From positions 24,877,248 to 24,941,247 of the forward strand of contig CAIIXF020000003.1 in NCBI GenBank assembly GCA_903813345.2: 64,000 nucleotides of DNA, in the 5' to 3' direction. This DNA is from Owenia fusiformis. Taxonomy: Eukaryota; Annelida; Polychaeta; Sabellida; Oweniidae. Of this stretch, positions 1-64,000 are shown in pieces; the first letter of the stretch is position 1; the number at the start of each line of letters is the position of its first letter. A model generated the notes under the pieces. It was not told the DNA's origin and ran no database searches. It saw only the letters and a list, made by a program, of their open reading frames with translations. The position numbers were made by a program, and so were the translations under genes.

Positions 1-619
1 TGAAAGGATTCACAATATTTTATTCCATCGAAACACAGAATAAATCTTTCCGATATTTATGAGGCAGTGAACATTAACTAAAACCTATAACTTTTCATAT
101 AACCCTACCCTGCGTTATTTTCTTATTATCATTGCAATAACCTTTCTCGACACAGTCACTACTTCTATACTCATCGGACCGAATATTCAGTATATATTTG
201 TAAAGTTTATATTGATATTTTTCCAATGAGCACCATATTAATTGTCTATAAAATATATTTCGATGCAAGGGACTCCTAGAAGATGTTCTCCCAGTAATGA
301 ATAATTTAATTATCCCAAGACATGCACTGTATGCTAACCTATGTCGCAGGCATATTAACCCGTATTTGTTCCCATATTTAGTCAATAAATTTCTTCTATG
401 CTCAGTTGAGTTTATCAACATATCTATTTATCAAATAAGAGTAAGAATTATCATTTGCAATCAAAGTTTTATTCTGAAATCGGCATACAAGAATGTATAT
501 TAATCATTTTGAATTGATAGAATACACATTCAACACTGTTGAAATATATATAATTAGCAATTCCAGTTGAATTAATATGCACTTTGATCTTATTGATGAA
601 TTAATAGTTGTATCATACT
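1..619. other. Left-edge sequence, no feature recognised
   Basis: AT-rich sequence without a recognisable exon, repeat unit or RNA gene. The open frames here are short and overlap on both strands. Later exons of the ZFP64-like gene would be expected to the left of 5.8 kb, but no C2H2 motif is visible on the minus strand here. Confidence 0.6.
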
Positions 620-2205
620 AAAGGTGGCAAATCCTACTGAAGAATGGTGCATCCTATTGAAGAATGGTGCATCCTATTGAAGAATGGTGCATCCTACTGA
701 AGAATGGTGCATCCTACTGAAGAATGGTGCATCCTATTCAAGAGTGGCATATCATATTCAAATGTGGTGCATCCTATTCAGGAATGGCACATCATATTCA
801 AAAGGGGTGCATCATTTTCAAGAATGATACATCCTATTCAAAAATGATAATACTATTCAAGAATGACACATCCTATTCAAAAGTGATATATCTTATTCAA
901 GAAGGGTACATTCTATTCAAAAGTGACATATCTCATTCAAGAATGGGACATCTTATAACTGTGCATCCTATTCAAAAGTGGTACATCATATTCAAATGTG
1001 GTGCATCTATTCAAAAGTAGTATATCTTATTTAAGAATGGGGCATCCTATTAAAGAACTATACATCTTATTCAAAAGTGGTGCATCATGTTAAAATGTGG
1101 TGCATCCTATACAGGAATAGCACATAATAGTCAAAGGGGTGCATCCTATTCAAGAATGACACAGCCTATTCAAGAATGGTGCATCCTATTGAAGAATGGT
1201 GCATCCTATTCAAGAGTGACATATCATATTCGAATGTGGTGCATCCTATTCAGGAATGGCACATCATATTCAAAAGGGGTGCATCCTATTCAAGAATGAC
1301 ACAGCCTATTCAAGAATGGTGCATCCTACTGAAGAATGGTGCATCCTATTGAAGAATGGTGCATCCTTTTCAAGAGTGACATATCATATTCAAATGTGGT
1401 GCATCATATTCAGGAATTGCACATCATATTCAAAAGGGGTGCATCATTTTCAAGAATGATACATCCTATTCAAAAATGATAATACTATTCAAGAATGACG
1501 CATCCTATTCAAAAATGTATATCTTATTCAAGAAGGGTACATTCTATTCAAAAGTGACATATCTCATTCAAGAATGGGACATCTTATAACTGTGCATCCT
1601 ATTCAAATGTGGCACATCATATTCAAATGTGGTGCATCTATTCAAAAGTAGTATATCTTATTCAAGAATGGGGCATCCTATTAAAGAACTATACATCTTA
1701 TTCAAAAGTGGTGCATCATGTTAAAATGTGGTGCATCCTATACAGGAATAGCACATCATAGTCAAAAGGGGTGCATCCTATTCAAGAATGACACAGCTTA
1801 TTCAGAAGTGGTATATCTTATTCAAGAATGATGCATCCTATTCAAGAATGGTACATCCTATTCAAGAGAGGCACATCATATTCAAGTGTGGTGCATCCTA
1901 TTTCAGAGAGTTACATCCTATTAAAGAGTGGTGCATCCTATTCAAGAGTGGTGCATCCTATTCAAGAGTGGTTATATTATTCAAGAGTGGTACATCCTAT
2001 TCAAGAATGATACATTACATTCAAATTTGGTACTATGTTTTATTCAAGAGTGGTACATCCTATCTAAGAATAATGCAATCTATTCAAAAGTGGAATATCT
2101 CATTCAAGAATAATGCATTCTATTCACGAATTATACATCCTATTCAAGAGAGGCACATCATACTCAATAGTGGTGCATTCTATTCAAGGGTGAGATATCT
2201 CACTC
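620..2205. repeat. 20-bp minisatellite (~1.6 kb)
   Basis: About 80 degenerate copies of a 20-bp unit close to catcctattcaagaatggtg. A higher-order duplication is visible: the stretch near 1087-1160 recurs near 1717-1790, about 630 bp away. Because 20 is not a multiple of 3, all three frames of one strand give related 20-residue peptide repeats, which creates long but meaningless open frames. No spacer structure is present. Confidence 0.95.
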
Positions 2206-4682
2206 AGAATTCATGGTGGAAGACAAGGTGACATATCAGCTTCATATACTGGACAAGACTTTACCATAGATAGAAAGAATAGCCTTCTGAATAATTAGAC
2301 CAATGAAGCAATTAATATTCAAAATGAGAACATTTGTATATAATGTCCATCTTTCTTACATAAAATAGCATTTAACACATTATCAGAGAGCACAAACGTT
2401 ATTAGAGTGATGGAACTATAGACTCTATTATGAATCCTAGTGAATTAGTTTTAAACACTAAATATAGATGGCAGCAGTGCATTGTCAACGAAATAAAATA
2501 ATAAACAGGAGACAATAAAATTACCCTTTGCATTCGTTTAACTTCACTTCTTAAAAGAGAGCTTCGTCTTCACTCTTTCAAACTAAAATAACCCTGTGAA
2601 CTCACCGCGCCAATCAGTGTTCGTAGGCCAAATTTGACTGACGTTCTATATATGGTCATTCCTTCTGACGTCATCGTTGAGCCCGGAATTGACCAATGAC
2701 ATGCGCATATTTAATTAGAACGCATTTGGCATATGTTTCTTCAACGGCTAGCTGATTGGTGGAAGAAAGGTCAGCGCGTAGGTCAAAAGTGATTTATTAC
2801 CAAAACTGTCACCGGTACCCATCGTAGGGGCGGGGCTACTAAACTGTAATATGGTCTCTACTAGGCAGATTGTAGTTTAACTAGACTCTGCATGATAGAG
2901 GAATTCGGATGGAATAATTTATAAGATATATTTTCCAGAGAGTGCTGTTTTAAGTATAATTGATGTCATTTAGCTTGGGAGATTTGGAAAGTCATTTTTA
3001 TTTGTTAATGCACAATAGAACCTGTTTTTCTCATTCACCTCCTGACAGAAGTTGAGATGTTGAAAAGTCAATATTTGAAAATATTTTTCATTTCTTTTAA
3101 CTTCATTTAAAATCTCACCTAAATGATTCAATTAACCTCTTGAAAACCGAGAGCTACAAAAAAACTTGCAACATGTATAGTCTATGATGAGATATTGAAA
3201 TTGCTGAATTTGAAAAAATTAAAAATGCTCCGATATTCCGATGAGGCTAACAGTGAACTAGTTCTGACTATATTCATCATATTTTTGTTTATTTGGAAAA
3301 GAATCAGACCCACTGCTTATAACTCGGCTTCTTAAAGAGAGAATCAGATATAGCGAGCAGGCTAAACAAAAAATTGTTTCAATTTTAGAATATTTTTGGC
3401 TCATGTCATTCCTTGTCATGTCTATTTTCTAAAAATCACAAAATTGCATACTTTATTCCAGGAAAACTAAAGATTTTTACAATAATGTATTATTTTTCTA
3501 TAAGAATGGTAACCATTCTTATTATTTGGGAGAATTTAAACATTTTTCACTCATTTTTGCACTTTGAATCATTAATAACTTCACCAATTTATAACAGATC
3601 GTGAATCTTTTGGGAGATATTGTATTTGATATTGTAAGGAATAGATTGATAGGTCAATTATACATGTTGCTTGTAATTTTGTCACCCCCTATAGATCAGA
3701 TTCTGCCTTTAAAGTCAAAACTTGCAGAGCTATTTCTAGATAAAATAATCAAAGTATCACTGGAGAATTATTAATCTCTATTATATTTGACAAGCTAATT
3801 AAAGTGAGAAAAAGCCATAATGTCTGCTTCATTGGTTGGAATCGCAGGCCCTTAAATGCAAAACCAAGATTAATTCAAACGTGATGCCAAAACAGCACAA
3901 ATTCCCACATCGTACATAACAATATCAGCATAGAATGACAACACAGTTAAAATATAAGATAACAGTTCCATTTTGTCTCTATTTCGAGGAAAGATCATGG
4001 AAATAAAAATTTCCCAAAAATTTCTGCAGGATTTTATAGGCACCAAGATGGTATATGGTATTGGAAGATTGGACATTACACGCAATACTGCAGTTAGCGA
4101 TCTGGATGTTAGCCCGTATACAGAATCTAAATAACCTGATTGGTTATTCTTAATTATTGATACTATTTCCGATTATAGTTAATTATACTTCTTGCTGGAG
4201 TCAAATATAAGAACAGTTCTTTATTAAGCTCAAATTCTTGCATGTTAGACTTGATTCCAAATTTCATAGATCAATTCAAATATCCAAGAACTTTGTCAGA
4301 TTTATTTCAGATTTTGGATTAGTTTCAATTTCTTTCTATAATCCAGGGGTTCAGGACAGTTTAATGTTATTATCGGTATATAAACTTATGAATGTTTTGT
4401 TTTTTGATGTTACATAAGCCATACAGCGTGACACTTATTGTATCAGATTTTCAAAATACCCAGTCTTAGGGATTATTTGGTAGTGTGTAAAGCTAATTCG
4501 AACATGACTGTATTCACGCCTTCTATAAACTGTAAACAAAGTCAATGCTTCAGCTGGGTTATATTCGAGATCAATAACCCAGTTAATACTTGTAATGTGT
4601 GACGTCATAACGGTGGGTCGTAGTAATGGCGGACCATGATGAATATTCGAAACAATTTGGTGAGTTTTCATGTTCGAATCGT
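2206..4682. other. Gene-free stretch with a dispersed-repeat fragment
   Basis: No exon is recognised. Positions 2521-2575 (core taccctttgcattcgttt, followed by cttcttaaaagagagcttcg) match, in direct or inverted form, sequences at 21853-21946, 22072-22143, 40254-40318 and 44104-44160 beside the Link-gene copies. This is therefore a dispersed repeat family. A related piece (tagtttaactagactctgc) lies near 2873-2891. Confidence 0.6.
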
Positions 4683-4850
4683 AATATAGACCTCAGAGCA
4701 GGGGTAATATCGTCGAATACACCCCTTGGGGCTAGGCACAAAAGCTTTCGAACCCCTCACTCCCTTCGGTCGTTCAGGGTACAGAAAACGTTTGTGCCTA
4801 GACCTGCGGGGTGTATTCGATGATATAACCCCTGCTTTTCGGTCTATATT
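4683..4850. mobile_element. Hairpin (MITE-like) element
   Basis: Imperfect palindrome of 168 bp. The left arm starts aatatagacc and the right arm ends ggtctatatt, with ~70-bp arms sharing gcaggggt, tcgaatacacccc and ctaggcacaaa. The arms encode similar peptides on both strands, which is a by-product of the palindrome. No coding capacity. A non-autonomous DNA transposon is the likely origin. Confidence 0.75.
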
Positions 4851-11126
<6,276 letters not shown>

Positions 11127-11747
11127 TTTGGATATCTGTACAGATTCACAGAGAATCTAACGTTCTTTATTATTAGCAATTTTCGAAATCCACAATGAAT
11201 TCTGAAAATGGAGGCTGCGCGGATATTCAGTGCGCAGGGCACCTGCTTATAGTTATGGCTAATCGATCAACCGGGCAATCCTACCAGAACCCTACCTCAA
11301 ATACAGAGATATTTCAAATACCTTTACTGCTCTAGCATCATAAAGTCAGTCACAACTTTCATATTAAATTATAATGTCGAATAGATAGCATGACAGTAAC
11401 TGGACAACGGCAACAATCAATCTTATATCATTGATCGAGTATATAAGGATTTCCCGGATGACGTCATTGGGGTTCCCCTTTCCCTATGTCAACAAAATAT
11501 ACGTAAAATTGAAGAAAATCGTAGTTTTCGTCGTATAAATCGTTGTTTTCGTCGTATTCTAGTCTTTACTCATGGCTGAGACTAACATGACTAACATAGT
11601 CTCAGCTCATGGTAAGTTTGTGCATGATACTTATGCAATGACAAATGAAACTAAATCCACAAAGCAAATATGCATGGGCTCTATCAGATAGGGGGTAGAG
11701 CCCATGAAATATGTTACTTCGTTTTATAGCAAGTCAGTCTTTAGAGG
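11127..11747. other. 5' flank of the ZFP64-like gene
   Basis: Sequence upstream of the minus-strand start codon. It should contain the 5' UTR and promoter, but I see no convincing TATA box. A dyad-like segment near 11575-11610 repeats ctcag and actaacat. No other gene is recognised. Confidence 0.45.
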
Positions 11748-11860
11748 TTATGTCACTATCGTGGCATATATGCCCGAGGTCTCAGTGATATATGGCCCGA
11801 CCTTGGGAGGGACATTGATCTCTGAGAACCGAGGGCATATGTGCCACGATAGTGACATAA
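11748..11860. repeat. 113-bp palindrome
   Basis: Arms ttatgtcactatcgtggca and its near-perfect complement ending agtgacataa, with inner extension atatgccc/gggcatat. It lies 6 bp from a second, larger hairpin element at 11866-12123. Confidence 0.75.
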
Positions 11861-11865
11861 ACGAT

Positions 11866-12123
11866 TTATAACATACCTATGATGATGTAGACTGGTCAGA
11901 GAGTACCGTTTTCTTATATAATTGACAAACAAATGGTTTAAAAATAATGAATAATTGAAATGAGTTTAGAAAAATTGCTCGCGCAGTTTATCTTCGATTG
12001 ATTGATTATGACGTCAGCGCCTTGACCAATCAGAAAGTTAGCGGGCGCGGGCTTTTCACAACTTATATTGGCCCGCTGTCTTGTGTACACCTTGCACTAT
12101 ACATCATCATAGGTATGTTATAA
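11866..12123. mobile_element. MITE with perfect 24-bp terminal inverted repeats
   Basis: The termini 11866-11889 (ttataacatacctatgatga...) and 12100-12123 are exact reverse complements over 24 bp. The 258-bp element has no open frame of note. It contains a GC-richer segment near 12035-12055. Non-autonomous DNA transposon is the likely identity. Confidence 0.75.
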
Positions 12124-13013
12124 TATTGGATACAGACCATGGGGGGATTAACTCCAGAGTTCAAAGATGACATAGGCTTATAGTAAACCTGTATTGAGAT
12201 GACAAACACCTCTGATTGGTCCAAATTGATAAACACAAATGATGGATTCAAAATTTTCTAATAACGCTTCGAATAATATTATCTAATTCCTGGCATGTTA
12301 ACCAATATTGTAGCTTCTTATTTCACATCAAGATAAAGAAAGATGTAATGAGTATGCTTACATCGATTAAAACATCATGACGAAGTGTTATATTTGAAAA
12401 CTTAATGATGAGATTGAGAATTTGCGCAAACGAAGGTGGTATGCAAGAGACGTAACACAGTCAGTCGTCGCTAAAGCTCTGGGGCTTAGATACAGACTAG
12501 AGCTAGAGGACACAATGACATCATTGGTTCGAATCCCAAATTCCTAATGGTCCAAATCCCATTGGTCTGAATCCCAATCGTCTGAATTACTATTGTTCAA
12601 AACCCTGAAATCTGAATCCCAATGGTCCAAATTTACTTTATTCACACAAAGCCTCTAGCGTAGCCAGGATGAAGTAGAAGAGGCACTTCCCTCCTTGCCT
12701 TGTCACTTTTTTCTTCCTGGTTATGCCACTGAAACCATCTCCAGAGATGGCTTTTTGAAAATAAAATAAGTCAAACTGAATGCCGCCATGTGCCATGTAA
12801 CCCTTAATTTTGAAATCAAAATAATCATGATAAAGATGCAGGACATGTGCACATGGGCTTTCAAGAGGAGGCCCATGATGTGCATAAAGAAAATAAGTTC
12901 AAATGATAAGAGTTGCATTTGAACCAGGGCTGTCAACTTGGGACCACCTAATATGAGTGACTTACAAATGTTGGACACCGGAGTCCAAATCTGAACACTT
13001 TTGTCCAAATTTT
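12124..13013. other. Gene-free stretch with a possible tRNA-derived SINE remnant
   Basis: No exon is seen. Positions 12526-12536 read ggttcgaatcc, matching the pol III B box. They are followed by several degenerate repeats of a taatggtccaaatccca-like unit (12547-12640). No convincing A box or cloverleaf can be drawn, so a tRNA gene is not called. Confidence 0.4.
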
Positions 13014-13716
13014 GTACGAAAATTTCCAATGAACATGCGTGACATATACGGGATTCGCGTGACAAATCCGAACAAATTGCGTTCGTTTTTTTCCGACGTT
13101 CGTATTTTTACCGTATCATAAACATATTTTGAAAAATTTTTTACAGAAACATATTTGCGTGACAATTACCAGGTAAAATGCGTATTTGCGTGACATTTTG
13201 TGTCACGCAAAAAAAACTGGCGTGACTTCAAATTCTTCAGCAAATGCGTGACAAATACGCAAATTGCGGGACAGTTGACAGGCCTGTTGAACTCAGCGAA
13301 TTATGAATATCTACATAGTAATATAGGCGGCAACTTTCGACCCCCTACTGGCACTGGAACTTGTGCAGCATGGTACACCCAGAGTGATGTCATAGGTCAC
13401 ATAGTAAGATGGTGCACCGGAAGTGATGTCATAGGTCATGTGGCAGGCCTGTCAACTGTCCCGCAATTTGCGTATTTGTCACGCATTTGCTGAAGAATTC
13501 GAAGTCACGCCAGTTATTTTTGCGTGACAGAAAATGTCACGCAAATACGCATTTTACCTGGTAATTGTCACGCCAAAATATTTCTGTAGAAAAATTTCTA
13601 AAAAAGATCGTCTACACAGCAAAAATACGAACGCCGGAAAAAAATGTACGCATTTCGTTCGGACTTTTCACGCGAATTACGTATATGTCACGCATTCCGT
13701 TCGAAATTTTTCGTAC
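13014..13716. mobile_element. Foldback element with GCGTGAC-rich arms
   Basis: Large inverted repeat: left arm 13014-13287, right arm 13441-13716, spacer ~153 bp. Outer ends are gtacgaaaattt and aaatttttcgtac. Each arm carries many copies of gcgtgaca or its complement and ends inward at acagttgacaggcctg. Repeated short motifs in long terminal repeats suggest binding sites for a transposase supplied elsewhere. The spacer resembles, in inverted orientation, unique sequence near 15236-15345. No transposase gene is present. Confidence 0.82.
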
Positions 13717-14026
13717 CTACCGATAAGGTAATCAAACAAACCCTGGTATAAAAGGTAGATGGAACAGCCCATAACAGCCAAATATGGCAGTTTAAATGTC
13801 CAGTTCAAACAAATTGAGAAATTTTGTGATAAGCTAAAAAAATTCTTCAGAACAATTTCGACCAACCAAAGTTTGTTGTCATGGTTTTATAACTTGCAGA
13901 CAGATGTTTACTTAATAACAGATGCAAGAAAGGGTATCTCAAGTCATCAGACGCTATATTATTTAGAATTTTATGATATTAAATGAAGAAGCAATTGCAA
14001 TTATTTGTTTATAACTCATTATTGGA

Positions 14027-14594
14027 CAGGGTGGTCAAAAAATGGAAACCCTTTTGCCATTTTCCTCATATCTTTGTCATTTTAAGAAATAACTCCCTGA
14101 TATTTTACACATTTGTACATCATGCAATCTCCTACCATGGAATTTCATGACCATCAGATTGATAGGCACAATGTTACAACGTTTTAAAGAACATGCCCCA
14201 GTGGCCACTATTGCGCTTTAGACCAACCTGCACACATAGTCCAAAATTCCCCTACCTTTGGGGATATAGCAAAGATAGAGTGTATATGAGAATGACCTCA
14301 GGACAACTGCAGGCCTCTGAGGTGAGATCATTCATGTCGTTCAGGCCATACCTGCTGAGGAATGCATCCAGGTCATTGACAAATGTGCAGGTTTGACTAC
14401 AGGGCGATATTGCTCAAACCTGAAGCATTTTGTTCAAACTGCTGTAAAATTGTGACTATCACTCTGATGGTCATGAAATATAGCAGGGTGGTAGGAAGGT
14501 GAATGATGTACAAATGTGTGAAATATCAGGGAGTAATTTCCTAAAATGACAAAGATATGAGGAAAATGCAGGCTTTCCATTTTTGACCACCCTG
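14027..14594. mobile_element. Non-autonomous TIR element 'cagggtggtcaaaaa'
   Basis: 568-bp element whose ends are cagggtggtcaaaaa (14027) and ttttgaccaccctg (14594). The inverted repeats extend ~145 bp inward and share catatctttgtcatttt, tgatattt and catcagat. The CAGGGTG terminus resembles that of mariner-like elements such as the one at 24683. No transposase is present in the ~275-bp middle. Confidence 0.78.
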
Positions 14595-14893
14595 TATCTT
14601 GAGTATATTCAGTTATAATACCCCATCATGCTTGAGTGATTTCAACTCATTTTTGGATTTTAACAAATTTTATTATAAAATCGACACTTGATACTTATTC
14701 ATTAGACATATTAGAGTATTTTTTGTTGTCACGGTTGTCAGTGATTTTGACTCATTTTTGGAGTTGGAGGCATTTTTGAGAATCTTCACCAAATAGACAC
14801 CCACTATACAAAATAACACACTTTCTTGCACATCTGTTAATTTTGATACCACTATATATGGACTATCACAAGATAAAATGATAACATCAACAT

Positions 14894-15228
14894 TGATAAG
14901 AGAGAGGTTAACTGATAAGACAAACAATCACTATTAAGGTAACCTGCTGGCCATGGGATAAGCTATCTGTCAACTTCTTGTGTTTATCACTTTAACAGTC
15001 TATGATGTAGAACTATGGTGAAAAAAGCTTATTCATACCTTTAATTTCTTTTTGAATTCAATAAATAAACTCAGCTTGTAACAATGAAATGATAGGGATC
15101 CATAATAAATCAAAGGAAACAGTAAATACTGGTCAAAATTACAGATGGCTTATCACATGATCACCAGGTTACCTTAACAGTGTTTGTTTGATTATCTTAT
15201 CAGTTAACCTTTCTCTAAACAATTATCA
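14894..15228. mobile_element. Foldback MITE
   Basis: Inverted arms of ~80 bp share agaggttaactgataaga and aaggtaacctg (left), complemented by caggttacctt and tcttatcagttaacct (right), around a ~165-bp middle. No coding potential. It lies just upstream of the intronless gene at 15442. Confidence 0.75.
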
Positions 15229-15441
15229 GTAACCTTTGACAAGTTATGTCACTTCTGGTGCACCATGTAACCACATGACCTCTGACCATAGTGCACCATG
15301 GTGCACAAGTGTCGGTACGGGGTCGAAAGTTACGGCCTATACTACTCTCCTGTATAATATTAATTTAGACATCTCCATTGAAAAATATGGTAAAATAATC
15401 ATTAGTGTTATTCCAGGCGGATTGTATACTTCAAAGGATCA

Positions 15442-16707
15442 ATGAAATTTAGAAATCACTATTTGATAGCGGGATTGCTGCTGAAATTGTTAACGAGATC
15501 TGTAGCAGTGACACCTAGATTTGTAACCATGGCAACATCCTGCCCAATGCCATCTTCAAATGCTTTCAAGGATATCACATCTTGCGCCAAAATTATGGAT
15601 GACTTTACTCATAACACTAAACTTGATGTCTTGCAAGATCAACCTCGTCGATATTTATGGACAGATGCTTTTGCAGTTTGTAACTTTATTCAGCTTTATA
15701 AAGATACAGGTGTAAAGCTTCATCTTGATCGAGCGATCAGTTTGGTTGACCAAGTACATCATACGTTAGGCCGGTTTAAATCTGAAATAGATAGCAGGTT
15801 GGGATGGATCAGTGGTCTGGATGAAGAAACAGGAAAGTTGCACCCAACTCAAGGTGGTTTGCGAATTGGAAAATCCATGCTGGAACGAGGTTCTCATGAG
15901 TCGTATGATGATGAGCTAGAATGGGACAGGGATGGTCAATACTACCACTATGCTACAAAATGGATGCATGCATTATTATGCGTTTCCATGATAACCAAGG
16001 ATGACAAGTATGTGATATGGGCTGAAGAACTTGTCAAGGGAGTTCATTCAAAGTTTGTATACAAATATGGGTCAACGTTAAGAATGTATTGGAAAATGAG
16101 CATTGACTTGAGCAGACCACAAGTGAGGAGTATGGGACACCATGATCCTTTGGACGGACTAATAACATACAGAGCTATTAAAGCTGCTCGCCCAAATGCT
16201 GACATCGATTCTGAAATTTCTGACTTGGAAAAGATTTGTGAACACAAAGACTGGAGTACAGATGATTCTCTAGGGCTTGGCAGTCTTCTCTCTGATGCAT
16301 TAAGACTCATGAAAATTATCTGCGTTACAGAGGATTTATCTGGGTTGCCACTCTTGAAGAAAATCCTTGAGGATTCGAACAAAGGACTGAAATCATTTGC
16401 GCGTCGTGGATTAAAAGGAAAAGCAGAGAGGCGATTAGCATTCAGAGAACTGGGTCTTGCAATTGGGATGTCCGCTGTTCCATTAATGCAAAGTTTGATT
16501 GATGGAAACCAGCGAATTTTTAACCAAGATCCATCTATACAGAAACTGGTGACAGAGATGAAACAATACATGGAACAATTCAACCATGATGTTATTACAT
16601 TCTGGCTTGACCCGAAGTCCCAGAAATTTGGAAGCTGGACATCACACTTAGATATCAACATGGTTATGCTAGCTACTAGCCTTAATTCTGGTGGATTTTT
16701 GCAATAA
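15442..16707 (+). CDS. Intronless 421-aa protein, probable six-hairpin (alpha/alpha)-barrel fold
   Basis: Single open frame of 421 codons, the longest uninterrupted host-type ORF here. The in-frame stop at 15403 bounds the start region. Met1 at 15442 gives a hydrophobic, basic N-terminus (IAGLLLKLL) that could be a signal or mitochondrial leader; Met30 (MATSCP) is an alternative start. Residues ~120-175 carry GWISGLDEETGKLHPTQGG, LRIGK, DDELEWDRDGQYYHY and TKWMHAL. This pattern recalls uncharacterised bacterial six-hairpin glycosidase-like proteins, in which an aspartate/glutamate-rich cleft binds sugars; that assignment is from memory. Enzymatic activity is unknown. An AATAAA signal lies at 16974. 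Lack of introns in an intron-rich locus suggests retroposition or horizontal transfer. A plausible acceptor (ttattccag, ending 15416) could join an upstream noncoding exon. Confidence 0.7.
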   Translation: MKFRNHYLIAGLLLKLLTRSVAVTPRFVTMATSCPMPSSNAFKDITSCAKIMDDFTHNTKLDVLQDQPRRYLWTDAFAVCNFIQLYKDTGVKLHLDRAISLVDQVHHTLGRFKSEIDSRLGWISGLDEETGKLHPTQGGLRIGKSMLERGSHESYDDELEWDRDGQYYHYATKWMHALLCVSMITKDDKYVIWAEELVKGVHSKFVYKYGSTLRMYWKMSIDLSRPQVRSMGHHDPLDGLITYRAIKAARPNADIDSEISDLEKICEHKDWSTDDSLGLGSLLSDALRLMKIICVTEDLSGLPLLKKILEDSNKGLKSFARRGLKGKAERRLAFRELGLAIGMSAVPLMQSLIDGNQRIFNQDPSIQKLVTEMKQYMEQFNHDVITFWLDPKSQKFGSWTSHLDINMVMLATSLNSGGFLQ

Positions 16708-17786
16708 TAGACTGTTTCAAAAGTTGCACTTATTGTTTGCCTTGGTGTCATTTACAGACACTTCATATTAATTAAGATTCCTAAATAAGTTTTGTTACTA
16801 TGGAAACAATGATGTACAATTTTGTACAATTAAGAGAACAATAGGCTTTGGAATTCTAAACTCATGAAATTTCTTGTTAATGACCCCCCTGGCATAATAA
16901 TGGTCCTATTTGGGTGGACTACTTTTACACCAAAACTGGAAAATGCCATTTATTCATTTTTTCCATTTTGTTAAATAAAATAAGTTGTGTTAAATGTTCA
17001 CTAGCTGATGTAATGTCATAAAATTCATCTCAAAGTTGCCCTTCCATATCTGTATCAGACTCGATGAATTGTTTATGATTTGAACAATGTGTGTCTTGTC
17101 TCCAGATTTTGAATGAGGGTGGTAGCCCCAAGACTAGGATACAAGACATGAATGGATTAAATCATCCACAATTCATTGAGTCAAGGGCTTAAATTCCTTT
17201 CTTACATTATAAAAGATTTTGTACTTAAAAGAATGATTTCTTTGCAATGTAACCTTTTTGCAAGGGTTTTTGTAAGGTTAAATGGTCAAAACCGACCATT
17301 TGATATTTTGACCTGCATAAGCATTTGGGTTGCAATTTCTCATGATACTATTTTATGTTTTCATACAACTGTTTTCAACTACAACTGAAATCCATGAGGA
17401 TATTCAAATTCTCAGAGTCTGAAAAACGACATGCACTTGGTTGTAATTTTAAGGATGATCTATCATATCTAGCCATGTGTGAATTATCCTTTAAGAATTT
17501 CTTGAAAAAATATAATCAGCTTGAATTGTCCCACGAGCATTTTCTTTAAATAACTTAATCAGCTTGTGATATTGATTCCTTGAATTTTGGAAAGATGGTT
17601 TGAGTGGGAAGGGGTGTTAGCCATTGTTTTTTTGCATTGAATTGTAGATTGGGGGATATTGGGGGTTTGTTTTCCTAATGGCTAGTTGTGCTCTAAGAGA
17701 TTTTTCTCTCTTTTTTGAATATGCTTGGTCTTTTATATTTTTGCAAAGGTGCTAATAACATACATGTATGTGACAAAAATCAGTAA
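16708..17786. other. 3' flank, no gene recognised
   Basis: Contains the putative 3' UTR and AATAAA (16974-16979) of the upstream gene. The remaining AT-rich sequence has only short open frames (for example 17176-17388) without recognisable motifs. Confidence 0.55.
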
Positions 17787-18011
17787 CATATGTTTAAGAA
17801 AATGTACACATTTGCGAACAAATAGTTCAGAAGACAACAGAATCGTCGATTAAATTTCTCACTTAGTTACAGAAACGGTATTTCGAAAAACAGTTAAGAT
17901 CTGCACTTTTAACCCAAACCGTTTCTGTAACTTAAGTGAGGAATTAAATCGACGATTCTGTTGTCTTCTGAGCTATTTTTTCGCAAACATGTACATTTTC
18001 TAAAACATATG
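17787..18011. mobile_element. Near-perfect palindromic MITE
   Basis: 225-bp hairpin with arms of ~90 bp (catatgtttaagaaaatgta and its complement ending aaaacatatg; inner cagaagacaacagaatcgtc). The loop is only ~40 bp. The outer few bases differ, which suggests moderate age. Confidence 0.8.
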
Positions 18012-18632
18012 ATACTGATACACGTTTGTGAGAAAAAACGTCGTGGGGATTCTGCCTACAACGCGTGAAATAGTGAAAAAAGAAAAATTCGTACCTTCGA
18101 CGTTCCGACATTTTGTTACCGAAACGACCGTTTCGGTAACCAGCGTAATCGAGTGAATCAACAGTGAGTATTTGATTTCAACAGATGATAAACTTCTCAT
18201 TATTAGAAATAACCCTCACAATGGCATTGTTGCAAGGTGTGACATGTGGCATCGGATCCCTATTCTGTATTCTCGACGAAATGATATATTTGCATGGAGG
18301 AGTAACATATTGTCTATAATAGCAGTATAGAGCCACGAACTTTTACATAAAACCTTTCACGTATACCCGCATCCATTCGCTCGGCAGCGAACGATGTTGC
18401 AGTTCGAAACGTATAAAAAACACATACGTTTACTATGAACGAGATTAAAGACCTTAATTGTGTGCTAGTCTATTCTGTATACTGTACTAATCGTGAATTA
18501 AAAAAATGTGAATTGAACGAGTGAAATTAAAAATTAATGTGTATTTTATTTTCCCCGGGGTTAACGACGGTTAACCGGTTAGTAATTTTTCAATACCGGT
18601 GAATGCTCAATGCCGTACAGAACAGGTAATAG

Positions 18633-18769
18633 TATGGGGAGTTTAAGCTTGCATATAAAATCGAAACGCCAACCTATACGTATGACCAATCGCCCATACA
18701 AATGCATCGTTAAATATTTTCCGTTCACGTTTAGGGTGTGAAAATCATTGCAAGCTTAAACTCCCTATT
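18633..18769. repeat. Short inverted-repeat element
   Basis: Terminal inverted repeats ggggagtttaagcttgca and tgcaagcttaaactccc are separated by ~100 bp of unique sequence. Probable MITE, 100 bp upstream of the Link-gene copy 1 promoter. Confidence 0.65.
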
Positions 18770-18868
18770 AACTCAGTCTGTAGTTAATATGAGGTGTCAT
18801 ACACGGTCTCATAAGCACATATCAGTTATCGAGATATTGAAATCTGTTAATCAATTAACAAAGGGATA

Positions 18869-18935
18869 TGACGTTAGCAAGTAAACAAGACATCTGCGAA
18901 GTGTCATATCCTTTTAGTGTCTCAATGCTATAAAA
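18869..18935 (+). promoter_or_regulatory. Proximal promoter of Link gene copy 1
   Basis: TGACGT (18869-18874, CRE/ATF half-type site in ggatatgacgttag) followed ~55 bp later by TATAAAA (18929-18935). The same pair precedes all four gene copies (22804/22854, 40802/40853, 44652/44703). Transcription start is expected near 18960. A noncoding exon 1 ends at 19003 (cag|gtaaca). Confidence 0.7.
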
Positions 18936-19338
18936 ACAGGCAGTTTTAGGTAAATCATTAATTTGTAATACGCAAGACATTTGGACATACTGAACTTAAA
19001 CAGGTAACATAAACTATTTTGTTCATTTTAATTTTTCGCCATAACAAACAGGTAAGACTTTCAAACATTTTCTAAATGCATATACTTAGAATTAGAAAAT
19101 ATCGAATCTTTTATATTTCTTTCATAAGTGAAAATGAAGTCAGGTCAGAGTATTAGTGCCAAAATTGATATCGCCTATAATCATCAAAAGGTCAATGTTG
19201 ACCTGTTAACGATCAAAATGTATCACTCAAAATCATACAACATCACAGTCATATAACTAAAGCTATGCTTTGTATTTTCTAAATCATATATTTTACATCA
19301 TTTACAATTTTCTGCAGATAGCCAATAAATCACAAGCT

Positions 19339-20684
19339 ATGATGCGACAGCGAATCTCCGTGTTCTTTATGTGTGCATCAATCCTAAATGTCAAGGCTGT
19401 GCCACCACGATGCACAAGAGCTGATATCAAGAAGCTGAATAGCACAGTAATTACCTCGAAGAGCGAACTAACAGAGGCATTTAATAGCAAATTACAAGTG
19501 ATCAAGAATGACATAAGATCCGAACTAGCCAATGAAATTGGCAATCTCTCCGACAAACTTACCAATGAAATAAACCAAAATGAAGAAAAACTGAAAATTG
19601 ATGTGAATATTGTGAATACTGAAGTGCTTAAAGTAAACAATAAACTGGACCAGATCAAAAATGACATCAAAAGAGAACTGAATGATGAAATCGATCAGCT
19701 GACTGGAAGTATTAATCAAAAATTCGATGATCTGAATAAGAAGCTGATTGAAGCATTCAACAGTACACTAGTTCAGATGAAGAATGATATCAAAGATGAA
19801 CTTACTACGGAAATCAATCAAAATGAAGACAAGCTGAATGCGGTGAAGACACAACTGACAAAAACAACTACTGAACTGAGTGATTGTGTATGTGAGAGAA
19901 AAAGACGTAAGTCCAGCGATTTGTTGTATACTCCATAATTTTGATTGACACATACTAATCTCAGTCATACAGAGTGGGCCAAAAAGTTTTAACCAAAACA
20001 AATGTTATAACTCCATCATTCAACATGTGTGTAATGTCATATTTGGCATATTTAAACCTTGTTCAATGGTTGCATGTTTTGCATCATGGCCATAAAATCG
20101 TTACTATTGGAAATAGAGCAATGGAACTTGGTTATATGAAAGAAAATTGAACCAGGTTTAACTTTTAGGTCGAATAAATTTGAAACCCATGCATGCTGGA
20201 TGTTTCAGTTAGGCATTTGTTTGGGTTACCTTTTTTGGCTCACTCTGTAGTTACATGTACTTAAAATGCCGCGTTACACGTGAAGTTAAGTCCGATAGGG
20301 TCCCTTTGAGTTTAGAAGCAATGTATAAAAGATGGACATATTTCTGTGTTGGCAATTAATCACAAATGTAACATGTACAATCATTATTTTACAGAGAGAA
20401 GTCTAATCTACTATGCTGGCCCTTACATCTATACATTTGCCGCTGCAAAGGCATACTGTAAAAGTAAGGGTCACAAGATAGCCACACCAGGCCAATTAGA
20501 CGCAGCGTTTGCATTAGGGATGGAGTCGTGTGCTTGGGGATGGGTTGAAGATGGAAGTCTTAGGTTTCCACAACAGATGCCATATACAAACAACAGGGGT
20601 GGAACACGTGGATTAAATACTGAGCTGAATTACAATCCATCAGCCAAATATGGAGTCTATTGTGCTACAAACCCAGGTCCATAA
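19339..20684 (+). CDS. Secreted coiled-coil/Link-domain protein, copy 1
   Basis: Coding exons 19339-19906 and 20395-20684 join in phase 1 (C|AG), giving ~285 aa. A noncoding exon 1 ends at 19003. The start is the first of two adjacent ATGs 21 nt inside exon 2. Residues 1-20 are a signal peptide (cleavage after VKA). Residues ~26-180 form a charged coiled coil of internal repeats (EAFNSKL, IKNDIK, NEINQNE). CERKRQRS marks a basic junction. The last exon is a Link module (YTFAAAKAYC, KGHKIATPGQL, CAWGWVEDGS, YGVYCATNPGP), the hyaluronan-binding fold of CD44 and TSG-6. The third Link cysteine is absent (NNRGG where copies 2 and 3 have NNWCG), leaving Cys2 unpaired. Extracellular role is inferred. 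Intron 1 lacks the MITE shared by copies 2-4, so this is the outgroup copy. Confidence 0.82.
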
Positions 20685-22803
20685 CAGTAACATTACACAA
20701 ACTAAGCAACAGTATTATGATGTGCAATTGAATCAAACGCATGGACTGCATCAGTGCCTCATGATGAACTATGGAATATCATAACTGTATACAGGGTGGC
20801 CCATATTTTCTTTGGCGATAACGTCTTCAATTGTAAATATGTTTTTGCTTAAGATTCAGTAATCAATATTGTACTTGTCTGAAATGGACAGCATTGGTTT
20901 CTGACTGTAAGGATATATTCTCAGCAACAATTACACGGATATATTGGTCATATCTCAAATTATCGTATGATCTGTAAAATGAAGCCGTCTGATTGGTCAG
21001 TTCTTGTGCTGTACCAATCTGTATTGCTACTGAGATTGTCCCCGTTGATCATCATCGCCGTCGCAATACAGAAAATATTGGTACGGAGGGGACAATCTCA
21101 GTAGCAATACAGAGGATCACACGATAAAAACGTTATTGAAAGATTTGAAGTGCAATACAGGATATATTCTGTCTCGATATTCTGTATTGGCACTCGACTT
21201 CGTCTCGTTCCAATACGGAATTTCTCGAGCAGAGAATATATCCTGTATTGCACTTCAAATCATTCAATGACTTATAATATTGTTTTTATTTAATTGTTTT
21301 GTAGCGCTTCAGTTCAGTTTTTATACAGTTGAAAAAGGATCCAGATAGGATCCGAAGCGTCCTGTTTAGTAAAATAAAGGTTGTGAAAAGAAGAAAAACA
21401 GTTTTGTAATATTTTTAGCAATATCAAATGAAAGATGGCGATGAGATTCATTTTACGTTCTTCATTCACTTTTTCGTGTGTCAACCAAACCAAATACGTC
21501 ATCTTTTAATTCAAAGGTGATTTATAAACAATTAGTGAAAACATGGGCTATCAAGAGAGTAGATGAGTAAACAGAGTAATAGAACGATTGGAAGAGTACA
21601 TTTTTAATCATTTTAAAATCACAATAGATTTACTCTTGAAAGCCCAAAGCCGATCTCTGAACTTCTCATGTTGTTATCTAAGTGAAGCTTTGTATAAGAT
21701 TGAATTGACTGTATGAGAATGAGTAAATTTTTCCATAAATGTTGTTCTTCTCTAAAATAATTAATAAGATTTATTTGTAAACCTTAAATCAAGTTTACTA
21801 GCTCAAGTGCTGTCATGCACGTCTCTAAGTCGACCCTACTTAACTGTACCCTGCGTGCAGAGTCTAGTTAAACTAGAAGACGAAGCTCTCTTTTAAGAAG
21901 TGAAGTCAAACGAATGCAAAGGGTAACTAAACGAATGCAAAGGGTAACTTAACTGTATCCCTATTATTTTATTTATCCATAAAGCATTTTTTGAAATTAT
22001 ATGATCAGCAGTATATGGCATGCCTTGAAAAGGTTTGCAATATTGTTTCCTAAACGATTCGGAAGTACCCTTTGCATTCGTTTGACTTCCGGCTTCTTAA
22101 GAGAGAGCTTCGCCTTGGTTTGTAACTAGACTCTGAGCGTAGGGTAGTTCGGAAGATGGTTTGAGTGGGAAGGGTTGTTAGTCGTTGTTTTTGTATTGGA
22201 TTATAGTTTGGGAATTTTAGGGCTTGTTTTCCTAATGTCCCCTCAGCCTGTATTTTGTAATGCTCATAGTTTTTTCCATTTTGACAAAGCCAGGTGCTAA
22301 TAACATACAGTGTATGCGACTCAAATCTTTCCCATTTAATATTTTGAAGTTTAAGTTCAAGTCAATATTTATCTCCTTTCGAAAAGTTTTGAGATGCAGT
22401 CTTAACATATGTTAGTACACGCTCTTCTAGTGTCAACAATCCTGTTTACTAAGAAATCTTTTTAATCTGACAAGTATTATTTTGAGCTGAGGGGCGAAAT
22501 TTGAATGGTGCAAAACATGTTTATTTGCTGATGTTGAACGTGTTATTTTTGACCTGGTTGTAAATGTGCAGTTCTTCAATGGGCTTTTTAAACATGTTAT
22601 AACGTATTCCTTGGCCTCAGTATCAAACGGAAACGCTTATGTTGTAGATATGTGCATTGCATTATACTGATGAGGTGCCTCATATCACCTCATTGACATA
22701 AGGTGCCGCCATAATGGTACCATACGTGGTGTCATATTTAAGCACATGTCAAGGTGTTCAGATTTGTTCAGAAAAATATTTACATTTCCATGAACAACGG
22801 ATA
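20685..22803. other. Flank shared between Link-gene units
   Basis: No gene. Segment 21290-21530 (gcgcttcagttcagttttta, ggatccaga...) recurs at 28500-28720 and 43420-43640. Segment 21690-22810 recurs at 39990-40800 and 43840-44650. Together these mark the tandem segmental duplications that carry the Link genes. Confidence 0.75.
21013..21270. repeat. Pair of adjacent hairpins, family also at 43 kb and 54 kb
   Basis: First hairpin: ctgtattgctactgagattg pairs with caatctcagtagcaatacag (21013-21118). Second: atttgaagtgcaatacagga pairs with tcctgtattgcacttcaaat (about 21145-21260). The same two modules occur near 43140-43390 and, rearranged, at 54113-54470 inside AARS1. A mobile family is likely. 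Confidence 0.7.
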
Positions 22804-22860
22804 TGACGTTAGTAAAAAACAAACAATTCGTCAGGTGTTAAGTGTCTTGATGCTATAAAA
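22804..22860 (+). promoter_or_regulatory. Proximal promoter of Link gene copy 2
   Basis: TGACGT at 22804-22809 and TATAAAA at 22854-22860, as in the other copies. Noncoding exon 1 probably ends at 22926 (ctttag|gtaaca). Upstream cctcatatcacctcattgac is shared with copies 3 and 4. Confidence 0.7.
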
Positions 22861-23076
22861 ACACATTTTTAAGCAAATCATTAAGTTGAAAAAAAATGCA
22901 AGACATTTGGACACACTGAACTTTAGGTAACATTATTAACTTTTATCAAAAACAATTATTTTAATCTTAAGAACAAAATATTTTCCTTTATTTCTAAATA
23001 AAATGCATCGAGAAAATATGTATTGAAAAATACGTGTTACAAATCTCAATTAGAATAAGTATCTTTATTTTAAGTA

Positions 23077-23257
23077 CAGTAAAACCTGTATATAGTGAAC
23101 ACCCGGAGCCACAAAAAGTGTTCACTGTAGGTAGGTGTTCACTACAGAGAGGGGATATTAGTATAAACTGGAGTCAGTGGAAAATGTGTCTTGAAATGGT
23201 GTTCACTAAACACAGGTGTTCACTTGAGAGAGGTGTTCAATAAGACAGGTTTAACTG
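23077..23257. mobile_element. Pogo/Tigger-like MITE in intron 1 of Link copy 2
   Basis: 181-bp element with ends cagtaaaacctgt and acaggtttaactg and inner repeats gtgttcact. The CAGTaAAACCTG terminus is of the pogo/Tigger type. Orthologous insertions lie at 41075-41255 and 44934-45099 but not in copy 1, so it predates the copy 2/3/4 duplications. Confidence 0.75.
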
Positions 23258-23477
23258 GAATCTTTTTGTTTTGAGGGAAAATGCTTAAGTGAAAATCAAG
23301 GTAAAATCAGAGTATTTGTGCTAAAATTAATATCACCTTAACGATCAAAAGGAATCACTCAAAATCATTCAACATTACATTGATGTAACCAAAACTGTAT
23401 TCTGTTAATTACATTACTTACGTCATTGATTAATCTTCCGTAGATAGCCTATCAAATTGGACCATAAATCACCAGCT

Positions 23478-26400
23478 ATGATGCGACAGGTAATCTCCGT
23501 GTTCTTCATATGTGCAACAATCCTATATGCCAAGGCTGTGCCACCACGATGCACAAGAGCAGATATTAAGAAGCTAAATAGCACAGTAATTCACTCGAAG
23601 AGCGAACTAACTGAAGCATTCAATAGCAAATTACAAGTGATCAAGAATGACATAAAATCCGAACTAGCCAATGAAATTGGCAATCTCTCCGACAAACTTA
23701 CCAATGAAATTAACCAAAATGAAGAAAAACTGAAAATTGATGTGAATATTGTGAATGCTGAAGTGCTTAAAGTAAACAATAAACTGGACCAGATCAAAAA
23801 TGACATCAAAGGAGAACTGAATGATGAAATCGATCAGCTGACTGGAAGTATTAATCAAAAATTTGATGATCTGAATAAAAAGCTGATTGAAGCATTCAAC
23901 AGTACACTAGTTCAGATGAAGAGTGCCATTAAAACTGAACTTACAGTAGAAATCAATCAAAATGAAGATAAGCTGAATGGGCTGAAGACACAACTGACAA
24001 AAACAACTAATGAACTGAGTGATTGTGCATGTGAGAGGAAACGACGTAAGTCCACCGATTTGTTGTATACTCCATAATTTTGATTGACACATACTTATCT
24101 CAGTCATTATAACCAAAACAAATGTTAATAACTCCATCATTCAACATGTGTGTAATGTCATATTTGGCATATTTAAACCTTGTTCAATGGCAGTCTGGGA
24201 AACAAGCATTTTTTGTGCCTGGACAAATTTGTCGAGTCACTTTGAAACACTCCAGACAAATTCTTTTTTGAAATTTTGAAATTTTGAAAACACACTTGGC
24301 ATTTTTTTGTACTTGGTTAATGTAAAATAAAAATACATGGAAACAGAGGGGGGGGGGTATAAAATGATTCTTAACCATTGACTTTTATATTTTGCACTGT
24401 TTCATTTGTCGACAACTTCTTCCTCAGAAGAAGGCCAATTTATATTCTTTCATTTTGTGTAAAACAAAATTCATTGTCTCATGTCTCAGCAAAATCTATC
24501 TAGACAATTTTGACCACACAGTTTGAAACAGTCTGGACAAAGGAGCACGTAGGTTATCGCAAACAATTTCAAACGATTCTAACTTGAATTATGAATATTT
24601 TTTGATCATGAACATGGGTCTGATTAACTAAATTATCATTATATATACTTTTCTTGAAGATAACGAATGGATCTAAAAGATACAGGGTGTTCCAAAAGTA
24701 ACAGGACTGGTGCTGGCATTTTGTTAAATATGTACCAATCGTCTTCAAATTTTCACACAATGTACTTTCAAGTATTGCGACTAAAAATCTGAAGTTTGAA
24801 AAAAAATTATTGAACGCAGGTAGAGTTATGGTTGTCATGGTAACATGACATCACAATACCCGGGGCAACATTTGGCATGAAAGTGTGATAAAATTTGTCA
24901 ATTAATAAATAAAGTATCCAATCACTTACTACAATACAACTTTTTTTTGTATTTGTTTTTGTTGTTGTTATGTTGTAATATTGTTGCCATACAATTCAGA
25001 TTTAAGTGTTTATGATGTCATAATAATGATGTTTATTCAATTTTCTGGAATATCACCATCTATGACAGTCTGTACAATTCAGCAGAGTCTTTGGGTAAAT
25101 TCAGTCACTTCAGTCAAAATGAAGAGGCTGATAATGTCAAAGCAGGAGCAGAGAGCTGCAATTAAGTTCTGTGTGAATCTTAAAAAGACTGGGAAACAAA
25201 CAGTGGACATGCTTCAGGAGGCCTGTGAAGGAAATTGCATATCCAGGAGTAGGATATTTCAATGGCACAAGGAGTTCTCAAATGGCCAGTCAGATATCAA
25301 AGACAAACCTCGATCTGGACGTCCAAGAATTGCTTCAAGTGGAAACAACATCAAGCTTATCGACAACATTATTAAAGAAGATAGACGCTCTAGTATAAGG
25401 GACATCACACAGCAAACAGGATTATCAATTGGAACAGTCAGCAGAATCCTTAAGAGAAACCTCAAAGTTAGGAGTTTGGCAACACTTTGGGTTCCACACC
25501 AGCTCACCGAGGCCCAAAAAGCAAGGAGAGTGGAAGTGTCTGAACAATTTGTCCGAAGGTACGAAACTGAAGGTCGTCACTTCTTAGAAAGAATCATCAC
25601 TACTGATGAAACCTGGGTGTACTTTTTCACACAATATACAGCTCAACAAGCTTCTGGATGGTACCATGATGGGTCTCCATTGACAGAAACACCTCGGCTC
25701 TTTAACAACAAAGATAAGCGAATGCTTATCACTTTCTTGGACATTTGGGGAATGGTTCTGGTTCATCTTGTCCCAAAGGGCCAACATGTTGACTCCGACT
25801 ACTACATTCAAGTGAGTAGTTTGTAAGTAGTAAGTAAGTAGTAGTTTTCTGATATAATACTTGAATTTGATTGGAAAAAGTATTTCCTCTGTCATGGAAA
25901 AATCATTTGGATGACATTTAAATACTCCTCTGTTTCAGGTCCTCAAACGTCACTTAAAACGGGCCATTTCGAAGAAAAGACCGAATTTAAAGCCAATCCT
26001 TCACCTTGACAATGCCCCTGCACACAAATCAGCAAAGACTACTGCAGCTATAGATGAACTAGAACTTGAGATCTTAGACCATGCACCATATTCACCTGAT
26101 CATGCTATATCTGACTTTTATTTGTATGGAGAACTGAAAGCTAATCTGCGTGGCAGGACCTTTGTAAATGAGAACGACCTTCTCCAAGGAGTCCAATCGA
26201 CCTTGCGTGACATGGCATCAAATGGGTTCTCACACGTGTTTGAGTCATGGGTCCAGCGTCATTACACTTGCATTGACCAGAAAGGAGCCTACTTCTCGAA
26301 GTAGAGGATATATAAGGATATCTATGATGCAATACTAATGTTATTCTACTTATTGTTGCATTTTCACTTGGACATATAAAATGCTAAAAGTCTCTGTAAG

Positions 26401-27914
26401 TTCCTGTGTGGAATGTTGCCCCGGGTATTGTGATATCATGTTACCATGACAACCATAACTCTACCTGCGTTCAATAAAAAATTTTCAAACTTTATATTTT
26501 TAGTCGCAATACTTGAAAGTACATTATGTGAAAATTTGAAGACGATTGGTGCATATTTAACAAAATGCCAGCACCAGTCCTGTTACTTTTGGAACACCCT
26601 GTATCTTTTAGATCCATTCGTTATCTTCAAGAAAAGTATATATAATGATAATTTAGTTAATCAGACCTAAGTGATATTGAAGGGGAAATGGACCAATCAA
26701 CATATTTTTTCAAAAATGTTGACCTAATTTTCACCAAAAATGCAACCTATTATTATATTGTTGAATGCATAATTAGAATGTGCTTTGAGACATGTTCGAT
26801 TTCCTAAAAGGAAAATTTGATTGCTCCAGGGACTTTAAAGATATTCAATTTGGATGACCAAAATGAACTGAAACCAATGGATAGCATGAGATTTTTCAAT
26901 GGAGAAATAACATGGGGAACACTTATCTTAATGCAATTAAGTTTTTCTTTCAAGAACTATTTGATACATCAAAATAAAGAATAGTAATGCATTAAACATT
27001 GTAAAAAATGATTGCATTTTTGGTGAAAATGGGGTCAACATCTTCAAAATGGGGTCAAAAAGTGTGTTGATGGGTTAATTGCTAGTTAAATATCTCCGAG
27101 TTTGTTTGAATTTGTTATTACTGTGCATAATTTTCTTTGAGATAATGAATTGATCTAAAAGATAAACTTGTCTTCATTGTCAGAAAATACTCATAATCCA
27201 AGATATAACCTTCTGAAATTGTTTGCGATAACCCACGTGCTCCTTTCTTTTCAGACTCGACATTTATCTGTTGTCTGGTGCTTATTTCCCACACTGCAAT
27301 TGTTGCATGTTTTGTATCATGGCCAAATCAATAAACTATTGGAAATAGACCAATGGAACTTAGTAATATGAAAGAAAACTGAACCAGGTTTAACTTTTGT
27401 GTCAAATAAATTTTAAACCCATGCATGTTCGATGGTTCAGTTAGACATTTGGTTGGTTTACCTTTTTGGCTCATTCTGTAGTTACATGTACTAAAATGCC
27501 GCGTTACACGTGAAGTTAAGTCCGAGAGGGTCCCTTTGAGTTGAGAAGCAATGTATAAAAGATGGACATATTTCTGTGTTGACAAATAATCACAAATGTA
27601 ACATGTACAATCATTATTTTACAGAGAGAAGTCTAATCTACTATGCTGGCCCTTACATCTACACATTTGCTGCTGCAAAGGCATACTGTAAAAGTAAGGG
27701 TCATAAGATAGCCACACCAGCACAAATACAAGCAGCCTTTGACTTGGGAATGTCGGAATGCAATTGGGGATGGGTTGAAGATGGAAGCCTTAGGTCTCCA
27801 CAACAGATGCCATTTACAAACAACTGGTGTGGTAAACGTGGACTTAATACTTGGCTGAATTATGATCAATTGAAAAAAAGAGGAGTCTATTGTGCTACAA
27901 ACCCAGGTCCATAA
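23478..27914 (+). CDS. Secreted coiled-coil/Link-domain protein, copy 2
   Basis: Coding exons 23478-24045 and 27625-27914 join in phase 1, giving ~285 aa, the same length as copy 1. Signal peptide MMRQVISVFFICATILYAKA; coiled coil with the same EAFNSKL/NEINQNE repeats; basic junction CERKRQRS; Link module with all four cysteines (KAYC, MSEC, NNWCG, GVYC). The frame is uninterrupted, so this copy looks functional. Its intron is 3.6 kb instead of ~0.5 kb because a foldback element carrying a mariner transposon lies in it. Upstream splice sites ccgtag|ATAGCC and acgac|GTAAGT are conserved with the paralogues. The ligand has not been shown; hyaluronan binding is inferred from the fold. Confidence 0.85.
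24683..26601 (+). mobile_element. Mariner-like DNA transposon, apparently intact
   Basis: The element runs from cagggtgttccaaaagtaac (24683) to its complement ending acaccctg (26601), flanked by TA on both sides (24681-24682, 26602-26603), the mariner target duplication. The terminal inverted repeats are ~190 bp and nearly identical. Beyond the TA, 66 bp on each side (24617-24682 and 26602-26667) are exact reverse complements, so the apparent inverted repeat is ~255 bp. It encodes one spliced transposase. Confidence 0.9.
25119..26304 (+). CDS. Mariner transposase (DD34D), with one intron
   Basis: Exons 25119-25811 and 25939-26304 join in frame across a 127-bp GT-AG intron (caa|gtgagt ... tttcag|gtcctc), giving ~352 aa, the normal mariner size. 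The N-terminal half has helix-turn-helix regions ending SDIKDKPRSGRP, followed by SIGTVSRILKRNL. Catalytic residues are visible as TTDETW, HLDNAPAH and YSPDHAISDF, with 34 residues between the second and third aspartates. The third motif reads HAISD where LAPSD is usual, but the aspartate is kept. No stop or frameshift is seen once the intron is removed. In-frame upstream starts exist, but 25119 gives the canonical length. It cuts and pastes the element between TA dinucleotides. Confidence 0.88.
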
Positions 27915-27956
27915 CAGTAATATTACACAAACTAAGCAACATTATTACCACCTTGC

Positions 27957-28344
27957 CGGTGTAAAAGGGTAGGAGGTCCTATCAAAGGCTTTGTATAAAA
28001 AACCTCCTACCCACGTACCCTCGTACCCACGTACGTGGGTCCTGACCCAGTCTTTAAAGAGTTAAATTTTTAAATGTTTAAAACATTATTCAATCTCAGT
28101 TTATCCTGAATTATAGATGAATTTATGCATCCATATGCCTTTATTTATAGGTCTGACATCTCTCTAGTAAAATAAAATAAAGCCGGTGTAAAAGAAATTA
28201 TGGTCCCCCAGGGATTATGGTCCCCTTTCTTAACGGCCCTTTCTGGCCCCGATTGTGTATAAGATAATAAGGGAAAGGGGTCACCATATAAATCAATGAA
28301 GAGTAGAACCATAATTTGATAGGACCTCCTACCCTTTTACACCT
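27957..28344. mobile_element. MITE downstream of Link copy 2
   Basis: 388-bp element with inverted ends ccggtgtaaaagggtaggag and its complement ending cttttacacctg. It interrupts the downstream flank relative to copies 1 and 3. An internal partial repeat (gccggtgtaaaag, 28182) suggests a nested or rearranged insertion. Confidence 0.75.
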
Positions 28345-31340
28345 GTCCAGAATATATTCTGGACCGGCAATTTCTCCCAGGGAAATTAGATATCGTTCAG
28401 TGCGTAAGATTTTCTTGCTATTTCAGCCCTGGTCGTTAACGGTGGTAATAATACTAATAACGTCATTTCTGCGAGCAATAATATTGTTTTTATTTTATTG
28501 TTTTTAGCGCTTCAGTTCAGTTTTTATGCAGTTGAAAAGGATCCAGACAGGATCCGAAACGTCCTGTTTAGTAAAATAAAGGTTGTGAAAAGAAGAAAAA
28601 ATAGTTTTGTAATATTTTTAGCAATGTCAAATGAAAGATGGCGATGAGAGTCATATTACGTTCTTCATTCACTTTTTCGTGTGTCAACCAAATACGTCAT
28701 CTTTTCATTCAAAGGTGATTTATAAACACCTTAGTGAAAACATGGGGCATCAAGAGAGTAGAAGAGTTAACAGAGTAATAGAACAATTGTATCAGATGCT
28801 GGCACACCTTTGCCGGAAGATTGCAAGAAGTAACTTTTGGCAATGCAGTTTGTTAGAGTAACCTAGTAGGTGTAAGAAAATATAAGGTGATGGGCTTTCA
28901 AGTAGTAAAAACAATTTTCACGGCCGAATTGGACTTCAATTCCTGCGATTTCAGGGGGTACTATAAGACTATTTTATAACATAAAGGGTATAATTGCTAT
29001 TGTTCTGTTTTCTACAGCACACATTACTAGTCCAAAGATGAATAATATCCCAAAGTTATAGGCCGATATCTGTATTAGTCTCAGAAATATTGCAATTAAT
29101 AGGAAAAAAATATGCAATTTTAGTCATTTCTAAGTCACGCCTATTTTATATTTGTAGCTTCAAGCTAAAGATGGCAGCTTGAATAGCTCAAAATTGTTTT
29201 TAAAAACTAATTCAAGCTTTGTTTGATATTGTAATACAATTATAATAATGATAATGTACTATTTATGATTTTTAATATGACTTTATAGTTCCCTACCCCT
29301 GGAAAGTGGGCGTGGTCAATGTTATCATTTTGCAGCATACAGTTAAAAACTTGTATTGATAGAAAGCAAATCAGTGCATTTAAAACCTCTTCACTTGTTA
29401 CTTGACAATGTAATTCATTTATAACTAAAATATATGACTCTACATATTTTATATATTTGTTTTCAATTGTTTACAATGTAGCATAATGAAATCTAGTAGG
29501 CTGTTTCATTTTCAGTGTTCACTAACACATGAAATGTAAGTCACAGTGTTTCCAAATTACCTTGGCAATGAGAAAGTACCACAAAGACTACATAATATGA
29601 GGAGATTCAAGGTCCTAATTCTAATACTTACCGATCTATCAGCATTCAAAAATAGAGAAAGCTGTCGTGAGTGCAGTTTTTACTAATTTTTAACTGAAAC
29701 TGCTACTTACTGAATATTTTTCTCAACATCTGTGACTTTTTTGGACCCCAAACATAAGATACCAAGACATAATGCTAGCAAGTTCTGATATTGGAAGTTT
29801 CAGAACTATGGATCAAATATTCACTTCTGCATGTACTTTTAAAAAGACCCAAAAGGACAAAAAATCTGTCAGATATAGGGAAAAATATGAAATATGCACT
29901 ATTCAGAACAATTTGGGAAAAGCTGTAGCAAGTATGATTTTCACCAGTTTTTCATCTAAGACTGCAACTTTCTGGATTTTCTTTTTACAAACTGCACCGT
30001 AAGACCAAAGACATTAAGTCTCACATATTCGATCAAAACTTGCCATGCAAACATGTTAGTCTACTTTACTGCCCCCCCCCCTTGCTGTAACAAGGAACCC
30101 AAAACACATTAAAACGTAAACATAAACCAATTAGTCACTTCACTTTGAAAGTGGGGGTGTTAGCAAATGTGTATTAGGCCATAATAAGTAGATTCTTTGT
30201 TTTGCGTCCTGGCAAAATCCAAATCATGCAAGGGTACAAGGAAAACAAACACAAACTCAAGAAAAAAACACAAACTTGTTTGCTGAGAAATGTATACATT
30301 TTATGGGCATAAAAAGGGATGACATACCAATTTGCAGTGATTACAAACACCTATCTATACATTTTATACAATATATTTAAACTTCAAGGGTAAAAAATAA
30401 GAAAATACACAATGTATGCCAAAATAATTATAACACTGTCAATTTTGACGCACATCAAATTATCCGCCATTTCGTCTGATTCAGATTGAACGAAATGTAA
30501 TGGTACTTTCAGACCCTTGTGATTGCTATTTTGATGTGTTTGCTTTTTCTGAACTACTCAAAATCGTGCAAGAAAGGGGACGCAAAGCAAAGAATCTACT
30601 TCTTATGGCCTTAGCAGAATACGCTGTGTGCACGGACTTACACAATATCAGTGGTCATTTACTGTGTCAACTTAGTAACCCTTGCATATCGTGCTCACTC
30701 AAGTATTGAATAATTTTTTTATGATCTAAATGTTTGTGGTTTATAAAAAAATGTGATATATTTTAGTTAGAAATACATTAATTAATATATTCATTCAAAC
30801 AGCACTAGAATGCGGGAAGAAAGAGCAATGGTGGCAAAATGCAGACAGAATTTTCCGTAAGGGTTTCAAACATTTCTGAACACAATCATACATGTACTTC
30901 ATGTGTACTGTTATTTTTAGTGCTGTATTTATAGATATAATTTCACATATTAAAATCATATTTTTCCAGCAATGACTTCAAATTCGGAACCACACTCATT
31001 TCACATTTTCTTCAATAGCTCCAAACATGTGTAAACATTGACCATGTGCATATAAATTCAGATTTCACGAGCTCTTTCCTATTCGAGTACCTCATACACC
31101 CCTGCATGGATTTGAGTTGGATTCGCCTTTTATACGTGAGCCGACACACTCGCAAACGCTGATTGGATAAAGATTGCGAGAATCTTTAAAGGAAACCTGG
31201 TCATTGCACCACCAATAATAAGTAAAAATAATATTGGTAATATATACCAAGTATTTACTTTAATTCCAAGGCATCTGATATGATAAATAAATGAAATCAG
31301 TACTTTATTGTATCTTGGGACAAAATACACTGTTGAAATA
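28345..31340. other. Gene-free stretch between Link copy 2 and the CCATGG satellite
   Basis: 28500-28860 is the downstream flank shared with the other Link units. From 28880 to 31340 I see no exon, transposase or RT motif. A small cysteine-containing open frame at 30500-30709 has no recognisable family. A diverged direct repeat may link 29630-29780 and 29920-30030. Confidence 0.5.
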
Positions 31341-32220
31341 TCATCAACTCTGACCATGGTGGCAATGATGCTTTTTGGTCAATTTTTGACCATGGAATAT
31401 CATGTTATACCATATTTCATGGTATTTCATGTTCAAAGTTAACCATCAAATACCATGGTATTATCATGGTATTTCATTGCCATGTTTCTGACCATCATTT
31501 ACCATGGTATTACCATGGTATATCATGGTTGATTGCATTTCATTGTAAGATGTGACAATCAAATACCATGGTATTTCAATGCCATGTTCCTGACCATAAT
31601 TTACCATGGTATATCAATGGTTGATGGCATTTCATTATAACTTGTGACAATCAAATACCATGGTCATACCATGGTATTTCATTGCCATGTTCCTGACCAT
31701 CATTTACCATGGTATTACCATTGTATAGCATGGTTTATGGTATTTCACTGTACGATGTGACAATCAAATGCCATGGTCATACCATGATATTTTATTGTTA
31801 TGTACCTGACCATCATTTACCATGGTATATCATTGTTGATGACATTTCATGGCAATTCATTGTACTGTGTGACAATCAATTGCTATGGTCATACCATGTC
31901 ATTTCATTGCCAAAATCATAACTCTCATTTATCATGGTTTTATCATTGCATTTCATGGTTGGTGGTATTTCATAGCATTTCATTGTCAAACCTGACCATC
32001 AAATACCATGGTATTTCATCGCCAAAAGAACTCTAGAAGAGTGTCAAGTCTAAAATTGGTCAGAGTTGAAATGGATCATGAAATGTAATGAAATACCATG
32101 TTTAACCATGAAATACAATGAAATACAATGATTGATCATGATATGCAATGAAATGCAATGGTCTTTCTTGCAATGCAGTTAAATACAATGAAAGTCAATG
32201 TTCAAAAAGTATTTTTTACA
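31341..32220. repeat. CCATGG-rich tandem repeat
   Basis: Degenerate units of ~92-113 bp (marker gtgacaatcaaa at 31552, 31644, 31757, 31869), each carrying several taccatggta and tgaccat motifs. The core CCATGG is self-complementary, so the array can fold on itself at many registers. No coding content is believed. Confidence 0.85.
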
Positions 32221-32559
32221 TGAAATGTCTTTATTAATAAATGTTAATTAGATAACCAAATTATTATAATTAGTGATTCTGATATTTATCAAAATCACAA
32301 CTTTATATACTTTTGTTCCTTTATTTAATAAATCAATTTCTATTATGAATAATTAAGCTAATAACCCTAGAAACAAATTTCTTTGTTAAACTAATATGCT
32401 TTACTTTTATTTGACTGTTGTCGCTAAAATAGGAGATCAACTTAATATTTTGTAAGTCCAACCTCCATTCTTCGATTAAACATCTTGACTGTGCTTCATT
32501 GCATTTGATAGTTTGCAACCATGAAATACTGCAAAAAAGCAGTATTTTGAAATGCAAAA

Positions 32560-33050
32560 TTTTAAGTACAGTGACCATGGTATTCAATGGGGTAGATCAT
32601 GATAATTAAATGGCTCTATTGCATATCATGGTTGAATGTCTAGACCATGATATTACTGCATTTGATGGTATTTGACCATGAACTACTGTGAAAAGGTGGT
32701 ATTTTTTAGATACAAAATTACATGTTAATTGACCATGGTATATCATGATCGTTAAATGGCACCATTGCATTTCATGGTCAGAAGTGCTTTTTTAACATGG
32801 AGTTTCCCATTGACAAAATACTGCCGTTTCGCAGTATTTCATAGTTAGAAACCATCAAAAGCAATGATATGAAGGTCAAGAAACCATCAAATGCAATAAT
32901 ATCATGGTCGAGACCATGATATCATTGCATTTGATGGTTTTTGACCATGAAATACTTCAAAACGGCAGTATTTTTTCAATGGAAAACTCCATGTTAAAAA
33001 TGCGCTGTTAACCATGAAATGCAAAGGTGCCATTTAAAGGAATATCCCTT
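32560..33050. repeat. Large palindrome of the CCATGG family
   Basis: A near-palindrome is centred near 32910 (atcatggtcgagaccatgat). Arms of ~150 bp share atgcaat, ccatcaaatgcaat, aaaactcc/ggagttt and ttaaatggcacc. It shares the accatga/tcatggt vocabulary with the array at 31341-32220 and probably arose from it or from the same element. Confidence 0.8.
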
Positions 33051-33099
33051 GCCAAACCATCTCTCTCCTCAAGCGTAGAGCTTTTACAATCACTCACTT

Positions 33100-33145
33100 G
33101 TCCGTCCGTCTGTCTGTCTGTCCGTCTGTCCGTCCGTCCGCCCGT
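33100..33145. repeat. (TCYG)n microsatellite
   Basis: Tetranucleotide run of tccg/tctg units (about 11). It borders the ~340-bp satellite into which the LTR element inserted. Confidence 0.9.
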
Positions 33146-33216
33146 CAACAATAGTGGCACGTTTTAAAACCTCTGTCGATAGGATTCCCGTTTTAAGTTA
33201 TTTCTGTTCAACATCA

Positions 33217-33617
33217 TGAAGCTTCGAGCTTTGTTGTTTAAATAGCTCTGTGGGTTCTTCATAAAATAATATGGATTGGTCTTGTAATGTAAAAAGACAA
33301 GATTAACACAGAATTAATATACTCATAAAACTATACTTTATTCCAAGTAAAAGACTAAACATGTACAATTACACTCTTCAGTATAAAATAAAACTGTTCA
33401 AAGATAAAGAAAGAATGAAAATGAGATTAATAAGATGAAAAGAAATGATGTGTGATGTTCCCCCCGATCTAACTCTCTACTGAATGAAGCCCAAAATTCC
33501 TCTTAAATACCCCCAAGTTATAGGAAATGAAAGGCAATCCCTTACCCTACAAAACCTATAAGAAACCCATTGAAAGATGGCAGCACAATACGGTGAATCA
33601 ACATGAAAAATGCTATA
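33217..33617 (-). repeat. LTR (3' LTR in element orientation)
   Basis: 401 bp, starting tgaagcttcgagc and ending aatgctata on the plus strand. On the element strand it is preceded by a G-rich tract (complement of 33618-33632). Flanking atca is the target-site duplication. Confidence 0.9.
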
Positions 33618-36600
33618 CAACCCCCACCCAAATAAAATGACAATTCTCCTGACATTGTACGTACTAAAAAAACTGAAAATACGCAAAATCTAAATAAATG
33701 TATATGATATTTTAACAATGTCCTATATGAATGTTTACTAACACAGTGCCGCATACATAGTTCGTGTATAATCCATATCCATATCCAATATCCATATGAA
33801 ATATCCACGCAGAGTTCGTGCAAATATCCTTGCTTCATACGTAGTTCCTGTTGATAAACGTCGTTATAATAAACCATAATAAGTTCCGATTTCATAATCC
33901 GCGTATCTAGTCCTGGATCCAATGCGATGCTGTAATACGTGCATCTAGTCCACGATGTAATATTTTCGAATCCAAAATATGCACCGTCTTAGTAGTCGAA
34001 ATAATATCCATAATCCATATATCACATGCACGTCCGCATCGTGTCCATTATCGAATATGTCCGTATCCTCGCTGAAGAATCCATAATAAAATATCCATTT
34101 CCTTGTAGCAGTGTTCATAATAAACGTTTTCGTTGGAGAAAAGAATTGTTTATAATAACAGGAGGTCGTACATCTTCAGCTCCTTCATCAGTTGTCGAAA
34201 TCCTCTGTGGCTCCACTCCATCCGAAATCCGCGTCGTCTGCATCTCCATAAGACATAGGCATCGCCTTCACAGGTCATCTTCATCGCTTTTTCACGGTTA
34301 GGTAGTCGTCATCTACTTCAGGTCGTCATAGGAAATCGCTTACTGGGATCCCGGGTAATCAATTTTTAATTCTCAAAAAGTTCTCCAAAAGTGTCTTTAA
34401 GAAACATTTTTTTATTAACATGTCTTTAACTTGCTTTTCTATGTGACATAAACAAGTCTTCTTCGTGTTCTAAACTCTTCATGAATTTAATTTTCTTCAA
34501 GACATCAATTTCTCTTCATTGACAAGTAACTAGTCTTTCTATCTCTTCAACATACAAACTTTTCACTTGACTTGTCTTTCATGACTGAGCGTTTTTCAAC
34601 TCTTCAACTCTTCTAGCAACTCTTCAACTTCAACTCTTCATGAAATTATTTACATTTTCTCTCTATTCTTCAAAATGATCTCTGATTGTTACTTGTGAAA
34701 CTTGTCTTTATCTTTAAAATGCACTGAGTGGTAAGTCTTTTAAAATAAAAGATGCAAATTGCTTACAGTAAGAAAGAATATAAATATGGCTTAACATGTT
34801 TTCCATAATAGGCAGGACAAATTCCAAAAAGTAATAACACAATTATACATATCTAGCGATTTAACATTAACATCAATAATGCAACATGGGTTTCAGACTC
34901 TGCCAAGATTACTAAAACCTTTTCATCAGGTCGCCCCCTCTTGCTAGGACTTTGTTTCCGAAAGTAAATCAGTAACACCTCAGTGCACAATAGCATTTTA
35001 CTTTTGATTTTCCAAAGAATTCTATATTTTCATACTTAGCGCTATGTATTGCACAAATACAAACAAATTGCTATATTCAAATATAAATGACTAATCTCTC
35101 ATGTATTCATTTCACTAAACCTGATGATTGATGGCTGTCATAACAAAATCTCGTTGTAGGATCCACAGTTTGTACTTTCTTACAAAACTGAGAAAACCAC
35201 TTGCCTGGGCTTCAATTCAATTCTCTATTGAACCCTAAATTTGACAATTTATGATCGTCATCATAACATTATCCAGTTGCCGCTCGGGAAATAACCATTT
35301 ATTTCGAGCATGTACATGGCAAAATCTCATAACAAATAGTGTGGAATAAAACAATAAAAAACAAAATCAGAAACTTAAAGACAAGATGTCCCAAAGATAA
35401 CATTATCCCGTCCAGCAGGAATATGTTTCTTGATAGACTAAAATCATCATAATCTTATGATGCAATTTCCACAATACACAAACAGAAAAACATGCGATAT
35501 ACTTTTATGCTTTTCGCATCCTGAAAAGATACAACTTGCTCACTGTAAGTAATATTTAAAATTATTAGCCATTTGATTCCTCTTAAAGTCATAGCAAAAT
35601 TATTCTCCAACCCTGGTTTATGAGGCCGAGTCTTAAAACAAAACTGCACTAATTCTACATAATACCGAGTAATTCCAACTAATGTTACTGTCAGTGCACG
35701 TGGGCTAACTGATACCTATGATTCAACTTAGATGCGATATCCAAGGATAAATACCAGTTATTCTACCCCACTGCTTTACATGTGGATCATTTGTTACCTA
35801 TGATTCAACTTAGATGCGATATCCAAGAATAAGTAACAACCACACAACCTCGATTTAAAACAACATTGAACTCTTCTTCTAGCTAACTTATCAACTTAGA
35901 TGCAATATCCAAGAACACATGACAAGAAGCCTAGTTCAAATCTCATAACTTAACAACAATGAATTCTAATTCGTCTAGCTAACTTATCAACTTAGATGCA
36001 ATATCCAAGAATACATGACAAGAAACCGACTTTACATCTCATCATTTAAGTACCATATTAAAATGCCAGGCCTTACTACACGAATGGAATATGAAATTCC
36101 ATCATAATTTTCTATAACAAACCACCAGTCTCAAACTACCCCTTCCATTTTCATGGAATTTCATATCTCTTAATAAAACCAGATAAAACGATCCCTATGT
36201 GTATTTTCGACAAGCACACGTTTAATTACTGTAAAACAATAATTGCCTTCAGAAATCTCATTTTAAAAGTTACTCTTCAGTCTTTTTGTTATTTGTTTAC
36301 TTCTAATTTTTTAATTCTTATTGTTTACTCTTTATTGTTACTTCTAATTGTTACTTCTAATTGCCCGGGCAACCACATATTACAAAAATGACAAATCTCA
36401 TTCATCCATTCAGCGACACAAAACAAACATGCATTCTTGCCAAATACGGATGTTTGACTCTTTCTATGCATAATTAATAAAGAAAAATGTTCTTCAATAC
36501 TACAAAATGGTCCTGTTTTCATACTTGAAAGGCTTTACCTCCCCTGAACAATTCTTTTGCAAGTCATGTTTTCATCCACTAGCCATTAAAATATACCTAT

Positions 36601-36924
36601 ATGCAATTCCATTGAGAGTTTGAAATAAAAGATCTTTTAAGGTATGCATTGATGACTTTTACTTAACTCTGTATTATGTACTTTTTCCCTTTTAAATAAT
36701 CACGAGATAAACAATGCCCATGCAGCACACATTTAACTAACCTACTACTAACCGACTATCTACCTAACTACCTAACTAACCAACTAGCTAACTAAATATG
36801 TTCCCTTTATATTTACTTATACCAGAGACATATAAAATGTTTTATAGGTCTCTGCTTATACACACTATATACATTCTTTGACTAAACAATCAATTACTCC
36901 CATCCATATCTTGTAGGCGCTCTT

Positions 36925-37110
36925 CTATTTCTTGCATTTCAATATTGAAGCAAGACTACGCCTTAATAAACCATCCGACGATTTCTTTTCTTCATTTTGA
37001 TTTTCAGGTGAAACCGTGATTTTGCCATCTGTGTCTTTCTCATCTTCATTTTCCCCGACGGCACCTAACACGACAGAACACCCATTTTCACATTGATCCT
37101 TCCCCTCCAT
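36925..37110 (-). CDS. Small acidic ORF of the LTR element
   Basis: 61 codons from ATG at 37110 (MEGKDQCENGCS...). The middle is rich in Glu/Asp/Lys (GENEDEKDTDGK, NEEKKSSDG) and the tail is basic (LLRRSLASILKCKK). It follows the RING ORF by ~200 bp on the same strand. No family recognised. It could be a second exon of the same product. Confidence 0.4.
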   Translation of the reverse strand: MEGKDQCENGCSVVLGAVGENEDEKDTDGKITVSPENQNEEKKSSDGLLRRSLASILKCKK

Positions 37111-37308
37111 ATTCACAAGGTATCAACTTCTATTTAATGAATGAGCTATAATCTATACGTAATATCAAAACACAAACGGAATCAAGTACGCTTTTATCAT
37201 CAATACAGGGATTTTTACAAAATACAAAGACCAAAAACTAGATCTCGAACATTCAAATAAAATACTTCTCAATTTGAATTGTCATTTTGCTGCGACTACA
37301 TGAATTCA

Positions 37309-37608
37309 CTACTCCACCATAATTTCGTCCAATACCAAAAGTTCGTACTCTAAAATTTCAGTCCACTCTACAAAATCATCACAGTGATACTCTGTGTATA
37401 AATCACTAGCATTTGGGAAATAGGCCCCGCAATAATCACAAATCCCTTCAACACAATTTATGCAAGAAGGATTTCCTTCAGGAAAATGGCCAATATGCGG
37501 TATAAGGTCTTGATCAACCAATTCGACACAATCGTAACAAACTTTATGGCCACAACCAAACTCAATAAGCACACATTCAATATCGCCACAGTTTAAACAA
37601 TGTGCCAT
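37309..37608 (-). CDS. 99-aa RING-type zinc-binding protein inside the LTR element
   Basis: ATG at 37608, 99 codons, stop at 37309-37311. The cysteine/histidine pattern is C4-x2-C7-x11-C19-x-H21-x2-C24-x2-C27-x21-C49-x2-C52, which fits the C3HC4 RING consensus (seen as MAHCLNCG, FGCGHKVCYDC, SCINC). A further pair CDYC (57, 60) with H75/C76 could form an extra zinc site. The C-terminus is very acidic. RING domains usually recruit E2 enzymes for ubiquitin transfer, and a few act as nucleic-acid or gag-like zinc proteins. Ubiquitin-ligase activity is therefore only inferred. It is the first substantial ORF downstream of the 5' LTR, where gag normally lies. Near-identical LTRs and an intact frame suggest it is recent or under selection. 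Confidence 0.6.
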   Translation of the reverse strand: MAHCLNCGDIECVLIEFGCGHKVCYDCVELVDQDLIPHIGHFPEGNPSCINCVEGICDYCGAYFPNASDLYTEYHCDDFVEWTEILEYELLVLDEIMVE

Positions 37609-38344
37609 AGCATGTACAAATGAGAGAAAAGAAAGAAAGAGATTAAAAGAAAACGTCAAAAATGTAAAAATGAAAAAAAACAGGAGCCTGTTTCTGTCAC
37701 ATGAATTCTTGTTAATATTAACTTGTAATACAACGCTGAAAGGCGAGCGTTTTCGTAATTCAATTCTACGAGGTACTACAACGGGAGCCCCTCATTATTA
37801 CTAAATGATGATTCCCTTAACAGTAGCACGTGTAAACATAAAATATTCTTGACTCTTTGTCTTCTCTTTGTTCACAAGATCAAGGTAAAGTTACGCATAA
37901 ATTAACTGAGCGTACACAAACGCAAGATCATTATCAGTCTTTTTAAGTGAAGATCGTCAACTTAAATGCATGCATAAACAAACATTGTGCATAAAGACAA
38001 AGTTAATATCTAATAGTACAGTGAACACAAATACTCTTCATTCAAAGTAAACTGATATGAAGACAAAATCCTAAAGAAAGAGTTGAAGAGAACTAATCTT
38101 CACTCTTCAGTATAGAATGAACCTAACTTAAAAGAGAGAAACGAAGAGAACTAATCTCCGCTCTTTTGTAAGAGTAAAGCTAAATTGAAGATGCGAAGAG
38201 AACTAATCTCCACTCTTCAGTGAAAGTTAATCAAATTTAAAGATGTGAAGAGAACTAATCTCCACTCTTTAATGAAAATAAAGACACTAAAACTGCAAAA
38301 AGATCTCTTTACAAGACAAAGACCAATCCCACCGCTGCAACCAA

Positions 38345-38745
38345 TGAAGCTTCGAGCTTTGTTGTTTAAATAGCTCTGTGGGTTCTTCATAAAATAATAT
38401 GGATTGGTCTTGTAATGTAAAAAGACAAGATTAACACAGAATTAATATACTCATAAAACTATACTTTATTCCAAGTAAAAGACTAAACATGTACAATTAC
38501 ACTCTTCAGTATAAAATAAAACTGTTCAAAGATAAAGAAAGAATGAAAATGAGATTAATAAGATGAAAAGAAATGATGTGTGATGTTCCCCCCGATCTAA
38601 CTCTCTACTGAATGAAGCCCAAAATTTCTCTTAAATACCCCCAAGTTATAGGAAATGAAAGGCAATCCCTTACCCTACAAAACCTATAAGAAACCCATTG
38701 AAAGATGGCAGCACAATACGGTGAATCAACATGAAAAATGCTATA
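38345..38745 (-). repeat. LTR (5' LTR in element orientation)
   Basis: 401 bp, identical to 33217-33617 except one visible base. The adjacent 38322-38343 resembles the complement of a tRNA-primed binding site. Plus-strand flank atcaatacag restores the satellite target. Confidence 0.9.
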
Positions 38746-39950
38746 ATCAATACAGAAAACTCCCCTATGACTCCTTGTTCAAAAACTCGCCCATCTTCAA
38801 GATGGCCGCCATTTTTGTCTCGCGAAATTCATTTTTGACCCATTTCCTAGCTTTACAAATAATGCCAGGTGTCCTGCATTGTTAAAATCCATGTTAATAT
38901 GAAGAGTAGTTATATGAAATAATTTTGTTACAAAAAATCAGCAAAACATTATACACGTTTTAAAACCTCTGTCGATAGGATCCCCGTTTTAAGTTATTTC
39001 TGTTCAACATCAATACAGAAAACTCCCCTATGACTCCTGGTTCAAAAGCTCGCCTATTTTCAAAATGGCCGCCATTTTTGTCTCGCGAAATTCACTTTTG
39101 ACCCATTTCCTAGCTTTACAAATAATTTCCGGTGTCCTGTATTGAAAAAATCCATGTCAATGTAAAGAGTAGTTGTAAGATATAATTTTGTTACAAAAAA
39201 TCAACAAAAAATTATATCCATTTTTTTATTTTCAGCCATTTTAGTTAACATTGATTTGACAATCTGTCTCGCGGAATCCACTTTTGAACCATTTGCCTTA
39301 AAACCTCTGTCGATAGGATTCCCGTTTTAAGTTATTTTTGTTCAACATCAATACAAAAAACTCCCCTATGACTCCTGGTTCAAAAGCTAGCCTATTTTTA
39401 AAATGGCTGCCATTTTTGTTTCGCGAAATTCAGTTTTGGCCCATTTCCTAGCTTTACAAATAATTTCAGGTGTCCTGCATTGTAAAAAGGCATTTCACTG
39501 CAAAGAGAAGTTGTATGAAATGATTTTGTTATAAATTAAAATCGGCAAAAATCATGTCCTTTTTTTATTTTCAGCCATTTTAGTTAACATTGATTTGTCC
39601 ATCTGTCTCTCAGTCAATCCAAAATAGTGGCACGTTTTAAAACCTCTGTCTGTCAACACTTAGCTCTTTTTAAATCCTCTGTAGATAGGATTCCCGTTTA
39701 AAAATATTTTTGTTCAACATCAATAAAGAAAAAAAACTGTGACTCCTGCTTCAAAATCTCGCCTATTTTCAAACTGGCCACCATTTTTTGTCTCGGAAAA
39801 TTCACTTTTCCTAGCTTTACAAATAAGTTCAGGTGTCCTGCATTGTAAAAAGCCATGTCTTTGTAAAGAGTAGTTGTATGAAATAATTTTGTTACAAAAA
39901 TCGGCAAAAAATTATATCCGTTTTTTTTATTTTCACTTTTGAGCAACACC
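38746..39950. repeat. ~340-bp satellite, target of the LTR element
   Basis: Repeats of a 330-370-bp unit recognisable by ctcccctatgactcc, aaatggccgccatttttgtc, cctagctttacaaat and aaacctctgtcgatagg (starts near 38747, 39010, 39347, 39720). The same marker lies at 33163-33212, left of the LTR element, so the array originally spanned the insertion site. Confidence 0.85.
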
Positions 39951-40801
39951 ATGTGAGCCCAGTACCCACGGTACTAATTTTTTTTCTTTGTATAAGATTG
40001 AATTGACTGTGTGAGTAGAGAGTGACTTAATGTTTCAATAAATGTTGTTCTTCTCTTAAAATAATTAATAAGATTTATTTGTAAACCTTAAATCAATTTT
40101 ACTAGCTCAAGTACTGTCATACACGTCTCTAAGTCGACTCTACTTAACTGTATCCCTATTATTTTATTTATCCATAAATCATTCTTTGAAATTATATGAT
40201 CAGCAGTATATGACTTGAAATGGATTGTAATATTGATTCCAAAACGATTCAGAAGTACCCTTTGCATTCGATTGACTTCGCTTCGTAAAAGAGAGCTTCG
40301 TCTTAGTTTGTAACTATATGCGACTCAAATCTCTCTTAATTGTTTTGAAGATAAATTTCAAAGTCAATATTTATCTCCCTTCGAAAAGTTTTGAGATGCA
40401 CTCTTGACATATTTAACTACAAGTTCTTCTAGTGTCAACAATCCTGTTTACTAAGAAATATTTGGAACCTGACAAGTATTATTTTGAGGGGCGAAATTTG
40501 AATGGTGCAAAACATGTTTACTTTATTAGCTGATGTTAACGTGTTATTTTTGACCTGATTGTAAATAATATATATCAGTGTTTTTTTAAACATGTTATAA
40601 CGTATTCCTTGGCCTCAGTATCAAACGGAAACGCTTATGTTGTAGATATGTGCATTGCATTATACTGATGAGGTGCCTCATATCACCTCATTGACATAAG
40701 GTGCCGCCATAATGGTACCATGCGTGGTGTCATATTTAAGCACATGTCAAGATGTTCAGATTTGTTCAGAAAAATATTTACATTTCCATGAACAAAGGAT
40801 A
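39951..40801. other. Upstream flank of Link copy 3 (segmental duplication)
   Basis: Matches 21680-22800 and 43840-44650 nearly base for base in long stretches (for example gcctcagtatcaaacggaaa). No gene. It includes one dispersed-repeat copy at 40254-40318. Confidence 0.7.
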
Positions 40802-40859
40802 TGACGTTAGTAAAAAAACAAACAATTCGTCAGGTGTTAAGTGTCTCGATGCTATAAAA
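40802..40859 (+). promoter_or_regulatory. Proximal promoter of Link copy 3
   Basis: TGACGT 40802-40807 and TATAAAA 40853-40859 are retained although the downstream gene is broken. Noncoding exon 1 probably ends at 40924 (tttag|gtaaca). Confidence 0.65.
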
Positions 40860-41074
40860 ACACATTTTTAAGCAAATCATTAAGTTGAAAAAAATGCAAG
40901 ACATTTGGACACACTGAACTTTAGGTAACATTATTAACTTTTATCAAAAAAACAATTATTTTAAGCTCAAAGAAAATGTTTTCCTTTATTTCTAAATAAA
41001 ATGCATCGAGAAAATATGTATTGAAAAATACGTGTTACAAATCTCAATTAAAATAAGTATCTTTATTTTAAGTA

Positions 41075-41255
41075 CAGTAAAACCTGAATATAGTGAACAC
41101 CTGTAGCCACAAAAAGTGTTCACTGTAGGTAGGTGTTCACTACAGAGAGGGGATATTAGTATAAACTGGAGTCAGTGGAAAATGTGTCTTGAAATGGTGT
41201 TAACTAAACACAGGTGTTCACTAGAGAAAGGTGTTCAATAAGACAGGTTTAACTG
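41075..41255. mobile_element. Pogo/Tigger-like MITE in intron 1 of Link copy 3
   Basis: Orthologous to the insertion at 23077-23257 (same ends, same position relative to the exons). Confidence 0.75.
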
Positions 41256-41475
41256 GAATCTTTTTGTTTTGAGGGAAAATGCTTAAGTGAAAATCAAGGT
41301 CAAATCAGAGTATTTGTGCTAAAATTAATATCACCTCAACGATCAAAAGGAATCACTCAAAATCATTCAACATTACATTGATGTAACCAAAACTGTATTC
41401 TGTTAATTATATTACTTACGTCATTGATTAATCTTCCGTAGATAGCCTATCAAATTGGACCATAAATCACCAGCT

Positions 41476-42821
41476 ATGATGCGACAGGTAATCTCCGTGT
41501 TCTTCATATGTGCAACAATCCTATATGTCAAGGCTGTGCCACCACGATGCACAAGAGCAGATATCAAGAAGCTGAATAGCACAGTAATTAACTCGAAGAG
41601 CGAACTGATTGAAGCATTCAATAGCAAATTACAAGTGATCAAGAATGACATAAAATCCGAACTAGCCAATGAAATTGTTAATCTCTCCGACAAACTTACT
41701 AATGAAATTAACCAAAATGAAGAAAAACTGAAAATTGATGTGAATATTGTGAATACTGAAGTGCTTAAAGTAAACACAAAACTGGACCAGATCAAAAATG
41801 ACATCAAAGGAGAACTGAATGATGAAACCGATCAGCTGACTGAAAGTATTAATCAAAAATTTGATGATCTGAATAAAAAGCTGATTGGAAGCATTCAACA
41901 TTACACTAGTTCAGATGAAGAATGCCATTAAAGATGAACTTACTACTGAAATCAATCAAAATGGAGATAAGCTGAATGCGCTGAAGACACAACTGACAAT
42001 AACAACTAATGAACTGAGTGATTGTGCATGTGAGAGGAAACGACGTAAGTCCAGCGATTTTTGTTGTTCCATAATTTTGATTGACACATACTAATCTCAG
42101 TCATACAGAATAGGCCAAAAAATTATAACCAAAACAAATGTGAATAACTCCAACATTCAACATGTGTGTAATGTCATATTTGGCATATTTAAACCTTGTT
42201 CAATGGTTGCATGTTTTGCACCATGGCCATAAAATCGTTACTATTGGAAATAGACCAATGGAACTTGGTTATATGAAAGAAAATTGAACCAGGTTTAACT
42301 TTAAGGTCGAATAAATTTGAAACCCATGCATGCTGGATGTTTCAGTTAGACATTTGTTTAGGTTACCTTTTTTGGCTCACTCTGTAGTTACATGTACTTA
42401 AAATGCCGCGTTACACGTGAAGTTAAGTCCGAGAGGGTCCCTTTGAGTTGAGAAGCAATGTATAAAAGATGGACATATTTCTGTGTTGGCAAATAATCAC
42501 AAATGTAACATGTAGAATCATTATTTTACAGAGAGAAGTATCATCTATTATGCTGGCCCTTACATCTATACATTTGCTGCCGCAAAGGCATACTGTAAAA
42601 GTAAGGGTCATAAGATAGCCACACCAGCCCAATTAGAAGCACCTTTTGCATTAGGGATGGAGTCGTGCGCTTAGGGATGGGTTGAAGATGGAAGCCTAAG
42701 GTTTCCACAACAGATGCCATATACAAACAACTGGTGTGGAACACGTGGATTAAATACTGAACTGAATTACAATCCATCAGCCAAATATGGAGTCTATTGT
42801 GCTACAAACCCAGGTCCATAA
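41476..42821 (+). pseudogene. Coiled-coil/Link gene, copy 3, broken
   Basis: Exons 41476-42044 and 42532-42821 align with copies 1 and 2, but two independent lesions are visible. The first coding exon is 569 instead of 568 nt because of an extra G near 41887 (gattggaagc versus gattgaagc), shifting the frame in the coiled coil. The Link exon has TAG at 42672-42674 where the paralogues have TGG (the Trp of the GWVEDGS motif). Promoter, signal peptide, splice sites and the four Link cysteine codons are otherwise kept, so inactivation looks recent. A truncated secreted coiled coil could still be made. Confidence 0.88.
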
Positions 42822-44651
42822 CAGTAACATTACACAAACTAAGCAACACTAAATTATGATGTGCAATTGAATCAGACGCATGGACTGCATCAATGCCTCA
42901 AGATGAACTATGGAATATTATAACTGTATACAGGGTGGTCCACATTTTCTTTGGCGATAACGTCTTCAATTATAAATATATTTTTGCTGATATTCCGTAT
43001 TTTCACTCGACTTCGTCTCGTCCATACGGAATTTCTCGAGCATAATATATCCTGTATTGCACTTCACATCATTCAATAACTTAAATTATCGTATGATCTG
43101 TAAAATGAAGCCTTCTGATTGGTCAGTTCTTGTGCTGTACAAATCTGTATTGCTACTGAGATTGTCCCCGTTGATCATCTCCGTCGCAATACAGAAAATA
43201 CTGGTACGGAGGGGACAATCTCAGTAGCAATACAGAGGATCACACGATAAAAACGTTATTGAATGATTTGAAGTGCAATACATGATATATTCTGTCTCGA
43301 TATTCTGTATTGGCACTCGACTTCGTCTCGTTCCAATACGGAATTTCTCGAGCAGAATATAGCCTGTATTGCACTTCAAATCATTCAATGACTTATAATA
43401 TTGTTTTTATTTAATTGTTTGTAGCGCTTCAGTTCAGTTTTTATACAGTTGAAAAAGGATCCAGACAGGATCCGAAACGTCCTGTTTAGTAAAATAAAGA
43501 TTGTGAAAAGAAGAAAAAATAGTTTTGTAATATTTTTAGCAATGTCAAATGAAAGATGGCGATGAGAGTCATATTACGTTCTTCATTCACTTTTTCGTGT
43601 GTCAACCAAACCAAATACGTCATCTTTTCATTCAAATGTGATTTTTAAACAATTAGTGAAAACATGGGCTATCAAGAGAGTAGATGAGTAAACAGAGTAA
43701 TAGAACGATTGGAAGAGTACATTTTTAATCATTTTAAAATCACAATAGATTAATAGATTTACTGAAAGCCCACGGTGAAAAGTACGATTAGTATCTCTGA
43801 ACTTCTCATGTTGTTTTCTAAGTGAGTTAAAGAAGCTTTGTATAAGATTGAATTGACTGTGTGAGTAGAGAGCGAGTTAATGTTTCAATAAATGTTCTTC
43901 TCTTAAGATAATTAATAAGATTTATTTGTAAACCTTAAATCAATTTTACTAGCTCAAGTACTGTCATGCACGTCTCAAAGTCGACTCTACTTAACTGTAT
44001 CCCTATTATTTTATTTGTCCATAAAGCATTTTTTGAAATTATATGATCAGCAGTATATGACTTGAAATGGATTGTTATATTGATTCCAAAACGATTCAAA
44101 AGTACCATTTGCATTCGATTGACTTCGCTTCGTAAAAGAGAGCTTCGTCTTAGTTTGTAACTATATGCGACTCAAATCTTTCTTAATTGTTTTGAAGATT
44201 TTCAAAGTCAAAATTTATCTCCTTTCGAAAAGTTTTGAGATGCACTCTTGACATCTGTTAGTACACGTTCTTCTAGTGTCAACAATCCGGTTTACTAAGA
44301 AATATTTTGAATCTGACAAGTATTATTTTGAGCTGAGGGGCGAAATTTGAATGGTGCAAAACATGTTTATTTGCTGATGTTGAACGTGTTTTTTTTACCT
44401 GGTTGTAAATGTGGAGTTCTTCAATGGGCTTTTTAAACATGTTATAAAGTATTCCTTGGCCTCAGTATCAAACGAAAACGCTTATGTTGTAGATACATGC
44501 TAGCATTGCATTATACTGATGAGGTGCCTCATATCACCTCATTGACATAAGGTGCCGCCATAATGGTACCATTCGTTGTCTCATTTTAAGCACATGTCAA
44601 GGTGTTCAGATTTGTTCAGAAAAATATTTACATTTCCATGAACAAAGGATA
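42822..44651. other. Flank between Link copies 3 and 4
   Basis: No gene. It repeats the downstream flank of copy 1 (42940-43800, including hairpins near 43140-43390) and then the upstream flank of copies 2 and 3 (43840-44650), so the junction of two duplicated units lies near 43.8 kb. Confidence 0.7.
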
Positions 44652-44709
44652 TGACGTTAGTAAGTAAACAAGCAATTCCTCAGGTGTTAAGTGTATCGCT
44701 GCTATAAAA
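44652..44709 (+). promoter_or_regulatory. Proximal promoter of Link copy 4
   Basis: TGACGT 44652-44657 and TATAAAA 44703-44709. Noncoding exon 1 probably ends at 44771. Confidence 0.68.
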
Positions 44710-44933
44710 ACACATTTTTAAGTAAATCATTCAGTTAAAAAAATGCAAGACATTTGGACACACTGAACTAGGTAACATTATTAACATTTATCAAAATAAC
44801 ATGATTATTTTAAGCTTAAAGAAAATATTTTCCTTTATTTCTAAATAAAACGCATCGAGAAAATATGGATTGAAGAAGACGCGTTACAAATCTCAATTAG
44901 AATAAGTACCTTTATTTTAAGTACAGTTAAACC

Positions 44934-45099
44934 TGTATATAGTGAACACCTGGAGCCACAAAAAGTGTTCACTGTAGGTAGGTGTTCAATACAGAGAGGG
45001 GATATTAAACTGGAGTCAGTGGAAAATGTGTCTTGAAATGGTGTTCACTGAACACAGGTGTCCACTAGAGAGAGGTGTTCACTAATACAGGTTTAACTG
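44934..45099. mobile_element. Pogo/Tigger-like MITE in intron 1 of Link copy 4
   Basis: Third orthologous copy of the 23077-23257 insertion, slightly shorter because of an internal deletion (gatattaaactgg). Confidence 0.75.
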
Positions 45100-45312
45100 G
45101 AATCTGTTCTGAGGGAAAATGCTTAAGTTAAAATCAAGGTCAAATCAGAGTATTTGTGCTAAAATTAATATCACCTTAACGATCAAAAGGAATCACTCAA
45201 AAGCATACATTACATTAATGTAACCAAAACTGTATTATGTAAATTATATTTCTTACTTCATTGATTTATCTTCCGTAGATAGCCTATCAAATTGGACCAT
45301 AAATCACCAGCT

Positions 45313-46878
45313 ATGATGCGACAGGTAATCTCCGTATTCTTCATATGTGCAACAATCCTATATGTCAAGGCTGTGCCACCAAGATGCACAAGAGCAGATA
45401 TTAAGAAGCTGAATAGCACAGTAATTAACTCGAAGAGCGAACTGATTGAAGTATTTGACAGCACATTACAGGTGATCAAGAATGACATCAACGCCGAACT
45501 AACCAATGAAATTGACAGTCTTACTGAAAAAATTACAGAGGAAATAAATGAAAATGAAGGAAAGCTGAATGCGCTAAAGGAAGAACTGATTGAAGCATTC
45601 AACAGTAAACTAATTGAGATAAAGAATGACATCAAAGCTGAACTTACTGCGGAAATAAATCAAAATGAAGATAAGCTGAATGCGCTGAAGACACAAAATC
45701 AAGGAACCCTTTCCACACTGACTGCCCAACTGACAAAAACAACTACTGAACTCAGTGATTGTGCATGTGAGAGGAAAAGACGTAAGTCTGATGATTCATT
45801 TTTAATATACTTTTATTCTCATAGTCAAAATTCTGTATATGGCATTTCAAATTCTGAAAAGTCGCAATAAAATGATTGAAATAAAACTCAAATGAAATGA
45901 TGTCAAAACAAGTGAGTACAAAATGACAACGCTCAATTTTTTCATAGTCAAGCATACTTAGAATTTCTTTTTGAGAATGCAATATGTGATAACAACATAA
46001 AACAAGCTTTGGAAAGAGCCACGTTATTGCAAATAATTTCAGACGATTATACCTTGAATTATGAATATTTTTTGATCATAAAGTCAGGTGCATCTTTTAG
46101 ATCCATTCATTATCTCCAAGAAAGGGATATACATATATAATGGCAATTAAGTTTAACAGACTAAGTGATATTAAAGGGGCAATGAACCCATCAACATACT
46201 TGTTCAAAAGTGTTGACCTAATTTGACTGAAAAGGCAACCTTTTATTATAATGTTGAATGCATAATTAGAATGTGCTTTGAGAAATGTCTTATTTCCTAA
46301 AAGAAAGCGTGGACTGTTCCAGGGACTTGAGATATTGAATTTGGATGACCAAAATGAGGTGAAAACAATGGATAGCATGGATTTTCTCTATGAGGAAATA
46401 ATATGAGGAATGCTTATCTCACTGTAATTTAGTTTTACAAATTGAAATTTTAGAATAGTAGTGCATTAAAAATTGTAAAAAAGATAGCCTTTGTTGTGAA
46501 AAATTAGATATAATCGTCTGAAATTGTTTGCAATAACCTACGTGGGCTTTTATACCACGAATCAAACGGTTTTGTCTATTTACAGAGAGGAGTATTATCT
46601 ACTTTGCTGGTCCTTACATCTACACATTTGCTGCTGCAAAAGCATACTGTAAAAGTAAGGGTCATAAGATAGCCACACCAGCACAAATACAAGCAGCTTT
46701 TGACCTGGGAATGCAGTTATGTTCTTTCGGATGGTTAAAAGATGGCAGTGTTAGGTACCCACATCAAATGCCATTTACAAATGGATGGTGCGGACATCGA
46801 GGAGTAAACACTGATCTGAATCATAATCCATTAGACAAGTTTGGAGTCTATTGTGCAACAAACCCAGGTCCTGATTAA
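45313..46878 (+). CDS. Secreted coiled-coil/Link-domain protein, copy 4 (short coiled coil)
   Basis: Coding exons 45313-45781 and 46586-46878 join in phase 1, giving ~253 aa, about 32 fewer than copies 1 and 2. The signal peptide (MMRQVISVFF...VKA) and the first ~55 residues match copy 3 closely. The coiled coil then has a different repeat content (TEKITEEINENEGKLNALK, an added NQGTLSTLTAQL) and lacks the VNIVNTEVLKVN block. Basic junction CERKRQRS. The Link module has four cysteines (KAYC, MQLC, GWCGHRG, GVYC) and diverged residues (FGWLKDGSVRYPHQM), and ends NPGPD. The frame is intact. The intron holds a foldback element without a mariner. Likely secreted or matrix protein; ligand unproven. 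Confidence 0.84.
46012..46550. mobile_element. Foldback element in the copy 4 intron
   Basis: Inverted ends ccacgttattgcaaataatt and, at the right, gaaattgtttgcaataacct. It is the same family as the element at 24545-27240 in copy 2, here without the mariner insertion. It shares gatccattcattatctc with copy 2. Confidence 0.65.
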
Positions 46879-48200
46879 AAATGTTGATGAAATTGTCAGA
46901 TGAATTCATATGAATTACAGGAACTAAAAAGTAACAGTAAGTAAGTATGTGTTAATAACACATGAATGCATCCTAACTGAATGCATAGTAACCATTACTT
47001 AAGTTGCAGTTTCCGGAACACTAAAAGGCAATGTTGAGTAATGTCAGTACAAAGTCTGTGTTAAGTGTGGAGACTTTACGAATAACCTGTACAATAGATG
47101 CATGCATATAATACATCTATATGTCTTGTACGAACAAATGTAAATACTTTGAAAATGGAATCCGAAATCCTGTGATTGTCGTATGACATAATGTTAGATT
47201 ACTTTTTATAAACAAAAATATATTTTCTTGTCATAATTATTTTCATATTTATTTTATGTCATAAATAAATCAGAATAAATGAAAACACGTACAGTCATGA
47301 TCTACAGTTAATATTGATGGTTATAACAATACATGTGTATTCAGTAAGATTTACTTCTAAACCTAAATCAATGATTGTATCAGATCTTACCTTTGGCAAA
47401 TGTTTCTCAAATACTCAACTGCAGTATATGATTCAATTTTATGTGTGTGTGGTACAACACTGAAGCCAAATTCTGAGGATAGTCGTTCACAGTAATTAAG
47501 TAATACCTGTACTTACTACTAAATCTTTCACAATGATTATGTGTAATTCACACTGCTTTTCAGTATAATGTGGCATAAATTTTGGAATGGTGCGGTACTG
47601 CATGACACAGTGCAATACGGTTAGTACTATGCAGTGCAATACAGTGCAGTGTTGTAGGTTACAGAGAAATCTGCATCACTGACCCAGGACCACCAATCTA
47701 GTCAATATAACCCAGTTTTACTTGTTCCTGGAAATCTTTTAAGTTTATAAAATAGTGCTGGACTAACAATAGAGCTTTATGACGTACATGTACATGTATG
47801 TTCATTATTCATCTTGTGCATTAAATCGCTTACCAGTTAATCATATACAGTAGAACACAGTTATAACACAGAGTTGCATGTTGATATAAATAGTTGGAAT
47901 TGTAGCTGCTGGTCTGAGACTTGGTTCAATAACTTGTATTTTCAGTTATTGTTTTAGAGTCGGATGCTTAGTTTAAAAGGTGTAACCTTTGATATTTGAA
48001 GACATTTCATAAGATAATTCATGAAAATCTGAATAACGTTTTATGAGATATAAGTAGTCATCTTTGATAAATGTCCATCGAATATTCTTTCAAAGATTAA
48101 TGTTAGAAGAAGAACATACAAATCTGAATAATAATTTTTTTAATTCATAATTTTCAAATATCAAAGATTGTCGCCCAATTACTAATTATTCTCTCTGGAG
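46879..48200. other. Intergenic region between Link copy 4 and AARS1
   Basis: No exon recognised. It probably includes the AARS1 3' UTR near 48200. Inverted sequences tttgatatttgaa (~47988) and ttcaaatatcaaag (~48155) suggest a small hairpin element. A cagtgcaatac-type repeat lies near 47606-47650. Confidence 0.5.
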
Positions 48201-51200
48201 TTAATCTCCAAGCTTCAATTTGGCAAAGTCTGTCACAATTTTGATTGCATCGTTCAAACAGGAAGTGTTTGTTCCAGTAGCTTGAGCAGAGACATCTTTC
48301 CCGCCACCCTTTCCATTCATTAGTTTAGAAACCTGGTTGACCCATTCATTGGCCTTGAGACCTTTGTTGACTGCTTCCTGGAAACAAAATAAAATATTTT
48401 ACAATGAAATACTTGGAATATGCAAGTAAGTACATACATTTCAAACTGTATTCAGTAGCCCTATATGTACAATGAGAATTCACATTTGAATGAATCTTGA
48501 GACACTGTCTATTTTAGGCAGACAATTTTGATAGCACATGGTATTCTTAAATAGGGAATTTGGGAGATGTGAATCATGTTTATTCATCTTTATACCAACG
48601 TTCCGGCTTTTTCATTAAGAGGGTTAATTTGTTGATCATCTAACAATTTTGCTGAAAAATTAAGTTAGTGTTTGTTTAGAGGTTGAAAATCCAACAAGTT
48701 AGTTGCTGAATGCTTCTAAACTTGAAATCTGTGGGATGTTTTGAATATGGTGGAATCGGACGGTTATTAAAGTTAACAATGCAGAGCTCAAACCATCATT
48801 GGCAATCGCAGTTATTTAAGTTTGGAAAATTTGTTTGGTTCAGTTTTTTAACAGAACTTTACTGAGGGAAAATTACTGTTCATAAATCGACACTCGCTAA
48901 AATAACACAGATCAAAAATTTTTAAACCTTCTGACCCCTAGTTTTGAGCTAATTAGAATAGTCCTACATTATAAATGTATTCATTGAGGACTTCAAATAC
49001 TAAAATGGTGATAGCATACCTTAGGGACACAACTCATACATAAAATTTTGCCAGCATCTTCATCCACAGAGAAGAAAATTGCAGAGGTCTCTGGTGAAAG
49101 ACTTTTGTACTGTTTCATTGCACCATCTAGGGCCTGAAATATCAAACAACAGTTTGAGCCAAATATAAGGAATATTAACATTTTTTATCAAATAATTTCA
49201 TGAAGAATCAGATTCCCCTCCAAAACATGTGAAACCTATCCTAACACTGTTTAATATGTTTTTTTCTGTCAGTAATTTTTCAAAAACATTGATATTTGAT
49301 CTGCTGTTAAAATATGATTTTGGTTTGTTTCCAATTCAGGAAGCATTGACAATTAATTAATTCAATTTACCAAGGCATATGGAGAGGCCAAGGAGCATTT
49401 GATACAACTGAACTGGAGATTCATTATTTTACCAAGTCAATCTGAAATCATTATTGTGTACTACCCCCAGCGAGATAACTAAAGCCAGTTAGTTTTTAAT
49501 TTGGGCCAGCTTATTCTTCCAGCATGTATAGAAAAACTGGTCCAAAATTCAACTTTGATAATAAGTCAATTTAAAATCCTTATATATTTGACAGATCACT
49601 CAAATCCAATATTGCATACCTTTGCATTTGAGAGAGCCTTAAACTCATGGATGACAATTCTCTGGTTAGGACTTGTTTCTATCATCTTCTTTGCTTCCTC
49701 CACTACCTGTACAAAATAAATTACAATTGCATCAGTATTTGTGTTATGCTATATTAGTGCAGGCCTGTAGCCAGGGGGGGTCGCAGGGTTCGGGCGAAAA
49801 TTCTTTCAAAATTATGCAGTTTTTCACCAGTTTTTGAACACTTCTCAAGTGATTTTAGCCATATTTGGATCAAAATTGTCAAATGTGAACCTCCCCTGGA
49901 AATTTTGAAAACTGAACCCCCCTTGGCAAATCCTGGCTACGGGCCTCAATCTTGACCCATTTTTGGTGAATGAAAGAAACGATTAGGGTATACTGGATAG
50001 TTTTATGATATCATACTTTGCTATGTTTATCATATCATCATACTTTCCAGGCTGTGATGTTTGTTCACAAAATTGTAAATACATGTATGTATGCATATCG
50101 CACAAGTGCCAAAGGGAAATGATAAACAATTGCTACAGAACACAGCAAGATAAAGACCCCAGAAGTTATCGTAATAAGGTAGTCCTACTACAAGTTTGGC
50201 TAGAGAATGTACTATACAGTCCAGTTTGTGACATAAAGTGGAAACTGGATAACTTATTAGCTACTACTGAGGTAAAATTTTCTATAATTGCTCTATCTGA
50301 GACTTGGCTTAATGCATCAAATCAAAACCAGTTTAACTTACCTAACTACTCATCAGAATTTAATTCTAGAATAGATAAAAGAGGGGGTGGTGTCTGTATA
50401 AATGTTCACAACTCCTTGCAGTATATTACACGCAATGACCTTAGGGTTGATAATCTAGAGTGTGAATCAGTAGCTATTGAATTAATCAGTCAAAACTCAA
50501 AAAATATCATTATTACTGTCATATATAAGCCACCTGGTGTTGATGTGTCACATTTTAATAGTGACTTGGGTGATTATATGAATAAAATAGCAGATGAGGG
50601 TAAATTATCTTACATCATGGGTGACTTCAACATTGATTTACTTAAGGTTGAATCTCATGAACCCACACATGATTTTCTGAACCAGTTTTATTCATTCAAC
50701 CATGTCCCACTAATATATAGGCCAACAAGAATTACTGACAAGACTGCAACTCTTATAGATAATATTTTTACTAATGTCCCTAATATTGATGGATGTGGTA
50801 TCATCATGGAGGACATTTCTGATCACTTTCCAATCTATTCCATTTCACATTATGATACTACCAAATCTAAAAAAACATTAAGCAGTTATCGTAATTTCAA
50901 TGACTCTAATAAGCAATTATTTCTTGAGAAACTCTCAAATGTCGACTGGACCCCTTGTTATAAAAGTCAAGATGTAAACATGGCATTTAATATCTTCATT
51001 AACTTGTTAATGGAACAATATGATTCTTCATTTCCACTCAAATCCAAATTTATCAAGGTTAATCATGATCCTAATAGACCCTGGTTGACTTCTGGCATCT
51101 TAACTTCTGCCAAAACTAAAAATAAGCTATATACCAAATATTTGAAAAATCCCTGTTGCAAAACAGGAAAAGCTTACAAGTCCTTCAACCATAAACTTAA

Positions 51201-54200
51201 GCACATAATTAAATACTCAAAACGTACACATTATCAAAATAAGTTTGCCGAAGTAAGTGGTAACATTAAAAAGTCTTGGTCTATCATTAATGAACTACTT
51301 GGAAAAAACAAAAAAGCTGCATTGCCATCTAAATTTACTATAAATGGAAAGGAAACAACAGATCATGAAATCATTTCCAATGGATTTAATAATTTTTTTA
51401 CCAATATTGGTAAAAATCTAGCCAAGGAGATTCCAAAATCCAAAAAATGCTTTAATGAATACCTAGCAAGAGCTCAAAAAGTTCAATCATCTATTTATCT
51501 CAAAAAGACCTCAAAAACTGAGCTTGAATTAGAAATGTGTCTTCTAAAATCTTCCTCGCCTGGACCTGATGGGATTCTACCATCACTTATTAAGTCTGCA
51601 AGACAGTTTTTAATTGATCCACTCTTGTATATATTTAACTTATCTTTTAAATCTGGTATTTTCCCAGACGCCCTCAAATTGGCCAAAGTAACACCTGTAT
51701 TTAAAAAAGGTGTCACTACAAATCCTTCGAACTATAGACCAATTTCAGTTTTATCTGTATTTTCTAAATTGTTAGAAAAGCTCATGCACGCCAAACTCAC
51801 TGGTTTTTTAGAACGTTTTGAAATTATTTTTACTTATCAATTTGGATTTCAGAAATTCAACTCTACCTACATGGCCATTTTATATTTCATTGAACAAATT
51901 CGAAAATCAACTGATTTGGGGAAAACGAGCATTGGCATAACATTAGATTTTTCCAAGGCCTTTGACACAATTAATCATGACATTTTGATACAAAAACTTG
52001 AATATTATGGCATCAGAGGAATAGCTAAGTCCTGGTTTGAAAGTTATTTAAAAGACCGCAAACAATATGTCACCATTAACAATTATGAATCTAAACAATC
52101 ATCTCTAAATTGTGGTGTTCCGCAGGGCTCGGTACTTGGACCACTATTATTTATTCTTTACATAAATGATCTGCCTTTTGTTGCCCCTAATCTAAAATTT
52201 ATTATGTTTGCTGATGACACCAATCTTCTTGATAGTGATTATGATTTAAATGAACTCATGACTAGAACTAATGCAAACTTGAATTCAATAGATGACTGGA
52301 TAAAAGCAAACAAACTTTCACTTAATATTGGCAAAACCAATGCTATTCTATTTGGACCCAAAAAAAATCAAACAAATCTGAATCTTAAAATACGCAATGA
52401 GAACATAAATTTCCGGGAAAAAATTGACTTTCTTGGAATTATTATTGATAAAAACTTGAAATTTAAAGAACACATAAAATCTGTTGAAACAAAGATTTCT
52501 CGCGTCATTGGTTCTCTTTATCACATTAAACATCTACTTCAAATAGACAGTTTCAAAACAATTTACTACTCATTGATACACTCTCAATTAAATTATTGCA
52601 ACATAATCTGGGGTAACACATTTAAATCATTTTATGATCGCCTACATAAACTGCAGAAACAATTCTTAAGGCTAGCTTTAAATAAGGATAGACTTTCTCA
52701 CTCCGCTCCCCTATTTAAAGATCTTAGAATATTAAATATTTTTGATGTCAACAGATATTGTACTGGTCAGTTCATGTACAAAATCTTTAATAAGCACCCC
52801 AGTCTTCCAAAAAATCTATTTCAAGACTTGTTTGATATCAACATTAATATTCATCATCATTACACAAGACAATTGCATCATTTTCATATCCCTAAATGCT
52901 CTAAACTTTCCCTTCGCTATCTGGGTCCTAATCTTTGGAATGCTCTACCACATGATATTAAAAAGTGCTCCACTCTAAATATTTTCAAATCTTCATATAA
53001 AAAACTACTCATCTATCGATAATGTATAAACCAATATCATACTATACTGTTGATTTTATACTGGTACCCGATTTTTGTAACATTTTTACATTGTACATCC
53101 TTAGATTAATTGTTAATACCATTTTTATATACCTACATGTAACATAATATAAGTGTTTTCTTTTATATGTAGTCTAGTTGTCATTCTAATGATTTCTGTT
53201 AAACCGCAACATATACCCACTAGGGTGTCTAGCGGCTTGTTTTTATAGTGTATATTATATAAGAATTATGAAATAAATAATTGAATTGAAAAAAAAAAAA
53301 ATTGAATTGAAGCACACATCAAGTGCATTTTATCATCAAGTGCTTAGTGCTACTGACCTCTGTCATGACTGCTGCTTTTCTGGCCTTGTCAACATCATCA
53401 AGCTTTTTCTTCAGCATTTTCAGTTTATTTCTCAGGTCATCTCTCCTCCAGTATGCAATTCCAGCCTGGGAGATCTCCTAAAATAGAGTTTGGGCTCAGT
53501 AAGTTAAGAGAATGGGGAGAAGTTGTTTCAGAACTGCATAGGAGGAGCCTCTCTCTCTCTTTATATAGGGAACATTGCATATACCAATGCTTTCTGGTAG
53601 GGCTACCCATGGGAAAGATCCTTGAATACAATCAAGTATAACACACTTGTTCCATTTTCAGACACATTTTTAAGACATTCTGAGTAAGAAAGTATGTGTA
53701 GTGCAGTAGAACAAAATTTGTGCTTTCTGGATATCAACGTAGGCAATTTTGTATTATTTGAATGTTTTACATTTCATGATGAAATCTAATTAATTTTACA
53801 AAATTCTTTTAATCTTTTTCATTGTTTCTGTATTAATTGACAAAATAAACATAAAGCCAGGAACTGGAGCAAATATGTGACACCAAGATGCTCAATGAAC
53901 AGTATTCAAAGTTGAAAAATGTACTGTGAGTGAAAATGAGTTGAATCTAATTACCTCTGTTAGATCTACAATATCTTTTGTAAACATCTTTGGTGAAAAT
54001 CCAGCAGATTTTGAGTCTTCCTCTATCTTGGCTTTCAGATTTTCACACTGCTGGTCAAGAATGTCTGCTTTCTTTATGGCCTGTATTGAAACAATGTGAT
54101 ATTATAAATATAATCCTTACATTCCAATATTATTAAATGATTTGAAGTGCAATACAGGGTATATTGCACTTGAGAAATTCTGTATTGGCACGAGACTAAG

Positions 54201-55404
54201 TCAAGAAATACAGAAAATCGAGAGGACAATATATTCTGTATTGCAATTAAATCATTCAATAACATTTTTATCGTGTGACTCTAGGCCAATACATTTGACT
54301 TACATGTAGGAGATAATCCCTGGGAAATATTCTGACTTGCTCTAAAACCATTAATTCAATGTAGATATTATTTCATGAATGAAATCTGTATTGCTACTGA
54401 GATTGTCCCCTCCGTACCAATATTTTCTGCATTGCTAGGGAGATGAACAATCACGTACGTGTCCTTTACAGGTCTCTCACAAAAGCGTCACATTATGTAA
54501 TTGGCCACAAAAAACAGTTTCTATATCGATGAAATTAACGTTTAGGTCAGGCTTAATAGTATGGCAGAACATAGAAAAAGTGACTGATTTTGTTATCAAT
54601 TATTTTCAATTGGATTATATTATATTGGGTTGCTTTTCTAATTTGAGAAATTATGGATTCAATATGCCCCATACAAGATGAATCATCTTTTTGTATCCAT
54701 TTAATATTAATTATCTGAATTGTGTTTTGTATTGAAATGTTGCCTTTAGTGTAGGTTCGTAATAGGTTGATAGATTAACATTTCAAACGAACCCATTTAG
54801 ACCCACCTTGGCAGCATCATTTCCAGTAACTGCAACAATCCTGCGAATTCCCTTAGCAATGGCTTCTTCAGTAACTATCACAAAATCACCTATATGTCCA
54901 GCTCGCTTCAGATGACTACAAACGGAAATAGCATACATGTACATGTGTATCCTAAACATTGAGTATTGCTTATGAGTTAGTATTCAAGCCCAAATGAAAT
55001 GATTTATTAAAGATTAGAGTTGGAAGGTGGGGGGGGGGGGGGGGGGGTGAGAGCAGACATTTTACTCAGTCTATGTTTATGACTTTTAAGAACATGAATT
55101 GCTTTTTAATTCAAAATGTGAACAGTTGTTTTGTGGGTTCCATATTAGGCATTATTGTCAATATGTAGAAACTGTATCTATAAACAAACAAATGAGTTGC
55201 ATGAAATAGGCAGTATAGGATACATGTTCTGCCATAAGAAAGATCTAAGTGCATTAACGAAATGAGACATTTGAAAAGAAAGTGCACTTACGTTCCTCCG
55301 CAGAATTCAATGGAAGTTTTGATACCAGCAGGACTGTTGGGATCTGCCACCAAGTCCTCAATTGGCAGTCCTATAGACACCACACGTACAGGGTCAGGAT
55401 ACAC
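48201..55404 (-). CDS. AARS1: Cytosolic alanyl-tRNA synthetase, C-terminal exons
   Basis: Seven minus-strand exons with GT-AG borders and consistent phases: 55292-55404, 54807-54915, 53955-54080, 53358-53477, 49620-49706, 49020-49133, 48201-48377 (stop at 48201-48203). They encode the last ~285 residues, beginning [12 protein letters not shown]. Next come [19 protein letters not shown] and [16 protein letters not shown] (end of the editing domain, with its zinc-type C..H site). A coiled linker follows, and the C-Ala domain ends [14 protein letters not shown]...LKLGD. This matches animal AARS1 almost motif by motif. The enzyme charges tRNA-Ala and clears mischarged Ser/Gly. The aminoacylation domain lies to the right of the window or beyond the large intron starting at 55405. 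The intron at 49707-53357 carries an antisense LINE. The acceptor of the 55404 exon is tandemly amplified. Confidence 0.96.
49760..49946. mobile_element. MITE, family 'aggccYgtagccagg', copy 2
   Basis: 187-bp sequence with termini aggcctgtagccagg and cctggctacgggcct, same family as 9630-9836. The interior also shares a poly-G stretch next to the left end and catttttgg/tggcaaa-like words. It lies in an AARS1 intron. Confidence 0.75.
50005..53022 (+). CDS. LINE polyprotein: endonuclease and reverse transcriptase
   Basis: Open frame of 1005 codons. Recognisable LINE protein starts near residue 76 (WKLDNLLA...); earlier residues are probably read-through of flanking DNA, and the first beta-strand of the endonuclease is missing. 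Endonuclease motifs: [27 protein letters not shown] motifs: [67 protein letters not shown]. The order and wording fit the L2/CR1 group of the Jockey superfamily; the exact clade is uncertain. No stop interrupts the frame. No gag-like ORF1 precedes it. The copy is antisense to AARS1. Confidence 0.9.
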   Translation: MISYFAMFIISSYFPGCDVCSQNCKYMYVCISHKCQREMINNCYRTQQDKDPRSYRNKVVLLQVWLENVLYSPVCDIKWKLDNLLATTEVKFSIIALSETWLNASNQNQFNLPNYSSEFNSRIDKRGGGVCINVHNSLQYITRNDLRVDNLECESVAIELISQNSKNIIITVIYKPPGVDVSHFNSDLGDYMNKIADEGKLSYIMGDFNIDLLKVESHEPTHDFLNQFYSFNHVPLIYRPTRITDKTATLIDNIFTNVPNIDGCGIIMEDISDHFPIYSISHYDTTKSKKTLSSYRNFNDSNKQLFLEKLSNVDWTPCYKSQDVNMAFNIFINLLMEQYDSSFPLKSKFIKVNHDPNRPWLTSGILTSAKTKNKLYTKYLKNPCCKTGKAYKSFNHKLKHIIKYSKRTHYQNKFAEVSGNIKKSWSIINELLGKNKKAALPSKFTINGKETTDHEIISNGFNNFFTNIGKNLAKEIPKSKKCFNEYLARAQKVQSSIYLKKTSKTELELEMCLLKSSSPGPDGILPSLIKSARQFLIDPLLYIFNLSFKSGIFPDALKLAKVTPVFKKGVTTNPSNYRPISVLSVFSKLLEKLMHAKLTGFLERFEIIFTYQFGFQKFNSTYMAILYFIEQIRKSTDLGKTSIGITLDFSKAFDTINHDILIQKLEYYGIRGIAKSWFESYLKDRKQYVTINNYESKQSSLNCGVPQGSVLGPLLFILYINDLPFVAPNLKFIMFADDTNLLDSDYDLNELMTRTNANLNSIDDWIKANKLSLNIGKTNAILFGPKKNQTNLNLKIRNENINFREKIDFLGIIIDKNLKFKEHIKSVETKISRVIGSLYHIKHLLQIDSFKTIYYSLIHSQLNYCNIIWGNTFKSFYDRLHKLQKQFLRLALNKDRLSHSAPLFKDLRILNIFDVNRYCTGQFMYKIFNKHPSLPKNLFQDLFDININIHHHYTRQLHHFHIPKCSKLSLRYLGPNLWNALPHDIKKCSTLNIFKSSYKKLLIYR
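50230..53310 (+). mobile_element. 5'-truncated LINE in an AARS1 intron
   Basis: Includes the ORF2 body, a ~260-bp 3' UTR, and a tail aaataaataattgaattg followed by an A-run and attgaattga (53268-53310), a microsatellite-like end as in L2-type LINEs. The left boundary is placed where LINE similarity starts. No target duplication could be confirmed by eye. Confidence 0.8.
54113..54470. repeat. Hairpin family member in an AARS1 intron
   Basis: atttgaagtgcaatacaggg (54138) pairs with tattctgtattgcaattaaat (to ~54254). A second module, tctgtattgctactgagatt, follows at 54387. Both modules match the pair at 21013-21270. Confidence 0.65.
55029..55047. repeat. Poly-G run
   Basis: A tract of about 19 G interrupted once or not at all, in the AARS1 intron between 54916 and 55291. 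It is a likely site of length error in sequencing and could form a G-quadruplex. Confidence 0.85.
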
Positions 55405-55616
55405 CTGAAAAAGTCACAATTATATTACAAGCACCACACGTACAGGGTCAGGATACACCTGAAAATGGCAAAATTGTATTACAAGCACCACAAGTACAGG
55501 GTCGGGATACACCTGAAAATGGCACATTTATATTACAAGCACCACACGTACAGGGTCAGGGTACACCTGAAAATGGCACAATTATATTACAAGCACCACA
55601 CGTACAGGGTCAGGAT
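55378..55616. repeat. 54-bp tandem array copying an AARS1 splice acceptor
   Basis: Units start at 55378, 55432, 55486, 55540 and 55594 (last one cut at ~23 bp). Each full unit contains, on the minus strand, a pyrimidine-rich tract, TTTTCAG, then the first 27 nt of the exon (GTGTATCCTGACC...). Only the unit at 55378 leads into the real exon. Three further complete acceptors lie upstream in gene sense at 55458/55459, 55512/55513 and 55566/55567. Because 54 is divisible by 3, a repetitive open frame appears on the plus strand; it is an artefact. Confidence 0.93.
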
Positions 55617-55639
55617 TAGGGTGGTCCAAAATATGGCGA

Positions 55640-56043
55640 AAAACCAACTTTGTTTCAGATCATCTTCCTCATTTCACTTACTGTTGTCCATGACCTAAAA
55701 CACCTGCACACCAAATTTTAAGACCCAAATCACATGGGAAATTTACCCACGCTTTGACTGAAAATTCGGTTATTTCATGATTTTTTGCTATTTTCGATAA
55801 ATTGTCATCTCCCTTTTCCTGGTATAATATGTTTCTATTTTTTCATAATAAACATTTTGTAGGACTCTTTATTACTTCATAATACTAGGAACCCATACAC
55901 CAAATGTTGAGACCCAAATCCCATGGGAAATTTACCCACGCTTCGACTGAAAAATTCGGTTATTTCATGATTTTTTGCTATTTTCGATAAATTGCCATCT
56001 CCATTTTCCTGGTATAAATGGTAGATGTCTTTTCATAATAAAT
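55640..56043. repeat. ~185-bp satellite, left part
   Basis: Units marked by gacccaaatcacatgggaaa (55724) and gacccaaatcccatgggaaa (55911), 187 bp apart. The array continues at 62930-63440 (markers 62986, 63172, 63354). The Ngaro-type element at 56044-62929 is inserted within it. Confidence 0.85.
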
Positions 56044-56821
56044 ATTTATGTTCATGTAGAGTATTGATATGGCCGTGAGAGTCGTACATGTAAAATTATT
56101 AATATAAAATTAATATAAATAAATATTGAGCCAATTAACACAAAACACAATACCTTGGAAAATAATGGCTAATTTAAGTTAATTAGCTACAAGAGTTTAC
56201 AATTTGACATAACTGTTAATTAGCTCAATTGGATATATTATAATACCATCTCCAACTCATCTTCTTGGGCGAAAATAAATCTCCAACTGGTGGTGTTAAG
56301 CTGGGGAAGGAGGTGAGGGAAAAGAATCGAAATGTATAACTTACATTGATGTTAATGGATTTTGTACGCACCTAGGGAGAAAACCCTCCAACTACAATCC
56401 TATCGATATTTCGTCTGAAGTCTCATCTCGTACTCTCGAGATCTGAAGCTTGATGTTTCGTTCAGTGTAACTTACCAGAAACATTTACCTGGGATAACCG
56501 GGGAATGGTCTTCTCAGGGCTTGTTCATACCTAAACCTTAACCGACTCTCACATTGCCATAAATGAAATTATTGTCAATAATTTGAATTTATGTTCATGT
56601 AGAGTATTGATATGGCCGTGAGAGTCGTACATGTAAAATTATTAATATAAAATTAATATAAATAAATATTGAGCCAATTAACACAAAACACAATACCTTG
56701 GAAAATAATGGCTAATTTAAGTTAATTAGCTACAAGAGTTTACAATTTGACATAACTGTTAATTAGCTCAATTGGATATATTATAATACCATCTCCAACT
56801 CATCTTCTTGGGCGAAAATAA
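56044..56821 (-). repeat. Split direct repeat block B1-A2-B2
   Basis: B2 56044-56278, A2 56325-56590, B1 56587-56821. B1 and B2 begin on the plus strand atttatgttcatgtagag and end cgaaaataa. A2 matches A1 at 62664-62929. The 46-bp spacer between A2 and B2 (56279-56324) is present only here. Confidence 0.92.
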
Positions 56822-57269
56822 GGCCATGCGCGATCTCTCGCGAGAGCCCAAAAGAAAAGAAGATTAATTAGAAAATAGTTAAATCATTTATTGATACACA
56901 AATCAATACATGAATACCAAAATATAAGAACATCATAGAAATGAACTAAAGTAAATCCGCAGATTCTGAAATATGGATGGACAAATTAATGTAATGTAAT
57001 GTAATGTAATATGCTGTCAATCTCAGGTAAGATAAAGGAATTAGAATTGAATGAAAATTTTTGAATTCAGAAAGTGCGGGTTTATCTCAATTAAATTTCT
57101 AGTACATCATGAAGAAAAAACAGTAGCTACTTGAAATTTGCATGCTCGACACCTGTCTGAGCCACTTTGGGGTTTACAAGAAAATTGAATACTCGACACC
57201 TGTCTGAGCAACTTTGGGGCTTTAATGAAAATTGCATACTCAACACCAGTCTGAGTTTAAAAAAAAAGT

Positions 57270-58142
57270 CTACCTAATATAAATTTTTAATGTATGTATG
57301 TATGTCATCTCCCAATCTTTTTTGATAGTATAGTCATCAAGTCCAAGATTTGTGGCCCATGTGGCTCCGCCTATCTGCAAACTGTGGCATTTATAGAAGG
57401 TAGGATCTACCTGACATTGAACAAAGAGTTTGTGAAGAAAATTGTTAAATACAGAAGTCTTCACTGGAGCATCTCTATAAATGAAAAGAAGACCTGATGT
57501 TTAAGGACCTTATGTTCAGGTACAACTTCATATGTAATACTGGACAACAAGATGGTAATTGAGGATTAATTGATATCGTAGCAGGAGATGAGCTATGTTT
57601 AAAATGTGAAAAAGTAATAATGAAAAGGCTTCATCGGGAGAGAATTTAATACTTTCTAACTGTAAGTTATGTCCTGCGGAAGTACTTGTCAACTCACTAC
57701 TTCTAGTAAGCCAAAAAGGCTGTAGATAACATAGCTCTGTACAAGACTTGAGCAAAAGGGTCAAAATCTACATCAGAAGTTTTAGAAATCGTTTGTTCTA
57801 ACAAAGCTGTGTTGATTGGCAATCTAGTGTCTATGCTAGGATTTTTTTTTTTACAAAAAACCGGAAACTATTTGAGAGACTACATAAGAAGTAGTGGGAT
57901 CCTTGAAATTGTTAAATGTGAAAATATGGTAGATATGATATACCAGACAGAATTGACTTGAATGAATTAGAGGCATAATTCTTTAAACGAAGATGTGCTG
58001 CAAAAAGGCTAGCAGAGGCTGGGGTTAGAGGAAATTCACCTATACCTGTCCGGGAGTTGAACTGTACTAATAAATCATATGACTTTCTGGTAGACGGGGC
58101 TTGGGCAGCTTGAAATGCTTCTAAAAAGATAGAAAGTAACAT
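57270..58142 (-). pseudogene. Tyrosine recombinase of the Ngaro-type element, broken
   Basis: 58142-57912 encodes the SAM-like N-terminal domain (QAPSTRKSYDLLVQF, LTPASASLFAAHLRLKNYA, SILSGISYL). 57464-57270 encodes the catalytic end, where the usual HSxRxG reads HSLQIGGA, so the second catalytic arginine is Gln. It continues AGLDD-like GLDDYTIKK and ends YIHTLKIYIR near the nucleophile region. The parts are separated by stops and frame changes. The enzyme would integrate the circular cDNA; this copy cannot. Confidence 0.8.
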
Positions 58143-58229
58143 AAATTGTTTCTAGAAAAACCGTCAGCAGCAGAATTATGAATACCAGCAATGTGTTCAC
58201 TTTGAACATGATATTGTTTGAGAGACATT

Positions 58230-59000
58230 TTAATATATAGGAAGTAAGAGTTGCATGGACGTTTGATTGCTGGTAGAAAATTTATTTCGGTATGTTCACT
58301 ACTGCTTCATTGTCAGAATGCAGGATAACTGTGTGTCCAGACATAAAATTTTGCCTATGTAAGTATAGCAGTAACAATAGGATATAATTCAAGAATATTG
58401 ATGTCCAATTCTTTCCATTCTGATGGCCATTCCCCTTTAAACCAAAGATTATTGCAAACGGCTCAATAGCCTATCGTAGTAGAAGCATCGGTAAATAGAT
58501 GCAATTGTTCTCTTGTCTCTTGTTCTTCTGTAAGGAAAATAGGTTTCCCATTAAAGTGAATTAGAAACTCTTTCCACATTAATAAATCCTGGATAGATGG
58601 AGTGTTGATAAGATTTTATAATGTAGCTCCTTCATTTTTAGATAGATGAATAAATATTGAAATAAATGATCTACCGAAAGGAATCACACAACAACAGTAG
58701 CTAAGGAATCCTATAGCAGATAAAGTTCTCTTTTTTGAGACTTTCTTTGGTTTTGGCTTAATGGTGAAGGGGTTGATGTTACATAAAGTGTCAATGATTG
58801 TTTTGCCATTTCCATGGGCAAACGAGCTTCTAATAGTCTTACACAAGAAGCAACCTTTTCCTAAATGTTTTATAATATCTATGGCTTGTTGTACGGTTGC
58901 ATATTTAACTGTAGAAGTTTCGTCTGGGATAGTATCATTATGGATTGGCCTCTGGGATGTGATAAGTTGTGAATAACACACAATTCACCTGGAGATTTTT
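58230..59000 (-). pseudogene. RT and RNase H remnants of the Ngaro-type element
   Basis: 58981-58616 shows DIRS-type RT words: NDTIPDETSTVKYATVQQA, IIKHLGKGCFLCKT, SAIGFLSYCC, VIPFGRSFI. The palm segment with the YxDD box, expected between CKT and the later part, is not visible, so an internal deletion is likely. 58570-58240 carries RNase H (LFTDASTTIGY, WFKGEWPSEWKELDIN, LELYPIV, SDNEAVVN) with in-frame stops after TIGY and in place of a Trp codon after AILT. Nonfunctional. Confidence 0.82.
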
Positions 59001-59089
59001 TAGGAAAGAGAAATAAGGGTGAAATAACATAATATCAAATGGTGGCTGGTCAAAAGGTCTAAGTATTCTACCAGCTTTAAGCTCTTTGT

Positions 59090-59456
59090 TTAATTTTTTG
59101 AGAGCTTCTGGGTTCTTAGATATGATGACAAATTATCATGAGTAATGTTGTAATGTTCTGGCAAATCAGAGTGAGGAAATTTTAAATCCATACTAGAAAC
59201 CCTGAACTGTTTCTTCTTGATGTTCATAGCCTTCAAGCCAATATCTGAGTCTTTCAGGTTTAACTGGAGTAACAACTTGTGTTGACAAAAGTTCACTCGA
59301 AGGGTTTTTTGGAGTCTCCAGTACCTGAGCGCTTTTTGTTGGGGAATTGGGCTTGCCTGCCGTTGTTGCGGGAGTAACATTTGACATGTTTGTTTGTTTG
59401 GAACGATTGCAAGTTGGGCAGGTGTGGTTAAAGGGACAAGGGGATATATATTTCAA
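59090..59456 (-). pseudogene. N-terminal RT/gag-linked segment of the Ngaro-type element
   Basis: Two overlapping frames carry one ancestral protein: CPFNHTCPTCNRS (a short zinc-knuckle-like segment), then VTPVKPERLRYWLEGY, then in the other frame DLKFPHSDLPEHYN and LSSYLRTQKL. This matches the region that precedes RT in DIRS-order polyproteins. The frame change lies near 59200. Confidence 0.65.
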
Positions 59457-59959
59457 GAGGTGAGGGGTTTGATCATGAAATCTTTGGGTATAGACAGCAA
59501 TAAATATACTGAATTCTCGGACCCATTCTGGAAATGAAAGGATTTTTTTGAAGGGATTAAATTCAAATGTTTTGATTCAAAAGAATTGTCAGATTACATC
59601 TCACAGAGGACATAATCAATGTTTTTGTCTTCTTCAATACAATCATGAATCAATACATGAATACCAAAAATATAAGAACATCATAGAAATGAATTAAAGT
59701 AAATCCGCAAAATCTGGAATATGGACAAATTAATGTAATGTAATATGTTGAAAAAATGGGAATTGGATTCATAGAAGCTACTGACACCTGTCCTTGTAGC
59801 ATGGCATTTGTGTTGGGAATTAATCCATAAGCTGTAGAGACGGGTTGCGAATTATGAAAAGCTGAAAGGTTAGCAGAGACTGGAGGGATGAAAGGGTAGG
59901 GTTGGATATTAGCGCTTGATGCAAAAGATGGAATAGGGCGAGTAATAGATGCTGTGGGT

Positions 59960-60157
59960 CTATTTAGAGAGAATGAAATGTTGGGTTGGAATGGAAGATG
60001 TAGTGGAATAAGAAGGGAAAGGGGATAAGGGAAAAGTTGTTGTAAAGTTGCCTCTTATTAAAGTGGGCATAGACTTGGCTGCAGTCAGGGTATTAGAAGT
60101 GTGATACTCTTCTATAGTAATACTTAGGCTAGGATCAGATCCTTCAGTTTCAGACAT
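59960..60157 (-). pseudogene. Possible gag start of the Ngaro-type element
   Basis: A 65-codon minus-strand frame (MSETEGSDPSLSI..., rich in Ser/Thr/Pro) sits where the structural ORF should begin. No domain is recognisable; the assignment rests on position only. Confidence 0.4.
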
Positions 60158-60254
60158 CTGGAATGAAATAAGTAGTATTTATATAGAGGGTAAGCAACTT
60201 CAAGACATAATAACATTTTTAGATAAATATAAATAGAAGCACATGCTCCATGTT

Positions 60255-60865
60255 AGATGTATAAATATGATGCCCACAAGGCTAATCATAATAAATATGA
60301 TTTAGAATACACTGCATAAATAAATGCATATGATATATTAAGATTATGAATTATCATAATATAAATATGATGCCCATAAGGCTAATCATAATAAATATGA
60401 TTTAGAATACACTGCATAAATAAATGCATAAGATATATAAAGATTATGAATTATCATAATATAAATATGATGCCCATAAGGCTAATCATAATAAATATGA
60501 TTTAGAATACGCTGCATAAATAAATGCAAATGATATATAAAAATTAAATTTTATCATAATATAAATATGATAACCTTTAAGAATAAAGGTAAAGAATACA
60601 ATGCATTAATAAATGCATATGATATATAAAATAATATGAATTATCATAATATAAATATGATAACCTTTAAGAATAAAGGTAAAGTATACAATGCATGAAT
60701 AAATGCATATGATATATAAAATAATATGAATTTATCATAATATAAATATGATAACATATCAAGTCTAAAGATATAGTATACACTGCATGAATAAATGCAG
60801 ATGATATACAAAATAATATATATTTATCATAATATAAATATGATAACATATAAGTAAACAGGAAA
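60255..60865. repeat. ~100-bp AT-rich tandem repeat inside the Ngaro-type element
   Basis: Six to seven units with marker ataatataaatatgat and tgcataaataaatgcatatg (starts near 60259, 60359, 60459, 60558, 60658, 60740, 60830). It lies between the hydrolase remnant and the possible gag, in the 5' part of the element. Confidence 0.88.
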
Positions 60866-61069
60866 CTAAATTTCCTAATATAAGTATAGTACTTATGAAG
60901 GATAACTAAGTGAATAAACTATTGTGAATAGTTAACGACTCTCTGGCTTATGTTTGGTTAGAGAAGAGTAGCCGTCTCTTCTAATGTTAAGTCTAATTAT
61001 TATTACCTAATAAATGTAATCAAGAAATCTCAGGACTGCGCCTTTCCAGGACTTGACGAAACGCTTTTC

Positions 61070-61529
61070 CCCTTTGCATTGAGATGTATGGGATCGTAGG
61101 AGTCATCTATCAAATTTGACCATTGATTTTATATTGGGTGGTATGTGGGTGATGGAGGAAGAAAAGTCTATTGCCCTTATGAGATGAATATCATTTAACA
61201 ATTTGAAATTGGTAGATAAAAATTTTTGAATTATATTGAATGCATTCTGAAACAGTATTGATCGAGGATTTGAAAGGATGCCATGAGCATTGAAATAGTT
61301 CTCCAATATAAAAGGCTTTTAATGAAGGATGTATATCTAAATATTGTTCAGTCAAAGTGATGAGATTTTCTGCAACAAAGGTAGATGATCTATGAACCAG
61401 ATCAATTTCTCCTAGCTGTAATATAGCCATATCTGGGTAGGGATTTTTATATTTTACATCATCTTGAAATTGTTTAATTGTATATACAATGGTGGTATTA
61501 TAGTTAACTATGTCTTCCTTTCCGAACAA
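61070..61529 (-). pseudogene. SGNH-hydrolase-like domain of the Ngaro-type element
   Basis: Two overlapping minus-strand frames (61529-61191 and 61306-61103) encode pieces of a GDSL/SGNH fold. One reads NPYPDMAILQLGEIDLVHRS, where block III GxND has become GEID. Near 61085 the plus-strand complement encodes DPIHLNAKGK, the block V D-x-x-H site. Hydrolase ORFs of this type are known from some Ngaro elements. Here it lies 5' of the possible gag. It is frameshifted and lacks the block III Asn, so inactive. Confidence 0.68.
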
Positions 61530-62663
61530 AAATGTGGCCTATAATGTTGACCCTAATATCATTAGGCATCTCTAATAGTCTTGTATAATGGGAGAAGAAA
61601 GGTAAGGATATTTTGACTCCTGTCTTATCCTCAGAGTAAAGTTTATTATGTGCAATAAGGTGTCAGAAATATAGAAGAAAAGGAATAATATAGCTCTCTC
61701 AAGAGATAAATATATATCAAGTAATGAAATGATATCTGTACCTTCATGGTACTATGAATAATCCCAATAACAACCAGAAATCTCTGGAATGGGATAATAA
61801 ATAGAATAGATATATTTATTTAATAGCCTACAGGTTACTTACACTCGTAAATAAATGAAATATCTATCATTAGATTGGATGGAGTCTATTGAACGTACAT
61901 GTAACTTGAGGACATGTATGTGACTTACTTCGGTCCAAAGCCTTCTCTATATTCCGGCTTTGAGTAGAAAGATTAGCTGCCTTGGTATTGTAAATATTGT
62001 AAATCAAGGTGCCACACGCACAGTGAATACGGCATAATAATATGAAAAATACCTTTATGTATAGATTTGAGAAACATCAGCACACATCTCCGTCTGAATC
62101 TATTGTTATATTTGATTTCTTAAGCGAGAATAATTTCAAAGTTTCCTACATTATTAGCGTCTGGAACCGGAAGCCATTTTTTAGCTACAGCGAGAAAATT
62201 TTACCATGTGTCAAACTCCGAAAAGAAATTTTGAAATATCTAAATCCAGACAAGCAACACTCATCCTAAATATAATTAAAATTCTTAAATATTTATAAAA
62301 TTATCAAAAATGATTTCTAGGTGCGTGTAGCAATTTATACATACGAAATACGAGTACATACGAAATCAATGAAGTTACATCTAGCTGTAAGGTAGAGACT
62401 CGAGTAATATGTGACGCGTCCATATTCGTCAATAAATTAATTCTTTTGTATAAATTCAAGTTTTAAACCATATGTACGAGATGTCAATTGAATATTTCAA
62501 ACATAAAACTACAAAGTCATAAAGACAAAAGATAAAACGTGTTTGAAATTTTTTTGAACATTTTTAAACTGACGTTTTTTGTGTGAAATATTACGATAAA
62601 ATTTTCACAAAACGATTCAGCGATAGATAAATGTATATACAAGAGATAAATGTCGATAAAAAT

Positions 62664-62929
62664 AATCGAAATGTATAACTTACATTGATGTTAATGGATT
62701 TTGTACGCACCTAGGGAGAAAACCCTCCAACTACAATCCTATCGATATTTCGTCTGAAGTCTCATCTCGTACTCTCGAGATCTGAAGCTTGATGTTTCGT
62801 TCAGTGTAACTTACCAGAAACATTTACCTGGGATAACCGGGGAATGGTCTTCTCAGGGCTTGTTCATACCTAAACCTTAACCGACTCTCACATTGCCATA
62901 AATGAAATTATTGTCAATAATTTGAATTT
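62664..62929 (-). repeat. Split direct repeat A1
   Basis: 266 bp with no visible difference from A2 (56325-56590). It marks the 5' end of the element in minus orientation. The outer base composition aaattcaaattattg (element strand) equals the A2 start that abuts B1. Confidence 0.92.
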
Positions 62930-63440
62930 TTGAATGACTCTTTATTACTTCATAATACTTAGGAACCCATACATCAAATTTTGAGACCCAAATCCCATGG
63001 GAAATTTACCCACGCTTCTCCTGAAAAATTGGGTTATTTCATATACAATACAATACATCTCTATTTTCCTGGTATTATATGTTTCTATTTTTTATAATAA
63101 ATATTTTGGGAGGACTCTTTATTACTTCATAATACGAGGCACCCATGCCCCAAATATGCACCAAATTTTGAGACCCTGGCCCCATGAGAAATTAATTCAT
63201 GCTTCAACCAAAAATTTGTGATTTTCTGCGAATTTTCTCCTATTTTCAATAGGTCAACATTAATCTTATAGTTAGTTTTTAAACATTTTAGGAGGACATT
63301 AATACGTTCTTAATACTAGGAACCCATACATTTAATATGTACCAAATGTTTAGACCTGAACCCCATGGGAAATTCACGTTTGCTTTGATCATATACTTTT
63401 GATTTTTGTCGTTTAGAGCACCATATCATTGTTGTGTGAT
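62930..63440. repeat. ~185-bp satellite, right part
   Basis: Continuation of the 55640-56043 array, with units diverging progressively rightward (markers gacccaaatcccatgggaaa 62986; gaccctggccccatgagaaa 63172; gacctgaaccccatgggaaa 63354). Confidence 0.8.
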
Positions 63441-64000
63441 GTGCAATTTGTAATAAATTGTATTACACGTTGTCTTAATTATCCTGTTTGGCCTTACATA
63501 CGTTACAATCGTGAAAGATGGTTATATAGTACTTTAAGGTAATTCGTTATTTTCAGTTTTAATGGCTTCCTAATTGGAGCCCCGTGTTTTTTCAGGAACA
63601 CATAACTCATTCCATTCAGATGCACAAACAGTGTATAAGTATAGCACATAGTACATTATAGAAAATTACTAACCATCAACTAATAATCTAAATACATATT
63701 TGAACTCAGTGTAAAATTGAAAGAGCTGACCAAGTATGGAATGAGTTCCAGAAATAACATTGTACTCCACTTAAAATTTCTGAACATACAGAATTACCTT
63801 AAGTGTTTCTCATTGCTCTTCCTATCTTCTACATTGTGTACTTTCAGGGCATGAACATTTTCAGAGAAATGACAAAGCTCAGTGGAAGCTCGAATCCCTT
63901 GAAGATTTGGTACAGGCTTACTGGTTACAACAGAGACCATGCCATTGATACATTGATCAATCAAAAAATCATTTCTCCAAAGAAAATCAGATTTGATATT
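63441..64000. other. Right edge, unassigned open segment
   Basis: From ~63790 to the edge all of the following stay open: a minus-strand frame (…STELCHFSENVHALKV… up to a donor-like AAG|GTAATT at ~63797) and a plus-strand frame after a strong acceptor-like tract ending tactttcag (63849). The minus frame does not match the AARS1 segment expected upstream of YPDPVRVV. I cannot decide the strand or the product. Confidence 0.3.

Follow-up and report, generated by a model that had tools for sequence, protein, structure and literature searches.

Minisatellites that lie over intron-exon boundaries have been described in amphioxus under the name of 'mirages', in Adh3 and in the globin genes BflGb6 and BflGb9 (PMC3087553), and PGBD5 and troponin C were added to them (PMC3902484). 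In the amphioxus mirages AG/GT is found in many but not all of the units, the copy number varies between two haplotypes, and in BflGb6 the boundaries of the cluster are excluded from homogenisation (PMC3087553). The Adh3 data, together with RT-PCR of the globins, suggest that splicing is normal despite the mirages (PMC3087553). Within the literature examined, only the amphioxus work uses this name for boundary minisatellites, which does not rule out other cases; the 'Mirage' of PMC7960049 is the name of a transposon. Related events are also in print. In potato RdRp, a tandem duplication across an intron-exon boundary made a new intron (PMC4974935), the duplication of AGGT as a model of intron gain is treated in PMC3443670 and PMC2891723, and a minisatellite in human IFI6 (6-16) supplies multiple splice donor sites (cited in PMC4526556).

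Here we describe a tandem array that extends over a splice acceptor of AARS1. The boundary-repeat architecture is already in print, and the AARS1 array is a well-formed example of it in an essential gene. It lies at 55378-55616 on the minus strand of the window, by which we mean the whole stretch of 64,000 nucleotides that was analyzed, and was called by TRF with a period of 54, 4.4 copies and a score of 422 (Table 1); in a control, TRF returned no more than 2 rows for any of 20 shuffles of the window that preserved dinucleotides, with 69 as the best score. The 54 bp unit is composed of 27 nt of the intron end (CTTGTAATATAATTGTGCCATTTTCAG in copy 4) and the first 27 nt of AARS1 exon A (GTGTATCCTGACCCTGTACGTGTGGTG in copies 1 and 2), and there are four full units at 55378-55593 plus an exonic partial. 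The authentic boundary, as set by homology and splice signals, is itself one of the tandem copies: copy 1 continues directly into the remainder of the open exon A, and copies 2-4 lie upstream of it in the intron. A sequence-only reading had proposed a 54-bp unit over the acceptor and the initial 27 nt of an exon of AARS1, present four times plus a partial, and both TRF and the read-out of the copies confirm this array. Its account of the acceptors is mended here to four, one real (copy 1) and three decoys (copies 2-4), with a partial that is 23 nt of exon and has no acceptor. CAG followed directly by GT is kept in 3/3 of the full extra copies and is absent from the partial.

Pairwise, copies 1-4 differ at 3 to 5 of the 54 positions, with a mean of 7.4%, and the array is therefore not an exact assembly duplicate. 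The variable columns number five in the intron half and three in the exon half. Copy 1, which forms the edge of the array, has two private differences in its intron half, just upstream of the CAG, where copies 2-4 share the other state; this pattern would be compatible with array edges that are excluded from homogenisation, as in the amphioxus array.

Table 1. Positions in the window of the AARS1 array, the exons of its gene and the companion zinc-finger array.
Feature	Positions	Strand	Description
AARS1 exon A	55292..55404	-	Open; encodes ...EFCGGT, its last two bases being the first two of a Thr codon; lies at the downstream end of the array
AARS1 exons B-G	48204..54915	-	Open; end ...KLKLGD-stop; exon starts 54915, 54080, 53477, 49706, 49133, 48377
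Array copy 1	55378..55431	-	gtgactttttcag, the real intron end, then exon A up to its nt 27; holds the real acceptor (exon start 55404)
Array copy 2	55432..55485	-	Decoy acceptor, 55458 = first base after CAG; CAA replaces TAA in the intron half
Array copy 3	55486..55539	-	Decoy acceptor, 55512 = first base after CAG
Array copy 4	55540..55593	-	Decoy acceptor, 55566 = first base after CAG
Partial copy	55594..55616	-	23 nt, exon-like, identical to 55378-55400, without acceptor; upstream edge of the array
Companion array	5938..6871	-	Covers the acceptor of a C2H2 zinc-finger exon that starts at 5953; 17 copies of CAG followed by a GATCCATACTGG-like sequence, including the real one

The comparison with amphioxus is close. 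As in the BflGb6 mirage, the copies hold the 3' end of the intron together with the 5' part of the exon; the 54 bp unit is within the 10-72 bp of the Adh3 mirage (PMC3087553), and AG/GT is retained in many of the extra units, as in the amphioxus mirages (PMC3087553, PMC3902484). Unlike the amphioxus mirages, the gene here is AARS1 and the sequence of the unit is different. The organism is probably not amphioxus either, since the G+C content of the window is 29-39% per 2-kb step and that of amphioxus is higher. In potato RdRp the boundary is also crossed by the duplication, which reuses the parental acceptor, tract and branch site; yet potato has one duplication, for which RNA-Seq proved a new intron from a cryptic donor (PMC4974935), whereas the AARS1 array has several copies and a new intron there is a prediction from sequence. 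Each of the AARS1 units carries AG followed by GT, as in the Rogers/Hellsten model of intron gain by tandem duplication. As in IFI6, the units of a minisatellite double as splice sites, but these are acceptors in AARS1 and donors in IFI6, where downstream units serve as donors in alternative mRNAs (PMC4526556). As for the array in animal relatives, no relative's gene was found, the AlaRS loci that were fetched being those of prokaryotes, and an exact-match scan of viral contigs gave nothing.

Joined together, exons A and B have a match to Pfam tRNA_SAD (E 4.8e-15), and exon A alone has no Pfam match and no PDB match. The joined C-terminal exons match PDB chain 5t5s, 'Alanine--tRNA ligase, cytoplasmic' (E 1.4e-57), over query residues 69-282, i.e., from the end of exon B onward and not in exon A. 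Against NCBIfam alaS the joined exons give E 7.5e-28 and 97.2 bits, below the cut-off of 457.05, for a query that is the C-terminal third only. A bacterial AlaRS profile, made from 40 of 72 long proteins (from 80 loci), matches the single exons A (E 3.9e-14), B (1.5e-11) and G (6.4e-15), is weak on F (0.0077), D (0.073) and E (4.2), and missed C. Between exons D and E, an open frame of 1011 aa on the plus strand (49987-53022) has endonuclease and reverse transcriptase domains in Pfam; it is a LINE-type element in the AARS1 intron, antisense to the gene. The long AARS1 intron upstream of exon A also contains a 235-bp direct repeat (56044-56278 and 56587-56821; 100% identical, 543 bp from start to start) that appears either to have arisen by duplication very recently or to form the ends of a young element. 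A repeat of ~190 bp occurs at 55708-56047 and at 62928-63388, with two or more copies per place that are 67-89% alike, and one of these pairs sits just upstream of the array. At 57273-60054, on the minus strand of the same intron, fragments resemble by eye a DIRS-like element in its RNase H and tyrosine-recombinase regions; Pfam scans of eight of them gave nothing significant.

All three AARS1 decoys are predicted to run into an in-frame stop. The sequence-only reading, in which decoy use gives GTG GTG CTT GTA ATA TAA and stops, holds directly for the decoys at 55458 and 55566. The one at 55512 reads 30 codons before it stops, since the TAA is replaced by CAA in copy 2. Acceptor strength was taken as the pyrimidine count at -20 to -4, a crude measure that uses no trained matrix. 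The real site has 11 of 17 and the decoys of copies 2, 3 and 4 have 12, 10 and 11, all inside the range of the other six mapped AARS1 acceptors (10-13), and by this measure the decoys would equal the real acceptor. CTGAC, which fits the branch-point-like motif YTNAY and belongs to the exon half of the upstream unit, is located 44 nt before the real acceptor and before the decoys of copies 3 and 4; at this distance it is absent for the decoy of copy 2.

The companion array, in the gene that the sequence-only reading called ZFP64-like, is confirmed too and has the same layout over the acceptor of an exon that matches Pfam zf-H2C2_2 (E 1.2e-15). TRF calls it at 6025-6871, and its start in Table 1 is an extension to the real exon copy. 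The 17 copies, which were counted with up to 3 mismatches in 15, have first bases between 5955 and 6833, one of them being the real exon border at 5953. AG is kept in 14 of the 16 extra copies, and the other dinucleotides of the 15-base motif in 13 to 16, with the first, CA, in 11. The -3 C (13/16) and the -2 A (14/16) are among the least conserved positions; this may reflect a slight decay of the decoys or chance alone, and nothing is drawn from it. The AARS1 array has no match elsewhere in the window at E 1e-3, the zinc-finger array included, which upholds the earlier claim of one layout in two unrelated sequences. Further repeats are present in the window. A 20-bp unit (ATCCTATTCAAGAATGGTGC) makes up a 1.5-kb array of ~78 copies at 631-2188; two stretches that are open on the plus strand, of 99 and 159 codons, lie within the array or overlap it. 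The plus strand also has four related genes, or parts of genes, each made up of a coiled-coil-like exon with MMRQ near its start (19339, 23478, 41476, and 45313) and an Xlink-domain exon (near 20412, 27642, 42549, and 46603; Pfam Xlink E 2.6e-19 for the one Xlink exon tested). Three of the four MMRQ starts are preceded, at ~220-280 bp, by a 17-bp minisatellite (GGTGTTCACTAAACACA-like; 23198-23243, 41196-41254 and 45040-45092). Two transposase-like frames at 24909-26304 (plus strand) are mariner-like by eye; in Pfam, HTH_29 is above its cut-off, and Transposase_1 and DDE_3 are below theirs.

The AARS1 array is very probably a boundary-spanning minisatellite of the amphioxus mirage type, with extra copies that are intronic and nearly neutral for splicing. 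This explanation is supported by the real exon A, which is open and conserved, and by exons B-G, which are open to the expected C-terminus. It is also supported by the same architecture in the amphioxus mirages, which are said not to interfere with splicing, and by chance overlap, which suffices for the number of such arrays in the window. Beyond the observed layout, copy sequences and stop codons, we infer how the array was born and how it is spliced. A 54-bp segment, the last 27 nt of the intron with the first 27 nt of exon A, would have been multiplied by replication slippage or unequal exchange. The copy nearest to the exon body would remain the working acceptor, with the other three and the 23-nt remnant now part of the intron. 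Under exon definition the real acceptor is probably favoured, being the closest to the exon body and its donor, and the decoys would be used seldom or never.

Several points count against this explanation. By pyrimidine count the decoys do not appear weaker than the real acceptor, and all three retain CAG despite the 7.4% divergence between copies. No upstream exon of AARS1 was found in the window, so the donor that would partner these acceptors is not seen there. In addition, the 23-nt partial does not resemble what one simple tandem duplication would leave. It seems too long for chance microhomology, so the array may once have been longer and then been cut, or may have been seeded by a separate small templated insertion. 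The rest of the partial, which a cut by a mobile element would be expected to leave, was not found elsewhere in the window (the best outside match has 9 mismatches in 31). At the upstream flank, 55617-55707 occurs only once in the window at E 1e-3, so that no element end could be placed there. Searches for RNA families (at gathering scores) and for tRNAs found none.

That 64 kb should hold two arrays with one layout raises the question of whether arrays are preferentially placed over acceptors in this genome by a targeted process, e.g., R-loops or splicing-linked breaks. Several amphioxus genes are alike in this respect (PMC3087553, PMC3902484), and the recurrent process proposed in the sequence-only reading is plausible on this ground. 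However, the window itself shows no enrichment of arrays over acceptors. TRF arrays, 29 in number, cover about 9% of it, and an incomplete list of 12 acceptors was mapped by homology or paralogy (seven in AARS1, one zinc finger, and four Xlink). With the zinc-finger array extended, arrays hold 2 of the 12, where rotation predicts 1.12 (P = 0.30), or 0.97 if only the 11 longest arrays are used (P = 0.24). The end points of TRF itself give a count of 1 of 12 (mean 1.10, P 0.67), and a slack of 75 nt gives 3 of 12 (mean 1.90, P 0.28). Random placement of the arrays covers at least 2 acceptors in 27% of cases. The rotation test was made after the arrays had been noticed and can only say that the window shows no enrichment, and we consider a targeted process unlikely. 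A different concern is that this AARS1 is a truncated copy that lacks its 5' two thirds, in which case the acceptors would have no partner donor. The bacterial AlaRS profile and one motif gave no credible exon for the first two thirds of AlaRS in the window, and the only two profile matches before model position 676 (E 2.8 and 5) are elsewhere in it. An exon upstream of the array is thus beyond position 64000, missed, or non-existent. Yet exons A-G are open and finish at the expected C-terminus, and the window simply stops at 64000. The DNA between (55620-64000) carries several repeats, as expected of a long intron, and short upstream exons could be overlooked by a profile that failed to find exon C and matched D, E and F only weakly. 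We regard a truncated gene as quite improbable.

Other possibilities give the decoys a role in splicing. If they were used at a meaningful rate, their in-frame stops could send transcripts to nonsense-mediated decay and tune the level of AARS1. The stop after each of the three decoys, their pyrimidine content equal to that of the real site and their conserved CAG would fit such a poison array. Yet AT-rich intron sequence is expected to contain stops by chance, four copies make too small a sample to reveal selection for or against decoys, and the amphioxus papers report undisturbed splicing (PMC3087553, PMC3902484). The shared regulatory effect once suggested for the two arrays finds no support in the window, where the tracts of decoys and real site are similar (10-12 of 17 pyrimidines), and we judge regulation by poison decoys extremely unlikely. 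The GT that follows each CAG allows another view. In all four copies CAG is followed, in phase, by GTGTAT or GTGTAC, and this acceptor-donor pair in each unit may be the most interesting property of the array. The duplicated AGGT gives GT...AG between the copies: as verified in the sequence, the segments from the decoys to the real acceptor start with GT, end with AG and are 54, 108 or 162 nt long. A transcript spliced at a decoy could in principle be spliced again to the exact normal mRNA by removal of such a segment. Any choice of acceptor would then be correctable in a second step that leads to the same mRNA, and the array would erase itself. Such a scheme would amount to the AGGT tandem-duplication route to new introns or to a form of recursive splicing, and it is compatible with a minisatellite origin. 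The pairing of the U1 5' end with CAGGUGUAU/C (-6.7 kcal/mol) is within the range of five mapped AARS1 donors, those of exons A, B, C, E and F (-5.2, -9.4, -6.7, -5.7 and -5.7 kcal/mol); the donor candidate of exon D, with -0.1 kcal/mol, was probably placed wrongly. Published precedents are intron gain by AGGT duplication (PMC3443670, PMC2891723) and the potato duplication across a boundary (PMC4974935). Against this, the zinc-finger array has AG followed by GA and is incapable of this route. The donor consensus is GTRAGT, from which positions +4 to +6 depart, and 54 nt is very short for an intron. Both the self-erasing array and the correction of any acceptor choice by a second splicing step are, in our opinion, very doubtful. 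If true, arrays of this kind in essential genes would buffer themselves; this would account for their persistence there, and they would be a constant reservoir for new introns.

As a minisatellite of the mirage type, the AARS1 array may extend the mirages beyond amphioxus to another animal group. The finding of two arrays in 64 kb, one of them in an essential enzyme, suggests without proving it that they may be common outside lancelets. Minisatellites that span a boundary offer a natural experiment on the choice that the spliceosome makes among near-identical neighbouring acceptors, and it is documented that new introns can arise by tandem duplication (PMC3443670). The boundary repeat in AARS1 is probably harmless and may be raw material for new introns.
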